Part shown: piece after piece, positions 1-64,000 of the stretch
Layout of the letters: every line of letters starts with the position of its first letter
How positions within the stretch are numbered: the stretch's first letter is position 1
DNA from: a virus
IMG/VR virus record: IMGVR_UViG_3300014819_000002
Location: 1 to 64,000 of that record
Length of the DNA: 64,000 bases
Direction: 5' to 3' (one strand)
Notes under the pieces: model-generated
Databases searched by the model: none
The model's input: only the letters and a program-made list of their open reading frames with translations
Told to the model about the DNA's origin: nothing
Program-made: the position numbers and the translations under genes

Positions 1-432
1 TATATCATAATCTTGTCGTCCAACTTCAAGTTTAATAGAACCAGAATATGACTGAAGAGATTGACCATAACCAACCTCAGAAGCATATGGCTCGGCTTGT
101 CTTACAAGATATTCAAGATTGGGTTGAACATAGTTATTAACTAAATTAAGTTGATATTTCCCAGTTGCCGAATCTATAGAACCAGTAGGAGAACCAAGAA
201 GATATGATAAATTTGATTTAGCTTGATATTCAATCATGATTGCATTGAAATATAAAGTCGCCTCCTCAAAACATGCCCAAATCATCTTCTTAGTTAGCTC
301 AACGCTTAATACATCTTCCCCAAGCTTTCTTAAAATAAAAGTAACAACTTTATCGGCATCACTTTGGAAAGCTGGGTCAGAATCAAAGTAACCAAAACTA
401 GTTGGATTTAACGTAGTATTAAACGTAGACAT
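1..432 (-). CDS. virion structural protein, C-terminus outside window
   Basis: An open frame of 144 codons starts at an ATG at 432 and runs off the left edge without a stop. It begins MSTFNTTLNPTSFGYFDSD and ends at the edge with LEVGRQDYDI. The composition (Ser/Thr/Asn-rich, acidic start, then a helical middle) and the motif EVGRQDYD are, from memory, like neck or tail-completion proteins of T4-like jumbo phages, but the match cannot be tested here. It is transcribed away from the homing endonuclease at 446, with 13 bases between the two starts. Structural role is inference; that this is coding is well supported by the uninterrupted frame. Confidence 0.7.
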   Translation of the reverse strand, partial: MSTFNTTLNPTSFGYFDSDPAFQSDADKVVTFILRKLGEDVLSVELTKKMIWACFEEATLYFNAIMIEYQAKSNLSYLLGSPTGSIDSATGKYQLNLVNNYVQPNLEYLVRQAEPYASEVGYGQSLQSYSGSIKLEVGRQDYDI

Positions 433-445
433 ACTAAAAATAAAT

Positions 446-1987
446 ATGACAACAAAGAAAATAAATTATATAGAGGCCGCTAAACGATTCGAAGAATTTC
501 ATAATGAAGTTGAAATAGTGGAATGTACTTTTATTTCATGGACGAAGAAAGCAAAATTTTTTGACAAAATAATCCAAGATTACTTTGAATCAATTCCAAA
601 AGATGTTTTTAAAAACAAATCGGTGCATCCCCGAAGAAGAAAAGAAAAGAAAATAAACACGTTCTTCTCAAAAAGAACAAAAAAAGAAAAGAAATCAAAA
701 GTAACCACAGAAGAAATAGTTCAAAAAAGAAAACAAACTTGCATAGAAAAATATGGCACAGATAATCCTTCTAAAGTAGATTGGATTAAAAAAAAGAAGG
801 AAAAAACTAGCATAGAAAATTGGGGAACAAAACAACCTCTAGCAGCCTCACAAGTAAGGCAGAAAATAAAAGAAACCAATCTAGAAAAATATGGATCCAC
901 TACTCCAGCAGGAAATATTTCGATCCAGAAAAAAATGGAAGAAACAAATCTGAAAAAGTATGGTGTCTCATATTTTTCTCAAACTGAAAAATTTAAACAA
1001 GAACAATCAAAGTTAGTGATAGTTGAAAATGAAAACGAAATTCCTTTGAAAGATTGGTTGGAGCAAACAAAGTATAAAAATACTTTACCTAGTCAGGTTA
1101 CTATTAATCAATGGTTCGTATCCGTTGAGAAAATCAACGAAAAACAATTGATAGAAAAACTTAATCAGTTTAATTCTTATAAAACCTATCTGGAACATTT
1201 TATAGAAAAAGAACTTGGTTTAAAACACTTCAATAAGAAACCATTAGAAATTGATAAACTTTATCGACCAGATTTTAAGATTAATGACTCTGTTTATGTA
1301 AACATTGACGGTTTATATTGGCATAAAGAAGATTATAGAGATAAGACCTATCATTCTGATCTCAGAAAAGAATTTGAAACCCATAATTTAAGATTATTAC
1401 AATTCAGAGAAAATGAAGTTCAGTCCAAATTAGATATTGTTAAATCAATTATTAATAATGCATCCGGTCTTATATTAAAGAAAATATATGGCAGAAATAC
1501 TAAAATAACTGACGTTTCCAATAAGCTAGCAATTAGTTTTTTAAATGAAAATCATTTAAAAGGAATGAAAAATGCGAAACATATTGGTTTGCGTGATCAA
1601 GAAGGAAACTTAATTTCAATTCTTTCATGGAAAACGCACAACAACGTTTGCAAAATAGAAAGATTTTGCTCACTTAAGAATACTATTGTAATAGGAGGAC
1701 TTAGCAAATTATTGTCTGAACTTGAAAAAAGACTGTTTGGTAAAGTAGACGAATATCATTATTGGGTTGATCTCCGTTATGGAACTGGTAATCAACTAAA
1801 AAGTTTTGGATACGAACTGAGCCACGAAACAATCGGTTTTGATTGGACAGATGGTAAAAATTGTTTTAACAGATTATATTGCACCGCTTCAGAAACAAAC
1901 AGCGAAAAAGAAGAGGCAGTCAAAAAAAATCTATATAAAATATATGATGCTGGTCAAAGGCTATGGGTAAAAAAATGCCAAGCTTGA
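446..1987 (+). CDS. Vsr-type (EDxHD) homing endonuclease with KYG-repeat DNA-binding region
   Basis: 513 residues. Residues 1-75 are a basic N-terminal domain; residues about 90-185 hold four imperfect repeats of the form ET(N/S)(L/I)E(K/N)(Y/W)G followed by T/S and P, a DNA-contact repeat seen in free-standing homing endonucleases. Residues about 270-340 carry the Vsr-like nuclease core, with YRPDFKI, then NIDGLYWHKE, then a LRLLQFRENE segment, matching the EDxHD family (type: I-Bth0305I). The C-terminal third is shared with the gene at 5903-7348 (both have a DLR(Y/F)G.GN segment). It is a selfish gene on the plus strand between minus-strand phage genes. Its N-terminus has a broken relative at 57895-58136. 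Function is family knowledge, not tested. Confidence 0.8.
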   Translation: MTTKKINYIEAAKRFEEFHNEVEIVECTFISWTKKAKFFDKIIQDYFESIPKDVFKNKSVHPRRRKEKKINTFFSKRTKKEKKSKVTTEEIVQKRKQTCIEKYGTDNPSKVDWIKKKKEKTSIENWGTKQPLAASQVRQKIKETNLEKYGSTTPAGNISIQKKMEETNLKKYGVSYFSQTEKFKQEQSKLVIVENENEIPLKDWLEQTKYKNTLPSQVTINQWFVSVEKINEKQLIEKLNQFNSYKTYLEHFIEKELGLKHFNKKPLEIDKLYRPDFKINDSVYVNIDGLYWHKEDYRDKTYHSDLRKEFETHNLRLLQFRENEVQSKLDIVKSIINNASGLILKKIYGRNTKITDVSNKLAISFLNENHLKGMKNAKHIGLRDQEGNLISILSWKTHNNVCKIERFCSLKNTIVIGGLSKLLSELEKRLFGKVDEYHYWVDLRYGTGNQLKSFGYELSHETIGFDWTDGKNCFNRLYCTASETNSEKEEAVKKNLYKIYDAGQRLWVKKCQA

Positions 1988-2006
1988 ATAATATTTATTA
2001 TTAACA

Positions 2007-2558
2007 ATGTCTAAAGAAGTTCTCAAAGAATATATTAAACTGTTTATTCATGAACAACTACGTAATCGCAAATTATATGTTTGGGATTTAGATGATACTC
2101 TTGTAAAAACAAATAGTCGGGTTCATATAACAAAAGAAAATGGAGACGTTCTTCATTTAACGCCTGGCGAGTATGCAGTATATGAGAAAACTCCTGGCGA
2201 TATATTTGACTACAGCGATTTTGAAGGCTTAGTAGATCCAAAAACAATTGTTTGGACAACACAAATTCTTAAAAGAGTAATCAATAAACATGGTACAGAT
2301 GCAGCAGTTATTCTTACTGCACGTGGAAATGAAAATCCTGCAAAAGAATTCTTGAAATTAAATAATATTCCGGAGATTCCTATTGTTGCATTAGCTAATA
2401 GCGATCCGGAAATGAAAGCACAATGGATCAAAATGATTGCTTTAAAATTTGATTTTAAAGAGATTGAATTCTTTGACGATAGTTACAAAAATATTAGATC
2501 CGTTAGTAACGTTAAAGTACCAGGGGTAAAAATTATAGCTCGTCACATTAAACATTAA
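2007..2558 (+). CDS. HAD-superfamily phosphatase-like protein
   Basis: 183 residues. HAD motif I is WDLDDTL near residue 27 (nucleophile and acid Asp), motif II is the TARG segment near residue 100, and motif IV is FFDDS near residue 155, so the catalytic set looks complete. Size and layout resemble stand-alone phage HAD phosphatases or the phosphatase half of polynucleotide kinase; substrate is unknown. The first 18 residues (SKEVLKEYIKLFIHEQL) are a separate amphipathic leader like those on several virion proteins in this window, which may mean packaging into the head (see findings). It follows the homing endonuclease by 19 bases and its 3' end overlaps the convergent gene at 2548 by 11 bases. 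Confidence 0.7.
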   Translation: MSKEVLKEYIKLFIHEQLRNRKLYVWDLDDTLVKTNSRVHITKENGDVLHLTPGEYAVYEKTPGDIFDYSDFEGLVDPKTIVWTTQILKRVINKHGTDAAVILTARGNENPAKEFLKLNNIPEIPIVALANSDPEMKAQWIKMIALKFDFKEIEFFDDSYKNIRSVSNVKVPGVKIIARHIKH

Positions 2559-2940
2559 TAAACTGTAATTGATCGCCCTTATATGCCCCATTTCTTTCAC
2601 ACCAACCAGCAGATAATTCTAATACATATCTACATGGTCGGGTAATTCTACATATTCTTTCATCATGTGCTCTTAAACGATGAACTCCCATTATTTTCAT
2701 ATTCGAATCTAATGGCACAAGATCCAAATCAAAAGCAACATTCCGCATCCAAAAACCTAATTCTCTTGGCTCATTATAAATGAACAAAAGCCCGAACCCA
2801 TCATGGGGCTCAGGCTCAAACATAAATCCTTTTTCTCTTTCGGCTGATGTGTTTAATACACGCAAATCAAGCGGTTGTCCAGCTAATCGGGCAGATACGT
2901 TATTAGCATACCGCCGCCATTTATGCATTATCTCTTTCAT
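2548..2940 (-). CDS. DUF192 family protein
   Basis: About 130 residues from the chosen start (MKEIMHKWRRYAN). The DUF192 pattern is clear: an ARLAGQPLDLRVLNT start, then the E..KGFMFE turn, GLLFIYNEPRELGFWMRN, then FDLDLVPLD and the end motif YVLELSAGWCERNG. Family members are small, usually secreted or periplasmic barrels of unknown role; no signal peptide is visible here. A frame open further upstream lies inside the gene at 2921, so I place the start at 2940; 2928 is an alternative with an AAGAG sequence just ahead. It overlaps the upstream gene by about 20 bases, suggesting coupled translation. Confidence 0.75.
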   Translation of the reverse strand: MKEIMHKWRRYANNVSARLAGQPLDLRVLNTSAEREKGFMFEPEPHDGFGLLFIYNEPRELGFWMRNVAFDLDLVPLDSNMKIMGVHRLRAHDERICRITRPCRYVLELSAGWCERNGAYKGDQLQFINV

Positions 2941-3214
2941 TATCATAATCATTAAATATAACTTCATCCGGTTCAAAATGCTTAATAAAGCTATCGGATA
3001 CAATTGCCATAACTTCACCAATCAAAATTTGATAGACGCCGGGATTATACCCATAACCCTGTTCAATAATCATTCCAATCGTGTTGATAGGATATAGCTT
3101 GTGCTCAGTCTTACTCTCAGTCTGAATAAAAACAGAAACATCATAATATTCTCCCGAACAGCTTGCCTCGGGACGAGTCAATCGAATCATTTGTCCTACT
3201 TTAAAATCATTCAT
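2921..3214 (-). CDS. hypothetical small beta-rich protein
   Basis: 97 residues, not recognised. It starts MNDFKVGQMIRLTRPEAS and alternates short hydrophobic stretches with glycine turns (IGMIIEQGYGYNPGVYQI), which suggests an SH3-like or other small barrel; the tail is acidic (FEPDEVIFNDYDNERDN). It sits in a minus-strand row with 3225-3911 upstream (10 bases away) and the DUF192 gene overlapping its end. Confidence 0.6.
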   Translation of the reverse strand: MNDFKVGQMIRLTRPEASCSGEYYDVSVFIQTESKTEHKLYPINTIGMIIEQGYGYNPGVYQILIGEVMAIVSDSFIKHFEPDEVIFNDYDNERDNA

Positions 3215-3224
3215 TATGCATCAC

Positions 3225-3911
3225 TTACTTGATCTTACGAGCGTGCGCCTTCTCAATATGACGCTGAATGTCAGCCACTGTCCACTTAGTATTACGAATA
3301 TACCGCCGCCGACTATGATAATAAGGAAATGCACGATCAACACCGCCCTGAGCCATAAGCGCAAGAGCACGATCAATATCTTCCCGAAGACGGACAAGCT
3401 CCGGTCCAAGTTCAAGCATCTGATTCATAATGCGTGCTGTAAGTTCTGCCTTACGCTCCGCTGCACGCTCCTTACGCTTTGTCCAAGCCTCTGCACGTTC
3501 CTGCCGAATACGAATCTTATCCTCGTCAGAAAGGGCATTAAAAGCCTTCCTACGCTCCTTAGCAAGCTCCCTACGTCGGTTCTTATTATAAATATTACGA
3601 GCTTCAATGATAGCCTTATGCAACGGCGAACTATCGTCATGATAACCAATGCCAAATTCAGCTAGATTTGACCGTGCCCAATTATAAATAGACCAAACAC
3701 TATGCTCCTCGTGCCAATTTACACCACCATCAACAGAAATCGAAATTGTATAATCTGGATACCATAGATTTGCACCTATCGATGCAGACCATTTAAATTG
3801 ATATTTTCCATCAATACCAAAAGAGCTAACAGTATTCTGTTGTTTTGAGAATACCTCGAAACCGGTGGAATTATTCAAACGATGATGCGGAGTATTAATA
3901 CTACTAGTCAT
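3225..3911 (-). CDS. hypothetical protein with basic coiled-coil C-terminal half
   Basis: 228 residues, not recognised. Residues 1-95 look globular and beta-rich (SASIGANLWYPDYTISISVDGG). Residues 95-200 are strongly helical and charged, full of Arg, Glu and Ala (repeats such as RRELAKERRKAFNAL), typical of a long coiled coil. The tail RHIEKAHARKIK is basic. GC content is visibly higher than in the surrounding genes. It heads the minus-strand row of 2548-3911. No function is assigned. Confidence 0.65.
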   Translation of the reverse strand: MTSSINTPHHRLNNSTGFEVFSKQQNTVSSFGIDGKYQFKWSASIGANLWYPDYTISISVDGGVNWHEEHSVWSIYNWARSNLAEFGIGYHDDSSPLHKAIIEARNIYNKNRRRELAKERRKAFNALSDEDKIRIRQERAEAWTKRKERAAERKAELTARIMNQMLELGPELVRLREDIDRALALMAQGGVDRAFPYYHSRRRYIRNTKWTVADIQRHIEKAHARKIK

Positions 3912-3964
3912 ACATTAATAATATCACATTAAATAAAAGATATAAACAAATATTTGCGGCTATT

Positions 3965-4312
3965 TTATAAGGGTTTTAAGAACTCTGATTTGATAAGCAT
4001 TATTCTTTCATCTAACAAACAGGGAATATAGTTTCCATCTGGAACATACTTTCCCTTAACCGTTTTACTAAAACGTTCGAGTTCTTTTCCATTAACTGTT
4101 TCATCTAATTGCAATACAACAGAATTAGGTTCAAGGAAAATATATTCTTCTAATTCCGGATAATATTCTCTTTTATTAATTTGATTTAAATCATCATAAC
4201 ATACGCTGGCCCACCCCATATGTTCTATTTTCTTTATAAGAAAACCATATGGAGCAGGTACGTCAAACGGATGGTAACGAGTAGAACGTTTTATTTTATA
4301 TAAATTACCCAT
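3965..4312 (-). CDS. hypothetical protein with a truncated paralogue nearby
   Basis: 115 residues from the ATG at 4312 (MGNLYKIKRSTRYHPF). Not recognised. The C-terminal 23 residues (GNYIPCLLDERIMLIKSEF and on) and the first seven are repeated almost exactly in the 33-residue frame at 5800-5901, showing the phage once carried two copies. Start 4312 was chosen over an upstream in-frame start because it matches the paralogue's MGKLHKI and lies just after the stop of the lipoprotein gene at 4323. Confidence 0.65.
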   Translation of the reverse strand: MGNLYKIKRSTRYHPFDVPAPYGFLIKKIEHMGWASVCYDDLNQINKREYYPELEEYIFLEPNSVVLQLDETVNGKELERFSKTVKGKYVPDGNYIPCLLDERIMLIKSEFLKPL

Positions 4313-4322
4313 ATTGAATATG

Positions 4323-5594
4323 TTATGGTGAACATGGATCAGAAACAACAGTTTCTAGGTTTGCCAATACTCTTTCTTCATCGGTACTTAATTCAAAGTA
4401 CCGTCCACACAAATCCCAATCTTCTCTATTCTCTGGTAACACAAAATAATAGAAAGCTTCACCATTAGTTAGTTGACTGCACATATCAGTTTCCGTGACA
4501 TATGTTGGCCTGTAACTTTGTCCTTCTTCGTCTGTAAATAGTATTATTATTCTAGAAGATGCTGCTCTCCATCCAACATCTAATGTTCCATTACCAATTT
4601 CCCAAATTACATCCCAAGTTGGTTCTGAAGCAATTGCACCTCTTAAGTTTTCTAATACAAATGAAAAAATAAAAGTGTCATAACTAGACAACGGTAAAAG
4701 CACTCTGGAATATGACACTCTCGGGCCGGTTCCTGGAACATATCTAGGTTCCGGAGCTTGCACAATACCAAATCTGAAATTTGGGTTGCTAGAAAACATA
4801 TCCGAAAAAGTACGTATTACATTTACGATGGCACCAATTTCTTCTGACATACTACCAGAGGTATCAATTACAAAGACAATATCAAAATCTGTATTAACGG
4901 CAGACTCACATGAACCAACGGAATTAACTGAGCCATCAATACATCCATCACAATTATTATCAACGCCGTCACAAGCAAACAAACCTTGTTCATTTATAGG
5001 AGAAATAGAACCTTCACATGGTTGCCATTCACCATATGAACATACTTGAACACCACGCCGACATGGAAATGTTATTGGTTCAGTTGCTGGAATATCAACA
5101 TCATAACAATATCGAGCAACAGGGCCTCGCATGTCACCATCGATATTACCATCGCAATCATTATCAATGGAATCACATATTTCTGGAGTGCATTCAATTC
5201 GTGAACAATGACCAAGAATACATCCAAACCCACTCTCGGGTGCACCACATTCCCGATCAAATTCACATATTCTTCCATTTTCATCAACCGGTCTACAAAC
5301 TCCAAACCTACATTCTTCCGTTGCAGCATCGCATGGTGGAGAAACACCACACATACATTGATCGACATTACATCGATCAGTAGTAAAATAGGGACATTCA
5401 TTTCCACAACGTCCACAATTTAATGGATCATTTGGAGCTTCTCTACCTTCTATACATGTAGGTGGCATTTGAGTCATTCCACTATCAGTTTCTACCGATA
5501 TTGCATCTGGAACTCTCATATGGGTTTCTTGAGAACAACTACAGCCATATATCATGGCACTTAATCCTATTAACACACAACAAATATATTTCAT
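4323..5594 (-). CDS. secreted lipoprotein with Cys-rich MopE-type repeats and VWA domain
   Basis: 423 residues. A signal peptide with lipobox (AMIYGC, Cys18) predicts export and lipid anchoring. Residues about 45-135 are Cys-rich with many CxxC pairs. Two MopE-type metal-binding motifs follow, CDSIDNDCDGNIDG (140-153) and CDGVDNNCDGCIDG (208-221). Residues 237-420 form a von Willebrand A domain with the MIDAS loop DTSGSMS (244-250) and IIILFTDEEG for the later metal ligand. Such architecture is common in secreted proteins of Myxococcota and relatives and unusual in a phage. It may act on the host surface (adhesion, exclusion, or lysis), or be captured host cargo; no phage role is known to me. 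Confidence 0.85.
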   Translation of the reverse strand: MKYICCVLIGLSAMIYGCSCSQETHMRVPDAISVETDSGMTQMPPTCIEGREAPNDPLNCGRCGNECPYFTTDRCNVDQCMCGVSPPCDAATEECRFGVCRPVDENGRICEFDRECGAPESGFGCILGHCSRIECTPEICDSIDNDCDGNIDGDMRGPVARYCYDVDIPATEPITFPCRRGVQVCSYGEWQPCEGSISPINEQGLFACDGVDNNCDGCIDGSVNSVGSCESAVNTDFDIVFVIDTSGSMSEEIGAIVNVIRTFSDMFSSNPNFRFGIVQAPEPRYVPGTGPRVSYSRVLLPLSSYDTFIFSFVLENLRGAIASEPTWDVIWEIGNGTLDVGWRAASSRIIILFTDEEGQSYRPTYVTETDMCSQLTNGEAFYYFVLPENREDWDLCGRYFELSTDEERVLANLETVVSDPCSP

Positions 5595-5720
5595 ATTATG
5601 AACCTCGCAAATATATGTTCCTTACATAAGATTAGCTCAATATATTATGAAATTATATTGAATATTCATGAATATAGTCTATATCAACATTCTTATAGAA
5701 TATTGTAAATTTTACCTAGT

Positions 5721-5810
5721 TCATTACAGGTTTGTATATGCAATATATGGATAAAAAAAGAAGGGTGACATTTCTGCCACCCTTCTCTAAATCCTTATTT
5801 TATAAGGGGT
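5721..5810. repeat. diverged intergenic repeat cassette, copy 1
   Basis: This 90-base block matches 7380-7467 in order: an identical 18-mer (tcattacaggtttgtata, at 5721-5738 and 7380-7397), then an A-rich stretch, a terminator hairpin sharing the catttctgc loop, then a short palindrome around tattttata. The two copies bracket the homing endonuclease and the truncated gene at 5800-5901. Confidence 0.65.
5751..5788 (-). terminator. rho-independent terminator
   Basis: On the minus strand a 9-bp stem AGAAGGGTG / CACCCTTCT (arms 5778-5786 and 5759-5767, 10-base loop) is followed by a run of T. It ends transcripts coming from the homing endonuclease and truncated gene. Confidence 0.85.
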
Positions 5811-5901
5811 TTAAGAACTCGGCTTTAATAAGCAACAATCGTTCATCTAACAGGCAAGGAATATAGTTTCCATTATGTATTATTTTATGTAATTTTCCCA
5901 T
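5800..5901 (-). pseudogene. internally deleted paralogue of the 3965-4312 gene
   Basis: A 33-codon frame, MGKLHKI then GNYIPCLLDERLLLIKAEF and NPL. The first seven residues match the start, and the last 23 match the end, of the 115-residue protein at 3965-4312; about 80 middle codons are missing. DNA identity is also obvious at the 3' end. It lies 1 base after the stop of the homing endonuclease at 5903. Probably a deletion relic, though the short frame is still open. Confidence 0.75.
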
Positions 5902-5902
5902 G

Positions 5903-7348
5903 CTATAATTTGAGCTCATATAGATTATTGCTGCAACCAAATACTTTCCAAACTTTATTTTCTTCTGCTACCTCTTTTTCGGTTTTATCTTTTGTAGCAC
6001 GAAATTTAAAGCGGGGATATCTAATTTTACCATCAGTATACCAATAATTGATCCCTGTATCTTCTTTCACACAAGAAAACCCAGACTGAAGATAAACATT
6101 TCCATATCCAAATCTTAAATCACAATAGCTTATTATTCTTCTATATCCAGTTTCCGGAATTAACCAAGCATCTATAGAATGCTTTAATAACCTACTAAAA
6201 CCACCACGTACATTCGTATACAACTTGTTAGCATATCTCGCTATCTCAATTACATCCGGATTGCTCTTAATCCATTTCTTCTTTTGTTGAGGAACTCTCC
6301 ATGACATAGCCGCTACAATATCTCCATTGTATTCTAATCCAAAATACTTGCTAGCAGGTACATTCCCGGATATATGCGAACAATCAAAAAACTTATGAGC
6401 AGATTGAGGCTTTAATTCCACTATAGAACATTTCCTCGCATCAATATTTGATATGTTACCGGATCTTAATCTACTAGATATCATCGATTTTACAATATCA
6501 GATTTGCTTTCCCATTCGTCAGAAAAAACATGAAAAAGAGAATAATTTATTTCTTTGCATTTCTTTGTTTTTTCTTGATGATGCGTTTTTCCAACTTTTT
6601 CTACATCATGCCAATATAATCCATTATATTCAATGGCAAAATTCTTATCTAAAACTACTATATCTAATTCTTTTGGAGAGATAAGAGTTCTATTATTACG
6701 TTTAATTTGATAGCCTAAACTTTCTACATAGTTCCCAACCTGGATCTCATCTTTTGAAACCATGAAAGGATAACAAAATATACACAACCCGCCACGTTCA
6801 TAAGCTTGTAATGTCTTTTCTTGTTTACCAAAACATTTGACACATTCCAATTTTAATTTTGTATGTTGTCTATTTGTATATGATTGATAATCTGATAAAC
6901 AATAAAACTCTTTTGATCGCAACTCAATTCTTTTATTGAATTCTTCTTCTGATATTGTTTTTAATTTAGAAATTATTTTTTTAGTAAATTCGGTATGTTT
7001 ACGACCATAAAAATGATTTGAAGAACCCGCAACTGCTAAAGATTGATTGTATATTCGAATATCATTTTCTTTTGTCAATCCTTTGTTCCATGTTTTCTTA
7101 ACTTTACCACCAGTTTTTCCAGCAACAGAACAGGCTTCTTTAACATGTTCTTTACAATATTCTTTAAAAGAAAAGGATACATATCTTGTATATTCCGAAC
7201 ACGACTTACAATATGGTCGTTTACCTTCATATAGATAATCTATAGTATATTGTTCTGATGTAAGCTTGTGCTTGTATTGCAGATGAGTTGATAATCCTTT
7301 CAATGTCTCAAAGCTCTCTCTGCATATCTTACAATCGTTTTTTTCCAT
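5903..7348 (-). CDS. Vsr-type (EDxHD) homing endonuclease with N-terminal zinc finger
   Basis: 481 residues from the ATG at 7348, chosen because AGAGG stands 8 bases ahead; an ATG at 7363 is also possible. A C2H2-like finger (CKICRESF...H...H) opens the protein, followed by two CxxC pairs, a NUMOD-type segment WNKGLTKENDIRI near residue 100 and a further Cys cluster. The nuclease core near 225-290 has ELDIVVLDKNFAIEYNGLYWHD and LFHVFSDEWE, the hallmark of the Vsr-like EDxHD family. The C-terminal region matches that of the gene at 446. The NUMOD-type segment recurs in 54671-55771 (GLTKENDERI). Mobile DNA, next to the capsid gene, bracketed by the 90-base repeats. Confidence 0.85.
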   Translation of the reverse strand: MEKNDCKICRESFETLKGLSTHLQYKHKLTSEQYTIDYLYEGKRPYCKSCSEYTRYVSFSFKEYCKEHVKEACSVAGKTGGKVKKTWNKGLTKENDIRIYNQSLAVAGSSNHFYGRKHTEFTKKIISKLKTISEEEFNKRIELRSKEFYCLSDYQSYTNRQHTKLKLECVKCFGKQEKTLQAYERGGLCIFCYPFMVSKDEIQVGNYVESLGYQIKRNNRTLISPKELDIVVLDKNFAIEYNGLYWHDVEKVGKTHHQEKTKKCKEINYSLFHVFSDEWESKSDIVKSMISSRLRSGNISNIDARKCSIVELKPQSAHKFFDCSHISGNVPASKYFGLEYNGDIVAAMSWRVPQQKKKWIKSNPDVIEIARYANKLYTNVRGGFSRLLKHSIDAWLIPETGYRRIISYCDLRFGYGNVYLQSGFSCVKEDTGINYWYTDGKIRYPRFKFRATKDKTEKEVAEENKVWKVFGCSNNLYELKL

Positions 7349-7379
7349 GTAAAAACCTCTCATGACATATATTACCGTG

Positions 7380-7467
7380 TCATTACAGGTTTGTATAACT
7401 TGATAAAATAAAAAAGAAAAGGGGCAGCATTTCTGCTGCCCCTTCTCAAGTCCCTATTTTATAGGGG
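7380..7467. repeat. diverged intergenic repeat cassette, copy 2
   Basis: Second copy of the block at 5721-5810, located between the capsid gene stop and the homing endonuclease start. Same element order: 18-mer, A-rich tract, terminator hairpin, tattttata palindrome. Confidence 0.65.
7405..7446 (-). terminator. strong rho-independent terminator after the capsid gene
   Basis: Minus-strand stem AAGGGGCAGCA / TGCTGCCCCTT (11 bp, arms 7434-7444 and 7419-7429) closed by a GAAA tetraloop and followed by TTCTTTTTTATTTT. Its strength and place fit an abundant capsid message. Confidence 0.9.
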
Positions 7468-7473
7468 TATTTC

Positions 7474-9372
7474 TCAGATTAGTGAGAGATCAAGGACGGT
7501 AACAGTTCCGTAGAAGTCGTTACGAACCATTCTCTTGCCATAGCGGGTCATCACTCCTTTTCTGGGCGTGAAATCGTCTTGTGCATAAATTACTGGTGTA
7601 AGGATTAGTGGAACGTATGGAGCGTAGATATAACCGCTCTCAAGGAAGGTATTGCCCTTAAGACCAACAAGAATCTTGTTAGCTGGGAAATATGGATCCT
7701 TGTAAACTGTGTAACGGTTATTGAGGGTGCCTACTGATTCTGCGCCTACAGTCATGCTGTCACGAACTTGACCATCAGAGTCAAGGCGATAAGCTGGCTT
7801 GTATGTTACAAGATGCTCAAGGATGGTGCAAACATCAGGTGATGTGACGATGAAGTTTGCAGAACCACGAAGGGTCTTCTTGTAGATGGTGTTGGCAACA
7901 TCAGAGATTGTCTCAATAAGGGTCTGATACCACTCTTGGACGTTGGTGAATGCCATTGGTCCTGGGGATAGAGTGGATGACTGTAGAGCCTCTGCACCTG
8001 TGAACTTATTAACAATCTTGCCTGGGGCACGTGACCAATAAAGGTTAGCGGCGCCAGCTTGTGTAAGAAGGTCATTAAGGATTTCACGATCGATTTCGAG
8101 TGTAATCATCTCAGAGAGAATATTTGTAAGTTCAACTTCGATATCGATTGAGTAGAAGGCTGTAAGGTCTTGAGCCATTTCTGGTGACCAGCGAGCACGG
8201 AGCTTACGGGTTGTTGCAGTTACTGAGGTTGATTCGATACGGATATCAACTTCTGGAATAACTGGAGAAGCTGGATTTACGCCAAAATCAGACTCAAAGG
8301 ATGGGATTGTAAGGGATGCGCCATCAGAGTTAACTGTTTGTGAATCAGAGATTGCTGCGGAACCGGTGACTGCTGCGGTACCGACTGCTGGAACTGCACC
8401 GGTATTGTTGATACGAAGAACGAACAATACATGGGAGCCATTGAGTGGATCTGGTGTAAATACAGAACCATTCCAGTTACCACGACGATTGAGCTTACGA
8501 AGATTCAATACGCCAGTACCACCTTGATATTGCTCGCCCCATGCTGCAACGCCGTTAGCTGTTGGGAAGCCGGTAATAGCGATTTGATCAAGATTTGTAA
8601 GGTCTGCACCTGTGCATACAGCACTAATCTGAGCGGTAGTAACGAACATGAAGCAGTAATCTAATACGCCGTCTGTAAGATCATTTTCAACTTTGCCGTC
8701 ATAGTTTACATAACGTGCATTGAATCCAACGAATTCAGCGGCTGTTGCAACTGTATCTGCTGCTGTCCATGTTGTACCTGCTGCACCCCATGCACCTATA
8801 TCTGCATTTGAAGCAGAAAGATTTAGGAATGTGCGGTGAACTTTAGAATAAGCATTGCCTACTAGATCATACATGCCACCGGTAGCAAGAGAACCGGAAC
8901 GGACTCCAGCGCCACGTGGATTATTATATACTGATTGACCATCTGTATAAGTTGATGTTGTTGCACCGGATGAAAGGTTTACACCAGCGCCACCACCAAC
9001 GTTATTACCATATGTATAATCGAGGTAGAAAAGTAAACCGGCTGGAAGGCTCATTGGCTGAACGGAAACGATCTCGTTAGCAATAAGACCAGCGAATACT
9101 CTACGAACGATTGGGAAGGCAACATTTGTGAAACCAACTACTTGACCAGAGGAAGCAAGAGATGCACCACCTGTTGAAAGTGAATTTGCGGTTTCTTTAA
9201 GAAGCTCGGCTGCTTGGTTCTCAAGAAGACGAGCCATGTTGTCCTTGGAAACACCCTTAAGACCTTCTAAAAGGCCAGTTGCTTGCCACTTCTTTAATAG
9301 ACGTGGAGCGTCAGCACCGAGGGATCGACGGTGTACGCCTTCAGCTAATTGTGATAATGTAAAAGACTTCAT
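7474..9372 (-). CDS. major capsid protein, T4 gp23-like
   Basis: 632 residues from the ATG at 9372; AGGAG lies 6 bases ahead, while a frame open to 9402 would need TTG. The N-terminal 60 residues are Leu/Lys-rich and probably a propeptide removed by the prohead protease. The segment PIVRRVFAGLIANEIVSVQPM followed by a P.G..FYLDY stretch is the gp23 family start of the HK97-fold shell. ITLEIDREI... and the long helices near 430-480 fit the spine region, and the last part (KGVMTRYGKRMVRNDFYG) fits the P-domain end. Ser/Thr/Gly-rich residues about 140-400 probably form an inserted outer domain. The scaffold gene is 43 bases upstream and a strong terminator follows. Confidence 0.9.
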   Translation of the reverse strand: MKSFTLSQLAEGVHRRSLGADAPRLLKKWQATGLLEGLKGVSKDNMARLLENQAAELLKETANSLSTGGASLASSGQVVGFTNVAFPIVRRVFAGLIANEIVSVQPMSLPAGLLFYLDYTYGNNVGGGAGVNLSSGATTSTYTDGQSVYNNPRGAGVRSGSLATGGMYDLVGNAYSKVHRTFLNLSASNADIGAWGAAGTTWTAADTVATAAEFVGFNARYVNYDGKVENDLTDGVLDYCFMFVTTAQISAVCTGADLTNLDQIAITGFPTANGVAAWGEQYQGGTGVLNLRKLNRRGNWNGSVFTPDPLNGSHVLFVLRINNTGAVPAVGTAAVTGSAAISDSQTVNSDGASLTIPSFESDFGVNPASPVIPEVDIRIESTSVTATTRKLRARWSPEMAQDLTAFYSIDIEVELTNILSEMITLEIDREILNDLLTQAGAANLYWSRAPGKIVNKFTGAEALQSSTLSPGPMAFTNVQEWYQTLIETISDVANTIYKKTLRGSANFIVTSPDVCTILEHLVTYKPAYRLDSDGQVRDSMTVGAESVGTLNNRYTVYKDPYFPANKILVGLKGNTFLESGYIYAPYVPLILTPVIYAQDDFTPRKGVMTRYGKRMVRNDFYGTVTVLDLSLI

Positions 9373-9415
9373 TTTATACTCCTGTATAGTTTTATTTTTC
9401 AATTCGGCTTTTTAA

Positions 9416-11425
9416 TCAACCATTTTTCTTGATGTTAGCTAGGATCTGCCATTTCTCAAACGTTCCGATTACGGGTTCTCCGGAACCATCCGATGTTGCA
9501 GCTCGAGATACGCTCTCATTGAGACGTGCGCTGCCAGCAGTCGTTGGCTTTGATGCCGAACCAACTACAGGAGCAGTTTGCGCTGCTGCTGCTTCATCAA
9601 GCTTTTTAACAATCTTTCCGTAGATATCTTTAGCTTCTGCAATTGTTGTTGCACGATCAAGATGTTCTACGATTTGCTGCTTAACCTTGCGGCTAAGGTC
9701 TTCTCTCACAAGGAACTTGTTTAGATATACAAGCTTGGAGAGGAAAAGGTTTGTTTCTGCCATTTCCTTCTTAAGTGTGGCAGTCTCTGCACGCTTTGCT
9801 TCTGCAAGACGACGTGCCTTAACTTCACGAGTGCGGGCTTCAAGGAGAGCCTTATGAACACGACGAGACTCCATCATGGGCTTCATCGCCATTTCATCCA
9901 TTTCGCCCTCTTCTTCTTCGTCAGTAAGAAGCATTTCTTCTTCTGAAGAACCCATGTCTTCTTCGCCAGACATGTCTAGTTCAACTGCTTCTTCTTCGGC
10001 GCCCATGTCTTCTTCTTCGTCGCCAGAAAACATAACATCTACTTCAAGGTCTTCATCTGCAAGTTGTTCTTCAACTTCGTCTGGAAGTTCAACAGAAAGA
10101 ACCATATCTTCATCCATAGACTCTTCACCCATAGCTGATTCATCTTGTTCTTTTAGTTTAGCTTTTTTATTTGCAGACTCTTTACGAAGTTTGGCGACGG
10201 CTTCACGCAATGCAGCTTCGCTAATTTCAAAATAACCAGAATCTTTAACGCTGGCTGGTACTTCTTCTGGACGTTCTTCGTGTGCATCAAGTTCATCACG
10301 AAGTGCGGCTTCTACCTCTTCCATAAGAGCTTCTTCCCATGCACCTTCTTCTGGCTTATCTGTAATTGCTTCTGCATCTACAGATCCAGCGGCGGCATGG
10401 CGAGCTTCTACTGTCTTGCTACCGCCACTAAATAAATCAGCTTGAACGCCGTCTACTTTTTGTGCATGGTCTGTTGCCTTCTTATGAACTGGAACTCCAG
10501 TTTCTCCAGAAGACTTGCTGTCTTGACCAAGACGTTCTTCATCTGCGCTTTCGAAAAGTTTTGCTGCGAATTCTTTGAGAGTTGTCATAGTTGTGTCCTT
10601 ATCCTTTGTTTTATAACTATTATTCTGATTTGCTTCTTTCAAATGCAAGAACAAAAATTCTAATCTATTTTCGTTCAATTGGGCTTGTCTTGGCGTTATT
10701 GCCTTGTTCGCAGCAAGTTTATCAAGCTGCTCTAATAGTGAAAAAAGCTTTGTTTTATAGGCATCTTGCGTAAGAGCCGAAACGTTTGTATTATACATAC
10801 GATCAATTTTAACTGCCATCTCAGCAATTTGACGCTCGAATTGTTTTAATGATTTCATTTCGGCTAGCGGAGCTGGTGTTGGCAATGGTTCCTCAGTTGC
10901 TTCAGGAGTTGATACAGTTTCTGAAGCTGGAACTGGACCTGCGGCGGGTGATGAAGCAACTGGTGTCATTGTCGGTGCCTCAGAGGGTGTTTCTGGAGAC
11001 ATTGTTGTCGAAACCGGCTCAACTGCTGGAGGAGCTTGAGACACATCTGGGGTTGCAGTTGTTATTTCGGTTGATGAACCAGCAGAAACATCTGTTGGAT
11101 TTATAATATCTTCGCCGGTCTTTGCAAATAAATCATCAAAACTTAATGTTATTTTCCCGCTAGCATCTGGCATAGAGACATTAGCAAGATTAGATTCATC
11201 GGATGGAACAATTGGAGTTTCAGATGGCAAAGTTGTATCTGGCTCTGAACTCATATTCATAGCTAATTCTTCTTGTTCTGTTAATAAGAAGCTAGAAGAT
11301 TCTTTTGCAATCATCTGTTTAATATAAGGAGATATTTTTTCGAGAATAGTATTACGAGCATCTTGCTCGGCTATTTCTCTAATTTTTGCAGCATCAGCTA
11401 ACGCTTCTTTATATAAATCACTCAT
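9416..11425 (-). CDS. prohead scaffold/core protein
   Basis: 669 residues. Residues 1-190 are Pro/Ser/Thr-rich, 190-260 helical, and 350-530 extremely acidic with long Glu/Asp runs (DEEEEGEMDEMA), then a basic coiled coil near 530-620. This low-complexity, acidic, helical build and its position directly upstream of the capsid gene and downstream of the protease are typical of the T4 gp22-type core scaffold, which is digested during head maturation. Sequence similarity itself cannot be judged. Putative I/L-x-E cleavage sites are plentiful. Confidence 0.7.
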   Translation of the reverse strand: MSDLYKEALADAAKIREIAEQDARNTILEKISPYIKQMIAKESSSFLLTEQEELAMNMSSEPDTTLPSETPIVPSDESNLANVSMPDASGKITLSFDDLFAKTGEDIINPTDVSAGSSTEITTATPDVSQAPPAVEPVSTTMSPETPSEAPTMTPVASSPAAGPVPASETVSTPEATEEPLPTPAPLAEMKSLKQFERQIAEMAVKIDRMYNTNVSALTQDAYKTKLFSLLEQLDKLAANKAITPRQAQLNENRLEFLFLHLKEANQNNSYKTKDKDTTMTTLKEFAAKLFESADEERLGQDSKSSGETGVPVHKKATDHAQKVDGVQADLFSGGSKTVEARHAAAGSVDAEAITDKPEEGAWEEALMEEVEAALRDELDAHEERPEEVPASVKDSGYFEISEAALREAVAKLRKESANKKAKLKEQDESAMGEESMDEDMVLSVELPDEVEEQLADEDLEVDVMFSGDEEEDMGAEEEAVELDMSGEEDMGSSEEEMLLTDEEEEGEMDEMAMKPMMESRRVHKALLEARTREVKARRLAEAKRAETATLKKEMAETNLFLSKLVYLNKFLVREDLSRKVKQQIVEHLDRATTIAEAKDIYGKIVKKLDEAAAAQTAPVVGSASKPTTAGSARLNESVSRAATSDGSGEPVIGTFEKWQILANIKKNG

Positions 11426-11446
11426 TGTTTAATCCTTTGATAATGA

Positions 11447-11953
11447 TCATGTTGGTGTTGAAGTACCTCGACGCAAACTCCCTAATGTTTGACGTGAAAT
11501 TACATTTGATGTGTTGTTTGGTGATGCCAATCCATCACCAGAGAATGCTCCACCAGAGCCTCGTGCACGTTCGGTTGCTTCGACGCCAGATTCAGGAATG
11601 TCTGCTGGATTTTGTCCAGTTGGAGGTGATGCTATATTTGGAGCATATGGTGAACCGGGTTTTCCTCCACCACCAACTTCCACATCTTCAAGATTTGGCG
11701 CAGCTCTATAATCCAAATCAACCGTACCAAAAGTATGACCACCATCATCACCAGCAATTTTACCAGCAACAGGCTCTCCGACGTTAACAACATTGTTAAA
11801 TTGTTCTATTACAGTTGAATCCGTTAATTCACCAGAATATACAGGAGAACCCGGAAATGCATTTTGTAATACTATGATATCTGAACGACCAGGACCGCCT
11901 GTCATTCTGTCGGCGGGTGGTTGAACCATTATTTGTCTTCTTGCTGATGGCAT
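11447..11953 (-). CDS. hypothetical head-module protein
   Basis: 168 residues, not recognised. Gly/Pro/Ser/Asn-rich with little predicted helix (GGGGKPGSPYAPNIASPP), starting MPSARRQIMVQPPADR. It lies between scaffold and a leader-bearing protein in the head row, so a minor head or core role is inferred from place only. Confidence 0.55.
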   Translation of the reverse strand: MPSARRQIMVQPPADRMTGGPGRSDIIVLQNAFPGSPVYSGELTDSTVIEQFNNVVNVGEPVAGKIAGDDGGHTFGTVDLDYRAAPNLEDVEVGGGGKPGSPYAPNIASPPTGQNPADIPESGVEATERARGSGGAFSGDGLASPNNTSNVISRQTLGSLRRGTSTPT

Positions 11954-12013
11954 AAACTAATTCCTTATCTGCATCATTAAATATGATGCAAATATAACTA
12001 GTTACTTTCAGAT

Positions 12014-12583
12014 TTATTTATTTATTTTTCCAAAAGCTAATTTAGCCCAATGACTCACATCTCCAGATGGAGCTATTGCTTCTAAATCTTGTGGAGCAAC
12101 CTTTTCTTGTGCTCCTTGCATACCAGCAGCGGCAAATGCACTATAACCACCATTTCTTGATGGATCTTGTGCCATTTGTTGTGGAAGAGTATTAATAGCT
12201 GTGTCTGCCAATATTGCCGCATATGCATTTGCCATCTTATTGTCACCTTTACTCATTTGAGTAGATGTAGCTTCAATAAGCTTTTTAAGTTCATGATTTA
12301 CATTTGGAGCAGCTTGACTACCATATGATGTTGAATCGCCTTCTGGCATGAAATCATCATATCCGGCCATACGTGCAGCAGCAGCACGTGCACGAGCTAC
12401 ATCAACAGGATTTTTATTAGATTTACTTACCATATCAGAAGCTGCAACTCTAATACTTGTTTTAGGACCAGCCCCAGCGTTTTCTAAAACAACGTTAGCA
12501 ACTTCGTTAAATGCACCTTCTTTAATTAACTCACGAATGCATTCTTTTATCAAACCCTTAAAATCTGTTTTTGTCATTTTCAT
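12014..12583 (-). CDS. hypothetical head-associated protein with capsid-targeting-like leader
   Basis: 189 residues. The start MTKTDFKGLIKECIRELIKEGAF is an amphipathic helix with I/L-x-E motifs like the removable capsid-targeting leaders of T4 internal proteins. The rest is Ala/Asn/Met-rich and mostly helical. Adjacent to the prohead protease (3 bases between genes). An internal or core protein is the likely role, by context. Confidence 0.55.
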   Translation of the reverse strand: MKMTKTDFKGLIKECIRELIKEGAFNEVANVVLENAGAGPKTSIRVAASDMVSKSNKNPVDVARARAAAARMAGYDDFMPEGDSTSYGSQAAPNVNHELKKLIEATSTQMSKGDNKMANAYAAILADTAINTLPQQMAQDPSRNGGYSAFAAAGMQGAQEKVAPQDLEAIAPSGDVSHWAKLAFGKINK

Positions 12584-12586
12584 ATG

Positions 12587-13189
12587 TCATTTTTCTTTTT
12601 TAGAGTATAAAATATCATTCAAAATACGCCCAATTCTATCGTTTTTAGAAAATATTTTGTTTAGAATTCTTGGATCAACGTCTTTAGCTTCTTTCATGAG
12701 ATAGGCATTGGGTGTGGAGGGCTCAGAGACTAGATCCCAGCAAATAAGGTGGAGATCATCTTGAACGATATCTGCGTCTCCTCGGCTTCTTACAGAACCA
12801 AGAGCACGAGATGAGATACCAATCTTGACATTGCTTTCAATAAGATTACGAGCAATATTACCCATTGGAGTTGGAAGGATTTCGATCTTTCCATAAACAA
12901 CTTCATCATCTGCCCAGATATCTGTAATAAGATGGGAAACATTTTTAAGATTAACAACAGGATCATCTGCGTGATCAAGCTCTCCCATTGCCCGACGTTC
13001 TTGAACAACTTTACGATAGCTTTCTACTTCTTTGAAAAGAATATCACGTGGATATATACGACCATTTTGATTTAACGTATCAGCACGTTGAATTATTCCC
13101 TTCACAAATAATTTAGAAGGGCGACCTTCACCAACTTCTTCTTTGATTATTTCGTAATTAAATTCTTTATATTCTTTCAAGAATTTCAT
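12587..13189 (-). CDS. prohead core protease, T4 gp21-like
   Basis: 200 residues. The herpes/T4-type serine protease pattern is present: GELDHADDP with catalytic His73, and GISSRALGSV (124-133) with the nucleophile Ser at 126 or 127. DTLNQNGRIYPRDI near residue 37 is the usual start of the fold. It cleaves scaffold, capsid and internal proteins after I/L-x-E during head maturation. Its own start (KFLKEYKEFNYEIIKEE) resembles a targeting leader. ATGA overlap with the gene upstream (13186) suggests coupled translation. Confidence 0.9.
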   Translation of the reverse strand: MKFLKEYKEFNYEIIKEEVGEGRPSKLFVKGIIQRADTLNQNGRIYPRDILFKEVESYRKVVQERRAMGELDHADDPVVNLKNVSHLITDIWADDEVVYGKIEILPTPMGNIARNLIESNVKIGISSRALGSVRSRGDADIVQDDLHLICWDLVSEPSTPNAYLMKEAKDVDPRILNKIFSKNDRIGRILNDILYSKKEK

Positions 13190-14049
13190 ACTCTATTTTC
13201 CATTTCTTCTTTAAGTTTTGCAATTGACATATAAAATGTAACTGTCTCATCATTAATTTTGTTTAAATCGCTGTTTTCAAGTAAAGTTATAACTTTATCT
13301 AGATTATTTGAATTATTTTTATCAAGTGCTTCTAGAATAACTTTAGATTTCATCAATTTTAATGTTTCAGTTTTCAACTTTTCAAGTAAGTTAACTAACC
13401 GAAGTTGATTATCTTGATTGTTATGTTCTAACATATAAAGATTAACGATTTGCTTCTGAGCTTCATTTAAAAGTCCATTATATTTTGCATTAAACTTTTC
13501 TGTCATTAGTTTAATCACAAGATTATCGACTTCTGTTGTAGTAATCTGAGATGCATCAAATAGTAATTGAGACTTAGGTGTCAATACATGTTCAAGTATC
13601 ATTTCTTCTAATTGAACCATTTCCGATAGAGTTCCTTTAAATCCGATGCCTCTCCACGCATTCATTAATACTTGAATAGATGCATAAGATTTATACTCTG
13701 GAATTGTGCGTTCAAAAAACTTTTTATCTCCTAATACGAGCCCTATTTCACTGATTAAATTATTTTTTTCTTCATCTAATTGTTTTTGAGATTGATTTTT
13801 GCAAATTATCTTTGCACGTTCCAATAATGAAAAAGCTAGTTCTCTAGACTTTAAATTGCTCTCGTATAATGCATTAAATGTATGAAGTTCTTCATATATT
13901 GCAGACTTTGGATGTACATGTTTTTCCCAAAGTTTTCGGGCACGAAGGACATCTTCATTCCGGCCATCAATAAATGCTTCAGCAATATAACGTGAAAAAA
14001 ATTCACTTATTAAACCAATGTTACGTTTTTTGTTGTGTTTATAATCCAT
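13186..14049 (-). CDS. hypothetical helical head-module protein
   Basis: 287 residues, not recognised. Almost entirely charged helix with heptad-like Leu spacing (LVNLLEKLKTETLKLMKSKVI). Located between portal and protease, coupled to the protease by an ATGA overlap. Position suggests a prohead core or initiation-complex part; this is inference. Confidence 0.6.
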   Translation of the reverse strand: MDYKHNKKRNIGLISEFFSRYIAEAFIDGRNEDVLRARKLWEKHVHPKSAIYEELHTFNALYESNLKSRELAFSLLERAKIICKNQSQKQLDEEKNNLISEIGLVLGDKKFFERTIPEYKSYASIQVLMNAWRGIGFKGTLSEMVQLEEMILEHVLTPKSQLLFDASQITTTEVDNLVIKLMTEKFNAKYNGLLNEAQKQIVNLYMLEHNNQDNQLRLVNLLEKLKTETLKLMKSKVILEALDKNNSNNLDKVITLLENSDLNKINDETVTFYMSIAKLKEEMENRV

Positions 14050-14120
14050 CTCAAATTACCCATTCTCTTTTATAGGTCAATTCCTGATATAAATAGGATT
14101 AGTCCGGATAAAAAAACTTT

Positions 14121-17100
14121 TCATTCCAGAATACTAAGGTCGAAATCGTTATTTTGATTTTCTTCTTCTTGTTCTTCTTTTAAGATATCTTTGTTTTCAG
14201 ACTGATTGTAGGAATTAATAACGATTTCATCATCGACTGTTTCCATTTCAAATATATTTTCTTCACTCAAGTTACTTAAGTTAACATCGGCTTCGGTCAA
14301 AATTTTCTTGTTTCTACGACCACCATTTTTTTCAAAATATATGTCAAGTTTATTCATTAGATTTTTGATATCTCTAGATATAACTGGCGGTGGCTTATAA
14401 TCCAAATCAATATCTTCTGATATAGTCGTAAACTGCGATTTCAAGTTTAATGTTTCTTTATCATTGATATCTGTTAAATTCTTATTTGTTCCAGATAACA
14501 TGTCTTTAAAATCTGGCATGGCCAAATTATTGCGTCCACCCATACCAACTCTTCTACGTTTGTTGTGTTGAGCGGCGGAAAGAAATGGTGTTGCCTTAAT
14601 TGGCAATCCAGATGATTCTGCATCCGGTGAAGCAGAAGGTTGCCCAGCTATTGATACGCCACTGGTAGCAACCGCCTGCATATCATTTGAAATATTTTTG
14701 GGTTGAATTGGAGTATTTGCATTTCCACCAACAGGTTCACCTAATGGCGGATTCTTTTTTACATCAGCACCAGCCATTACATAATTGCTTGGATCAAATG
14801 GCCCGGTTGTTGTATTTTTTTCTGGTAAATTTTCTTTTATAGCAATTGCCTCAATTTCAACTTCACGAATTTTATCTCTACGAATACCAGCTTCAATCTT
14901 AATAATGTCATCATCCGTAAGATCGAGAAGCTTCTTTTGAATCCAATCTTGATCAACCAGTTTTGTTTCTTTGGCTTTGCCAGCAATATCAAACTTAGTA
15001 TTCATTGCCTCTAATTTTTGCTGCATTGCTACAGTTGATGGATTACTTAATTTTAATTCAAACGCTATTAGATCCTCTCCATCAAATCCTTTTGAATAGA
15101 GATGAATCATAGCCATTTTATTTAATTCGCTCAAGATAACTCTCTGGAGAACCGAAATTGTTCTTGAGAAACGAACGTCCTGTTGGGCAAGAGAAGCCTT
15201 GGCAGAATTGTGTACAACCACGCCTGCGGAAAGTAAGAAATTGGACCATTTTTCAACTGTAATATCATACACCGGAATTGGTGTGACGGTCTTTATCATT
15301 TCAACGGCAATAACTTTATGGTTATATTTGTTTAAGTTTAGAGTGAACCACTCATTAGGAATGATTCCTTTTTTTCTGCAATGCCTCTCAAAAGTTTCTC
15401 TTGAAATATTGGACTTAATATAGAATTCAGTCCTTGTTTTAGAAGTTGCTGCAATGTTCGCCAGTTCTTCTAAATCAACAAATATACGATATCTTTTAAG
15501 TGGTGGAAGTTTGATAACAGATTGATCAATGGTTTGTTGAATAAAACTTTGCAGATTCTTATACCCAGCTTGCTTAACAACATCTTTAAGACCACGCATC
15601 GAACAACTTAGTTGTTTACATATCGCAACAGGCATATACGTGCCAGCAAATATAATTTGCTGAACTGCTTTTATGTCAGGATTTTTTTTATAGTTCGGAG
15701 CCTCCTGACCAGACATAAATCCAATAGAACGAAGGTCGCTAAGTCTTTTGTGCATCTTCTCAACTTTGTGCAATCTTCGATTTGTTTCCGCAATTGCCTG
15801 TTTCCGGAAAACAGAATTAGCAGATTTCCAAGAAGCTAAAACGCCATCCATATGATTTTTTCGCAACGTAGAATCAGGGTTACGCCACATTCCAGCAATC
15901 TTTTCTCGGTTTTCTATTGTCAAAAGGTTTTTCTTTGCTAGAGCACCGTGAAGTTGACCATGCGCCTTGAAACCCATACGAATAAGATTATCAGGCATAT
16001 TATTTCGTTTATTAAAATCTGCATGATGCACTACAGTCTTTCCCTCCTCTAAGAAAGATTTATCGCATTTTGATTGCTCCCCTAGTGCATCAACAACTAC
16101 TTGATGTGTATATCTCCACTTATTAGCCTGGTTATCATATAACATCTCATATCCATCTAGCTTGTCTCCAGAAGTTTTCGAGGAGAGTTTACGATATACT
16201 GGCATAAGTGACATATCCGGCTTGAGACTATCCGCTCTTACATATTCGCCATTTCTTAACAAGAAAGGATGATTTCCTGTACATTCAATTACTTCACCGT
16301 TATCTATAGTGACTTTATAATACTCATTAACTTCTTTAGTCTTCCAAGCGTTGATAATTTTACCTGGAACTACTGCACCAGAATTTGTATCAATTGAGTA
16401 CGTCCACATCTCTTTCTTTTCAGAAAAAGATTTAACTATCTCCTCAATGGTTGATTCAGTGCCGTCCAACATAGAAATTTTTGTTGTACCAACAAGACAA
16501 AGATTTTCGTCAAAATTGAGATAAGGCTTTGGAACTTGAATAGCTGCAAATAGCTTCTGTTGAAGATATTTTATGTCGTCAACTGCTGTAGCGTTTTGAC
16601 CACCAGCAAGAGTTTCAATCTTTGTTCCAGTTTGACCACCACGAACCGGAATGAAATAGTCTTCGTCAATGCTTAATGGATTATACCTTTGATCCATTCT
16701 ACCATTTGTTCTGTCAACAACGTCTCTTGAGCGCATAGTTTGCTTAACAGCTTCCATATATGACGGAACATCATTCGGCGCTACGTTACCAACATCAATA
16801 TAGAAAACACGACGTTCGGGTGAGCGAACAACACGGTAAACTAACATGCTGTCTTCCATCATCATTAACTGGCGCCAAATTCTTCTGGCAGGCTCGAGGA
16901 GAGAGTTGTGTGTTACAATTCCGTTTGCATAGAAGTTATGATTACTGTCCTGAACATATATGTCATATGTCTCATGTGAGCCAACAGATTCAATAGCTAC
17001 TATTGGTTCGGTAATATAATAATCACTCTTCTTTGAAGGCGAGCTCCATTTCTTGATTTGCTTATTTTGGGATTCAAACCAATAGAACATGTAAGAAGGA

Positions 17101-18662
17101 CTAATTTGCTTAAATTCTCTTAAAATTCCGTTTTCAACAATTCTACCTTTTACATTTCTTGACTTTCTTTTGGTTATCTTACCGGTCTTATATCCAAGCG
17201 TCTGCGCCAAGGTTTTAAGATCCTTAATCAATTCATAGTTTGACAATTCAAAGCAATGGCGCTCACATTTCCACTTGTCAACATAAGAACTACCATCTGC
17301 ATCATGCATACCCTGCAAGAATGCCTTACGACACTCGGCAGATGTTGCATAAACCCAGGATGGAATTCTTTTTGTTGTAGCTTTCCCTGCGAATCCCATT
17401 CTTTGAAGAATTATTGTTAACATCTTAGAGGAAGCAACCGTCTGAGATCCTTGATTAATCGAAGTATTTGGTTTCTTACCGGTAAACTTCTCAAGAAGAG
17501 ACGCATAAAAAATATTTTGCTTATCGTCCACTCCATTTGCAAAACATACTTGATTTCCAGAAATCCATCCATCACCAAGTAAAAAGCCAAATAGACGAGC
17601 AAATTCCGGAGTAACATTCTCTGGTATATATCTGGAACTATTCCAGTATCCATTTTTGTTCTTTTCATTAGGTCTAGACCTGTCGATAGAAACGTTTGTT
17701 TCCTTTGCGCTGTGAGTTGTGTTGATTATCAACATATCTCCAACTCTTAAATCTCCGGCGCTCTTATAATCAAAAGAATCCTTTGAGGCATCCCAAATCA
17801 AAATTTGATGTTCCTTAGATGTTCTTAAGAAGTTATGTTTTGTTCTTATTTCAAAACATGGTTTAAATCCAGAATTCTTTACACCAAGAACCGGTGATAC
17901 GACTTTTTGCTGTGATTGTAAATCAAAAGAAACAACTCTATCGCCAACCTTAATGTGCTGAATTTCCTTCAGACCATCTTCAGTTAGAATTTTAGTTGTT
18001 TTTTCATGACATGTCCCGTATGGCAAGAATAAATCATTACCAAGAACACGCATATGTGTTATTTGCCAGTTCTCAAGGTATCTATTTCCTCTTGTAAGCC
18101 ACTTATAACGAACAGCATATGGATCGTATTGATCAAAACCTTCTTCTCGTTCTAACTCATTTACAGGAATTGGTTGGACGTTAACAATACCGATATCTGG
18201 AATAACTTCATTATAGAGGAAGAAATCTCCATATTTGACTAAATTGCGTATCCATGGACGAAGATTAAAGTCTATATTGAGGATATCATAGAAGAGTTCT
18301 TCAAGAGCTTTTTTTACTTCCGGATTTTTAGAAAATAAGTGAAAAGCTTTACCCTTTTCATCACCGGCTGCTGTTTCATCAGCGAATATATTTAAAGCAG
18401 CAGCAATTTCTGGCTGATATTCCATTTCTGCGAATTCAGAATAACGAGCCATACGGTCAAGAATGCCATAGGCTCCGAGAACAGAGAAAGGGGAACTTTC
18501 ACGACCAAACGGAAATGGACCACGATAACCTAAGTTACCACGGACTAATTGATTATCGTAATAGCTTTTATAATCATATCCTTTAACACGACGTTGGATT
18601 GCGGGTCCAGACCGGAACAATTTGGTTAGTCTGGAAAAAAATGGATCATTTCGATTGGCCAA
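14121..18662 (-). CDS. portal protein, T4 gp20-like, interrupted by two inteins
   Basis: 1513 residues as translated; 713 after removing inteins at residues 218-586 and 722-1152. Exteins start ANRNDPFFSRLTKLFRSG and carry portal segments such as FADETAAGDEKGKAF, EPARRIWRQLMMMEDSMLVYR, FYIDVGNV and the YMEAVKQTMRSR helix, like the gp20 family. The start codon appears to be TTG at 18662: the codon before it in frame is not ATG, a stop lies two codons further up, and GAGG stands 9 bases ahead. The C-terminal 250 residues are acidic and disordered. Portal forms the DNA gate at the head vertex. Confidence 0.9.
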   Translation of the reverse strand: MANRNDPFFSRLTKLFRSGPAIQRRVKGYDYKSYYDNQLVRGNLGYRGPFPFGRESSPFSVLGAYGILDRMARYSEFAEMEYQPEIAAALNIFADETAAGDEKGKAFHLFSKNPEVKKALEELFYDILNIDFNLRPWIRNLVKYGDFFLYNEVIPDIGIVNVQPIPVNELEREEGFDQYDPYAVRYKWLTRGNRYLENWQITHMRVLGNDLFLPYGTCHEKTTKILTEDGLKEIQHIKVGDRVVSFDLQSQQKVVSPVLGVKNSGFKPCFEIRTKHNFLRTSKEHQILIWDASKDSFDYKSAGDLRVGDMLIINTTHSAKETNVSIDRSRPNEKNKNGYWNSSRYIPENVTPEFARLFGFLLGDGWISGNQVCFANGVDDKQNIFYASLLEKFTGKKPNTSINQGSQTVASSKMLTIILQRMGFAGKATTKRIPSWVYATSAECRKAFLQGMHDADGSSYVDKWKCERHCFELSNYELIKDLKTLAQTLGYKTGKITKRKSRNVKGRIVENGILREFKQISPSYMFYWFESQNKQIKKWSSPSKKSDYYITEPIVAIESVGSHETYDIYVQDSNHNFYANGIVTHNSLLEPARRIWRQLMMMEDSMLVYRVVRSPERRVFYIDVGNVAPNDVPSYMEAVKQTMRSRDVVDRTNGRMDQRYNPLSIDEDYFIPVRGGQTGTKIETLAGGQNATAVDDIKYLQQKLFAAIQVPKPYLNFDENLCLVGTTKISMLDGTESTIEEIVKSFSEKKEMWTYSIDTNSGAVVPGKIINAWKTKEVNEYYKVTIDNGEVIECTGNHPFLLRNGEYVRADSLKPDMSLMPVYRKLSSKTSGDKLDGYEMLYDNQANKWRYTHQVVVDALGEQSKCDKSFLEEGKTVVHHADFNKRNNMPDNLIRMGFKAHGQLHGALAKKNLLTIENREKIAGMWRNPDSTLRKNHMDGVLASWKSANSVFRKQAIAETNRRLHKVEKMHKRLSDLRSIGFMSGQEAPNYKKNPDIKAVQQIIFAGTYMPVAICKQLSCSMRGLKDVVKQAGYKNLQSFIQQTIDQSVIKLPPLKRYRIFVDLEELANIAATSKTRTEFYIKSNISRETFERHCRKKGIIPNEWFTLNLNKYNHKVIAVEMIKTVTPIPVYDITVEKWSNFLLSAGVVVHNSAKASLAQQDVRFSRTISVLQRVILSELNKMAMIHLYSKGFDGEDLIAFELKLSNPSTVAMQQKLEAMNTKFDIAGKAKETKLVDQDWIQKKLLDLTDDDIIKIEAGIRRDKIREVEIEAIAIKENLPEKNTTTGPFDPSNYVMAGADVKKNPPLGEPVGGNANTPIQPKNISNDMQAVATSGVSIAGQPSASPDAESSGLPIKATPFLSAAQHNKRRRVGMGGRNNLAMPDFKDMLSGTNKNLTDINDKETLNLKSQFTTISEDIDLDYKPPPVISRDIKNLMNKLDIYFEKNGGRRNKKILTEADVNLSNLSEENIFEMETVDDEIVINSYNQSENKDILKEEQEEENQNNDFDLSILE
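15207..16499 (-). mobile_element. intein 2 of portal, with HNH-type endonuclease
   Basis: 431 residues (722-1152 of the product), from Cys in CLVGTTKISMLDG to VVVHN, followed by Ser. Splicing block B is CTGNHPFLL. Instead of LAGLIDADG it holds an HNH pattern, VVHHADFNKRNNMPDNLIRM, followed by helical DNA-binding stretches. Inserted next to the PYLNFDEN segment of the portal. Splicing residues (Cys1, block B His, terminal HN, +1 Ser) are all present. Confidence 0.9.
16905..18011 (-). mobile_element. intein 1 of portal, with LAGLIDADG endonuclease
   Basis: 369 residues (218-586 of the product), from Cys in CHEKTTKILTEDGLKEI to NFYANGIVTHN, followed by Ser. Two LAGLIDADG motifs are seen, LFGFLLGDGWI and LQGMHDADGSS. 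Block B is TSKEHQILI (His present). Fully equipped for splicing and homing. Confidence 0.92.
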
Positions 18663-18701
18663 TGTAAATTACCTCTTCGTGATTGTAATTATTGAGTGAA
18701 A

Positions 18702-19727
18702 ATGAGTGGAGTGTCCAAAGTGAATAAAAAGTCAAATTTAGAAAATCTTCTAAACGAATTATTTGAAATAGAAAATAAAAATATTTCAGATTCAGATAGT
18801 CCGGATAATTCTTCAAATAAAAATTCTGAGCAGCCAAGAGAAGAATCAATAACTCCTCACGATCAAAAAATAATTGATTCATTGAAGGATGAAATTGAAA
18901 AGACAATTAATGCATCTGTCGAAGTAGAGCAAGATTCAAGTCAAATTAGCGAAAGTAGCAATATTGGCGGATTCGATTATGAAAATAAAGTTTTAAAAGC
19001 AATTAGATTAGCTGGGCTGACAGGTAATATAACAACTGGAGCTGGAGCAAGTGCTGCGGCAGCAGATGCAGATATTAAGATCAATGATGAAGTTTTCAAT
19101 ATTGAAGTAAAATTAGATAACAATGCACAAATGGGCGGTTCAAGCGTTCGTTTTGGTTCAAAAGGTATAAAGTTAGTTAAAAGTATGGAACCTGAAACAG
19201 AAGATTTGCTAGTGGCGGCAATTGCATCAAAAGCTTCCGAATTGAACAAACTAATATCATTTATTTCTAAAAAAAGACCAAAAGCAATTAATTCCAAAGT
19301 TTCTGGTTTTCCAATGTCTTGCACAAAAGATGCATGGGAAGAAGCAGCGTATAAAAAGTTACTTGTGAATGTAAAAATCAAAAATACGGTAGATTTTATT
19401 TCAAAACACTACGCTAAAAAAGGCATATTTTATATACAAATCGGCGGCGCAGGACTTTTCTATTTAGCTGGGAATCCAGCAAATCTCCCAATTCCACAAT
19501 TGCAAGGAAATATCGATATCGAAATTAGATCCGCAAGATCAGGTGCAAAGATGTTGGCATCAGGTGTAGAAGTTGTTGGTGGTGGAATTAGAGTTCAAGC
19601 TCGCCTTAAAACAAAAGGACAATCACCTTTTACGGCAGATGACCCAGGAAGCCTTAAGCGAATGTTGGATGTAATGCTCATGAGAAACGCAAACGTGTCA
19701 ATCCAAAATAAAAAAACAAAACTCTGA
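18702..19727 (+). CDS. putative PD-(D/E)XK nuclease-fold protein
   Basis: About 341 residues; ATG at 18702 preferred, GTG at 18696 possible. Residues 1-85 are disordered and acidic. After GGFDYENKVLKAIRLAGL comes ADADIKINDEVFNIEVKLD, which fits the D...ExK core of the PD-(D/E)XK fold (Asp, Glu, Lys spaced as expected), with the early Glu in the YENK helix. C-terminal part is beta-rich (IDIEIRSARSGAKM). It is divergent from the portal gene (39 bases) and convergent with 19730. Substrate is unknown; host DNA degradation, head completion and recombination are all possible. Confidence 0.5.
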   Translation: MSGVSKVNKKSNLENLLNELFEIENKNISDSDSPDNSSNKNSEQPREESITPHDQKIIDSLKDEIEKTINASVEVEQDSSQISESSNIGGFDYENKVLKAIRLAGLTGNITTGAGASAAAADADIKINDEVFNIEVKLDNNAQMGGSSVRFGSKGIKLVKSMEPETEDLLVAAIASKASELNKLISFISKKRPKAINSKVSGFPMSCTKDAWEEAAYKKLLVNVKIKNTVDFISKHYAKKGIFYIQIGGAGLFYLAGNPANLPIPQLQGNIDIEIRSARSGAKMLASGVEVVGGGIRVQARLKTKGQSPFTADDPGSLKRMLDVMLMRNANVSIQNKKTKL

Positions 19728-19729
19728 AA

Positions 19730-20302
19730 TCAAGCTTTTAACATATTATATATAACTGGACCATAAAGTCTAACTGGTTCTGGTAATCCTGCTATAAAAG
19801 CTTTCATATTAGCTTTTGTGCCTTTAGCTAATGCCTTACGCATAACAGTTCCGGAAATACCACCCGTCTCCCCACGATCAATCATTTTAAGTTCAAATTG
19901 ATCATTCTCTACAAGACGAGGCCAATATTTCATTTGTTTTTCTTTACTATAGTTTTTAACAGCATCTTCTGGATCTGAATAGACATAATAACTGTTATAA
20001 TTGTTTGCGTCGGCGTTAGCATCAATAAGGATATCCATAATAGAACGAATAGGTGTTTTGGTATATATGACATCTATATTTCCAAGCTTTGTAATAGCTG
20101 GTACCAAATATTCATTCCATATAGGTTCCATCTGTGCCCAAGTAAGAGGCAGTTCACCTTCACGTTTGCGATCACCCATAGAAACAAAAAGTTTAACTTG
20201 ATCACATTCACTTGAAGCTTTTTTAACTAAATTATAATGACCTGCCGTGAAAGGCTTAAAGCCTCCAGCAATAAGTCCAATTGTTTTACGAGCACTTTCC
20301 AT
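19730..20302 (-). CDS. nucleotidyltransferase (cytidylyltransferase-like fold)
   Basis: 190 residues. GLIAGGFKPFTAGHYNLVKKA is the (H/T)xGH nucleotide-binding loop, here TAGHY with the second His kept. ISGTVMRKAL near residue 145 matches the ISSTxVR motif that binds the nucleotide phosphates. The fold covers NMN/phosphopantetheine adenylyltransferases and cytidylyltransferases; substrate cannot be told. NAD salvage by an NMNAT-like enzyme is common in T4-like phages and is one possibility. A second, different member lies at 31273. Confidence 0.75.
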   Translation of the reverse strand: MESARKTIGLIAGGFKPFTAGHYNLVKKASSECDQVKLFVSMGDRKREGELPLTWAQMEPIWNEYLVPAITKLGNIDVIYTKTPIRSIMDILIDANADANNYNSYYVYSDPEDAVKNYSKEKQMKYWPRLVENDQFELKMIDRGETGGISGTVMRKALAKGTKANMKAFIAGLPEPVRLYGPVIYNMLKA

Positions 20303-20352
20303 GTATAGCCTCTTCTAATTGGTAGGGTTCCACAACTAATTATAGGATAAAG

Positions 20353-20715
20353 ATGAAAGAAATAAATGATATTCCGGATAAGATTTGGGAAGCTATTAAT
20401 TATGTAATGCAATATGCCACTGGTACAGACAATTGGTTGGCAGTTAAAAAAGAAATAATGTGGTTATTAACAAATGAATATCGTCATTATTTTTCTCGCA
20501 GACATTATGCAACAAAGAAACATTCCTTAAATGATTTTGAAAAACTTGTGATAGAATATTGGAAGAGTGAGACGGGTCAAGATTTAAAAATACCAGATAA
20601 CGTTATACACAATCCTAATTGGGTAAGACACCGCCGAGGCTGGGGTTTGAAGAAATATAATAAAGAGAGACAAAAGAATGCAGAACTCAAAAGAAAAAAT
20701 AAAAAAGATTCGTGA
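20353..20715 (+). CDS. hypothetical basic protein
   Basis: 120 residues, not recognised. Aromatic and basic (NYVMQYATGTDNWLAVKKEIMW; tail GLKKYNKERQKNAELKRKN). AGGATAAAG stands ahead of the ATG. Overlaps the start of the next gene by 38 bases in another frame, which suggests a coupled pair. Confidence 0.6.
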   Translation: MKEINDIPDKIWEAINYVMQYATGTDNWLAVKKEIMWLLTNEYRHYFSRRHYATKKHSLNDFEKLVIEYWKSETGQDLKIPDNVIHNPNWVRHRRGWGLKKYNKERQKNAELKRKNKKDS

Positions 20716-21955
20716 CCGTGCTCTCTTGAGAGAATTTATAAATCTTCAATTATCAAAAAAACTCTTGGAACAAGATGGTGATTATTATGGTGGTTATGAT
20801 GATGCCGGTATTATGGTAGGTGGTTATGCAGAACCTGGCGCTCCATCATCTAATATAGCAACATTCTTAACCAAATCTGATTTTGCTCGTTTATTAGGTT
20901 TAGATGCAATACACAACGCATTTAAAACAGCGGCATATGGAATTAAACGTTTAGCAACTAAAACATTTGGAGAATCCAAAATATTAGCTAAAAGTCTATT
21001 TTGGTATTTAATGCCCGTATTTTTAAAATCAAGTAAATTTGATAATATCATTGATATGGCCGAACAAGAACGGGCCGTTATAGAAAATCAATTAGAAAAA
21101 ATTGATGGCGAATATGCAGAAGTATTAAAAAAAAACAATGAAATATTTGAAAATCCGGATTTTAATTTTGCATTTTTTGTTGCCGCTCCGGGAGCAGTTA
21201 TTGGTTCTGAAATTATCAAAAAGTCATTAAAAGCTTCATTGGAAATGTTTCATGTATTAGTTGGAAAAGATAATGTTACAGAAAGCATTGGAAATCAAAT
21301 AACTAATATATTTGAAGATTTGACAACACGTATTGGATTAAATCCAAAAAATTATACTGACCGTGCAGCGGTAGAATCTAGAATCCTAAATAACTTACGT
21401 CAAGATTTTCCTAATTTAACACAAGGCGAACTTCATGACATCATTAATGAAGTACAAGGTCAGAGATTAGAAGAACAGTCTATAAAACCAAATTTATCAG
21501 CACAAAAACAAATAGATGCATATTTGACAACTCCCGATGGTCTTGCACATATATCAGGAATTAGTAATGCATTGGATAAATTACGTCGCCATATATCAAG
21601 TTCTCAATCGCAACAAAAAATGAATAACAGTCCAATTGCAAAAGCTGGGCAACAAATATTGGCTACTAATATTGTAAATGCAGCAAAATCTGCAATCAAT
21701 AAGTTTGATATGAACTATATAAAAACAAATTATCAACAAGAAATAGATAAATTCTTTAATGAAAAAGGAATTACGGATCCTGAACAAAAAAAAGAATTAG
21801 TTGAAGATCCTAAAGTAGTTAGTGAACTTGAAAAGCTTTTAAAAAATACTCTTAAAAAAGCGTACACGAAACAACTTGATGAATTAGAAAAAATTAATCC
21901 AATGATTCTTAAATCTGTAGTTACGTCTGGTAAAAAACAAATTGATGCCATGTAG
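20678..21955 (+). CDS. hypothetical virion-type protein with targeting-like leader
   Basis: 425 residues, not recognised. Start RALLREFINLQLSKKLLEQD resembles the leaders on other head-associated proteins here. Then a Gly/Tyr-rich hinge (GDYYGGYDDAGIMVGGY), a helical middle with one hydrophobic stretch (FFVAAPGAVIGSEII), and a long charged helical tail. GAGAG lies about 8 bases before the ATG. An internal or ejected protein is plausible but unproven. Confidence 0.6.
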   Translation: MQNSKEKIKKIRDRALLREFINLQLSKKLLEQDGDYYGGYDDAGIMVGGYAEPGAPSSNIATFLTKSDFARLLGLDAIHNAFKTAAYGIKRLATKTFGESKILAKSLFWYLMPVFLKSSKFDNIIDMAEQERAVIENQLEKIDGEYAEVLKKNNEIFENPDFNFAFFVAAPGAVIGSEIIKKSLKASLEMFHVLVGKDNVTESIGNQITNIFEDLTTRIGLNPKNYTDRAAVESRILNNLRQDFPNLTQGELHDIINEVQGQRLEEQSIKPNLSAQKQIDAYLTTPDGLAHISGISNALDKLRRHISSSQSQQKMNNSPIAKAGQQILATNIVNAAKSAINKFDMNYIKTNYQQEIDKFFNEKGITDPEQKKELVEDPKVVSELEKLLKNTLKKAYTKQLDELEKINPMILKSVVTSGKKQIDAM

Positions 21956-22024
21956 ACAGTTTTCTGTTTTTTCATCCAAATAAAAAACTTACTATTATCC
22001 TCTTTTCAAAAAGGAGTGATATAT

Positions 22025-22294
22025 ATGGCATTAGATGGAGCAGAACGACAACCCGATGAGATTAATGAATTAACAGCTCTCGTCGTTGAATTTGTTGATC
22101 GTTTTAAGAATATAGAAAATGAGATTACTCTTCTAAAAGAAAGCCAAAAAGAATTGGTAGAGGAGTATAGCGATCGTCTTGATGTAAAAACATTACAGGC
22201 AGCTATGAGAACAGTTAAGATTAAGAAGAAGGTATCGTATAAAGATACTTTTGATACTTTTGTTGATATTTTGTCTGAACATGAAAGTATCTGA
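22025..22294 (+). CDS. hypothetical coiled-coil protein
   Basis: 89 residues from the ATG at 22025, fixed by AAGGAG 9 bases ahead. Helical and charged (NELTALVVEFVDRFKNIENEI); the tail KVSYKDTFDTFVDIL is short and hydrophobic. First of a plus-strand row running to the chaperonin. Function unknown. Confidence 0.65.
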   Translation: MALDGAERQPDEINELTALVVEFVDRFKNIENEITLLKESQKELVEEYSDRLDVKTLQAAMRTVKIKKKVSYKDTFDTFVDILSEHESI

Positions 22295-22310
22295 AATATA
22301 GAAAGAACAT

Positions 22311-22769
22311 ATGAGTACCGTAAAAACAACTAATAAGCAACCGCAATTGCCGGTTATTCTTTATGAAGAACCATCTGGCAAAAATGATCGGGGTATTTCA
22401 ATGCCCTATATTGAAGTACCCAAAGAAGGACAAATGCCACCTGTATTGTTTATATTTGAATATAAGCATACCGGAGAGACAGAACCTGATGCCCGAGGTC
22501 GAGAAGTGGCCATCGTAGATCAGATACCACACAAGTATGTAGATATGGAATATCTTAAAGATAGATTATCTCCAGAATTAAATGATCAAATAAGAGTAGC
22601 ACTTGGAATGAAACCGCTTCAAGTAGCTAAACAAGAAGGTCAAAAAATAATGGACAAAGTAATGTTCCAAGTTTCTATCGTTAAAGATGAAGCCGAAAGA
22701 GATAAACAAGAAAAACAAGCATTAGTAACAAAAGAACTTGAAAAAAAGACAAAGGAGAAAATGCAATGA
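22311..22769 (+). CDS. hypothetical protein
   Basis: 152 residues, not recognised. Globular first half (QLPVILYEEPSGKNDRG; PPVLFIFEYKHTGETEP) and a Lys/Glu-rich helical tail (KDEAERDKQEKQALVTKEL). Its stop overlaps the next start (ATGA type), pointing to a single message through 25613. Confidence 0.65.
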   Translation: MSTVKTTNKQPQLPVILYEEPSGKNDRGISMPYIEVPKEGQMPPVLFIFEYKHTGETEPDARGREVAIVDQIPHKYVDMEYLKDRLSPELNDQIRVALGMKPLQVAKQEGQKIMDKVMFQVSIVKDEAERDKQEKQALVTKELEKKTKEKMQ

Positions 22770-22954
22770 AATTACATCCAAATGTTGTTGAGAAATTGAT
22801 ATATCTTTATGAAAATTATGGTGGTCACGTTAATAATGCGAAACTGCGTGCTCATCTTCAAAATCTTGATCTCTCGGCTTATGAACGTAAAACTGGCGAA
22901 CAAGATGTTGTTTTGGTTTTAACAGAAGATATGATGAAAGCGATTCGTAAGTGA
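22766..22954 (+). CDS. hypothetical small protein
   Basis: 62 residues, not recognised. Helical with a possible winged or HTH-like start (HPNVVEKLIYLYENYGGHV). Preceded by AAAGGAG and overlapping the upstream gene by 4 bases; next gene follows 7 bases after its stop. Confidence 0.65.
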   Translation: MKLHPNVVEKLIYLYENYGGHVNNAKLRAHLQNLDLSAYERKTGEQDVVLVLTEDMMKAIRK

Positions 22955-22961
22955 GAATAAT

Positions 22962-23525
22962 ATGCCACTTGGAGAAAACAGTACGTTAAAAATAGGTCAG
23001 ATTATTTATGTGCTTTCAAATAAGGCACAAAAGATCATTCCAGCAATAGTTGTTGAAGAAATGACTGTAAAAAAACTAGAAGGTAATGAAGTTTCATGGA
23101 AAGTTTCTGTTGGACCAACTGGTAAAGAAAAAATAATTGATTCAAAACGTCTAGATGGAGAACTTTATGAAACACTTCTAGAAGTAGAAAACGTTTTAAA
23201 ACAAAGATTAGAAGCATTTGTTAATGGTATTATTGTAGATGCTCAGAAAAGAGCAGAAATTTGGTATGGGAACAAGCCTAAATTAGTGCAACAAAGTGCA
23301 ACTCAAGATAAAATTGATCCGGATACTTTAATTGAGGAAGAAACATCAATGTTACAAGATATCAAGAAAAAATCCGGATTATCTCATGCACAAACAAGCA
23401 AAGAAGTTCGTAATAAGCTTTTAGCAGCTCTGTCTGATGAACAAAAGACATCAACAGATATTGTGGAACAAGAAGAAATTCAGCTTCCAGATGGTCAGGT
23501 AGTAAAGGTAAACATTAGAACATGA
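22962..23525 (+). CDS. hypothetical protein upstream of the chaperonin
   Basis: 187 residues, not recognised. Beta-rich N-terminal half (IGQIIYVLSNKAQKIIPAIVVEE), helical middle (LLEVENVLKQRLEAFVNGI), charged tail. ATGA overlap with the GroEL gene suggests they are made together, so a helper or client role is possible, without evidence. Confidence 0.65.
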   Translation: MPLGENSTLKIGQIIYVLSNKAQKIIPAIVVEEMTVKKLEGNEVSWKVSVGPTGKEKIIDSKRLDGELYETLLEVENVLKQRLEAFVNGIIVDAQKRAEIWYGNKPKLVQQSATQDKIDPDTLIEEETSMLQDIKKKSGLSHAQTSKEVRNKLLAALSDEQKTSTDIVEQEEIQLPDGQVVKVNIRT

Positions 23526-25252
23526 ATAATCAATCTCCAAATCAAAGAGTTGTTTTTTTCCCCAAGGCTCATGAAGAACTATATAAAGGAGCTACAATAT
23601 TAGCTAATGCCGTAGCTTCTACGATGGGTCCATCTGGACATTCCGTAATAATCGACATGGAAACCGGACCTCCATTAATCACAAAAGATGGTGTAACCGT
23701 AGCTAAATCTATAAATCTTAAAGATAAACTTCAATCTATGGGAGCTGAACTCCTTAAAGAAGTTGCATCAAAAACAAATGAGCGTGCTGGAGATGGTACG
23801 TCGTCTAGTGTTGTATTAGGTCATGCTATCTTCACAGAAGGTCTTAAGATGATATCAACAGGGCGTTCTGCGATTGATATTAAGAAAGGTATGGATAATG
23901 CTTCCGAAATCGTTATCAAGTTTCTTAGACAGAATTCTATACCTATTTCATCAAGAGAGGATATTGTTAATGTTGGAACAATCTCTGCTAATGGTGATCG
24001 TTCTATCGGTGATCTACTCGCTACTGCAATAGAACGTGTAGGTAATGACGGCATCATTACAGTAGAACCTGCTAAAAGCGTAGAAACTACCCTTGATATC
24101 GTTGAAGGTATGCAGTTAGATACTGGCTATGTTTCACCATTCTTTATTACAAACTCTGAACGTGCTACCTGTGAACTTGAGAATCCATACGTTTTAATGA
24201 CACCTAATAAGATATCTTCTATACAGGATATTATAGGATTATTAGAGGGTGGTCTTAAAACGTCCCGTCCATTATTGATTATTGCAGATGATGTAGAAGG
24301 CGAAGCACTTCATACTCTTATCGTTAACAAGACTAAGGGAGTTGTTAAAGTTTGTGCTATTAAAGCTCCAAGCTATGGTGAACATCGGGCTGATATTCTC
24401 TCAGACATTCAGACATTAACTGGTGGTACAATATTCAACGCCACTACAGATATAACTCTTAAAAAAGCTAGCCTTAATCATCTTGGTTCTGCCAAAAAGG
24501 TTATTATAGGGCGTAATACAACTACAATCATTAGCGATCTAGATAGTGAACGTAAAACAGCCCTAGAAGACCGTATACGGGCTCTTAGAACCTCTCTAGC
24601 GGAAGATAAGACCCTTGACGCCCTTCATGTAGACAAATACCGTAAAAGGCTTGCTAGGCTCTCTGGTGGTGTAGCTATTATTAAGGTTGGCGGCTCAACA
24701 GAAGTAGAAATATTGGAAAAGAAAGATAGAGTGGAGGATGCAGTAAATGCGACATTGGCAGCTACACAAGAAGGTATTGTTCCTGGGGGTGGCACTGCTC
24801 TTTATTATGCCGCTAATCATCTCCGTGAACAGATAGCTCTTAAACAATCTGTAAATACTTCACAAGATGAAATGGCTGGTATGGAGATCATTGCTAATGT
24901 TTGTGAATATCCCCTAAATACAATTGTAAGCAATACAGGTGCTTCACCTGATGTTGTTAAACAAAGATTAAAGACCAATCTTACTGGACATAAAGTTTTT
25001 TATGTAGATACAGAAAATGCTGATGTAGAAGATTTGGTTGCGGCTGTAAAACAATTTAAGACAAAGATTGATACCAGAAAAAATGATAGACGTTTTGGCT
25101 ATAACGCTGCTAAGGGCACATATGGTGATTTAGTAGCGGAAGGCATTATAGACCCGGTTAAAGTAACCAGATATGCACTAGAACACGCAGTAAGCGTTAT
25201 TGGATTAACGTTATCTTGTAATTCAGTTATAGTAAATGAAGAGGAGAAATAA
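23522..25252 (+). CDS. groEL: GroEL-type chaperonin
   Basis: 576 residues, slightly longer than bacterial GroEL (about 548). Group I motifs are kept: TMGPSGHSVIID, TKDGVTVAKSI (54-64), the ATP loop NERAGDGTSSS (86-96), VPGGGTAL near 419, and YNAAKGTYGDLV.EGIIDP near the end. The apical domain is divergent, and there is no GGM tail; it ends SVIVNEEEK. No GroES was recognised nearby. Jumbo phages such as EL are known to carry their own chaperonin that folds phage proteins. It is the main gene of a coupled plus-strand row (22025-25613). Confidence 0.95.
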   Translation: MNNQSPNQRVVFFPKAHEELYKGATILANAVASTMGPSGHSVIIDMETGPPLITKDGVTVAKSINLKDKLQSMGAELLKEVASKTNERAGDGTSSSVVLGHAIFTEGLKMISTGRSAIDIKKGMDNASEIVIKFLRQNSIPISSREDIVNVGTISANGDRSIGDLLATAIERVGNDGIITVEPAKSVETTLDIVEGMQLDTGYVSPFFITNSERATCELENPYVLMTPNKISSIQDIIGLLEGGLKTSRPLLIIADDVEGEALHTLIVNKTKGVVKVCAIKAPSYGEHRADILSDIQTLTGGTIFNATTDITLKKASLNHLGSAKKVIIGRNTTTIISDLDSERKTALEDRIRALRTSLAEDKTLDALHVDKYRKRLARLSGGVAIIKVGGSTEVEILEKKDRVEDAVNATLAATQEGIVPGGGTALYYAANHLREQIALKQSVNTSQDEMAGMEIIANVCEYPLNTIVSNTGASPDVVKQRLKTNLTGHKVFYVDTENADVEDLVAAVKQFKTKIDTRKNDRRFGYNAAKGTYGDLVAEGIIDPVKVTRYALEHAVSVIGLTLSCNSVIVNEEEK

Positions 25253-25253
25253 T

Positions 25254-25613
25254 ATGAAAGGCGATAGAGTTCAAATTACATCAGGTATGTTACATACCCA
25301 AGCAGATGAAGTCCTACCAGTATATGCACCAACAAAATTACAAAATGGTCAACTCAAAGAAAGTTATGATGGTTCATATGAGTTTCAAAGATTAGGTGGA
25401 GTTAAAGCTGGTACTACTGGAGTTATTCAAGGACCACCACTTAAAATTCATAAAACACAACTTTTACATCTACAAAATAATGCCGCCATCGCATCATTAG
25501 GCGGGACAAATGATTTTGTTAACATGTTTCCAGTAATGTTAGATTATTATCAACAGCTAGGCTGGTTTCCGTCAGAACATATCAAAATTGTTTCTGGTGA
25601 CGTTTTAAGATGA
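25254..25613 (+). CDS. hypothetical SH3-like protein after the chaperonin
   Basis: 119 residues from the ATG at 25254, fixed by GAGGAG ahead. Start KGDRVQITSGMLHTQADE and GGVKAGTTGVIQGPPLKI suggest a small barrel, then FPVMLDYYQQLGWFPSEHI. I looked for a GroES mobile loop and fold and do not see them. Last gene of the chaperonin row. Confidence 0.65.
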   Translation: MKGDRVQITSGMLHTQADEVLPVYAPTKLQNGQLKESYDGSYEFQRLGGVKAGTTGVIQGPPLKIHKTQLLHLQNNAAIASLGGTNDFVNMFPVMLDYYQQLGWFPSEHIKIVSGDVLR

Positions 25614-26117
25614 TCAAGCTCCAGAAATGCGTTGTTTAAGTAAATAAACAACACCTTCATGTTCATCCAATATCGTTCCTAACATTTGTTCAACACCACG
25701 GGTTAATAAACCTTTGCTTTTAAGTTGATCCATCATACGTTCCCCGGCTGTAATAAACGATTTCTCTGCAAGGAGAGATCGTTTTGCCATTTTAAGAGCC
25801 GGTGCATCAAGTATATCACTATCTTCAATCGCCTCTATATAACGACGCATATTTTCTAAAGAATGTTTCGGTAAAACTAAATCCGAAGAACCTAAACCCA
25901 CTGCTTTCTCGCCTACAAGATCAATATGTCCATCGGCTAACTCATAAAGTCTTTGATATAATAAATGATCTCCATAAAATTGAGGGCCATGTGTTTGCCA
26001 ATGATGTGTGTGATGCATCATCGATAAAGCTCTTAATAAATCAATAAAAACTCCAAGTTCAGCATATTTGGAGTCTCCATATGTCATAAACAAATCTTCT
26101 ATCTTTAATATAGACAT
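25614..26117 (-). CDS. Dps/ferritin-like protein
   Basis: 167 residues, the usual Dps length. The Dps signature is visible: ALSMMHHTHHWQTHGPQFYGDH followed by LYELADGHIDLVGEKAVGLG, giving the His of the first helix (HHW), then the Asp and Glu of the intersubunit iron site. A four-helix build fits the remainder. Dps forms 12-mer shells that oxidise iron and bind DNA, protecting it from peroxide. Alternatives are other ferritin-like phage proteins. It is convergent with the chaperonin row, with no spacer. Confidence 0.7.
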   Translation of the reverse strand: MSILKIEDLFMTYGDSKYAELGVFIDLLRALSMMHHTHHWQTHGPQFYGDHLLYQRLYELADGHIDLVGEKAVGLGSSDLVLPKHSLENMRRYIEAIEDSDILDAPALKMAKRSLLAEKSFITAGERMMDQLKSKGLLTRGVEQMLGTILDEHEGVVYLLKQRISGA

Positions 26118-26134
26118 GATATATCCTTTTCGTC

Positions 26135-26503
26135 CTAATTATTCTCCACCAAACGTTTTAAAACGTTTTCGATACTTTTACATATATCATAAGCTTCCGT
26201 AATATGACGACGAATAACTTTATTTTTCATATGACCTTTGTTTGTTATTGTAGCCCCATATAATTGTTGGGTCCAATTTTCATATAACGTCACTATATTA
26301 ATAACGTTCATGGTTATTTTTTGATTTTTTGCAAATTGTTGAACCACATGAGGAACAATCTGGATAACATTATCCTCTGGATCACTAGGATCAACATTTT
26401 CCGATTCAATAATTTCATGAATATCTTTGAGCAATGCCGCAATATCCTGCACTTTTTTCAGCAGAGTAACAGCTTCTTTCCTGGTTAGATTAGCAAAACT
26501 CAT
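26135..26503 (-). CDS. hypothetical helical protein
   Basis: 122 residues, not recognised. Helical throughout with Leu/Ile heptads (LLKKVQDIAALLKDIHEII). Next to the Dps-like gene, 17 bases upstream of it. No function assigned. Confidence 0.6.
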   Translation of the reverse strand: MSFANLTRKEAVTLLKKVQDIAALLKDIHEIIESENVDPSDPEDNVIQIVPHVVQQFAKNQKITMNVINIVTLYENWTQQLYGATITNKGHMKNKVIRRHITEAYDICKSIENVLKRLVENN

Positions 26504-26511
26504 AACTTCAT

Positions 26512-26757
26512 TTAATTATTGATAAAAAGAAAGCCATCCCGAAAAGAGATGGCTTTCTTAGATTTTAAGATATCTATCACAATATCATCGTTTATATCTT
26601 CATAAAGATTGTCTATTACGTTCTCTTGTTTTTCAGAAGAAGGAGATGGTGGAGGCAAAGGAGGATGTATTTCAACATATAAAGGCTCGTTTTCCTTTTC
26701 CCTTTCCTTAATTTTGTTTTTAACCCACTCCCAGAAATCCGGGTTTTGTTCATTCAT
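26512..26757 (-). CDS. hypothetical protein with proline tract
   Basis: 81 residues. Acidic/basic helix, then a Pro run (HPPLPPPSPSS), then an acidic stretch. The last 15 codons coincide with a terminator-like hairpin (26521-26560) whose T run comes before the stop codon, an odd layout discussed in findings. The start region, including its ribosome site, is duplicated just upstream. Confidence 0.5.
   Translation of the reverse strand: MNEQNPDFWEWVKNKIKEREKENEPLYVEIHPPLPPPSPSSEKQENVIDNLYEDINDDIVIDILKSKKAISFRDGFLFINN
26521..26560 (-). terminator. terminator-like hairpin inside a gene end
   Basis: Minus-strand 10-bp stem GAAAGCCATC / GATGGCTTTC (arms 26548-26557 and 26529-26538, 9-base loop) extended by A-T pairs and followed by TTTTTAT. 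It overlaps the last codons of 26512-26757. Confidence 0.7.
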
Positions 26758-26781
26758 ATCTCACCGTCATTCATATCTCAC
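26750..26781. repeat. 17-base tandem duplication of a translation start
   Basis: The 15-mer tcattcatatctcac occurs at 26750-26764 and 26767-26781. On the minus strand each copy gives GTGAGATATGAATGA, so the start of 26512-26757 is preceded by a duplicate start opening a six-residue leader (MNDGEI, ATG at 26774) whose stop overlaps the real start. Confidence 0.85.
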
Positions 26782-26807
26782 TCCAATTTAATTAGGAGAG
26801 AAATATT

Positions 26808-27329
26808 CTAACCACGTGAGTTTTTTGCAAACCAATCATAAAGAGCAATGCCACATGACGTTGATACATTATGATCGTTATTTAGTCCAAGAATAGGAAT
26901 AGTGACAATACTATGTGAAACATTCAAGATTTCATCTGGTACTCCATTTTTTTCACTACCAAAAAACAATATAGGATTTTTTGGATAATGAAAAAATCTA
27001 ATATCTTGACTGGAAATATTATTGCGCCGTTCAAAAGAAACAATAGGTCTAGAATCGGTTGCCGATATGAAACTGCTTAACGTAGCCCATCGCTTTAGAT
27101 TACGCTTTTCATATTTCAAGGTAGAAAGAGCGCCCTTCTCATAGAACCATTCTACCTCAATAAGATGAATTTCTTGTACGAGAAAGTTATGGGCGGTTCT
27201 GATCATACCACCAATATTGAATTCGTTCTTTGAACCATAGATTGCAATACTTACCGGTTGACGTACTTCATCCAGTGCATCACAAATCTCATCACGGGTA
27301 AACTCGGAAAGATCAGGGGCGAGTGACAT
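26808..27329 (-). CDS. SpoU/TrmH-family RNA 2'-O-methyltransferase
   Basis: 173 residues. SPOUT knot motifs are clear: motif 1 NEFNIGGMIRTAHNF near 35-50, motif 2 PILFFGSEKNGVPDEIL near 120-137, motif 3 IPILGLNNDHNVSTSCGIALYDW near the end. It would use AdoMet to methylate a ribose in tRNA or rRNA. N-terminal length is short, so no extra RNA-binding domain. It overlaps the gene at 27313 by 17 bases and shares the row with IF-1, so these look like a translation-related set. Confidence 0.85.
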   Translation of the reverse strand: MSLAPDLSEFTRDEICDALDEVRQPVSIAIYGSKNEFNIGGMIRTAHNFLVQEIHLIEVEWFYEKGALSTLKYEKRNLKRWATLSSFISATDSRPIVSFERRNNISSQDIRFFHYPKNPILFFGSEKNGVPDEILNVSHSIVTIPILGLNNDHNVSTSCGIALYDWFAKNSRG

Positions 27330-27609
27330 ATATCAATTCGATATCCGTATAATGTTCTGTTTGCTTAAACTTAAGCAAAAAAGCACTATGCTGTTCAGTG
27401 TATAACTTATACTTTGTTGTTTTTTTATTGAAGTTATATGTTACGTCTTGTATTGATGCTCTACAAGAATAAAGAGCATCTTCAAATTGAAGCCGCTCTT
27501 TATACGATAACAAAGTTCTTAGGACGATATAAAATATCTTTGGTTCAGTCTTCGTCTGACTGGAAACGTTGATTGGTTCGCTTTTCTCGTCGGCGGGCAG
27601 AATTGACAT
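27313..27609 (-). CDS. hypothetical protein between IF-1 and RNA methyltransferase
   Basis: 98 residues, not recognised. Residues 20-98 alternate strands and helices (KIFYIVLRTLLSYKERLQF; KYKLYTEQHSAFLLKF). Its start overlaps the IF-1 tail by 65 bases in another frame, an unusually long overlap; no later start is available. Confidence 0.55.
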   Translation of the reverse strand: MSILPADEKSEPINVSSQTKTEPKIFYIVLRTLLSYKERLQFEDALYSCRASIQDVTYNFNKKTTKYKLYTEQHSAFLLKFKQTEHYTDIELIYVTRP

Positions 27610-27859
27610 TTGTATTTTCGTCTCTCACTGAGTAAATATCCCTGGCACTGTTAATTCTAAACACGATTCTACCCATACTCATGTCATAAGGCGACACTTC
27701 AATCTTTACACGATCTCCAACCTGCAAATCAATCTTATTGAGACGCATCTTACCAGAAAGCTTTGCTGTTACAATCTGTTCAGTACCTTCAATTCCTACT
27801 CGAAAGATATCCCGTGAATGTTCCAAAATAACTCCAACCATTTCCATACGATCCGTCAT
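27545..27859 (-). CDS. infA: translation initiation factor IF-1
   Basis: 104 residues. The S1/OB fold of IF-1 is plain: VGVILEHSRDIFRVGIEGTEQ, then VTAKLSGKMRLNKIDLQVGD, VKIEVSPYDMSMGRIVFRI. The SGKMR..I and SPYD...GRI.(F/Y)R signatures are those of bacterial IF-1, which sits in the ribosomal A site with IF-2 and IF-3. Bacterial IF-1 ends near residue 72; this one has a 25-residue basic/acidic tail (SARRREKRTNQRFQ). Its presence could favour phage messages on host ribosomes. Confidence 0.92.
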   Translation of the reverse strand: MTDRMEMVGVILEHSRDIFRVGIEGTEQIVTAKLSGKMRLNKIDLQVGDRVKIEVSPYDMSMGRIVFRINSARDIYSVRDENTNVNSARRREKRTNQRFQSDED

Positions 27860-27914
27860 TTATTTTTTCTTCCTGTTACTATGTTACTATGTTACGATTA
27901 TGTTAATTATCGTA

Positions 27915-27994
27915 CCTGAGCGGCTGGAATCGAACCAGCATTTTCAGATCCATTTACGGATAAAAGCTTAGAAGGCTTCCTCGTCTACGCCCAG
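27915..27994 (-). tRNA. tRNA-like element, anticodon arm reads UCU (Arg), D-arm missing
   Basis: Acceptor stem CTGGGCG / CGCTCAG (7 bp, one G-T) and T-arm GCTGG-TTCGATT-CCAGC are intact and correctly spaced. A perfect 5-bp anticodon arm GAAGC-CTTCTAA-GCTTT gives anticodon TCT. Only 8 bases (TAGACGAG) stand where the D-arm should be, and 23 bases with a small hairpin follow the anticodon arm. Either a degenerate tRNA or an odd minimal form. CCA is not encoded. Confidence 0.5.
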
Positions 27995-28047
27995 ATTATC
28001 TTTAGCTCTATATAAATATAACAAATTTGTTGTTTGATATAAACTAT

Positions 28048-28215
28048 TTATTCACTGGTGAAATAACTACATTGATCATTCAAACACAAATCAAGAGTAG
28101 CACCGGTATCATTGATAACCAAACAAAAATATGCATCTCGATTTGCATTTGTGCCGCAGTTGATATAACAAGCTGACAAAAACAAACAAAAAAACAATAT
28201 TCCGGCTCGATACAT
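28048..28215 (-). CDS. small lipoprotein
   Basis: 55 residues. MYRAGILFFCLFLSAC is a signal peptide with lipobox LSAC (Cys16), followed by a short Cys-containing domain (NCGTNANRDAYFCLVINDTG; DLCLNDQCSYFTSE) with five further Cys, likely disulphides. It follows the cyclotransferase gene by 6 bases on the same strand. Phage lipoproteins of this size include Rz1 spanins and superinfection-exclusion factors; this one is Cys-rich rather than Pro-rich, so Rz1 is unlikely. Confidence 0.6.
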   Translation of the reverse strand: MYRAGILFFCLFLSACYINCGTNANRDAYFCLVINDTGATLDLCLNDQCSYFTSE

Positions 28216-28221
28216 TTTTAA

Positions 28222-28602
28222 TCACCAACGATAGTAAAAACGTTCCTCTTCGCAAATAGGATGCATCGGCGTACCAGTCATACCCATCAATATATACATC
28301 CAAGCAGGATCATTTTCCTCACGAAGATCAACTAGCTCTCGATTATAGAAATGACCGTTACTTTCCAACATATCCAAACGAGCTAGAGTTCTTTCATCGA
28401 CTTCATATAGCTCACCCTGGACAGCAGCACACTCTCCAGTATTAAAGCTTATAAGCACTCCTGGGAAACCACCAAGGGAATGCATGACAAACGTTTCATC
28501 TTCAGTTAGCCGCTCACCAATAAACCGGCTCTCAGTAAGAAAACGATTATTATGAAATCCACGCTTCAAACTACCATAAACAAAAACTCGATGCCGTTCC
28601 AT
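28222..28602 (-). CDS. gamma-glutamylcyclotransferase (AIG2/GGCT-like)
   Basis: 126 residues from the ATG at 28602; AGGAG lies 5 bases ahead, while the longer frame would start at TTG. VFVYGSLKRGFHNN is the substrate-binding loop, and the catalytic Glu is expected in the GELYEVD or LDMLES part. The enzyme class releases 5-oxoproline from gamma-glutamyl amines. It is in one row with an amidoligase (28850), a pairing noted in comparative genomics of amidoligases (Iyer, Abhiman and Aravind), where the ligase makes and the cyclotransferase breaks gamma-glutamyl links. Confidence 0.85.
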   Translation of the reverse strand: MERHRVFVYGSLKRGFHNNRFLTESRFIGERLTEDETFVMHSLGGFPGVLISFNTGECAAVQGELYEVDERTLARLDMLESNGHFYNRELVDLREENDPAWMYILMGMTGTPMHPICEEERFYYRW

Positions 28603-28610
28603 CTTACTCC

Positions 28611-28850
28611 TCAATTTGTCACAATCGGCTCAATACGAAGGCATCCCTCCCTAACCATATCATTAACAAAAATATTAACGTTAGTAGTTCGAATAAATGC
28701 CCCGTAAGCCTTATACGCCCTTTCTGCCACTTCCTCCATATACTGCTTAAGCGATCCGGTATCTGCGTGGCTCGTAATCCACAATCGCTCCACGAATTCT
28801 TCGTTATTACGAGCCGGGATAGTCCAATGAAAGAAATGATAGTTATTCAT
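28611..28850 (-). CDS. hypothetical protein between cyclotransferase and amidoligase
   Basis: 79 residues from the ATG at 28850. Not recognised. Alpha/beta-looking (YHFFHWTIPARNNEEFVERL; NVNIFVNDMVREGCLRIEP). TGATG overlap with the amidoligase stop makes it part of the same message. Confidence 0.6.
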   Translation of the reverse strand: MNNYHFFHWTIPARNNEEFVERLWITSHADTGSLKQYMEEVAERAYKAYGAFIRTTNVNIFVNDMVREGCLRIEPIVTN

Positions 28851-29962
28851 CACGCCCCAAGATCCGCAGCACGCTCGTTGAAATAACTCACAACCGTTGC
28901 AGGAAGACCACGGAGAGCGAAATCATCCGAGCCAACCGTAGGCATGAAGGAAGCCGGGCTAGCGGGCCGAGCCGGGCGAACGGTGCCATTGTTGAGAGAA
29001 TTCTCAATCTCGGTCAAACGAATGATGCTCACCGACGTAGTGTAGGTGCCATTCCAGCGAGCCTTACGGATACGCACACCCCATTTGCTACGGATCTCCG
29101 AAATGCAAGCCGGGATGCTCGCCTCGGCGTAACCCGAAACCTGCGAAAGATAGGCGATGGTGGACCGCTCACCGGTACCGGTCTGACTGTAATCATACAT
29201 CGCATGAAGCATCTTGAAGAGGCGACGATCCCGAACACTCGGACGACCAGCCGGGCGACCACGACGAGGCCGAGCAGGCGCCGCCACCGCAGGGATTGCA
29301 GAGGTAACAAGCGATCGACTAGTCTCGACGAAGTTAAGAACGAAAAGAACCCAATTTCCGATCTTCTCCGGGCTCACCGTGCCGCTGTGCTGACGGAATT
29401 CAATGGTGTTCTGCCGAACGTAGGCAGCGAGGTTAACCTTGTAGTAGCGATCCCACGAACGGCTCAGGATATCAGACGACGTGCTGCAAGCCGCTAGCTG
29501 CGTGCCGTAAGAACGGCTCCAATCCGCCATGCTCTTAAGATACGTGTTATTGTTCGCACGACGGCTCACCGGCATGTAGCTGTCGATCACGTTCTCGAAA
29601 GACTCATAACGCTTGACGATCATCTTGATCTCATTGATCGTGAGATCCGCAGCGCCGACGTGCACATGAAGCCCGCAGGTCTTATTAGCCGTTGCGCCCG
29701 CAGCCGAAAGAGCCGCTGCGACCGTGCGGAGCTGATTAAGCCCGTCGAGCCCACGAAGCACAGGCGAAACGACCTCGATGCCAGGATTGCCACGGTTATC
29801 ACGCACCGAACCATCGGTCACGATCTTCCAATGGGTCCGTGTTATGTGATTATAGCCTTCGATCTCGCAAGCGAAACCTGCTGCCGTGATAGCAGCATGA
29901 GCCGCCGACCTCGAAATCCCGATGCACTCGATCTCCACACCAAACGTCCGATTCATCATCAT
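28850..29962 (-). CDS. amidoligase-family (glutamine-synthetase-like) enzyme
   Basis: 370 residues. FGVEIECIG at the start, then GIEVVSPVLRG near 82-92 and CGLHVHVGA near 117-125 match the COOH-NH2 ligase (putative amidoligase) family, where the Glu and His residues bind metal and ATP. RQNTIEFRQHSGT near 205 is the conserved end motif. Residues 240-330 look like an added winged-helix domain (RSTIAYLSQVSGYAEASI). Family members are predicted to join amino acids or modify peptides with amide links. The gene is strikingly GC-rich compared with its AT-rich neighbours, which suggests recent transfer or different codon pressure. Confidence 0.85.
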   Translation of the reverse strand: MMMNRTFGVEIECIGISRSAAHAAITAAGFACEIEGYNHITRTHWKIVTDGSVRDNRGNPGIEVVSPVLRGLDGLNQLRTVAAALSAAGATANKTCGLHVHVGAADLTINEIKMIVKRYESFENVIDSYMPVSRRANNNTYLKSMADWSRSYGTQLAACSTSSDILSRSWDRYYKVNLAAYVRQNTIEFRQHSGTVSPEKIGNWVLFVLNFVETSRSLVTSAIPAVAAPARPRRGRPAGRPSVRDRRLFKMLHAMYDYSQTGTGERSTIAYLSQVSGYAEASIPACISEIRSKWGVRIRKARWNGTYTTSVSIIRLTEIENSLNNGTVRPARPASPASFMPTVGSDDFALRGLPATVVSYFNERAADLGA

Positions 29963-30009
29963 GTATAACAGAATAACAGACGTATCACATTTTTTAAAGG
30001 TATTTAATT

Positions 30010-30026
30010 CCCTTATTTTATGGGGG
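30010..30026. repeat. short palindrome of the CCCTATTTTATAGGG type
   Basis: CCCTTATTTTATGGGGG folds with two G-T pairs into the same small hairpin as the palindromes at 5793-5807 and 7452-7466. It lies just 3' of tRNA-Met on the minus strand. Confidence 0.45.
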
Positions 30027-30043
30027 ATTTATGAGATTTATAC

Positions 30044-30115
30044 TTGCGGGTATAGGATTTGCACCTATGTTCTTTGCGTTATGAGCGCAACGAGTTACTA
30101 CTTCTCCAACCCGCT
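30044..30115 (-). tRNA. tRNA with anticodon CAU (Met, or Ile if modified)
   Basis: Cloverleaf of 72 bases: acceptor AGCGGGT / ACCCGCA with an A-A mismatch at 1-72, D-arm GAGA..ACTC, anticodon arm TTGCG-CTCATAA-CGCAA, variable AGAAC, T-arm ATAGG-TGCAAAT-CCTAT. The unpaired 1-72 position recalls initiator tRNA, but the anticodon stem lacks the three G-C pairs of tRNA-fMet. T-loop TGCAAAT departs from TTC. CCA is not encoded. Confidence 0.85.
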
Positions 30116-30146
30116 CTAATAAGATAATTCAGAAAGTTATTTTTGT

Positions 30147-30515
30147 TTAAATCCTACCGTAATCATCTTCATATCTAATAATATCTTTTTCGTCACAAAC
30201 GCCCATTTGAATTTCAATTAATTCCATATCAACAGCGGCCCAGATTCTATGTTTTTGTTTTTTTGGAACTAAAATATGACCACCAACACCTAAATGACGT
30301 TCCATATCATCTAATTGAACTCTTCCAAAACCACTAACAACAATCCAATATTCGTTACGTTGTTCATGAGATTGTAAACTCAAACAACAACCTTTTTTAA
30401 TATATAACTTTTTTATTTTGTGATTTGAGCAATCTAAAATAACTTCAAAATGTCCCCATGGACGTTCTTCGGTTATATTTTTATTATTTGTTTTTTCTTT
30501 TTTAGGGCGGGTCAT
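30147..30515 (-). CDS. cupin, mannose-6-phosphate isomerase type II-like
   Basis: 122 residues. ERPWGHFEVI, then KKGCCLSLQSHEQRNEYWIVVSG, GHILVPKKQKHRIWA, ELIEIQMG and DIIRYEDDYGR match the PMI-type cupin domain of mannose-6-phosphate isomerase/GDP-mannose pyrophosphorylase. Metal ligands His (SLQSH), Glu (NEYW) and His (KHR) are in place. The stand-alone domain would interconvert fructose- and mannose-6-phosphate or act on a related sugar. Possibly linked with the sugar/nucleotide transferase at 31273, but they are not adjacent. Confidence 0.8.
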   Translation of the reverse strand: MTRPKKEKTNNKNITEERPWGHFEVILDCSNHKIKKLYIKKGCCLSLQSHEQRNEYWIVVSGFGRVQLDDMERHLGVGGHILVPKKQKHRIWAAVDMELIEIQMGVCDEKDIIRYEDDYGRI

Positions 30516-30736
30516 GAATTTATATATTATAGACGATCAATAAAACTCATATCTTCTGCACCTTCTGAGAAAACAATATTGTTCATATGATTAATTAATC
30601 ATTGATCAATGTAAGTCTGTAAGACTTCTCTAATGTCATTTAAAAACATTATAGTATAATATGCATATATTATATAAAACCCATATTACTAATGCTATTT
30701 TCAATGGCAAATATTTTCGGCTATTTTCAAATGTTA

Positions 30737-31273
30737 TCATTTTGTTTTGGTAGCACCTTGTAGCCCTTGCAAGGTTGTTAATGTTTTTCGTAATTCATTC
30801 TCTGTAGCTTTGACACCAGAGGCTGCGTTATCAAACCCTTTTGATTGACGATCAATATTGTTAACAACATCATCTCGACTTTGTTCAGGTTTTGTTAAGT
30901 CTTTTGTAGCAGCAGATGCAGAACTTAATCCATCAGCAGTTTTTGCTGTGGATGATATCATATTATTTGTTTGAACCGCCATTTTATTTGCAGCAGTATT
31001 AACAGCTTTTTGATTGTTTGCAATGGTTTCAGAGTTTGATTTTACAGCATCTTCAATATTTGAAATTGAATCTTCCGTATCAGATTGTTTATCTGCACTA
31101 CTGCCAGTTCCTAATGTTGATTCAGAAGCTTTTGTTCCTGTTGATCTAGTTGATGATACTGTAGACATACTTGATCTTAATGATGTAGTGCTAGTGGTGC
31201 CTATAGTTCCCAACTCTAATATAACATTTTCAACAATTAGTCGTATATATTCCTTTAATAACTTCATATTCAT
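30737..31273 (-). CDS. hypothetical low-complexity helical protein with targeting-like leader
   Basis: 178 residues. Leader MKLLKEYIRLIVENVILELG is nearly the same in kind as that of the HAD protein at 2007. Residues 20-70 are Ser/Thr-rich, the rest Asn/Ala/Lys helical (SKGFDNAASGVKATENEL). No domain recognised. The start overlaps the stop of 31273-31707 (TAATG). An internal head protein is the best guess from the leader. Confidence 0.6.
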   Translation of the reverse strand: MNMKLLKEYIRLIVENVILELGTIGTTSTTSLRSSMSTVSSTRSTGTKASESTLGTGSSADKQSDTEDSISNIEDAVKSNSETIANNQKAVNTAANKMAVQTNNMISSTAKTADGLSSASAATKDLTKPEQSRDDVVNNIDRQSKGFDNAASGVKATENELRKTLTTLQGLQGATKTK

Positions 31274-31707
31274 TAAATATTGGGTCGTTTAGCAGAATAT
31301 ATTTTTTCTAAGATATCGTTGCTATAAACATCTTGTTCGCCGCCTCCGATACCCCAAACACATGCAATTCCCAATTCATTACATAATTGCCGTTCTGGTG
31401 TATTTTTTTGCCCTCGTATACCTCCATTACCAAATATATTTGGTTTTAATCTTTTTAAGGCTTCGCATACTGTACCATCATGATCATCAACTGATTCAAC
31501 AAAATCAATACCCTTAATAGCTAATAAAATTTCTTTGCGTTCATGCCAAGGCATCATCACAAGACCTTTTTTCTTCATTAACCACGAATCACTATTTAAA
31601 ATGATTAATACACGTCCAAAATTTTGAGCACCCTTAATCATACGAATATGGCCAGGATGAATAATATCAAATCCACCAGATAAAGCGATTATTTGGTTTT
31701 TAATCAA
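31273..31707 (-). CDS. cytidylyltransferase-like nucleotidyltransferase (RfaE/TagD type)
   Basis: 144 residues. [20 protein letters not shown] carries the HxGH motif, [16 protein letters not shown] the N..D..V-type segment, and [18 protein letters not shown] the RxEI..AL region of the RfaE C-terminal / glycerol-3-phosphate cytidylyltransferase family. These link a nucleotide to a sugar phosphate or alcohol phosphate. ATGA overlap with isocitrate lyase upstream puts both on one message. Confidence 0.85.
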
Positions 31708-32969
31708 AATTGTTCTGCCTCTGTACTATCTTTCAATGCTACCGTTGATGCACCGTTTTGCACAGTGTTCTGAATATAATCGAAATATCCAGTTCCTACA
31801 AAGCTTTGATGTTTAATTGCTCGAAAACCTTGAGCCTGCATTTCAAACTCTTTTTGTTGCAATTCAGAAAAACCTGCCATTCCATTTCGCTTATAATTCT
31901 GACTCAACTCAAACATTGAAGTATTAAGAGAATGAAAACCTGCAAGAGTAATAAACTGGAAACGATATCCCATAGCCGCTAACTCTTCACGGAATGTAAG
32001 CATCTGACCACGATCAAGATACTTAGACCAATTAAAGCTTGGAGAACAGTTATAAGCAAGTAGCTTATCTGGATATACATTATGAATGCCCTCTGCAAAG
32101 GCTCTGGCGACGTTTAAATCAGGTTTACTTGTTTCCATCCATAGAAGGTCAGAATAAGGCGCATATGCCAATCCACGAGCTATGCATTGTTGTAATCCAT
32201 TATGTACACGATAAAAACCTTCTGCCGTTCTTTCTCCGGTAAGGAATGAACGATCTCTTTCATCAATATCACTTGTTATAAGATTTGCGGCTTCACCATC
32301 TGTTCTAGCAATAATAAGAGTTGGAACATTGGATACGTCAGCAGCTAATCTTGCAGCAATAAGTTTTGCAATTGCTTCGCTCGTAGGCACAAGAACTTTA
32401 CCACCTAAATGACCACATTTCTTTGCACTAGATAATTGATCTTCAAAATGAACACCGGCAGCACCAGCTTCAATCATCATTTTCATTAACTCATAAGCAT
32501 TTAAATTGCCACCAAATCCTGCTTCTGCATCGGCTACTATAGGTTGCATCCAATCTTTACTATTATCTCCATTAACGCTATCGATCTGTTCACAACGTAG
32601 GAGAGCATTATTAATTTTTTTAATAACTGCTGGTACGCTATCTATTGGATAGAGAGATTGGTCTGGATACATATGACCAGCTAGGTTTGCATCTGCTGCT
32701 ACTTGCCAACCGCTTAGATAGATTGCTTCTAATCCGGCTGCTACTTCTTGAATTGCTTGATTTCCAGTAAGAGCACCAAGAGCAGCAACATATTCTTGAT
32801 TATTTAAACGTTGCCAAAGTTTTGTTGCTCCAAGGCGGGCTAATGTATGTTCCACCAAAACTTTACCACGAAGTTTTAAAACGTCTTCTGGTGTATATGG
32901 ACGTGTAACACCCTTCCATCTTGGATTTGTTTGCCAATCTGCCGCTAATGTTTCTTTGTTATATGTCAT
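31704..32969 (-). CDS. aceA: isocitrate lyase
   Basis: 421 residues from the ATG at 32969 (full length for the enzyme, about 430). The signature [14 protein letters not shown] (183-196) with catalytic Cys185 is intact, as are [15 protein letters not shown] (140-154, metal and glyoxylate site), [15 protein letters not shown] and NCSPSFNW (307-314). It splits isocitrate into glyoxylate and succinate, the first step of the glyoxylate shunt. No malate synthase is seen in the window. The next gene overlaps by 4 bases. A terminator stands just upstream, so it probably has its own promoter in the 30 bases between, or antitermination is used. I know of no well-studied phage isocitrate lyase. Confidence 0.96.
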
Positions 32970-33000
32970 GTGGCTATTATGACATATGCACAATTATTTG

Positions 33001-33040
33001 TAAAAATAAAAAGCCCGATGCTGTGCACATCGGGCTTAAA
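33001..33040 (-). terminator. rho-independent terminator
   Basis: Minus-strand 10-bp stem AAGCCCGATG / CATCGGGCTT (arms 33028-33037 and 33011-33020, 7-base loop) followed by TTTATTTTTA. It closes the tRNA-Asn transcript right before isocitrate lyase. Confidence 0.9.
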
Positions 33041-33067
33041 AAGAGATAGTGTAGTCCTGATATCAAA

Positions 33068-33119
33068 GGGGCTCGTTCCCTCCATCGGTGTCTACTGCGC
33101 TGCTATCACAACGAGCCTT
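33068..33119 (-). other. structured RNA segment, unidentified
   Basis: An 8-bp G/C-rich stem (33070-33077 with 33110-33117, GGCTCGTT/AACGAGCC, extendable by G-T pairs) encloses 32 bases. It lies in the 170-base transcribed stretch between tRNA-Asn and the terminator, where no reading frame of note exists. Could be a small RNA or part of the tRNA precursor. Confidence 0.4.
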
Positions 33120-33211
33120 CCAGGCTTTGGGGCTTTTTTTACGGAAGCTACTCCGCTTCATTCATAAGGAAACCAACCTTATTAGCCATACAGCTTATAT
33201 GACACGTCAAA

Positions 33212-33490
33212 CTCCATTTCCTGGACTCGAACCAGGGACCATTCGGTTACTTTGCCACTATAGTTTTCACTACCCTTTCGGTTTGTGGTCTGGACTATAC
33301 CATTACCCTCGTCTTTCTCGTTAGGGTATTGCCCCTCTAGTCTCTACACCTTCCTTTTGGGCTTGGCTCGGGATTGTCATCAGCTTTACCTGTTAAGAGT
33401 TCCCCGAATTTGGGCAATTTTTCATTCATAAATTTCTTAATGAAGCTGCTAACTGACAGCCGAACGCTCTACCAACTGAGCTAAAATGGA
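33212..33490 (-). tRNA. tRNA-Asn (GUU), split by a group I intron
   Basis: Exons 33456-33490 (35 bases) and 33212-33249 (38 bases) join to a 73-base cloverleaf: acceptor TCCATTT/AAATGGA, D-arm GCTC-AGTTGGTA-GAGC, anticodon arm TTCGG-CTGTTAA-CCGAA, variable TGGTC, T-arm CCTGG-TTCGAGT-CCAGG, discriminator G. It closely resembles bacterial tRNA-Asn and keeps the canonical T-loop. The intron falls between anticodon bases 35 and 36. CCA is not encoded. Confidence 0.93.
33250..33455 (-). ncRNA. group I self-splicing intron in tRNA-Asn
   Basis: 206 bases. The 5' exon ends in T and the intron ends in G, as group I chemistry needs. P1 forms between exon GCTGT (33460-33456) and the guide GCAGC (33449-33445) with the U-G pair at the splice site. 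The Q-type element AATCCCGAGCCAAGCC (33375-33360), P7 strands GACTA/TAGTC (33342-33338 and 33297-33293) and the P8 hairpin (33327-33305) are all present, and the core resembles that of cyanobacterial tRNA-Leu introns. It encodes no protein. An HNH gene stands 16 bases upstream of the tRNA. Confidence 0.93.
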
Positions 33491-33506
33491 ATACTAATCT
33501 AATAAA

Positions 33507-34070
33507 CTATTTTAAGTTTAACTTTTTTAACCTCTTATGTATAGCAACATCTGAACAACCTAACTTCTCTGCTATTTTTACTATGGATAGTTTTTCCAAC
33601 AACTGAGGTAAATCAACATTGTCCCAATCGATCTTTCTAGCTAATTTACCTCCACATTGAACTGAACATGTTTTTTGTTGTTTTGGTTTTAAACCTTCAC
33701 AAACTAGACATTTATCAAGAAATAAATTATTTCTCTTATAATTTGCATATTCTTCATTAAATGAAGAAATATTTTCTGGTAATGAAATTATATTTTCATG
33801 TATCTCAGTATGACATATATGGCATAATAAAACGCATTTTCTCAATTCTTCTGTGATTTTATTCCAAGATTTAGGATTTGCTCTTACGCCACCTAAACTA
33901 AAATCTTTTTTAGTTGGATCTTTATGGTGCAAAGCTAAGTTTGATAAACAACGATCATATCCGCAAATTTGACACTTGCCACCCATCGATTCAACAATTC
34001 TTTTTTTTGTATTAAATCGCCATAGCTTTACTTTTTCTGATTGTGAAGACAATAATGCACTATCTTTCAT
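33507..34070 (-). CDS. HNH endonuclease with HTH tail
   Basis: 187 residues. GKCQICGYDRC, then LALHHKDPTKKDFSL and CVLLCHICHTEIHE form the zinc-bound HNH site. A second Cys pair set (CLVCEGLKPKQQKTCSVQC) is followed by an HTH (IVKIAEKLGCSDVAIHKRLKKL), a build typical of phage homing endonucleases. It stands directly upstream of the intron-bearing tRNA-Asn on the same strand and may drive spread of that intron in trans. Confidence 0.88.
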   Translation of the reverse strand: MKDSALLSSQSEKVKLWRFNTKKRIVESMGGKCQICGYDRCLSNLALHHKDPTKKDFSLGGVRANPKSWNKITEELRKCVLLCHICHTEIHENIISLPENISSFNEEYANYKRNNLFLDKCLVCEGLKPKQQKTCSVQCGGKLARKIDWDNVDLPQLLEKLSIVKIAEKLGCSDVAIHKRLKKLNLK

Positions 34071-34569
34071 GTGTTAAGATATACGGAGTCACAGCAAATA
34101 TTATATATCAGTTAGAAGAAAACATATTTGGATTACCAATTATCCTATCTGCCAATATAAACCCAGCATATCATATATCGCACATATTTTATACTGAGTT
34201 CATAAAAATGATAGTTACGAGATCCCTCTAAACATAAGAAGTGGATTTTGCTCGCTTAACGCTACTATCTGCGTTCTCTTTCCCGAGAAGGGGCTTTTTC
34301 TCCCATTTATATCATGAAAGGAATGTCATAACTTTAGTGGGCAATTCAGGTCGCTTCTGAACCTCCTTAATCATCATGTTAAGGATAACATTATATAACC
34401 GACTTGCATATATATGCTTTTCTTTATAACCTATTTTGATTATCCATTAATTTCTGGATAATGGTAATAAATACTTACGGTTCCTTTTATCCCATATATA
34501 TCGAACCTTTATTTAAATGATGACCGGTTCATTAATCGTAGGGATAGAATCTTTCTCTGTTTTCAATAT
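34071..34569. other. 500-base stretch without recognised gene
   Basis: No frame over about 20 codons with a good start on either strand. Two hairpins are seen: CCTTAA/TTAAGG at 34365-34384 and an 8-bp ATTATCCA/TGGATAAT at 34439-34462. An isolated AAGGAGG on the minus strand (about 34366) has no start codon at proper distance. Lies between HNH and tRNA-Ala and may hold decayed tRNA or intron material. Confidence 0.5.
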
Positions 34570-34645
34570 TGGACCTTGTGGGTAATGCTCCCACCTGAGC
34601 TTCTGTGTGCAAAACAGACGACCACCCTATGCAGTCCCAAGGCCC
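34570..34645 (-). tRNA. tRNA-Ala (UGC)
   Basis: 76 bases: acceptor GGGCCTT/AAGGTCC with the G3-U70 pair that marks alanine tRNA, D-arm GAC..GTC, anticodon arm TCTGT-TTTGCAC-ACAGA, T-arm GTGGG-AGCATTA-CCCAC, discriminator A. The T-loop AGCATTA is far from canonical TTCRANY. CCA is not encoded. Confidence 0.88.
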
Positions 34646-34690
34646 AATATCTCAATGATATATCAGATATATTTTTATGTTTAAACTAAA

Positions 34691-34768
34691 TTAACCTATG
34701 AAGTAAGCAGTAGCGACGGTAACAAAAAATGCAACACCAACAATAATCATCATTGATCGATCTTCCAT
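34691..34768 (-). CDS. single-pass membrane micro-protein
   Basis: 25 residues, MEDRS then one hydrophobic helix (MMIIVGVAFFVTVATAYFIG). GAGGAG stands 6 bases before the ATG, an excellent ribosome site, and it follows the gene at 34779 by 10 bases. Too short for most ORF callers. Role unknown. Confidence 0.6.
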   Translation of the reverse strand: MEDRSMMIIVGVAFFVTVATAYFIG

Positions 34769-34778
34769 AGATATCTCC

Positions 34779-35597
34779 TCATTTCTTATTTTCAATTACT
34801 TTTTTAGTCTTGGCACCACCAGGAATACGAGTCTTATCATTAAGACGACGCAAATTACGATTATGTACATTTCTTAGCGTATAGAAAGTGTTCTCTGCTT
34901 CACTAAAAAGCTTATTTGCTTCCATTGCAGAAGAAATGTTACCAATACGATTACGGAATGTCTCCAGTTTTGCAGTCAAAGAACTAATCGCCATTGCGAT
35001 ATCCATAATGGCTTGAGTCTTTTCTGCTTTTCGAGCGGCAACATAATCATTAATGCTATCTACATCGAGAGATCTCTTCAACTCTGCCACTTTACGACGC
35101 TTTAGTTCAAGCCATGCATTTGCATATTGTTGCTTAAGTATCTTAAGCAATTTCATATGCCGTTCATTACAATTCCATCGATTAGCATCGGCTCTTAACC
35201 ATATCTCGATAGGTCTAATAGCATAATTATTACCATGAGGCGAATATGGTATCGCTGGCTTTTGAATATCAGTTAAAAGCTCAGAATTTGCAGCATCTAC
35301 TGCATACTTGACCATATATTGATGCGTTATATTATCTTTGAAAAAATAAAGAGGCTTGGCAGGTATACCACTTTCATCAAAAACATGATTAAATACAATA
35401 TTCTGACAATATTGGTCTTCAATCAAATTGTTAAATCCATAAGAATTATATGAATAATAATTCTTATAACGAAATTTGTTGAGAGTGTCAATCTTTTCAA
35501 GAGTTGTTTTATTACTGAACTTTGAGCTATTAATGAGTTCGTCTAACGTTTTAGAACGTTCAATAACAAAAGGCAATATATTCTTTTTGCGGGCCAT
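34779..35597 (-). CDS. hypothetical protein
   Basis: 272 residues, not recognised. Start MARKKNILPFV is shared in style with 38820-39194 (MARKKVEYKIPYV). N-terminal 140 residues are Tyr/Asn-rich and globular, the rest helical and basic with a coiled-coil look (AKLETFRNRIGNISSAMEAN). Confidence 0.65.
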   Translation of the reverse strand: MARKKNILPFVIERSKTLDELINSSKFSNKTTLEKIDTLNKFRYKNYYSYNSYGFNNLIEDQYCQNIVFNHVFDESGIPAKPLYFFKDNITHQYMVKYAVDAANSELLTDIQKPAIPYSPHGNNYAIRPIEIWLRADANRWNCNERHMKLLKILKQQYANAWLELKRRKVAELKRSLDVDSINDYVAARKAEKTQAIMDIAMAISSLTAKLETFRNRIGNISSAMEANKLFSEAENTFYTLRNVHNRNLRRLNDKTRIPGGAKTKKVIENKK

Positions 35598-35608
35598 TTT
35601 TTCTTTCT

Positions 35609-36028
35609 TTATATGATTGGTTTACAGATTGTACGAGGACTTACGTTAGCTGGGAATGCAAACCAGCCAGTTTTTTCTCCACAAAGAACCTTAATTTGAT
35701 AATGAAAATATAACTGAGATGGAAGCCCTTTATCTTCTTTATGGGGAAGAAGAGTTTGATACAGAGGTGGCCGTAGCAAAATAAAAACCGTATTTTTATC
35801 AATCTTATTATTGATATGATTTCCGTTGTTTAACGGATTAAAAACTGACGTATATGATGAATCAATCCAACGAATATTCCGACGACGATGAAATGATTTT
35901 TTGCTTTCAATCAAATCTAATTGAAATGCGTAAAGCGTTTTTGCATAACGGAGCATATATGCTCGGCCCACTTTCCAAAAACGTTTACCGCCTGGTATCT
36001 GATCGATATGACCGATTTTTGAAGACAC
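35609..36028 (-). CDS. hypothetical protein, GTG start
   Basis: 139 residues from a GTG at 36028 whose G overlaps the previous stop (TAGTG), with GGAG upstream; the longer frame would need TTG. Not recognised; residues 10-40 are basic and aromatic (GKRFWKVGRAYMLRYAKTLY). Coupled translation with 36028-36180. Confidence 0.55.
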   Translation of the reverse strand: MSSKIGHIDQIPGGKRFWKVGRAYMLRYAKTLYAFQLDLIESKKSFHRRRNIRWIDSSYTSVFNPLNNGNHINNKIDKNTVFILLRPPLYQTLLPHKEDKGLPSQLYFHYQIKVLCGEKTGWFAFPANVSPRTICKPII

Positions 36029-36180
36029 TACCAATTCTCCAAAATTCGGTATTCATACTTCTTCGCCTTTTCTCGACGACGACGCCGATCACGCATAACG
36101 TCACCCTTCATATGAAGGATCATGAATTCAGTGATGGCAGACCGCCGCTTAGGCTCATTTTGTTTACGCTTATTGGACAT
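36028..36180 (-). CDS. small basic protein
   Basis: 50 residues, SNKRKQNEPKRRSAITEF then RDRRRRREKAKKYEYRILEN. Highly positive, so nucleic-acid binding is likely. Missed by length cut-offs; supported by the overlapping start of its neighbour and an intact frame. Confidence 0.55.
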   Translation of the reverse strand: MSNKRKQNEPKRRSAITEFMILHMKGDVMRDRRRRREKAKKYEYRILENW

Positions 36181-36222
36181 ATGACTATAATATCATTATA
36201 TGTATAAGGTTTAAAGTATTTT

Positions 36223-36381
36223 TCAGTCCTTGAATCCCAGCATAGAAACAACGCAAAACGGATAAAGCAGAAAAAACCCTATCAATCGGATCAATTGATG
36301 TTTAGATTGCAAAAGAAAATAACCTCCCCAAGCAAATGGAAAAGTTAATGACATTAACACGATTGAAATGAGATATAGCAT
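36223..36381 (-). CDS. small two-helix membrane protein
   Basis: 52 residues with two hydrophobic segments (LYLISIVLMSLTFPFAWGG and LIRLIGFFLLYPFCVVSML) separated by a short basic loop. ATG at 36381 lies 5 bases after the tRNA-Glu 3' end on the same strand. Holin- or inner-membrane-like in outline only. Confidence 0.5.
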   Translation of the reverse strand: MLYLISIVLMSLTFPFAWGGYFLLQSKHQLIRLIGFFLLYPFCVVSMLGFKD

Positions 36382-36385
36382 TTAA

Positions 36386-36460
36386 TGACCCCAACGGGGT
36401 ATGATCCCGTAGTCTCACGCCTTGAAAGGGCGGTGATTTAGCCAATTAATCTATGGGGCC
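36386..36460 (-). tRNA. tRNA-Glu (UUC)
   Basis: 75 bases: acceptor GGCCCCA/TGGGGTC, D-arm GATT-AATTGGCTA-AATC, anticodon loop CTTTCAA (anticodon TTC) on a CGCC/GGCG stem, T-arm ACGGG-ATCATAC-CCCGT, discriminator A. The T-loop lacks T54. CCA not encoded. Confidence 0.88.
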
Positions 36461-36501
36461 ATCAATGTATAGAATATAGCAAGGTAATTTCGGTTTGTAA
36501 A

Positions 36502-36708
36502 CTATTTTTTAGATGCCCACCAAATTAATATCCAGTAAATAACTGCTGTGGAGCAACTAAACCCTGAGATTAAAAAAGTAAAGGCGGCTGTAATATCTCC
36601 TTGAAGATACTGATTAGCCGCCATTACAAATTGAAACAACATCATGAATACGTTTATTGCAAGATTTAATCCTGGATGTTTTAAAACTTTCAATAGAGTT
36701 ACCGACAT
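36502..36708 (-). CDS. small membrane protein, holin-like in outline
   Basis: 68 residues from the ATG at 36708. Two predicted membrane helices (NLAINVFMMLFQFVMAA and AAFTFLISGFSCSTAVIYWI), basic N-terminus and KK end. It follows a secreted protein gene (36717) that may be a cell-wall enzyme, so a lysis pair is conceivable, but no holin family is recognised. Confidence 0.5.
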   Translation of the reverse strand: MSVTLLKVLKHPGLNLAINVFMMLFQFVMAANQYLQGDITAAFTFLISGFSCSTAVIYWILIWWASKK

Positions 36709-36716
36709 ATGTTTAA

Positions 36717-37364
36717 TTAATCTGGTAAACTCCAAAATTGATTTAATGTTTCACCACATTCTATAGGTGTCCATCCATTTCTGATATGTCTATTTCTACG
36801 AAAATATCTTGCACCCCAATGGTCAATACGTACACCGCAAGGATTTTCTGGACGTGTTCTCAATAACATTCCAACATGTTCATAAACTTGCCGGAATCCT
36901 TCACGTCTTGTAGACCATGAAATTGATGCAACTTCTCTCCAACCACGTGGTTCTCGAAAATCTGAACGTAAATGTGCAATCCACCGATGATTGTCTGTAC
37001 GTTCTAAATCAAAGGATTTTGGAGCATATGCTCTCATTATTCCCATAGTTATTTCTCCGCTATCACTTCGAGTTCTTAATGCATGATATATCATATTGCA
37101 ATCATTTGTTCGAACTTGAAATCCGGATTCACTTATACAAATACGTGACAGAGCTAGCTGTATGTCTCTATTAATTGATATAGCTAATTGATTTTGTGTT
37201 TCTGTTTCATAGAAACTTTCATCGACACACATATTGATTGAATCAATACAAGATACTGTTTCTGGTTCTAATGCATATACTGTATCTTGCACATTTTCAC
37301 AGTGATTATGCATTGTATTGCCAAATAACAAAAACATTATTATAGCAATCGACATTTTTTTCAT
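36717..37364 (-). CDS. secreted protein, possible cell-wall hydrolase
   Basis: 215 residues. Signal peptide MKKMSIAIIMFLLFGNTMHN. Mature part has ALSRICISESGFQVRTNDCNMIYHALRTRS, where an ESG turn after a helix recalls lytic transglycosylase active sites, and C-terminal CGVRIDHWGARYFRRN. Four or more Cys could form disulphides. The hydrolase idea is inference from export, the ESG motif and the membrane-protein neighbour. Confidence 0.5.
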   Translation of the reverse strand: MKKMSIAIIMFLLFGNTMHNHCENVQDTVYALEPETVSCIDSINMCVDESFYETETQNQLAISINRDIQLALSRICISESGFQVRTNDCNMIYHALRTRSDSGEITMGIMRAYAPKSFDLERTDNHRWIAHLRSDFREPRGWREVASISWSTRREGFRQVYEHVGMLLRTRPENPCGVRIDHWGARYFRRNRHIRNGWTPIECGETLNQFWSLPD

Positions 37365-37373
37365 ATAATCTCC

Positions 37374-37406
37374 TAAAACAAAAATCCGGCTTAAATATAG
37401 CCGGAT
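37374..37406 (-). terminator. rho-independent terminator
   Basis: Minus-strand 8-bp stem ATCCGGCT/AGCCGGAT (arms 37399-37406 and 37384-37391, 7-base loop) followed by TTTTGTTTT. Ends the 37430-38398 message. Confidence 0.85.
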
Positions 37407-37429
37407 CGTAAAAAGATATATATTATATA

Positions 37430-37876
37430 TTAACCGCTCAAGAAATGACCACGTGCATTATTTCTTAGCCGTTCAAAATTATTGGGAAACACTCGACGAA
37501 AAAGATTGACGCTCCAACGACATGCCTCTCGTTCACTTCTACCCTTGAGGGCATGACCCCATTCATGCAAAAACGTAAGTACGGAAAGACGACCATGAAG
37601 AGTAATAGTTCTAGAAATCGGATTATAATTGGACTGTCCAGAATGACTATTCTCCAAAATCGAAGGATGACACCGAAATTTAACATCAATCCCGTATATC
37701 TCACAAAGAGAGAGATGCAATTTGCAGAATTTAGTAATTCGACTATCTAGATCGCCTTTCCATGGATTCAAACGCTTGAATCTCTTAAGAGCATTGATTG
37801 TCTCTTTCCTATAGTTTACATCGTCAATAATTTCTTCTAGAGACGATGGATAATCAGTAACGGCGTCGGAGGTCAT
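37430..37876 (-). CDS. zinc metallopeptidase-like protein (HEWGH)
   Basis: 148 residues from the ATG at 37876. FLHEWGHALKGRSEREACRWS contains the HExxH zinc motif (104-108) followed by a possible third ligand Glu at +14. The N-terminal half is helical. Size and motif fit small minigluzincin or ImmA-like peptidases found in phages. No signal peptide, so a cytoplasmic target is expected. Confidence 0.7.
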   Translation of the reverse strand: MTSDAVTDYPSSLEEIIDDVNYRKETINALKRFKRLNPWKGDLDSRITKFCKLHLSLCEIYGIDVKFRCHPSILENSHSGQSNYNPISRTITLHGRLSVLTFLHEWGHALKGRSEREACRWSVNLFRRVFPNNFERLRNNARGHFLSG

Positions 37877-37930
37877 ATTTAACGGTTTCCAACAAACATG
37901 TTGCAAAAAGAAAAAACAAAAAAATATGCA

Positions 37931-38398
37931 TCAATCCCCACTATCAATTTGGAAAACATGTCCACAATCGTTGCATTGATATTCATTATAACAACGACCG
38001 AGATTTCGGACGTGGCGATGATTACGATGATTACAAGAAACAAGAGCCTTGAGCCGGAAATCATTGAGACGATTCAATGTCGGTCCAATATCATCAACCT
38101 GATTAACCACAAAACGTTCGATCTTACCTGACATTGTGGCATCAGTCACAATGACCAGAATTCGCATTCCACCAAAACGCATCACATTCTCATGTCGCTC
38201 ATACAGCGGATATGCTTGGAAACACCATGCGGGAACCACGTGGGCGGCAGACGGAGCTGCAAATGAAGGTTTATAAGCCGACTCATTCCATGGTTGAGGA
38301 TTGGGACATGGAAGCTTCACGTCACCCCGATCACGGAGAGTGACAAAAATATCGGCAATGTAATTTCCAAACTGTTCGACGGTATCAAATTGATTCAT
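37931..38398 (-). CDS. hypothetical protein with C-terminal zinc-ribbon-like motif
   Basis: 155 residues. Residues 60-120 have a mixed fold (GGMRILVIVTDATMSGKIERF). The end holds CNHRNHRHVRNLGRCYNEYQ then CNDCGHVF, giving Cys/His pairs suited to one zinc. Not recognised otherwise. Transcribed with the HEWGH protein. Confidence 0.6.
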   Translation of the reverse strand: MNQFDTVEQFGNYIADIFVTLRDRGDVKLPCPNPQPWNESAYKPSFAAPSAAHVVPAWCFQAYPLYERHENVMRFGGMRILVIVTDATMSGKIERFVVNQVDDIGPTLNRLNDFRLKALVSCNHRNHRHVRNLGRCYNEYQCNDCGHVFQIDSGD

Positions 38399-38464
38399 AT
38401 GTTCATGATATCACATATAAGAAATATTTCAAGTAATATAATTTATCCAGAATTATTGTTAAAT

Positions 38465-38827
38465 TGGAGATGTGCGGTACTGCCCCGCAGTCTCAAGAGT
38501 ATTCAATTAATTTGTTGTCACATAGTATAGCTCTTTAATAAATTACCCATCATAAGCTTAACCAAAGAGCAGGTTGTATATGATATGGTTCCAATGTTTA
38601 AACTTTGGCAGTAGGAACTATCCTTACAAAGTCGAGTTTGTTTTATGACAATCTTAATCAATCCTCAAACGGCGTATCAACTAGATTGCTTACTGTCAAG
38701 CAGCAAGAGCGTAAGAGCTATAGGAACTATCGTTTGCACTTACTTTTGTTTACGGTTTTAAACGGTCATAAACGCCCGTTACTATGCAAATTAATTTTCA
38801 AATCCTGATCGAATCTATTTCATCCCC
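38465..38827 (-). ncRNA. ssrA: tmRNA (ssrA) with tag ANDSSYSSYALAA
   Basis: 363 bases, one-piece. The 5' end GGGGATG pairs with CATCTCC at the 3' end, giving G3-U70, the alanine identity pair. GATTCGATCAGGATTTG after it is the conserved tmRNA D-region. P2 forms between 38787-38796 and 38505-38514 (10 perfect bp). T-arm TGCGG-GGCAGTA-CCGCA. The tag frame at 38737-38696 begins with GCA and reads ANDSSYSSYALAA then TGA, with the AND start and ALAA proteolysis end of bacterial tags. It would free stalled ribosomes and mark products for ClpXP. No SmpB was seen, so the host's is presumably used. CCA is not encoded. Its 5' end overlaps the upstream gene's last 8 bases. Confidence 0.95.
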
Positions 38828-39194
38828 CTTTTTTTTCCATATATGGAAAAATACTATATGTGGTTCCATGTTTTCTAAAAATCCATGTTCCTAAAACGGT
38901 ACCATATATTATAGATTTAGATTTTAAAACAGCAGCAAGACCACTTTGATTCATCCAATAACGAGCACCAGTTTCTGTATTTTCCCAAAGTATCTTGCCG
39001 CCATAATACATTTTAATAAATTTTAAATTGGCATCAAAACGTTCATTAACACGCCATTCATATTTTTGACCCCAATTCAACTTCCTCATTTCATACAATG
39101 TTATTTGATGCGGCACACTTCCGATCGGAAGATTAGGAATCCGTTCAGCTTCTTTCACATATGGTATTTTATATTCTACTTTCTTACGAGCCAT
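38820..39194 (-). CDS. hypothetical protein overlapping the tmRNA 5' end
   Basis: 124 residues, not recognised. Basic and aromatic (LYEMRKLNWGQKYEWRVNER; YGGKILWENTETGARYW). Its last codons and TGA coincide with the first 8 bases of the tmRNA, so the tmRNA 5' end would be cut from a longer message. Confidence 0.65.
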   Translation of the reverse strand: MARKKVEYKIPYVKEAERIPNLPIGSVPHQITLYEMRKLNWGQKYEWRVNERFDANLKFIKMYYGGKILWENTETGARYWMNQSGLAAVLKSKSIIYGTVLGTWIFRKHGTTYSIFPYMEKKGG

Positions 39195-39211
39195 ATTAAT
39201 AACTCTTATAA

Positions 39212-39664
39212 CTATGACAGAAGTCTAAAAGCTTTTATCCTTCTATAAAATGTTTTTATTTTCCGAATTAAACGTTTCCACCACCATCCCGGTTTACGTT
39301 TATAACCGTCTTTTTTTTCATGACATGGTACACAAAGAGGTTGAACGTTTTTAGCATCATTAATCCCACCTTGATTCAAAGGAATAATATGATCTAAAGT
39401 AAGTCTATGTCGTCCTCGTATTCCACAATGAGCACATGACCAATTATGAGTATATAAAACGTTAATCCACGAGCGAACAGAAATTCGACTCGTGGAATAT
39501 TTGCGACTTCTTTTACTTTTATTATTTGATCTTAATCGATTTCGCTCTGCTTGCCAACATGAACGACATATCATAGCATAATTTGATGGCGCTTTAAGAG
39601 TTCGCCGCAAATCGCTAAAACATAGCTTACATGTGTATTTTTCGTTTCTAAAATGATGTAACAT
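39212..39664 (-). CDS. HNH endonuclease
   Basis: 150 residues. Two Cys pairs at the start (CKLCFSDL; CRSCWQAE), then WSCAHCGIRGRHRLTLDHIIPLNQGG and NVQPLCVPCHEKK, the complete HNH_ type site with LDHIIP and C..CH. Probably a homing endonuclease, free-standing. Start overlaps the deaminase stop (TAATG). Confidence 0.88.
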   Translation of the reverse strand: MLHHFRNEKYTCKLCFSDLRRTLKAPSNYAMICRSCWQAERNRLRSNNKSKRSRKYSTSRISVRSWINVLYTHNWSCAHCGIRGRHRLTLDHIIPLNQGGINDAKNVQPLCVPCHEKKDGYKRKPGWWWKRLIRKIKTFYRRIKAFRLLS

Positions 39665-40104
39665 TAAAACACAAGATCCGTCGTTTCTCCGTCAGGCTTA
39701 ATCAACATCTTACCAAACTGATGTTCATTAATTGTATAATATGCTTTGCGAATTCCATAGCTATACAAAACGTTTTCACAAATAGGACATGGGCGGGCCA
39801 TGCCAGGATTACCATCCAATTTTTTTCTACGAGCAACAAAAATCTTACAACCTTTAAGGTTAACTTTACCACGAGCTTTAAGAATAGCATCTTGTTCTGC
39901 ATGAGTTGACAAACAAAAATCTCGACCACGACCACGAGTAATATCTGTATAATGTTCAACAAATGCGTTGGTATTATGTTTATTATAACCTACTGAAATG
40001 ATTGAACCACCTCGAACAATAATAGCGCAAAGATGATAATCGATTTGACTATCATAATCTTTTTCTTTTGCATATTGCATTGCAAGACGTAGATAACGAT
40101 GCAT
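39664..40104 (-). CDS. deoxycytidylate/cytidine deaminase-fold enzyme
   Basis: 146 residues. Zinc site LSTHAEQDAI (His68, Glu70) and ARPCPICENVL (Cys106, Cys109) are as in dCMP deaminases and relatives. Preceded by a SVGYNKHN loop. In T4-like phages dCMP deaminase feeds dTMP synthesis; here other pyrimidine or nucleic-acid deaminase roles stay open. Confidence 0.85.
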   Translation of the reverse strand: MHRYLRLAMQYAKEKDYDSQIDYHLCAIIVRGGSIISVGYNKHNTNAFVEHYTDITRGRGRDFCLSTHAEQDAILKARGKVNLKGCKIFVARRKKLDGNPGMARPCPICENVLYSYGIRKAYYTINEHQFGKMLIKPDGETTDLVF

Positions 40105-40168
40105 ATTAATATGATATTACAACATGTTGAATATATAAACTAATATTTTTATAAGAGAGAAACTTTCT

Positions 40169-43100
40169 CTATTCAAGCAACCATTTCCAACGCTTCCAAT
40201 ATGCATTTCTGAAATCTTGACCTACACCACCATGCTTGGCTGCGTCTTGACGATTTTGTATATCTTGAATTTGAGCATATTCTTTAATACCATCACTAGT
40301 AATGATTGGTGGCATATATTTGTTTTGCTCACCAAATTGATTCCCCATGTTATTCATAGTTGAAGTTGTTTTACTCATACCAGCTATCATTGCCATTGTC
40401 ACAGCTTTGTCATCCCAGGCATTAACACCAGCAGCTTCATATAGAGAATTACCAATAGCTAAAGCTATAATCAAATCGTCGTTATAGCTTTTCATAGCTT
40501 GGGCTTTATTATTCTTCCATATAAAGGTCTTAAACTCTTCTACGGTTCTGGATGAATATATTTTCATTCTACGTGTTCGGATAACAGTTTCAAGTTTAGC
40601 TAAGATTTCATCACGGTTTTTTGGACCGGTAGTAAACCCAGGCAAATCATTTGCAATGTCTGCCGTTGTATATGACATATAAGCATTACTACGATGAATA
40701 CGCTCATAATAAATGTTTGGATATTGCGCTTTCTTAATATCGGTTGCTACGATAAGACCGAATGAGTTAAGTTCTGGGCATAAGAGGGCTTGATTGTATT
40801 TAAAGCCTAAGTCCATCATTAACTCGGCTAGCCTTTCCGGTGGGCATTTACCTTGATATTCACATACAACTTCATCGGCATTAGTATCTATAACATGAAG
40901 GGTTGAATAGTCGTCGGCATCACCACGACTTACATCTCCGCTGATTATATATTTGTGATTTGGTTCTGCATATTTCCAAATCCATACATCGCCTCTATCT
41001 CCATAGGTGGCTATAGGTTGTTTTATTTGCCTCTCCATATCTTCTATAACGTCAGCAGATAGGAAGTTCTCACCGGAGGCGGCGAATTTGCATAATAGCT
41101 CCTGAGCTATTCCACGTTCACCTTTGGCTGGTAAAATCTCTGCTCTCTGAGCTTCATACCAAGCTTGATCTCTCTCCGGATGAACCGTCCATGGGAGTTC
41201 TATGCGATAGAAATTATTATTGCCCTTGCCAGGATTTGAATTGCCTTCTCCATCCTCGCCTTCTTTAGCGCCGACCCAAATCTTATGAAACAAAGTTCCA
41301 ACTCCACTCGGAGAACTTATTAAAATAGCATTTCCACCAGTGTTTGAACCTAAAATACCGTTCTGTAGAAAGGTGTGACTGCGTGGGACTGTGAAATCAT
41401 AAGTTTTTGCCTTTCCAGATTCGGTTTCTACTACCGCATCCCAAAAAAAATTACCAATTATATTGTCAAAAAATTCTGTAACGCCGGTATCAAGCAACAA
41501 TGATGGATTTGCTAAATAAACAAGATATTTGAATTTACACAACCAACTGTTACTAACAGAACGATTATGATCGTTGCCTTGCAACAAGGTTGTTTTTAAA
41601 CCATTTTGATGAAACCACCATTTTGATTTCCCAGTCTTTTGAATGATTTCGTTTAAAGGTTTACGTATAGGTAATATTGGACAACGATTTAAATCACTAT
41701 CTTTTCTATTTTCTACCGAAAGCATTTGCTTTTGTTTTCTTTGAATTCTAAATCCAATTTCTTTAGCAAATTTCATAGATTCACTCTTTGGAATCTCTAA
41801 AACCCAAGTGGTTCTTGCAGATTTAGTATTTGTTAAATTACTACGTGCTGTTTTCTTATTAACATTAGGATGAAATCCCATGTTCAAAAGTAAGAGCTGC
41901 ACATCTTTAATCATTTGCTCAGATGTTAATTCAATTTTTGCAATACCCTTGTAGGCAGTACCATCTCCGTCAAATAATCCAGATAAGTAATTTTGCTGAG
42001 TTTGCTTATTAGCTGTCCATATAATCTTAGGAACGGTTTTATTGTAAGATAATTCGTTAATATTAAGCCCAAGATTTTGTAATTTTTTTACAACAGCAAC
42101 AGAATATAATGTTAAATGGTGTTTTCCGTATGCATGAAAATTTTTTCCAAATATAGTATGTTTTGCCCTATTCAAATAAACATCTCTAAATTCAGAATCT
42201 GAATTGGTAATTTGTATACCGCAATATTCTACTCTGCCAAAACGATTTCTTTTTCGTTTTTTTATACAGCCTTCAGCAGAATATCCTCCCAACATATAAG
42301 CCAAATCAGGATTTAATTTCTTATCACCATAGCAGTTCATACCAACTTGTATTCTAAGATAATCTCCTGGCTTTATATTCTGTATTTGTTTCATAGAGCC
42401 GCCAGCAGCATCAAGAACCCACAAAGGATGCTTGAGCGTTCCTTCAACATTATATCCATGCTTGGTTGTTAATTTGATTGTATCGCTTTCTGGAGATACA
42501 TAACCATGAGACAGCGGTTCAAGACCATTTTTTCCATAAACTTGCCATCCATCAATTTCAAAATATTCTCCAATAGAACGACCTTTATGAAAATCTTCAA
42601 TTGCAAATATTCCCTTGTCGGTAAAAACTTTTGTGTTGCCGACAAGACAAGATAAGGTAGGCCACAAACCAAGCCACAATTCATCAATACCATCAACGTG
42701 GGCAGCTTCGTCAATGATTAATAAAGATAGAGCTTCAGAACGACCAGCATCGGTGCCAGTAGGAACGGCTTGAACCTTTGAACCATTAGAGAACTCAAGG
42801 TATCTAACAGAACGTGCTTTAATCTGAGGCATGACAAGCCACTTTGGCAAGTTGTCATACATTCCGTTAACCTTCTTAATGAAGTTCTTTGCAACTTCAA
42901 GACGGGTAGCGATAACAAGAATATTTTTTTCACGCTGGAATAAAGCCATCCAAAGAGAATAGGCGGCAGATAGGGTAGATAAACCTAACTGACGACTTTT
43001 GTTTGTAATGACGAAACGATGTTTTTGGAAGGCAGTTAAACACTTATCCTGATATGGGAAGGTTTCAAATGGAATTGGACCCTTAACTGGATGGGAGATT

Positions 43101-43213
43101 TTAACGTATTTAGAAATGAAATAGGATGCATCTGTTCCGCAGCGCATGATTTCTTTCATTTGTGCGGCACGATTTGGAACTGTTCCTAATGTTAGATTTT
43201 TTTTAGCAGGCAT
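40169..43213 (-). CDS. terminase large subunit, T4 gp17-like, with intein
   Basis: 1014 residues translated, 578 after removing the intein at 189-624. ATPase motifs: Walker A-like NKSRQLGLST (71-80), Walker B LSLLIIDEAAH (162-172), coupling motif ILISSPSG. The nuclease half starts ISGDVSRGDADDYST with the catalytic Asp, continues with LLCPELNS and ends with a DDLIIALAIG segment. It cuts concatemers and pumps DNA through the portal. TGATG overlap with the upstream gene (43213). Confidence 0.95.
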   Translation of the reverse strand: MPAKKNLTLGTVPNRAAQMKEIMRCGTDASYFISKYVKISHPVKGPIPFETFPYQDKCLTAFQKHRFVITNKSRQLGLSTLSAAYSLWMALFQREKNILVIATRLEVAKNFIKKVNGMYDNLPKWLVMPQIKARSVRYLEFSNGSKVQAVPTGTDAGRSEALSLLIIDEAAHVDGIDELWLGLWPTLSCLVGNTKVFTDKGIFAIEDFHKGRSIGEYFEIDGWQVYGKNGLEPLSHGYVSPESDTIKLTTKHGYNVEGTLKHPLWVLDAAGGSMKQIQNIKPGDYLRIQVGMNCYGDKKLNPDLAYMLGGYSAEGCIKKRKRNRFGRVEYCGIQITNSDSEFRDVYLNRAKHTIFGKNFHAYGKHHLTLYSVAVVKKLQNLGLNINELSYNKTVPKIIWTANKQTQQNYLSGLFDGDGTAYKGIAKIELTSEQMIKDVQLLLLNMGFHPNVNKKTARSNLTNTKSARTTWVLEIPKSESMKFAKEIGFRIQRKQKQMLSVENRKDSDLNRCPILPIRKPLNEIIQKTGKSKWWFHQNGLKTTLLQGNDHNRSVSNSWLCKFKYLVYLANPSLLLDTGVTEFFDNIIGNFFWDAVVETESGKAKTYDFTVPRSHTFLQNGILGSNTGGNAILISSPSGVGTLFHKIWVGAKEGEDGEGNSNPGKGNNNFYRIELPWTVHPERDQAWYEAQRAEILPAKGERGIAQELLCKFAASGENFLSADVIEDMERQIKQPIATYGDRGDVWIWKYAEPNHKYIISGDVSRGDADDYSTLHVIDTNADEVVCEYQGKCPPERLAELMMDLGFKYNQALLCPELNSFGLIVATDIKKAQYPNIYYERIHRSNAYMSYTTADIANDLPGFTTGPKNRDEILAKLETVIRTRRMKIYSSRTVEEFKTFIWKNNKAQAMKSYNDDLIIALAIGNSLYEAAGVNAWDDKAVTMAMIAGMSKTTSTMNNMGNQFGEQNKYMPPIITSDGIKEYAQIQDIQNRQDAAKHGGVGQDFRNAYWKRWKWLLE
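41342..42649 (-). mobile_element. intein of terminase, with LAGLIDADG endonuclease
   Basis: 436 residues (189-624), from CLVGNTKVFTDKGIFAI to SHTFLQNGILGSN, followed by Thr. LAGLIDADG motifs LAYMLGGYSAEGC and LSGLFDGDGTA. Block B is EGTLKHPLWV. The penultimate residue is Ser instead of the usual His, which could slow Asn cyclisation. Inserted between Walker B and the coupling motif, i.e. in the ATPase core. Confidence 0.92.
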
Positions 43214-43623
43214 CAGTCAATTTCTACAAGGCAACCAAAGCGGTAATATGCCTTACGATTACCAGTATAGTTGTAATATGAAATATATTCTATATCTTCG
43301 TTACAAGTTTCTTCTTGAAGAGTAAAATTTGGAACCGGTTGACCTGGATATTTGTCTTTATATTCTTCTTTAACTTGTTTTAGGGCGGCTTCAATAAAGC
43401 TTGTTGCTTCATCTCTATAACGGCGCATAAGTTCACGCATCATTGTATCGGAACCAAAGTTCACTATGCAAAGATAACGTATTTTAAGAGCACCTTCATC
43501 CAATAAGTCAAACTTAACTGATTGAGTTTGATAAACACGATTATAATTGCCAGTATCAGAACCAAAGCTTGTATTTAGGAGCTTTGAGAGATTAATAAAT
43601 TTTTGATAGTCTTTAACAAGCAT
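43213..43623 (-). CDS. hypothetical protein upstream of terminase
   Basis: 136 residues from the ATG at 43623, fixed by AGAGG ahead. Alpha/beta, with QSVKFDLLDEGALKIRYLCI and a C-terminal YNYTGNRKAYYRFGCLV. Not recognised. Immediate coupling to the terminase (TGATG) suggests a packaging or head-assembly role. Confidence 0.65.
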   Translation of the reverse strand: MLVKDYQKFINLSKLLNTSFGSDTGNYNRVYQTQSVKFDLLDEGALKIRYLCIVNFGSDTMMRELMRRYRDEATSFIEAALKQVKEEYKDKYPGQPVPNFTLQEETCNEDIEYISYYNYTGNRKAYYRFGCLVEID

Positions 43624-43654
43624 ATTTTTGCCTCTTTTTCTAATTATAGACCTT

Positions 43655-43948
43655 TCAGCGGAAAGTGATTGGTGAACGAGCACTTATTCTTCTTATTTCT
43701 ATATATTCGGCCCATTCATCCCAATCCTGGCTGGGAAGCTTATCTGTGCTCCAATCTATACGCCGATCATTTGTCCATCTACCATCACAATGAGAACAAA
43801 CTCCTACCTTACGATAGGAAATGCTATCTTCTATTGTCTTCATGGGATAACAACAAAGCTTACAGAACAATGGAACTATATTGCTTTGATCTATTGGTTT
43901 AACGACTACAACTTTACCGTTATGTAAACTCTCTATCTTCTTTTCCAT
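43655..43948 (-). CDS. small zinc-ribbon protein
   Basis: 97 residues. Two CxxC pairs, LFCKLCCYPM and GVCSHCDGRW, spaced as a zinc ribbon. The rest is acidic and aromatic (QDWDEWAEYIEIRR). Not recognised further. Confidence 0.65.
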   Translation of the reverse strand: MEKKIESLHNGKVVVVKPIDQSNIVPLFCKLCCYPMKTIEDSISYRKVGVCSHCDGRWTNDRRIDWSTDKLPSQDWDEWAEYIEIRRISARSPITFR

Positions 43949-43969
43949 ATAGAAGATATTATGTACAAC

Positions 43970-44296
43970 TTATCCTTTTTTGTTTCCCCGCATTACAACC
44001 ATAGGATTTTCTTTAATTAACCAAAACTCTTTAGGTAGTGGCGGTTCTTCTCCATCTTTAAACCACATAAGCTTTCTACCAGCAGTAGTTTTATATACAC
44101 CGATAATCGTTATCTTTCCTTCATGGATAAGCGAATGATCTGTGGCGCAAACTATAGCCAGGTTATTATTATTATTGGTACAACGAGGATCGCATTGAGG
44201 AATAATATGATGAATGTGGAGAGCTTCTTGTCCTCCACATATCTCGCATTTATCTTTTATTAATTTATCTTGACCAGATTTTCTTCTTTGTTTCAT
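43970..44296 (-). CDS. HNH endonuclease
   Basis: 108 residues from the ATG at 44296. KCEICGGQEALHIHHIIPQC, NNNNLAIVCATDHSLIHEG give the HNH site. A 13-bp perfect hairpin ends 6 bases before the ATG. Free-standing, probably a homing gene. Confidence 0.85.
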   Translation of the reverse strand: MKQRRKSGQDKLIKDKCEICGGQEALHIHHIIPQCDPRCTNNNNNLAIVCATDHSLIHEGKITIIGVYKTTAGRKLMWFKDGEEPPLPKEFWLIKENPMVVMRGNKKG

Positions 44297-44302
44297 AAAC
44301 GG

Positions 44303-44335
44303 AAGACCCAAGAGACATTATATCTCTTGGGTCTT
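44303..44335 (-). promoter_or_regulatory. 13-bp hairpin at the start of the HNH gene
   Basis: Perfect stem AAGACCCAAGAGA/TCTCTTGGGTCTT (arms 44323-44335 and 44303-44315, 7-base loop). No T run follows, and the HNH ATG begins 6 bases on, so it more likely masks translation than ends transcription, as hairpins do for some T4 homing genes. A terminator for 44360-44647 is the alternative. Confidence 0.6.
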
Positions 44336-44359
44336 GAATTCTAACCAATTATTTTGGAT

Positions 44360-44647
44360 TCAAAGTGTTTTAGTTTGTAACTTGTTTGCAATTCGTTCAC
44401 AAATAACAATAACATTCTGTATTGTAGGATCTGAATATGCGAGAGCCATTACAGAACCCAATTCGTGACGAGTTTCAAGATCAACATGACGACTCATATC
44501 ATTTAAAATACGTGTGGCTCGAGTCCAATTTTCATCGCTAAATCCCAAACATAATGTTTCTTGATAAAGACCTAAAAGTTCTAGGGCCTTATCTGTTGGA
44601 TTAACACGCCAATTATTACGATTTTTTCTATTATTGTTCTTATTCAT
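44360..44647 (-). CDS. hypothetical helical protein
   Basis: 95 residues, not recognised. Basic Asn-rich start, then helices (KALELLGLYQETLCLGFSDE; IQNVIVICERIANKL). No neighbour gives a clue. Confidence 0.6.
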   Translation of the reverse strand: MNKNNNRKNRNNWRVNPTDKALELLGLYQETLCLGFSDENWTRATRILNDMSRHVDLETRHELGSVMALAYSDPTIQNVIVICERIANKLQTKTL

Positions 44648-44682
44648 TTTAACTTATTTTATTAGGGTTATAGGTTATAGGT

Positions 44683-45306
44683 TTAGAATTCAACTCCGTC
44701 AATATTAATTGATTCATAAGAAATTTCTATGGCACCTTCACTTGGTGCCGGTTTTTCATATGCGGCATTACCAAGATCCAATCCTTGTATTCTGGCTTTA
44801 TTAAATACCCATTCAGATACTACCTTTTCTTTTTCATCAATCCAGTCAATAGCACATTTAATGTTATTTTTTTTAGCAGCTTGAAATAAACTTTTCCAAG
44901 GATATCCTTCTGTTTCATGAGGAATGGTATAGAAATATACCATAATAGTGCTTTTTTCTTTAATCGATTGTATATTTTTATGTTGTGAAAAAATAATTTT
45001 AGGTAGCTCTACATTCTTAACTCGAAAAGACTCAATACCCTCAACCTTAAGAAGAAAACGATCAGAAAAAGCATCACTCTCTTTTACAGAAGGAGAATCT
45101 GTATCAGATTCTGGTTCTTGTTTTTTTATTACTTTTGATTTTAGCTTTTCTAATTCAGAAGGATCTGAAGTTTCGTCTTCTGACTCTTCAATTTCTTCTT
45201 TGTTCTCATCTTCAGATGATGTCGGCGGCGGTGCTTCGCTTACTGTCCTTCTACGAGTTTTGTTTGGAGTTCGAACTTGAACTTTACTTGTATTTTTATT
45301 AATCAT
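44683..45306 (-). CDS. hypothetical protein, tail-tube-like C-terminal domain
   Basis: 207 residues. Residues 1-85 are disordered and acidic. Residues 85-207 read as a compact domain (FLLKVEGIESFRVKNVELP; EKVVSEWVFNKARIQGLDLG; GAIEISYESINIDGVEF) whose order of strands resembles gp19-type tail-tube proteins. This is a pattern impression, not a firm match; a non-structural role is possible since it sits beside recombination genes and overlaps the Mre11-Rad50 gene by 8 bases. Confidence 0.5.
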   Translation of the reverse strand: MINKNTSKVQVRTPNKTRRRTVSEAPPPTSSEDENKEEIEESEDETSDPSELEKLKSKVIKKQEPESDTDSPSVKESDAFSDRFLLKVEGIESFRVKNVELPKIIFSQHKNIQSIKEKSTIMVYFYTIPHETEGYPWKSLFQAAKKNNIKCAIDWIDEKEKVVSEWVFNKARIQGLDLGNAAYEKPAPSEGAIEISYESINIDGVEF

Positions 45307-48300
45307 GTATTACCATTACTTTTGATTCTAGTCCATCGTTGTATATATCTATAATCTTATCTGCAACTTCTTTTATTGGATCTACGTGCGTTATAACTAA
45401 AATTGTTCTAAAATATGATTTAAATAATGTTAACAGTTCCATTGCTTTTATTAAACTATCTTGGTCTAACGTGCCCCATCCTTCATCGATTATAAAAATA
45501 TCTGGTCTTGATAAGCTTGAAAGATTAATAAGCGCAACTCTTAAAGCAAGAGAACATATCATTTTTTCCATTCCAGAAGCTAACTCAATAATCCGTCTTG
45601 AGTGCCCATCTTCTATGTATACATCCATTACATTAGAAGATATATCTGTTTCCAAACTTACTTTAAAGTCTACAATATTATCTAATATTTTAGTTAATTC
45701 CATATTTATGGCTGGTAATTGAGTTTTTAATACCATTGCCGGAATTCCATTTTTAGAGAAAGCTTGCTGCACAGTTTCGTATATTTTAAGTTTTTCTAAA
45801 TCTGCTTTACATTCAATGCGATCTTTTGTTAATTGTTTTAATTTTTCATTTTTGCCTCCGAGGGAAATAAGCAAATCTCTTTCTTCCCTTTCTCGTGCTT
45901 CAATATGATCAATTATTACATCTAACATTAAACGATTTTTTTCATATTCCTTACGCTCATTAGAAGCTAACAAATCTGATAACTTCTTACGTTCTATTTC
46001 AAGGTTTTCCAGAGTAGACTTAATAAGAGCAATCTCTTTCTCACGAACGTTCTTATCTGAGACTGTTTTATTAAGCTTTGTCTCTAATTCAAACTCTAAT
46101 CTGGAAGCTTGCTCATCCATCTTTAACGTTTCGGCAATCTTTTCTTGAATAAGAAGCTCGGCTATGCTATCAAGCTCTGCAATTTTCTCTCCAAGCTCTA
46201 TAACCTTCTCTTCTTGAGACTTTACAAGCTTCTTATCTGCATGACTATCCTTAATGAAACGGCAGGTTGGAAAGCTATCACCGCAAGGAACAGTTTCAAG
46301 CCGCTTAATAGACTTTTTCTGCTGTTCTAATGTTTCTGTTTCTTTTACAAAGGATTGTCTAAGAATAGATATGTCAGACTTAACACGGTCAAGCTTTTCA
46401 AGCTTATCATGCAAAATCTTGATATCATATTTTGAACGAGCATACTTAACACGATCTAACTCTGATCGAATATTCTTTACCGTATCCTCATGTTCACCAT
46501 CCAGATGAAGCATATAGGCAAGTGTCTTTTCCTTTGATTCAATATCATTCTTCAGTTCATTAAACCGGGTGAGCGATACTGTCTGCATTACATTCTGATG
46601 TTGCATCATCCATAGGCGGAGTTCATCCCGCTCCTGAATGTTTATTTGTTGCTGCGTCTTAATATCGGAAATTTTCTTTTCAATCTCCTCTATCTCTTGA
46701 TGGCCACGTTTAAGAGCAGATGCCCAATCAAAACCAATATATTTTTTGGTCTTTTCTGTCAATGTAGAATAATCGTCCTTTGCATAAACATTGAGTTTAT
46801 CAAATAACTCAAGGTCAAGGAAGCGTGAGAGAATAGCCTTTCTTTGCGTTGCACCTTCCTCAATAAATTTATTGATACCACCTTGATTTGATAGGGCAGT
46901 TAACAAGAAATCCTGTGGTTGTCCTACAAGCTTACGTATTTCTCTATCTGTTTCATCTCGTGATATGGAATTTTTTTCTATAAGAGTTCCATCTTGCTCA
47001 ATCTTATAGAGATTAAGACTAGTAACCGTCTTGTCATCATCTTTCTTTGTAGACTTTTTTGAAATGTTGCGGATTGTCTCTCTTTTTACAAGATAAAAAT
47101 CGCCACCAACAGAAAATGTTAATTCAGCATAACAACTCTTCTTATTTTTATTAATGATATGAGAACCCTTTAATGGGCCTCTATCTGTTGTATTAAACAG
47201 AGCATACATAATAGCCGCAATAATTGAGCTTTTCCCAATTTTATTAGGGCCGAAGATACCAATAACACCTTCTAAACCATCAAAGTTAACTTCATTACCT
47301 TCGCCATATCGAAAGATATTATCAAACTTAAGTTTTTTAAGACTCCATGAGGTGTTACGAACGGCGTTATCTATATCCTCAGTATTCAATTTTGTGAGAT
47401 AGCTACGAATGACGTTAGAAGCCTCTCCAAGCTGTTCTTCATTTAGAACGTAGCTTTCCTTATGTGCCTTCATAAACTCCCTATATAGCTTAAGGAGAGT
47501 CTCCGGATCATTGCGTAAATTGGTTTTAAGAACCTGTTGTCCGTTAGTCTCGATTGTTTCCATACGATTTATAAGATCGTATTTGAATACAACTTCCTCT
47601 GCACCTTTATGTTCTTTTAACTCATTCAAAAGTTGACGAGCTTCAACTTGCTGAATTGGTTGATTACTAATAACTCGATATCTTGCGCCTGGAATATAAG
47701 CACGGGCGCCTCGAGTTTTTTCTATTTGACGTAAGGTATTATTGACGGTATTTGCCCAATTCACAGAAATAAATGGTGCTTTATTCTCATGCTCATGAAA
47801 TTGAACATCCCATTCATTTTCATTTTTAATATCCCAAATGAGAAATCCTTTTGTTTCGGATTCACCAAAATTTTGTTGAATAAGAGAACCTGGATACCCT
47901 ATCCATGGCTTTTCTTTACCATTCTTATCCAAACGATATGCAAGAAACTGTTGCTTATGAATATCTCCAAGCATTACAAATTGCATACCAGTAAAAAATG
48001 AAACGTCTCTTTCGCCATCAACTAGACGGTATTCCATATCTGTCTTAGAACCAGATATACAACCATGAAATAGAGCAATATTAATCTTATCTTGAAGCGG
48101 CTTAATATTCTTCCAACCGTCTACATCAAATGGTGAATATACATGAAGGGCAAAACGATTACCACCCTTTACTTCTCTTGGAAGAGAGTATGTACCAGAT
48201 TTCTTATAAAGATAAGAATCTTGATGATTAATAGCTTCATGTATAGGAGATATGATATCTTGACGGTCACTATTAGTTAGATTACCATCATGATTACCAA

Positions 48301-48538
48301 GAATTGTAATAGTTGGAGCGATGTCTGCTAACTCACGGAACATCCATGAAAGCTTTTCAATGATTTCTGGTGTAATACCCTGGGTCTTTGTATGAAAGAT
48401 ATCTCCAGTATTAATAATCAAATCTGGTTTAATTCTTCTACGTAGAGAATCAAATAGCCTCTGAAAACTTTCTGTATATTCTTTATGACGGGCTATACCA
48501 CGCCAATGTATGTCACTTATCTGAATTATTTTCGGCAT
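45299..48538 (-). CDS. fused Mre11-Rad50 (SbcD-SbcC, T4 gp47-gp46) recombination nuclease
   Basis: 1079 residues. Residues 1-250 are the Mre11-type phosphoesterase: SDIHWRG (8-14), NTGDIFH (43-49), LGNHDGN (80-86), FHGCISG (157-163) and LGDIHK (190-195) give the metal ligands. Residues 400-1079 are the Rad50 ATPase: Walker A FGPNKIGKSS (429-438), long coiled coil, hook with Cys752 and Cys759 (CxxxxxxC, not CxxC), signature ELASGMEK and Walker B FIIDEGWGTLD. T4 makes these as two proteins. The complex resects DNA ends for recombination-dependent replication. No frameshift or stop divides the halves. Confidence 0.95.
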   Translation of the reverse strand: MPKIIQISDIHWRGIARHKEYTESFQRLFDSLRRRIKPDLIINTGDIFHTKTQGITPEIIEKLSWMFRELADIAPTITILGNHDGNLTNSDRQDIISPIHEAINHQDSYLYKKSGTYSLPREVKGGNRFALHVYSPFDVDGWKNIKPLQDKINIALFHGCISGSKTDMEYRLVDGERDVSFFTGMQFVMLGDIHKQQFLAYRLDKNGKEKPWIGYPGSLIQQNFGESETKGFLIWDIKNENEWDVQFHEHENKAPFISVNWANTVNNTLRQIEKTRGARAYIPGARYRVISNQPIQQVEARQLLNELKEHKGAEEVVFKYDLINRMETIETNGQQVLKTNLRNDPETLLKLYREFMKAHKESYVLNEEQLGEASNVIRSYLTKLNTEDIDNAVRNTSWSLKKLKFDNIFRYGEGNEVNFDGLEGVIGIFGPNKIGKSSIIAAIMYALFNTTDRGPLKGSHIINKNKKSCYAELTFSVGGDFYLVKRETIRNISKKSTKKDDDKTVTSLNLYKIEQDGTLIEKNSISRDETDREIRKLVGQPQDFLLTALSNQGGINKFIEEGATQRKAILSRFLDLELFDKLNVYAKDDYSTLTEKTKKYIGFDWASALKRGHQEIEEIEKKISDIKTQQQINIQERDELRLWMMQHQNVMQTVSLTRFNELKNDIESKEKTLAYMLHLDGEHEDTVKNIRSELDRVKYARSKYDIKILHDKLEKLDRVKSDISILRQSFVKETETLEQQKKSIKRLETVPCGDSFPTCRFIKDSHADKKLVKSQEEKVIELGEKIAELDSIAELLIQEKIAETLKMDEQASRLEFELETKLNKTVSDKNVREKEIALIKSTLENLEIERKKLSDLLASNERKEYEKNRLMLDVIIDHIEAREREERDLLISLGGKNEKLKQLTKDRIECKADLEKLKIYETVQQAFSKNGIPAMVLKTQLPAINMELTKILDNIVDFKVSLETDISSNVMDVYIEDGHSRRIIELASGMEKMICSLALRVALINLSSLSRPDIFIIDEGWGTLDQDSLIKAMELLTLFKSYFRTILVITHVDPIKEVADKIIDIYNDGLESKVMVIHD

Positions 48539-48545
48539 TTTTTAA

Positions 48546-49544
48546 TCAATATTTTAGGATTTTGGATATCTTTGCCCTTAGCAAATAATCCTTACTAAAA
48601 GGTGTAACATGTTCTAAAAGTGAGTTAAACTGTGTTTGCGTAAGTTCTCCTACGTCATTATAAGGCTGTGGAATATCAAGTAATGAAACGGAAACATCAA
48701 ATTCGCTTAATAGCTCTGCTATTTTCAATGATTTATCTTTTGCATCTGAGTCTAATGCTAATATTATTGGTGTCTTATGTTTTACTATCATCAAAAACAA
48801 CTTATATTCTGATGTTAACTCAGAACCTAATAAACAGGTAGCATTTGTATTACATTTAATAAGATCAAATGGACCTTCAACTATTGTTAGAGGTTCATTC
48901 CAATTGATATTAATCTCATTGAAGATAATATCTTCTCTTTGAACATTAGGATTAACATATTTTGGATATATATCAACAAAAGTTCTACCGGTGAAATAAT
49001 TCAATTCTCCATCACAAGAAAAAGAAGGCATTATTATTCTGTTAACAAAAGCCTTATCTTCTAAAGATATTCCAAACTTCCAATACCACAAATGAGAAGG
49101 GTCAAGTTCATCAGTGTCTATGTTAAATCGATTTGAAATATAATTTATCGCTGCTCGATATGAAACTTCTAATGTTGTATCTGTATTTGGCAAAGCCAAC
49201 AATTGAAAACCAGAAGGAAGTTTAAAATGCATTTCTGTTGTTTTTAAAACATCATTATTAGATTTTAGTTGTTGGACTCCTACAAATCGATTCAAATATT
49301 CTGCAAAATATCCGGAATGAAAATTTTTTATTAAGTCCAATAAATTACGAGATTTATAACCACAACTCCAGCAATGAAGTAAAAAATTATCTGTTCGAAT
49401 TACTAACTTACGTTTATTATGTGATATGCCCTTTTTTTGCAGGCACATAGGACATGTTACTGAAATATTTGCACCATGATTTGATAAAGAACCCTGTCCA
49501 AAAACTTTTTCTATGAAATCAATAGCTTGACCTCTTGTATACAT
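48546..49544 (-). CDS. DNA primase, DnaG/T4 gp61-like
   Basis: 332 residues. CHC2-type zinc finger CPMC...LHCWSCGYK (Cys31, 34, 58, 61), then a TOPRIM domain with TIVEGPFDLIK and ILALDSDAKDKSL. Makes RNA primers for lagging strands. Seven bases upstream of the Mre11-Rad50 start, same message. Confidence 0.9.
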   Translation of the reverse strand: MYTRGQAIDFIEKVFGQGSLSNHGANISVTCPMCLQKKGISHNKRKLVIRTDNFLLHCWSCGYKSRNLLDLIKNFHSGYFAEYLNRFVGVQQLKSNNDVLKTTEMHFKLPSGFQLLALPNTDTTLEVSYRAAINYISNRFNIDTDELDPSHLWYWKFGISLEDKAFVNRIIMPSFSCDGELNYFTGRTFVDIYPKYVNPNVQREDIIFNEININWNEPLTIVEGPFDLIKCNTNATCLLGSELTSEYKLFLMIVKHKTPIILALDSDAKDKSLKIAELLSEFDVSVSLLDIPQPYNDVGELTQTQFNSLLEHVTPFSKDYLLRAKISKILKY

Positions 49545-49545
49545 A

Positions 49546-50154
49546 TCACTTTTTCTTTCGGATCTTAACGTCTGTATCTTTTAATATCTTTATTAATCCC
49601 GTTCCGGATTTTCCAAATTTCTTTTTTCTTTGCCAAACAAACCAAGCATATTCAATACTGTCAGTTCCTTTACCATTAAATGATGGTCGGTTTGGAACAA
49701 CATATATATCTGGAGTGTATTTTCTGAGAAAATCAGACCGCTCACCACTGCCCATGAAATTAAGTCGTAATAACATGCAAACATACTCTGGCTCCAACTC
49801 TATTGATTTCTTTATAAACTCCAATGCTTTTGAAAATGGTGGGTTGGTTATAATCACATCATATTCTTTAACTAATGGGACATCTAAGAAGCTTCCTATG
49901 TGAACCCGGCTTGAGTCTACTATAGCCTCTAGATCCGTTTTAAACCTATCCTGTAGCTCTATGGCAGTCCAAGTAGGTGCAGTTCCTAAACGGGCGGCTA
50001 CAGCCCGTATAAGAGCGCCATCGCCAGCCGCAGGCTCAAGCCACTTAACAGAAGAAATATTAACTTCTTCCAATAGACGATCAACACACCAACCGGGAGT
50101 TGGATAATAATCGTTTGCTACACGCTTGTTAGAGTTTTTCTTTGTTGATGACAT
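49546..50154 (-). CDS. DNA methyltransferase-like protein (NPPF)
   Basis: 202 residues from the ATG at 50154. AdoMet site KWLEPAAGDGALIRAV and catalytic VIITNPPFSKALEF fit N6-adenine DNA methyltransferases. YYPTPGWCVDRLLEEV is the usual N-terminal helix. No target-recognition domain and no restriction partner, as in orphan phage enzymes. Confidence 0.85.
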   Translation of the reverse strand: MSSTKKNSNKRVANDYYPTPGWCVDRLLEEVNISSVKWLEPAAGDGALIRAVAARLGTAPTWTAIELQDRFKTDLEAIVDSSRVHIGSFLDVPLVKEYDVIITNPPFSKALEFIKKSIELEPEYVCMLLRLNFMGSGERSDFLRKYTPDIYVVPNRPSFNGKGTDSIEYAWFVWQRKKKFGKSGTGLIKILKDTDVKIRKKK

Positions 50155-50156
50155 AA

Positions 50157-50780
50157 TCAGGGGTTTATTAACATTCCACCTCGGCAAATCACCCACGCAT
50201 CTGCACAGTCCTCATTAACTTTATCATATATCATTTGACCTTTAAACTGCCCCGACTTTGCTTCACGGATAATCCAAGGGAAATGTGGATTAATAGTTCT
50301 TACAGCAAGAAATACTTTGTCTTTTGTAGAAGAAGTCTTATCTTTATAATCTATTTTAATATTGAGTTTTGAACGGGCAGAACGAACGTTGATCATAGTT
50401 GGTTTTATTCCCCACCACTTATAAACCATGTAAGAAATAATACCATTAAAACGTCCAAGAGTCATGATTGTGTCAGCAGAAGAAAATCCTGGTGTAAATT
50501 TTTTTGCCGCTTCCTCAATGTAAACTTTTTTTACATTCCATTTGAGATCAACCCAATCCGATAAGAAATTGTCAGCCTTATCATATTCGTCATCCCATTT
50601 TGTGAGTTTTTTATGAGTTAGTTTAACTAGTTCCCCAGTGTTACTATCTAATACACATATACCAACTACAGATGTTGATATATCAAATGCTACACAAACT
50701 TCTCTTAATCCCGTTTCTCCTGTTGTTTCTCTAGAAGCATGAATCGTTGACGTATCGGAAATATTATTATTTCTGTCCAT
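50157..50780 (-). CDS. RuvC-like Holliday-junction resolvase
   Basis: 207 residues from the ATG at 50780 (50831 also possible; both overlap the upstream gene). RNase H-fold acids: VAFDISTSVVGICV, KVYIEEAAKKF and the DCADAWVICRG end. Fits phage RuvC/crossover resolvases, T4 gp49's functional counterpart. The RuvC fold begins only at about residue 26 of this start. Confidence 0.8.
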   Translation of the reverse strand: MDRNNNISDTSTIHASRETTGETGLREVCVAFDISTSVVGICVLDSNTGELVKLTHKKLTKWDDEYDKADNFLSDWVDLKWNVKKVYIEEAAKKFTPGFSSADTIMTLGRFNGIISYMVYKWWGIKPTMINVRSARSKLNIKIDYKDKTSSTKDKVFLAVRTINPHFPWIIREAKSGQFKGQMIYDKVNEDCADAWVICRGGMLINP

Positions 50781-51196
50781 AACTCGTACATATGTTTCTT
50801 TCCTGTTTTCTTTGTTAGACTTTCGCACCATCTTCTTGCTGCTTCGGCTTTCTTTATTACTGTATTGTTGTTTAATGCAGAATTTCTCTTTACTTCAATT
50901 ATCTTTTGTGTTCCATCAGCATAATTCACAACAAAATCTGGTATATAAAATCTCACCCTACCTGATTTTAAATTAGATATATACGCTATTTTATATGGCT
51001 CATAATCATATGATAATACCCTTGGATCTTCATCAAAATGTTTGCAAACATATAGCTCCCATGAAGAACGATATTGAATAGGATGCATAGATTTTGGAGA
51101 TATATGTGTACCAGTAATGTAATGTGTTTGACGACGACCCTTACGGGTCTTTGCTCTTGGTTTCTTATAGGTTTTCTTAGTAGATGTTTTAGTCAT
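50705..51196 (-). CDS. head-completion nuclease, T4 gp4-like
   Basis: 163 residues. IQYRSSWELYVCKHFDED, then SYDYEPYKIAYIS, VRFYIPDFVVNYADG and QKIIEVKR give a PD-(D/E)XK core (Glu47, Asp87, Glu101, Lys103) and the gp4 family pattern. T4 gp4 is needed to finish filled heads. Very basic N-terminus (TKKTYKKPRAKTRKGRR). The same fold occurs in the homing protein at 54671. Confidence 0.85.
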   Translation of the reverse strand: MTKTSTKKTYKKPRAKTRKGRRQTHYITGTHISPKSMHPIQYRSSWELYVCKHFDEDPRVLSYDYEPYKIAYISNLKSGRVRFYIPDFVVNYADGTQKIIEVKRNSALNNNTVIKKAEAARRWCESLTKKTGKKHMYELWTEIIIFPIRQRFMLLEKQQEKRD

Positions 51197-51307
51197 AATA
51201 GCAATTAAGTGATAAGTGGAACGCTACCAATTAGAAGAGAGATGATCCTATTAACAAATATAGGATACGTCATGTTGAATATCTGAAATCATACTTATAA
51301 GTGTGTT

Positions 51308-51946
51308 ATGTGTAAGTATTATGTGCTAATATGCATATTATTGCTGGAATCTTTGATATCCGGCTGTACCGTCTCGTCTCCATTTTCTGGAAGAGAACTA
51401 AACTTCTATGGTTATAACCTAAATCACCAAACAATCTCAAGACAGGGAGAAAATATTTGGCATCTAGATTCTTTCCCATTAAGAATTCTCATTGATAGTG
51501 ATATCGAACAGCTAAAAAAAAATCAGATTATATCTGCACTTGAACAATGGAATTCTATTATTGGTTTCTATGTTTTTAGATGGGAAGAAATAGATTTAGA
51601 AGAAACTATTCATTATGGCCAATTTAGTGAACCAGAAAGAAATGTAGTATATGTTTTTGAATCTGAACTTGGTCGTGATACTGATGATAATCACATATTA
51701 GGTTTAGCTACAAACTATATCGAATATGGACAATCAATATATATAAGAAGTTCTTTAGTTTTATTTGATGAAGAACTATTAGCAACCGATATGTATTATG
51801 TATGTATGCATGAATTTGGTCATGTTTTAGGACTTAAACATGATCGTGATGATATTAGTTCAATAATGTATCCACACGTGTTATCAAGTTTTGGTAACAT
51901 TAAACCAGAAGATTTGGTATATATCAGAAATCAACTTTATAGATGA
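51308..51946 (+). CDS. secreted metzincin-type metalloprotease lipoprotein
   Basis: 212 residues. Signal peptide with lipobox LISGC (Cys20). Full metzincin motif HEFGHVLGLKHD (His168, 172, 178, Glu169) and a Met-turn SIMYP (185-189), as in matrixins. Residues 60-165 match the matrixin fold order (ALEQWNSI; ATNYIEYGQSIYI). Sole plus-strand gene here. Could degrade host surface proteins at lysis or attachment; captured host cargo is an alternative. Confidence 0.88.
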   Translation: MCKYYVLICILLLESLISGCTVSSPFSGRELNFYGYNLNHQTISRQGENIWHLDSFPLRILIDSDIEQLKKNQIISALEQWNSIIGFYVFRWEEIDLEETIHYGQFSEPERNVVYVFESELGRDTDDNHILGLATNYIEYGQSIYIRSSLVLFDEELLATDMYYVCMHEFGHVLGLKHDRDDISSIMYPHVLSSFGNIKPEDLVYIRNQLYR

Positions 51947-51974
51947 TAATCATATAAAAAATAGTTGTTTCAGA

Positions 51975-54326
51975 TTAATAATCCATACGTATGCGAAAAA
52001 GCATTTTATCACCGGCTCTTTTAAGAATTGGTTGTGCAACAGAAGTTCTACCAATAACATTTAAATTGTCATCATGTAATAAAACGTTTGATATGAAAAC
52101 GTAACGTTTATCGGTTTCATTTGCCAACTCATCAATTTCTCCATTTTGAAAATGTTCATAACTTGAAGTTATAAGTTGCATTGGTCGAGCATATCCATTA
52201 ACCGTTAATACATGAATATTTTGTATGCCTTCAAACTCACATTGAAATTGATTAAGACCAAAGAAATATAATTGTGGTATTTTTAGTACAGCGATACCTT
52301 CATTGTAAAATATATTTCCTATAGAGGACCAGGTTGCATGACTACCAGAAGCATCTGCACGATATAGATTGCCATATCCATCATCTTTGATAGTCATACT
52401 GATGCTGCCACTTATTGAACCACTTAAGTTACTATCTTTCAATAAAAAAGTACCAGGTTTAATGGTTAAACCATAATACATATTACTGATATCAAAAAAC
52501 ACAACTTGATTACTAGTTGCATCTCTTGTTCTATCATATATTGCAAGATCAGATCCAGGAGCAGTTCCATTCCAGAAACTATCCGGATTATTACCGCCTT
52601 GCAAATTAATTGAAATAGGATTTTCTGTATTACTTTGAATTACTGTACCAGGAAATGACCCGGTAATCATATCTCTCAATGATACATAACCTAAAACAGA
52701 TGTGCCATTGTCATCAGTAAATTTGCTACCACTTAAAGAAGATAATATATTGAAATTAGGATAAAAATTACCATTATCGTTTGGAATAACAGTATATAAT
52801 CTTTTTATATTTGAACCGGTATTGTATAATAATTCATTTGCAGATATTGCAGTTGATAATGGATTTGTATATAGAGAAGCAGAAAGATTCCAAAGTCTTG
52901 GATATCTTCCTGTAACAAATTCTCTTACATAGTTTTCTAAATTGATGTAATGTCCACCACAACCAAATGCCATTTTAATATTAAATGGATCTTGTGTTGT
53001 CCCATCAGATGAAAAGAATGGAGTCTCAAACACTCCACCATCATTATTGATAACTTGACGATATGGACTTTCTTGTGTAAAGAATGGTGGCAAATAAAAC
53101 TTAAGACTTGCTGATGCTGTATCAGATAATCCTGTAACGTCCAATGCAGTTATTTGATCATTATTTAGATAACTGCTATATAGTTTTAATTCATGTATTT
53201 CTGCTTTGAGAGGATAATTGAAAGCATAAATTGTTGGATTGTCTTGAGCTGTGCTTGTTTGTAACTCATATAATCCTTCTTTCAAAGAAGGATTTGTAGA
53301 GAAAAACCATGAAGTTTTAGTGGATATTGTATTATTTGGTCCCTCAAAATAGTTTCCAATACAAAGAATATCTTGATCAAGAGATGCACTACCAACAACC
53401 AAGCTCTCTGTAATGTTAAAATATCCCTCATTAACACCATTAATGATGAATGAACCAGAACCAAAATTATAATTGGCTCCGCCCCACCGAACTGTTACAT
53501 GATGCCATTTATTTGCTTCCAATGAATTGTCATTTGAGAAAAACATATAAGGCATTCCTGTTCCAACTTGGTCAGGAGGTACTTCGCTCGCACCAGATAG
53601 CTGCAACAATATTCTAAAACCATCTATAGCCCCATTTATATCTCTAGAGGATCCAGAACATAAACTAATAGCAAATGCACCAGACATGTGCATTATGGTA
53701 CCTGGTTTATAAATCGTTTCCATATAAGAAACAGTTTTAGGCTTAATCCAAAAATCAAATGAAAAAGAACCTGAAAAACTATAATCTCTATAGTCTTGTT
53801 CTACAGCATTTATGGGATTTGGATATATTAATACACTGCCCGTTGGCACATTACTCGCTGAGTAAAAATTTAAACAATGATAATTTGTAAAACTGTAATG
53901 TGCATTAGGATATGTTGCCCTATAATAGGGCATTAACGTGTTTATAGTAACTAACTTACGTAAAGTGTTAGAGTTGAATCTAAATGGCGGCTCAAATCGG
54001 ATAATCTCCAAACGTTGATATTGTTTTGGAGATACAGGAGTTTCTTGTACCCCCGTCATATATGCCAATATTTCTGAAGTTATATTTGTACTTCCAGTAG
54101 ATGCCGTTATCGCATTTAATCTCAATTGATTTAAATCATAATCAGAGAAATATGATTTGCTATAGTAGTTGAGAGGATCTGGCTCTTTTTGAAATGTCGA
54201 TCTTCGAGAAAAAAGATAAAGTGATCCGGTAATACCATCTGTTGAGGAACTTATATAAGTTCTCCTTGGATTGGTTTCAATTGTAAACGTCTCAAAATCA
54301 TCTGGTGTTACTCGTTGTATTGACAT
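51975..54326 (-). CDS. large virion surface protein with concanavalin-like (LamG) region
   Basis: 783 residues. Residues about 165-390 resemble a LamG/concanavalin fold: FSFDFWIKPKTVSYM, NKWHHVTVRWGG, GSGSFIINGVNEGYF and ELKLYSSYLNNDQI. The end YVFISNVLLHDDNLNVIG followed by R...QPILKR is shared with 55870-57093. Glycan-binding tail or baseplate-surface role is likely, from fold and context. Confidence 0.7.
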   Translation of the reverse strand: MSIQRVTPDDFETFTIETNPRRTYISSSTDGITGSLYLFSRRSTFQKEPDPLNYYSKSYFSDYDLNQLRLNAITASTGSTNITSEILAYMTGVQETPVSPKQYQRLEIIRFEPPFRFNSNTLRKLVTINTLMPYYRATYPNAHYSFTNYHCLNFYSASNVPTGSVLIYPNPINAVEQDYRDYSFSGSFSFDFWIKPKTVSYMETIYKPGTIMHMSGAFAISLCSGSSRDINGAIDGFRILLQLSGASEVPPDQVGTGMPYMFFSNDNSLEANKWHHVTVRWGGANYNFGSGSFIINGVNEGYFNITESLVVGSASLDQDILCIGNYFEGPNNTISTKTSWFFSTNPSLKEGLYELQTSTAQDNPTIYAFNYPLKAEIHELKLYSSYLNNDQITALDVTGLSDTASASLKFYLPPFFTQESPYRQVINNDGGVFETPFFSSDGTTQDPFNIKMAFGCGGHYINLENYVREFVTGRYPRLWNLSASLYTNPLSTAISANELLYNTGSNIKRLYTVIPNDNGNFYPNFNILSSLSGSKFTDDNGTSVLGYVSLRDMITGSFPGTVIQSNTENPISINLQGGNNPDSFWNGTAPGSDLAIYDRTRDATSNQVVFFDISNMYYGLTIKPGTFLLKDSNLSGSISGSISMTIKDDGYGNLYRADASGSHATWSSIGNIFYNEGIAVLKIPQLYFFGLNQFQCEFEGIQNIHVLTVNGYARPMQLITSSYEHFQNGEIDELANETDKRYVFISNVLLHDDNLNVIGRTSVAQPILKRAGDKMLFRIRMDY

Positions 54327-54350
54327 ATTATCTGAGATTTAAGTATATTA

Positions 54351-54674
54351 CTATGATCTTTTTAAAGATAATAACTTTTGTTGGAAATCCGGATTATCTA
54401 CCAAAAATGCATAAAGGCGAGGAGACAACGCTTTCGTTATTTGATCTGTATTAATCTCGTCAATTCCAGTATTGTCCAATAATCCATGCAATATCTCATG
54501 AATTAATGTCTCATTTTGAAATGTTATCTCTAAATCCGATCTTATGTAAATTTCTGACGTTGGATACTCAATATATCCATATGCTTCTTCATGTTCTTTA
54601 AATACAGAATTCTCTTCCGCATCCTGCTCATGAATCGTATATGTGCGAGCACCTATTTTTACTTGTTTAATCAT
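54351..54674 (-). CDS. small metallopeptidase-like phage protein (HEILH)
   Basis: 107 residues. LIHEILHGLLDNTG gives an HExxH zinc motif (59-63). Preceded by a YPTSEIYIRSDL strand pair, as in small phage zincins. Start overlaps the homing gene stop by 4 bases. Confidence 0.7.
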   Translation of the reverse strand: MIKQVKIGARTYTIHEQDAEENSVFKEHEEAYGYIEYPTSEIYIRSDLEITFQNETLIHEILHGLLDNTGIDEINTDQITKALSPRLYAFLVDNPDFQQKLLSLKRS

Positions 54675-55771
54675 ATTATAATACTTTCAATATATTTTTC
54701 GTACTCGTTAATGTCATTTAACATCAATATTTCATATATCATATTGTTATTTTTGCAGTATTCACGAGCATCTTGTTCTTTATCAGAAAAATTTTTAAGA
54801 TATCTAGTATATTCACATTTTATTTCAATTAATTTTTTTGTACCATCAGAGTAGTATACTAAAAAATCTGGGAGATATCTTTTACCGGAAGAACACCTTA
54901 TATAAAATGGCTCATATGAATAGGTTATAACATTTTTATCGGCATCTAGTAATTTCATAAATTTAAATTCATATGATGATCTATAATACATTTTTTTCTT
55001 TATTGCTTTTAAACTTTCATGTGTGCCTTTAATGAATCCGCCTTTCGTTCCTGTCATTACTCTTTTAATAGCGGTCTTTGAATAATTTTCAATTTGTTCA
55101 AAAGTTCTATCAACTATAGTTTTGCCCCAGTTTGGATTGTTTTCTTTCGCATTGCTTCGAATACCAGAAGCAAATTGCTCTTTCTGTATCTTGCTTATTT
55201 TAGCTCCAAGTTCCACAATTCTTTCGTCATTTTCTTTCGTAAGTCCATATGTCCAAGGCTTCATTCCTTTAGTTGGACCTTCTTTTCCATAATTGATATG
55301 TTCCTCACCCGACTGATACAATGAAGAACATTTGCGTGAACAATATTCTGTTTGCCGTCGATATAATACTTCATATTCTTTATTACATCGTTTACAGGTT
55401 TTGATAATATTTTTTTGATCATTCCCACGTTTAAATGCTTCACTGCAAGCAGGAGAACAATAATCTCCATTCTTACCCTTTTGACTTAAACGTTTTGTTA
55501 TAACTTTTTTACACCATCCACATTCTGTTGTAAATGTTCCGTTTGTAGTTCGTTGCTCTCCGTATATCTTGGCAGCACATACTCTCGAACAATATTTCAT
55601 ATTCGAGCCAGAACTATACTTCAGAAATTCTGTGTTACAACATTCGCATATTGCTTTACGAGCATTTTTCTTATCTTCCCTAAGACATACAATAGAACAA
55701 TATTTTCGATTTGGTTTCCTGTTTTGAAAACCAGATTTGCAAGTTATGCATTTATGATCATACTTCTTCAT
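54671..55771 (-). CDS. composite homing endonuclease: zinc-finger array plus gp4/TnsA-like nuclease
   Basis: 366 residues. Residues 1-160 hold four Cys clusters of the form CxxC...YCS..C (CITC/YCSIVC, CECC/YCSRVC, CGWC/YCSPAC, CKRC/YCSRKC). Then a NUMOD-type GLTKENDERI, and a nuclease domain, YYRSSYEFKFMKLLDAD, YSYEPFYIR, YLPDFLVYYSDG, KKLIEIK, the same PD-(D/E)XK pattern as the gp4-like gene at 50705. Sits between two structural genes. Homing is inferred from parts and place. Confidence 0.75.
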   Translation of the reverse strand: MKKYDHKCITCKSGFQNRKPNRKYCSIVCLREDKKNARKAICECCNTEFLKYSSGSNMKYCSRVCAAKIYGEQRTTNGTFTTECGWCKKVITKRLSQKGKNGDYCSPACSEAFKRGNDQKNIIKTCKRCNKEYEVLYRRQTEYCSRKCSSLYQSGEEHINYGKEGPTKGMKPWTYGLTKENDERIVELGAKISKIQKEQFASGIRSNAKENNPNWGKTIVDRTFEQIENYSKTAIKRVMTGTKGGFIKGTHESLKAIKKKMYYRSSYEFKFMKLLDADKNVITYSYEPFYIRCSSGKRYLPDFLVYYSDGTKKLIEIKCEYTRYLKNFSDKEQDAREYCKNNNMIYEILMLNDINEYEKYIESIII

Positions 55772-55869
55772 TTCATCTTCTACAATTTTATCCTAGGATT
55801 AATTATATCAAGAGAGGTGAAATGTTCAGTCTATTAACTTAGGCTAAGTTATTTTACAACATTAATATG

Positions 55870-57093
55870 TTACTTAACAAATCTGATAGATTTGCCGGTT
55901 TTTTTGCGTACATGTAATTTTTTATAAAAACCAAAATCAAGTCTGACTTTAAAAGTCAGATCACGTTCAGAGTCTTTTAGAACAGGACGTGAAAGTTTAG
56001 CGACACCAAGAAGATTGTTGTTATCATCATATAGACCAATAGAAGTAATAAACGTAAATGCCTCTTGATCTAATTCTTCACCTTCATCTATAACAACGAT
56101 TCTATTATTATCATCTGTAAATGTTGGATTAGAAGAATAGTTGAATGAATCTGGATTTGCACGACAGAAGAATATTGTGCTATTGATGTTTGTTATATTT
56201 TGAAAAGTCATTGCAGTTTCATTAGAAGCTGTGAAACGTGTACTACAAAGATGGTCAACGAAATTATCTATCGATGCAGAAGTTGCAAATCTACAGAGGC
56301 TAGCGGATACGGCGACTGTTCCAGCCGTTGTTGTAACACAATCAATGGAACCAGTAATTTTAACTGCTTGATCGAAACTTCTTGACATATCAAGAACAAG
56401 AATGCCACGATCAAGAAATAATAAACCATATGGATTTGTTGTAACTGCTGAATCAACTACAACAGCAGCTTCACCACCAACTTCGAAGAATTTATTGGTA
56501 CTTGAGTTGATATCAGTTAATATTGATGCTGATGCTGCTGTTGTTGCAATATTGGTTCCTGCGGGAGCTTGAGCTGCGCTAGTAAAGAAGCGCATAGCAA
56601 ACGTTTCTCTTTTAACTTTATCACGTGCAAACAAACGCTTAAAGCAAATAAAAACAGCTTCTTTTATTTCAATTGTATTGTTAGAATTAGGAGCTGTGGC
56701 TGTAAACGTAGCAGTTTCGTCACCAAGCAATTGACGAGCAAATAATCTATATATATCTATTTTTTCTCTCATCATGAGAGTATCAGAACCGAATATATAT
56801 TTGCCATTAGCATCGATTGTTGGATTTAATTCATTTATAAGGGCAGAACTTGTAGCAAAACCATATGTCACATCAAAAACAGGATTTGCGGTTTGTAGAG
56901 TGAAATCTTGATCATATATTGTTTGAAATAGAGAGCTAGTAACTCCTGGACCTAATCCACCAGTTACGAAAACTTGATATTCTCTTCTTGTAGCGGAAGA
57001 TGATACATCTGAACCAATTATATCAACTAACTGATTGAGATAACTTGTAGTTGATCTTATGTCTTGATTATCAAAAGCTTGAAAGGTTGCCAT
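55870..57093 (-). CDS. virion structural protein
   Basis: 407 residues, Ala/Thr/Ser-rich. MATFQAFDNQDIRSTTSYLN, then MMREKIDIYRLFARQLLG, and an end module ITSIGLYDDNNNLLGVAKLS with RPVLKD and FKVRLDF that recurs at the end of 51975-54326. This module is frequent in structural proteins of T4-like jumbo phages. Tail/baseplate place by context. Confidence 0.75.
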   Translation of the reverse strand: MATFQAFDNQDIRSTTSYLNQLVDIIGSDVSSSATRREYQVFVTGGLGPGVTSSLFQTIYDQDFTLQTANPVFDVTYGFATSSALINELNPTIDANGKYIFGSDTLMMREKIDIYRLFARQLLGDETATFTATAPNSNNTIEIKEAVFICFKRLFARDKVKRETFAMRFFTSAAQAPAGTNIATTAASASILTDINSSTNKFFEVGGEAAVVVDSAVTTNPYGLLFLDRGILVLDMSRSFDQAVKITGSIDCVTTTAGTVAVSASLCRFATSASIDNFVDHLCSTRFTASNETAMTFQNITNINSTIFFCRANPDSFNYSSNPTFTDDNNRIVVIDEGEELDQEAFTFITSIGLYDDNNNLLGVAKLSRPVLKDSERDLTFKVRLDFGFYKKLHVRKKTGKSIRFVK

Positions 57094-57109
57094 TATTTAT
57101 ACCTTAATA

Positions 57110-57820
57110 TTAAGATTTTTGTATTTGAACTAAAATATCATATGAGGCACCGGATTGTAGTCCAGTAACTTTAACATATGTGTTAATTTGTGTTTTTTGT
57201 GCGGTACCGTTAACGGCACCATATATTTGGAACTGAGCATTTGTTATTGTACGAGTTCTTAAACTAAAATTAAGAACCGAGCCATTTGTATCTGAAGCCT
57301 TTCCAGGCACAGAAGCTATTAAATAATTTGAAGTTTGATTCTGAGCTTCTGTATATTCTGGTGTTTCTCCGATGATGTCTAGAAACTGTGAATTTAGTTG
57401 CACCATATATGTTGCATCTACTAACTCACTACTGACATTTAATGGGTCACTAAAAACCTGTTGAATACTGATATTTGCTGGTGCTTTAGTTGCTGCATTA
57501 ATGTTTATAGTTTTAGCACCACCAACTAGCTCAATACTTGGCAAAAATATCAAATTTGGATCTGAAACAGAGACGCAACGATATTTTTGTGCTAATGAAC
57601 CATTTGTTAAAGCTTCAAATATTGGCGTGTTTTTTTCAAGCTTCTCTTTCCCTACTGTGCGCCCATATTTTTGTATAATACCATAATCAACTTCATCATC
57701 TCCTAAAGCAAATTTTGATATTTTAAAGCTTTGATTGTTCTGGGAAAGAAATTTTCTGCCGGTATCTGTTAATACTGCATCAAGAATTATATTATTTGTA
57801 TCACCTTGTAGAAATGCCAT
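57110..57820 (-). CDS. virion structural protein with LDAVLTDTGR motif
   Basis: 236 residues. The N-terminal NIILDAVLTDTGRKFLSQNN followed by SFKISKFALGDDEVDYG is a conserved start of a tail-associated family in T4-like jumbo phages (from memory). Remainder beta-rich. Transcribed with 55870-57093. Confidence 0.75.
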   Translation of the reverse strand: MAFLQGDTNNIILDAVLTDTGRKFLSQNNQSFKISKFALGDDEVDYGIIQKYGRTVGKEKLEKNTPIFEALTNGSLAQKYRCVSVSDPNLIFLPSIELVGGAKTININAATKAPANISIQQVFSDPLNVSSELVDATYMVQLNSQFLDIIGETPEYTEAQNQTSNYLIASVPGKASDTNGSVLNFSLRTRTITNAQFQIYGAVNGTAQKTQINTYVKVTGLQSGASYDILVQIQKS

Positions 57821-57894
57821 TGTACACTTTCCTGTAGTAATCCCATAAATAACAATTATAAATTATAAAAATTGTGTAAAGGTAAATATAGAAT

Positions 57895-58136
57895 ATGAAA
57901 AAAATCTCGTATGAAGAAGCAAAAAAATATTTTGAGGATCAAGGTAGAACAGATATTGTTTTACTAAAAGAAGGATATGAATGTTTTAGAAAAAAAGCCA
58001 AATTTTTAGATTTGGTTATTGGCGAAACGTTTGAGGCGATCCCGAAATCATCCTAAAAGAGCATTAGAAAATAGAAAAAACAAATCTTGAAAAATATGGA
58101 AATACAAAAGAAGCTTTAGAGGTCAAAAAAATATAA
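57895..58136 (+). pseudogene. wrecked homing-endonuclease gene (KYG-repeat type)
   Basis: Opens at ATG 57895 with KKISYEEAKKYFEDQG and FRKKAKFLDLVIGETFEAIP, parallel to residues 5-55 of the gene at 446. A stop at 58054 follows a +1 shift; the next frame reads NHPKRALENRKN (like SVHPRRRKEKK) and a second shift gives KTNLEKYGNTKEALEV, one KYG repeat, before a stop at 58134. The whole nuclease domain is gone. Plus strand, lying between minus-strand structural genes. Confidence 0.85.
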
Positions 58137-58169
58137 AGTTTGAATTGTTATTTTATAGTTCCAATAATA

Positions 58170-60095
58170 TTAAGATCCTATATTGTCACGTGATAGAGGT
58201 TTTATATTATTGTTTATTGAAACTGTAGAGTTGTTTGAGATATTGTTTGGTCCAGGAAGATCAGTTTTATTTCTTGTATCTATCAGCTTTATATTTACTG
58301 TTTGTTCCTGTTGTAAATCAATATTAATCAATTGCAGTTTATAAACAGAATTTTCGTCTGTTTTAAGTAGACCTAAATCGGTTGGTGGTTGACCTTGTGC
58401 AACAACTTTCAAGTATTCGGGATTAAAGATTACTTGAAGTTTACCAGTGCCGCTCGTGCGTATAGAGTCTACAAAAGCATCTTTTTGTATAAAGAAGTTT
58501 GGATATGCTTTAGGTGCACCTGATTGTGATATAGCTTCTGTTATTATTTTATTGCCATATTTATCAAACGAAACTTGAAATTGCACGGTATAGTTTGAAC
58601 TATAGCCATGAGCATCAATGCAAGCTACTGTATATATAGCTGAACCATCTTTGTTAAAATCATCATCATGGTAGTATGTTCTTGGTAAAGCTGTTCCATT
58701 AGGAAAACGCAAATTCAACACATTAGTTTGTTCCATAAATTGTTCGGACATTTCCGATAAACTTAATGGCGTGACACTATCATTGAAATCATATACTTTA
58801 ATTAATTGATACGGTTCATTGATGCCCAAACGTTTAAATATTTGAAAATATTTAACATCTCTTTGAGAGTTGACAGGAATATTCCATGTAAGCATGGGCA
58901 TATCACGTTGATAATCCCATATAACTCGAAAGTCGGCGGGTGGTGGTGGTGGCATATATTCTTTACATACAATATATGCTTCTGGGGATCTTTGTGATGC
59001 AACTAAGTAAGTTGTTGTACCAAATTCTATATTTGTTTCTGTAATGTTATATGTCGGTATCTCTAACATGAAAATAGATTTAACCGTATATCCGTATTGT
59101 GTACCATATTTTACATTATAATCTACACATTCAGTAACATTAGGATTTTCTATTACAATAGGATCCTTCTTAATTGCTTGACCATCACGTGAATATTCTG
59201 TTTTTTCAATTACATAACCAATAACTTGGAAATTAATCTTATATGTGCCTACTGGAACATTCTTGTCATATGATATGTGATTCGGTAAATTAAGTTGATA
59301 ATCAACTGCATCGATAACAGAATTTGGTCTGGCAACAATAGAATTTTCTTGCAATATCTTGGCTAGGCCAATACTAGCATAAGTTTCATCACCGAATATA
59401 TTATCGATTTGTTGAGCACTTGAACGTAGAAGTGTCTCTATTCTTTTATTGTTGAATGCACTTTTAAGTTTTACATTTCGTAGTTGATCATATATTGATT
59501 TAACGATATCTTCTTTATTATTATTTGAAGTATATTTTATACCATTTTTTTGTAGATTTAAGAATGCCTCTGAAAGAAAAGTACCATCGATTTCTTGAGA
59601 TGTTAATGTGTTTAGTAACTTGATTTGATCCATTTGTGATAAGTTGGTTCGGGACATATCAGCCCCTTCCATAAATGCTGACAATGCTTTATCAATACTA
59701 TATGTTATTTTCCCATCAGCTCCATTATCTTTGAATAAGATATTTGTAAAAAAATCAGAACTCAAAGTTTCTTCGTCGAGAATTTTTGATAGATTGTTGT
59801 ATATCGATATCTTACCAATCCAATCAGGTCTATTTCCTAAATTAACCTGTTTCCAAGAAACATTTGTATATCTCGGGACAAATCTTTGTATTTTTCTTTT
59901 TAATTGTTGTCTTATAGAAGTATTAGCACTATTCTTTAAATCATTTTGTAATCGATTAGGTGATGAACCAAGTGGATTCTCATTAACATATTCATCAGGC
60001 ATGTAAAAATTATATATAAAGCTAGCTTCCGGAAGAGGTATTTCGCCGGGAGCGTCTAATATCACTGCTCTATTTGATGGATAAGATTTTGCCAT
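58170..60095 (-). CDS. large virion structural protein with fibronectin-like region
   Basis: 641 residues. Helical, charged first 280 residues, a proline run (EYMPPPPPADFRVIW), then an FnIII-like stretch (MLTWNIPVNSQRDVKYFQIF; AIYTVACIDAHGYSSNY). Tail/baseplate part by context. Confidence 0.7.
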   Translation of the reverse strand: MAKSYPSNRAVILDAPGEIPLPEASFIYNFYMPDEYVNENPLGSSPNRLQNDLKNSANTSIRQQLKRKIQRFVPRYTNVSWKQVNLGNRPDWIGKISIYNNLSKILDEETLSSDFFTNILFKDNGADGKITYSIDKALSAFMEGADMSRTNLSQMDQIKLLNTLTSQEIDGTFLSEAFLNLQKNGIKYTSNNNKEDIVKSIYDQLRNVKLKSAFNNKRIETLLRSSAQQIDNIFGDETYASIGLAKILQENSIVARPNSVIDAVDYQLNLPNHISYDKNVPVGTYKINFQVIGYVIEKTEYSRDGQAIKKDPIVIENPNVTECVDYNVKYGTQYGYTVKSIFMLEIPTYNITETNIEFGTTTYLVASQRSPEAYIVCKEYMPPPPPADFRVIWDYQRDMPMLTWNIPVNSQRDVKYFQIFKRLGINEPYQLIKVYDFNDSVTPLSLSEMSEQFMEQTNVLNLRFPNGTALPRTYYHDDDFNKDGSAIYTVACIDAHGYSSNYTVQFQVSFDKYGNKIITEAISQSGAPKAYPNFFIQKDAFVDSIRTSGTGKLQVIFNPEYLKVVAQGQPPTDLGLLKTDENSVYKLQLINIDLQQEQTVNIKLIDTRNKTDLPGPNNISNNSTVSINNNIKPLSRDNIGS

Positions 60096-60097
60096 TT

Positions 60098-63000
60098 TTA
60101 CTTTCGAAATAAATTCTTATTTAATATATTTATGTTTCCTAAAGCTTGTCCGGAGCGATTTGCTCTTGCAGAGTTGAAATAGCTAGATATGTTGCCAATC
60201 TTTGATAGATTTGTGATATTTGGTCCTATTATTTCAGTTAACGTAACAGTGTTAGGTAATGTTTCCACTTGCACAAAAATATCTTTTACAATAAATTGGT
60301 CTGCGTCTCCATCTCTCAAAATGTATTTGCCAGATTGATCAATCGTTAAGTAATCACGATATAAATCAAAATTAATATTTTGATTGTATAGTTTTGTTTT
60401 AGCTACATCGATTTCTAATGCATATGTTTGAATTGGAATATAAAATATTCTATCATACAACTTAGGCACCAATACTCTATTGATTACTTCGTTTGTGTTT
60501 AATACAAGGCTACCATATGTACATATGCGATACAAATCTTTTACAGTATCGGAAATATTAGGATCGGATAGTATTTGAGATGTTACTTGTTTGTCGGAAG
60601 GTGCAGTTAATTTTAATTGCTGCAAATAAGCTGATATCAAACCCTTGACCTTAGAATTTAAAACTCTTTCTGCTGGTTCAGGAAATGTAAAAGTATCTTC
60701 ACTTGGTTTAACACCAGTATGCAAGCTCATGTATGTGCCAAACAAATAGCTATTAACATGGTTATATAACAACTCAGAAAATTGTGTTTCTTTTAATCCG
60801 TTATATTTTGGATCTGCTTTTAACGCATCTAAATCGATTTCAATTGGATTGAAAGGATCTTCAAAATCTGTTAAAGCCATTCTATTCAATACCGCTGTAT
60901 AACTCTCACCAACTTGTGGTTGTGCATCATTAATATTTTTATTCGTTACAAAAAGACTAGTGTCAAATACATATTTCGTTGGCTTGAAAATTAAATCCGG
61001 ATATTTTGCGTTTCTTACATAAACGTTAACATATATTATATCACTTTGACGTTCTTGAAATGATATCGTATTAATATTCTTTCTACTAATTCGATCAAAT
61101 AATACTTTGCAAAAACCAGTTGGCAAACCAACGCTTATAACTTTATAATTTCTTCTATATTGTTCTTCGCTAAATGATGTACCCGGCGTATAATTTTTCA
61201 TCATTTTTTCTAATAAATTAAAACTATTAACAGTTGGTACATCTGAAACAATTAAATCGATCTCTTTTGTTTCAGAAGAATTACGAGCCGTTACATATTC
61301 AGTTGGAACTCTGGTTTTTTCCTTAATTTCATTTAATGCTTGAGCCGATATTCTTATTTGAGATATGTTTTTGATCAAATCTAGATTAGAAATTGTACTG
61401 GTCGCTAAAAACTGTTTTAATCCAGTTTGAGTAAAAAATTGTTTTGCTTGACTTAGTGCATTGTTAAGATTATTGCCAATAACTTCAAATATTGAGATAA
61501 TAGTGTCTATATCGGAATATTCTTTTGCAATTTTATTTTTATTATCTTCGAGGCTAATAAATAACGGATTTTGCCTTCTTTCAGTTTCGGCTTCTTGTTC
61601 TTTGTAGTCACGACTTAATATTTCTATAGACTTTTGAACCAAACTGGTATTAGTTAAATCTACTTTGAAAACTAAAAACTTTAAAACTCCGGTTTTTGTT
61701 TCTGTTAATGTTGTCGTGGTAAAATTAACTGTGCCAGTATTTCTATCTGTGAACTCAGCAGTATCACCTTGTTTGTCAAAACGAATTTCACCAATTGGTA
61801 ATTCTTCACTAGTTTCAACTTGAACGTATCCAAATTTATCTTGCGTTATAGTTCGATTAGGTTTTATAAATGAATATTTCTTGCTATATTGACAGAATAT
61901 TTCAAATAACATGAAAAGTTGTGTTGAACAACTTAAAGAACTTAATCTTGTTCTTCCAGAATTATCAGATAACAAATGTACGTTTGTTCCATTGACTTGA
62001 GCTGAAGAAAATAATGAGTTTGCTAAATTTATGTATTGATATATGAGATTAGTGTTACCTATTGTACCTTGGCCTAGAGCTGCCCGTTCAAGTACATTTG
62101 CAACATCAGCTTCACTCATTATCAAATCGACTGTTTTGCCAGAGTTGAAACCTAATACAGATTGTGTACCAGTATTTGAAAGAATGATGAATATTTTGAT
62201 GTATCTTTCTGCAATAGTTCCAGCGAGTTGTTTTAAACTTTGCAATAGTTGTAAACCATCAATAGTTGTTGTAGAAGTATTTGAAGTTCCACCAAATATC
62301 GTTGTTAATGTTTCAAACGCTGCAAATACGTCCAGATTTTGTATTTTATTAATTTCATTACGTGCTAATATATTAAATATTCCATTTGTTTCATTACTTT
62401 TATTTCTCACTAATCCAGCAAGAATACAATATTGAAACAACATGTTTTTTAAGTCGGCATAATCGCCAGCGACATTAAAAATGTTCATTATCATTGCTTG
62501 TTCAATGGTATTTTGCAATATATTGGGATTGGGTACATTTAATTCATTAATTCTTTGATTAATTTCTATTAATTTTGCTTCTAGAAGAGGTATCCTTGGA
62601 TTATTACGTAATTTTTCTACCTCTCGCTCTAAATCTTCTGGATGGGGTCGCCAATTATTCACCTGGTTGGCTTCGCTGCCGTCACCAATTGATGATACAC
62701 TCACATCACCAGTTGGTATTGACGCTTTTAGAGAATTTAATTCTGTCTCCAGTTGTTCTTTTTGCTGTTGTAATGCAAGTTTTTCTGCATAAACAGCAGG
62801 ATCAAATTTAGCTGCAACATCTTCTTCAATTGGTGTTACTTTATCAAATGCAGTATAAAATGCTTGCAATATTTGCTTATTAAGCATCATTGGAGTTATA
62901 AGGCTTGTTTGTGATTCTTGTAAATCTATACCTAATAATCTTCTAATAAGATTAGCAGCATTTTGTGTGGTGTCATTATAATTTGTCACATATGCATTAT

Positions 63001-64000
63001 AGCTAGAAATATCCCATGTATTTCCAGTGGGATTTATAATTTTTTCTGTAAAGTAGTTATCACCTGGCACCCATGAGGTGTTATTGTTGTCCGGATCTTC
63101 AATAAATTTCTTTTCAAATGCTAAAACAATCGTATTTGTAGAATTTGGTATTGTTGTATATGGTAGAAAAGAAAGACCATTTCTATTATTTGGTATTTGT
63201 AGTATATTTGGAGATATATCACCAATAATATTAGCAAATGAATTTCCGACATTTGGTGCTCTAAACTTTTGCAAAATAGAATTATTGTTAGTATTTCCGA
63301 GATTGCTCGATACAATATATTCTTTAGCTAAAATATATGTTAGTAGCTTAATTCTAGAATCAGCATCTGATGGTAACAGATTAATAAATCTGTTAAATGT
63401 TGCACTAACACTGGCGTTTATTGGCTGATTAGTTGTTGAAGTAAAATTGCTGATATCAAATTTATATCCTGGCGAATTTTCACTTACATCAATCCGGATT
63501 GGACTGAAATCATTTTTTCTGGTTAAATTTACTTGATCTAAAAATTTAAATGAATACGTTTTTAATCTTGTATTCAAATCATATAATAGTTGAAGCAATA
63601 TTTTTGTATCGGAAAATGTTTCGTATTGACCAGTAGTAAATCCCATGTTTTCCGAATAAAACATACGAAGTGGAGTAATAGCTTCGGATTTGGAAGCGAC
63701 TTTATATTTGGTATCTGGGATTAGTTTAATATCAAACGATTTTTTGATTACATCGATATTTTCTAGAATGTTTTTAAAAAACATCATATTATTACCAACA
63801 ATATTAATTTCATTGAGATAATCATTTCTGATGTCATTAAAAGTTTTATCTTGTTTTGTTACTCTTTTTATATCCTTTAACGTTGCTATTAATGTTTCTT
63901 GACGCAATAATTTTGTTTGATGTGAAAATTTGAGAAACATTCCAGTGTCGGTATATTGACGTTCTAAAATTGCATTAATGTTTGAGTTTTTTGGTTCTTG
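60098..64000 (-). CDS. very large virion structural protein, N-terminus outside window
   Basis: At least 1300 codons; the frame stays open past the ATG at 63940 to the window edge (QEPKNSNINAILERQYTDTG ahead of it), so the true start lies outside. Gln/Asn-rich, mixed helices and strands, with a coiled coil near residues 395-470 of the 63940 numbering (LALQQQKEQLETELNSLKAS). Likely a baseplate or tail component; 2 bases from the next gene. Confidence 0.75.
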   Translation of the reverse strand, partial: QEPKNSNINAILERQYTDTGMFLKFSHQTKLLRQETLIATLKDIKRVTKQDKTFNDIRNDYLNEINIVGNNMMFFKNILENIDVIKKSFDIKLIPDTKYKVASKSEAITPLRMFYSENMGFTTGQYETFSDTKILLQLLYDLNTRLKTYSFKFLDQVNLTRKNDFSPIRIDVSENSPGYKFDISNFTSTTNQPINASVSATFNRFINLLPSDADSRIKLLTYILAKEYIVSSNLGNTNNNSILQKFRAPNVGNSFANIIGDISPNILQIPNNRNGLSFLPYTTIPNSTNTIVLAFEKKFIEDPDNNNTSWVPGDNYFTEKIINPTGNTWDISSYNAYVTNYNDTTQNAANLIRRLLGIDLQESQTSLITPMMLNKQILQAFYTAFDKVTPIEEDVAAKFDPAVYAEKLALQQQKEQLETELNSLKASIPTGDVSVSSIGDGSEANQVNNWRPHPEDLEREVEKLRNNPRIPLLEAKLIEINQRINELNVPNPNILQNTIEQAMIMNIFNVAGDYADLKNMLFQYCILAGLVRNKSNETNGIFNILARNEINKIQNLDVFAAFETLTTIFGGTSNTSTTTIDGLQLLQSLKQLAGTIAERYIKIFIILSNTGTQSVLGFNSGKTVDLIMSEADVANVLERAALGQGTIGNTNLIYQYINLANSLFSSAQVNGTNVHLLSDNSGRTRLSSLSCSTQLFMLFEIFCQYSKKYSFIKPNRTITQDKFGYVQVETSEELPIGEIRFDKQGDTAEFTDRNTGTVNFTTTTLTETKTGVLKFLVFKVDLTNTSLVQKSIEILSRDYKEQEAETERRQNPLFISLEDNKNKIAKEYSDIDTIISIFEVIGNNLNNALSQAKQFFTQTGLKQFLATSTISNLDLIKNISQIRISAQALNEIKEKTRVPTEYVTARNSSETKEIDLIVSDVPTVNSFNLLEKMMKNYTPGTSFSEEQYRRNYKVISVGLPTGFCKVLFDRISRKNINTISFQERQSDIIYVNVYVRNAKYPDLIFKPTKYVFDTSLFVTNKNINDAQPQVGESYTAVLNRMALTDFEDPFNPIEIDLDALKADPKYNGLKETQFSELLYNHVNSYLFGTYMSLHTGVKPSEDTFTFPEPAERVLNSKVKGLISAYLQQLKLTAPSDKQVTSQILSDPNISDTVKDLYRICTYGSLVLNTNEVINRVLVPKLYDRIFYIPIQTYALEIDVAKTKLYNQNINFDLYRDYLTIDQSGKYILRDGDADQFIVKDIFVQVETLPNTVTLTEIIGPNITNLSKIGNISSYFNSARANRSGQALGNINILNKNLFRK

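What the first reader, a model, noticed from the sequence alone, without database searches (positions are those of the whole stretch)
38465..38827. Phage-borne tmRNA with complete tag frame
A one-piece tmRNA is readable base by base: acceptor with G3-U70, conserved D-region, 10-bp P2, and a tag ANDSSYSSYALAA. The tag is longer than E. coli's and has an inserted Ser/Tyr stretch, while both functional ends (AND and ALAA) are kept. It could rescue ribosomes stalled on degraded host messages and recycle amino acids.
Basis: partly seen in the sequence, partly recalled or inferred. Interest (0 to 1): 0.92.

Follow-up and report, generated by a model that had tools for sequence, protein, structure and literature searches.

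The report
Phage tmRNA with switched tRNA-like elbow
A virus of bacteria carries its own copy of the RNA that rescues stuck ribosomes; the copy is real and looks functional, and its tRNA-like corner has been switched to a type usually seen in a different group of bacteria, apparently a repeated event in phages.

Summary
Window 38464-38827, minus strand, is a complete one-piece tmRNA (RF00023, 76 bits, E 1e-27; ARAGORN misses it). It lies beside the terminase genes of an uncultured T4-like myovirus (103-kb record). The acceptor (G3-U70), T-stem, 10-bp P2, pseudoknots and tag ANDSSYSSYALAA are all present; 69 of 70 assigned pairs form, with many compensatory changes. CCA is not encoded and no SmpB gene was found.

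The D-loop is UAG, not UGG, and the T-loop is GGCAGUA, not UUCRANY. This is a coherent alternative elbow, typical of alphaproteobacterial permuted tmRNAs. Across about 290 distinct tmRNAs, A18 goes with G55 and G18 with U55; A18/U55 never occurs.

Close relatives carry the tmRNA at the same place with tag ANDS(N)SYALAA. L125 has the A18 elbow; L126, identical to L125 in most of the core, has the canonical one. A second phage tmRNA family also mixes both elbows. The window's longer tag is a 9-nt in-frame insertion seen nowhere else.

Most likely it performs trans-translation with host SmpB. Tuning of the elbow to the host is inferred; the host is unknown. Amino-acid recycling is untested and already published.

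The parts
38464..38827 (-). complete one-piece tmRNA gene (ssrA)
   Evidence: RF00023 76 bits, full model; homologous, syntenic tmRNAs in L124-L128
38821..38827 (-). acceptor stem, 5' strand GGGGAUG
   Evidence: 7/7 pairs with 38466-38472 including G3-U70; pair 7 is G-C here and A-U in L126/L128, a compensatory change
38807..38820 (-). D-loop region AAAUAGAUUCGAUC; A at 38816 replaces tRNA-type G18, G19 kept at 38815
   Evidence: alignment; class tally
38782..38807 (-). P2 helix, 5' strand, followed by PK1
   Evidence: 10/10 pairs in AAUUAAUUUG/CAAAUUAAUU plus 6/6 in GCAUAG/CUAUGU
38748..38780 (-). pseudoknot 1 (AACGG/CCGUU and GUUUA/UAAAC)
   Evidence: pairs form in all compared relatives; compensatory AACGG/CCGUU to AGCGG/CCGCU
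38738..38743 (-). GUAAGU just upstream of the resume codon; keeps U(-5) A(-4)
   Evidence: sequence; role of the five upstream nucleotides from PMC3968760
38696..38737 (-). tag reading frame ANDSSYSSYALAA, resume codon GCA, stop UGA
   Evidence: translation
38722..38730 (-). 9-nt in-frame insertion that doubles SSY; absent from the five relatives
   Evidence: alignment
38602..38631 (-). pseudoknot 3 region; holds GAUAGUUCCUA (38612-38622), an exact 11-nt copy of the tag start with its insertion
   Evidence: window-lineage compensatory C-G to U-A change in ACUUUG/CAAAGU
38490..38525 (-). P2 helix, 3' strand, and the GAC before the T-arm
38473..38489 (-). T-arm UGCGG-GGCAGUA-CCGCA; non-canonical T-loop at 38478-38484
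   Evidence: 5/5 stem pairs; the same loop in 90 alphaproteobacterial permuted tmRNAs and in one-piece phage tmRNAs L208, L272, L292, L311
38466..38472 (-). acceptor stem 3' strand CAUCUCC, then A73 at 38465; CCA not encoded
   Evidence: sequence
38820..39194 (-). upstream ORF, 124 aa, no Pfam match; its end overlaps the first 8 nt of the tmRNA; the same gene precedes the tmRNA in L125-L128
40169..43213 (-). terminase large subunit (with an extra endonuclease-like stretch); anchor for the syntenic relatives
   Evidence: relatives

Best explanation
38464-38827(-) is a working phage tmRNA. It is transcribed with the terminase-side genes on the minus strand and matured by host enzymes (5' end, 3' trimming, CCA addition). 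Host AlaRS charges it through G3-U70, and host SmpB and EF-Tu carry it to ribosomes stalled on cut or stop-less messages. There it adds Ala + ANDSSYSSYALAA, whose YALAA end marks the product for ClpXP-type proteases. Its tRNA-like elbow is of the A18/G55 class (D-loop UAG, T-loop GGCAGUA) instead of the G18/U55 class (UGG, UUCRANY) of most sister phages. The two loops change together, and the switch has happened more than once in phages while the message and pseudoknot core stayed the same. So the elbow behaves as an exchangeable part, most simply to fit the SmpB and tRNA-handling enzymes of whichever host the phage infects. Shown here: the RNA's anatomy, conservation, covariation and repeated switching. 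Inferred: charging, SmpB use, tagging, proteolysis and host tuning.
For: Full-length Rfam match. Syntenic tmRNAs in five relatives found through the terminase. 69/70 assigned pairs intact, with compensatory changes in acceptor, T-stem, PK1, PK2, PK3 and P2. Tag frame intact with YALAA end. Elbow class: distinct tmRNAs score 194 A18/G55, 80 G18/U55, 0 A18/U55, and 9 G18/G55 that are mostly one-base length variants; leaving out loci found by the T-loop pattern, 62/80/0/6. Core trees need at least 2 elbow changes in the window family (A18 rows as one clade rejected, AU p 0.005) and 4 in a second family (at least 2 on well-supported branches; one clade rejected). L125 and L126 are identical over PK1, tag, H5/PK2 and PK4, but only 16/25 alike in the first 25 nt and about 16 of 25 towards the 3' end, while flanking genes are 87-97% alike. 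No SmpB in the record or in 28 related records.
Against: No expression, charging or tagging data exist for this uncultured phage. The host is unknown, so host tuning cannot be tested here. L125 and L126 are close siblings and may share a host, which would speak for tolerance of both elbows rather than tuning. The phage's isocitrate lyase is closest (67%) to that of a genome with a one-piece, canonical-elbow tmRNA (G090), not to an alphaproteobacterium. A T-loop without U54/U55 cannot receive the usual m5U/pseudouridine. The record is a fragment, so a missing SmpB gene is weak evidence.
Confidence: 0.72

Rival explanations
1. A decaying tmRNA copy: the odd D- and T-loops are damage, and the RNA no longer binds SmpB.
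For: ARAGORN rejects it and its Rfam score (76 bits) is below those of its relatives (98-132 bits). The D/T loop interaction is required for SmpB binding (PMC3968760).
Against: The same loop pair occurs in 90 alphaproteobacterial tmRNAs and in several unrelated phage tmRNAs. All stems are kept by compensatory changes, some private to the window lineage. The tag frame is open.
Confidence: 0.07
2. A decoy: the phage tmRNA occupies host SmpB and so blocks rather than helps rescue, as proposed for the tRNA-like-domain-only RNA of mycobacteriophage DS6A.
For: No phage SmpB found. A DS6A-type molecule strongly inhibits tmRNA, perhaps by titrating SmpB (PMC4131195). A tag-less 71-nt relative with the same elbow exists in another viral contig, L256.
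Against: A decoy would not need an intact tag, resume signal and four pseudoknots, all of which are conserved across the relatives.
Confidence: 0.08
3. An ordinary tmRNA whose elbow changes are neutral: SmpB accepts both classes, and the switch reflects random recombination among phage tmRNAs.
For: Sibling phages L125 and L126 differ in elbow with near-identical cores. Both classes occur within the Patescibacteria sample. Host tuning is untested.
Against: In the samples here the class follows bacterial lineage (90 of 90 classed alphaproteobacterial hits A18, though baited by the loop; Pseudomonadota one-piece sample all UUC). The two loops never mix as A18/U55.
Confidence: 0.3
4. A leftover of phage integration into a host ssrA gene.
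For: ssrA is a known integration site, and fragments of it occur in prophages (PMC9004378).
Against: The gene is full length, sits between virion-assembly-side genes of a T4-like phage, and is syntenic in five relatives of 62-90% core identity.
Confidence: 0.02

Closest known systems
Bacterial one-piece tmRNA (Rfam RF00023; E. coli ssrA)
   Same: gene order, G3-U70, P2, PK1-PK4, AND...YALAA tag
   Different: A18/G55 elbow with T-loop GGCAGUA, 13-aa tag with doubled SSY, no encoded CCA
Alphaproteobacterial permuted tmRNA (RF01849; RF04321)
   Same: elbow: the D-loop A before G19 and a GGC(A/G)GUA T-loop, as in the RF01849 consensus
   Different: the window gene is one-piece, with tag and pseudoknots of the one-piece type
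Phage tmRNAs (mycobacteriophage Bxz1 group, Bacillus phage G, Melnitz and pelagiphages, huge phages; PMC4131195, PMC9004378, PMC7162821)
   Same: a full tmRNA carried by a phage; Melnitz also has a tmRNA whose type differs from that of its host's lineage
   Different: Melnitz is two-piece; here only the elbow is of the other type within a one-piece RNA, and sister phages differ in it
Mycobacteriophage DS6A tRNA-like-domain-only RNA (PMC4131195, PMC11915505)
   Same: phage RNA able to engage SmpB
   Different: the window RNA keeps tag and pseudoknots; L256 is the closer match to DS6A
Engineered DAS+4 ssrA tag (PMC8138137)
   Same: residues inserted between the adaptor-binding half and the ClpX-binding end of the tag
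   Different: natural, three residues (SSY), ALAA end intact; an analogy only

Membership tests
tmRNA (RF00023) | significant covariance-model match over the whole RNA | tested here: met
   76.0 bits against cut-off 47, positions 1-374
tmRNA (RF00023) | 7-bp acceptor with G3-U70 for AlaRS | tested here: met
   7/7 pairs, G3-U70 in all six aligned RNAs
tmRNA (RF00023) | tag frame with Ala resume codon and hydrophobic -ALAA end before a stop | tested here: met
   GCA ... ANDSSYSSYALAA*
tmRNA (RF00023) | P2 and pseudoknots | tested here: met
   57 of 58 assigned pairs outside the acceptor and T-stems
tmRNA (RF00023) | D-loop/T-loop pair able to form an elbow | tested here: met
   A18/G55 class with G19/C56 kept, shared by many other tmRNAs; canonical UGG/UUC form not met
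tmRNA (RF00023) | charging, SmpB binding, peptide tagging | not testable with these tools
   needs biochemistry or proteomics
Alphaproteobacterial permuted tmRNA (RF01849) | circularly permuted, two-piece gene | tested here: not met
   acceptor 5' strand precedes the tag and the T-arm follows it within 364 nt
Alphaproteobacterial permuted tmRNA (RF01849) | T-loop GGC(A/G)GUA with D-loop AG | tested here: met
   RF01849 consensus; 90 of 90 classed alphaproteobacterial loci, a set baited by the loop
Tag-less tRNA-like-domain RNA (DS6A type) | no message domain | tested here: not met
   tag and pseudoknots present

The most novel reading that the evidence does not exclude
Phages re-key their tmRNA to a new host by swapping only the tRNA-like elbow (D-loop and T-loop together, with parts of P2) while keeping the tag and pseudoknot core. 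The elbow class of a phage tmRNA would then predict the SmpB type of its host, and the window phage, with an alphaproteobacterial-type elbow on a one-piece RNA, records such a host change.
Probability: 0.33. Interest if true: 0.7.

Novelty: new variant of a known kind. Interest (0 to 1): 0.5.

Why it matters
tmRNA is a universal bacterial ribosome-rescue RNA, and its D-loop/T-loop elbow is where SmpB binds. Natural pairs such as L125 and L126, which share most of the core but have different elbows, are ready-made tools to test how SmpB reads tmRNA. They also allow a test of whether phages adapt this RNA to their hosts. The elbow covariation may explain why a common finder (ARAGORN) overlooks some real one-piece tmRNAs, and it gives a simple marker for viral sequences of unknown host. 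The unique SSY insertion is a natural counterpart of spaced degradation tags made in the laboratory.

Tried and rejected
Megablast and blastn of the region and of several tmRNAs against named phages gave no tmRNA relative, so no cultured relative gives a host. The SSYSSY tag pattern was searched in IMG/VR and GTDB genomes without a match. A tag-plus-H5 pattern was badly spaced and found nothing. Non-matching extra hits of the PK1 pattern (L133, L136, L137) carry no tmRNA. My first T-loop tally mixed permuted genes with one-piece ones and gave false arms; it was replaced by scans anchored on the D-region with acceptor and T-stem pairing. The first D-loop alignment rule misread UAGGAUUCGAC as A18; it was replaced by a fixed-length rule, which leaves nine G18/G55 cases, mostly one-base length variants. 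I considered decay of the elbow and rejected it. Isocitrate lyase as a host marker points to no alphaproteobacterium and remains ambiguous.

Full report
WHAT IS THERE. The Rfam tmRNA model matches window 38464-38827 on the minus strand from its first to its last position (76.0 bits, cut-off 47, E 9.7e-28). ARAGORN does not report it. The RNA begins GGGGAUG (38827-38821) and ends CAUCUCC-A (38472-38465); CCA is not encoded. G3-U70 is present. The tag frame 38737-38696 reads ANDSSYSSYALAA and stops at UGA.

THE PHAGE. The window is part of a 103,126-base uncultured virus record. It encodes a T4-type portal (PF07230) and major capsid protein (PF07068) and a large terminase, so it is a T4-like myovirus; the capsid protein of named phages is at most 47% identical. 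No SmpB gene was found in the record or in 28 related records, all possibly fragments. The phage must then rely on host SmpB, AlaRS, EF-Tu and the CCA-adding enzyme (inference from known tmRNA biology, PMC3968760).

RELATIVES. The terminase found nine related contigs. Five of them (L124-L128) carry a tmRNA just downstream, as the window does. Their tags are ANDSSYALAA (four) and ANDNSYALAA (one). Against these, the window has a 9-nt in-frame insertion, AUAGUUCCU at 38730-38722, which doubles SSY. The two SSY copies differ at three synonymous positions. The inserted stretch with its left neighbour, GAUAGUUCCUA, is also an exact copy of a sequence in PK3 that the close relatives share. Either a diverged tandem duplication or a templated insertion from PK3 could explain it; I cannot decide. 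No other tag of this pattern was found in IMG/VR or in one genome for each of about 85,000 prokaryote species. A laboratory parallel is the DAS+4 tag, which has four residues between the SspB-binding half and the ClpX end (PMC8138137); that is an analogy, not evidence.

THE ELBOW. It is not: the window has UAGAUUCGAU where canonical tmRNAs have UGGNUUCGAC, and its T-loop is GGCAGUA, not UUCRANY. L125 shares the D-loop exactly and has T-loop UGCGAAU; L124, L126, L127 and L128 are canonical. I measured D-loop base 18 (fixed distance from UCGAC) and T-loop base 55 in every locus where acceptor, T-stem and GAC could be found. After collapsing identical elbows there are 194 A18/G55, 80 G18/U55, 9 G18/G55 and no A18/U55; among loci not fetched by the T-loop itself the counts are 62, 80, 6 and 0. 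Most of the G18/G55 cases have one base more or less in the D-loop. G19 and C56 stay. So the odd loops are two halves of a coherent alternative elbow. It is the usual form in alphaproteobacterial permuted tmRNAs (RF01849 consensus; 90 of 90 classed alphaproteobacterial hits, a set baited by the loop) and occurs in some one-piece tmRNAs of Candidatus Saccharibacteria and other Patescibacteria. Unusual T-loops in a mitochondrion and in Caulobacter were noted in 2005 (PMC1168896). I did not find the 18-55 rule, or the elbow switching in phages, in the papers held; most subscription literature is not held.

SWITCHING. L125 and L126 are sibling phages: their flanking genes are 87-97% alike, and their tmRNA cores are identical in PK1, tag, H5/PK2 and PK4 (PK3 55/57). 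Yet the first 25 nt are 16/25 alike and the last 45 nt about 65-70% alike; there L125 resembles the window (25/25 at the 5' end) and L126 resembles L128 (25/25). A tree of the core needs two elbow changes in this family, and A18 as one clade is rejected (AU p 0.005). A second phage family (tags ANDNG...) with 17 distinct members needs four changes (two on well-supported branches), again with both loops changing together. In both families the elbow moves as a unit against the background of the core. Recombination between phage tmRNAs is the simplest route; stepwise change cannot be excluded, since L125 (UGC) is chemically intermediate.

MECHANISM AND RIVALS. I take the RNA to be a working tmRNA: charged with alanine, delivered by host SmpB and EF-Tu, and tagging products of stalled ribosomes with ANDSSYSSYALAA for proteolysis. 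The anatomy is shown; each biochemical step is inferred. Decay of the elbow is disfavoured by its recurrence and by compensatory changes. A decoy role like that of phage DS6A (PMC4131195) is possible but does not explain the kept tag and pseudoknots. The benefit to the phage (rescue on cut messages, amino-acid recycling) is open and was already proposed for Melnitz (PMC9004378). Host tuning of the elbow is my favoured reading of the switching, but L125 and L126 are so close that they may share a host, and the isocitrate lyase gene of the phage points to a genome with a canonical one-piece tmRNA. I put host tuning at about one in three.

VERDICT. The finding is real and is a member of the tmRNA family. 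Phage tmRNAs as such are known and fairly common. The new parts are the one-piece RNA with an alphaproteobacterial-type elbow, the near-perfect 18-55 covariation, repeated elbow switching in two phage families, and a unique tag insertion.

Noticed in passing
L256:3612-3682 (+), IMG/VR contig 3300025896_000050: A 71-nt tag-less tRNA-like-domain RNA with encoded CCA, A18-type D-loop and GGCAGUA T-loop, behind a terminator-like hairpin and near a tRNA cluster: a second candidate for the DS6A type of mini-tmRNA. It was the only one found in 3.9 Mb of loci; Rfam matches it only below cut-off.
   Followed up: partly
window 31704-32993 (-): Intact isocitrate lyase (PF00463; best sampled bacterial relative 67% identical), a glyoxylate-shunt gene in a T4-like phage. 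ORFs of similar length stand in similar places in L125-L128, not checked by profile.
   Followed up: partly
window 33269-33465 (-): Group I intron (RF00028, 66.9 bits) between the isocitrate lyase ORF and a 187-aa ORF; which gene it interrupts was not worked out.
   Followed up: no
window 14121-18662 (-): Portal gp20 ORF of 1513 aa with intein-type inserts (Intein_splicing, Hint and LAGLIDADG_3 matches).
   Followed up: no
window 40169-43213 (-): Terminase ORF of 1014 aa with an endonuclease-like stretch in its middle; the close relatives' ORFs are about 580 aa, so probably an intein or homing insert.
   Followed up: partly
window 27914-27995 (-); L124:13959-14040 (+): tRNA-like gene that ARAGORN gives a 4-base anticodon (ttta). 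About 47 nt of its middle are identical to L124 although the tmRNAs are only about 60-70% alike. It looks like a tRNA with a long variable arm and an anticodon loop CUUCUAA.
   Followed up: partly
L474 near 12057-12080 (+): Phage tmRNA of the ANDNG family whose tag reads on past ALAA without a stop in the first 20 codons (ANDNGVAPFALAALGTGVPA): an extended tag or a defective copy.
   Followed up: no
window 28850-29962 (-) and 39664-40104 (-): Amidoligase-like protein (PF12224) and dCMP-deaminase-like protein (PF00383).
   Followed up: no
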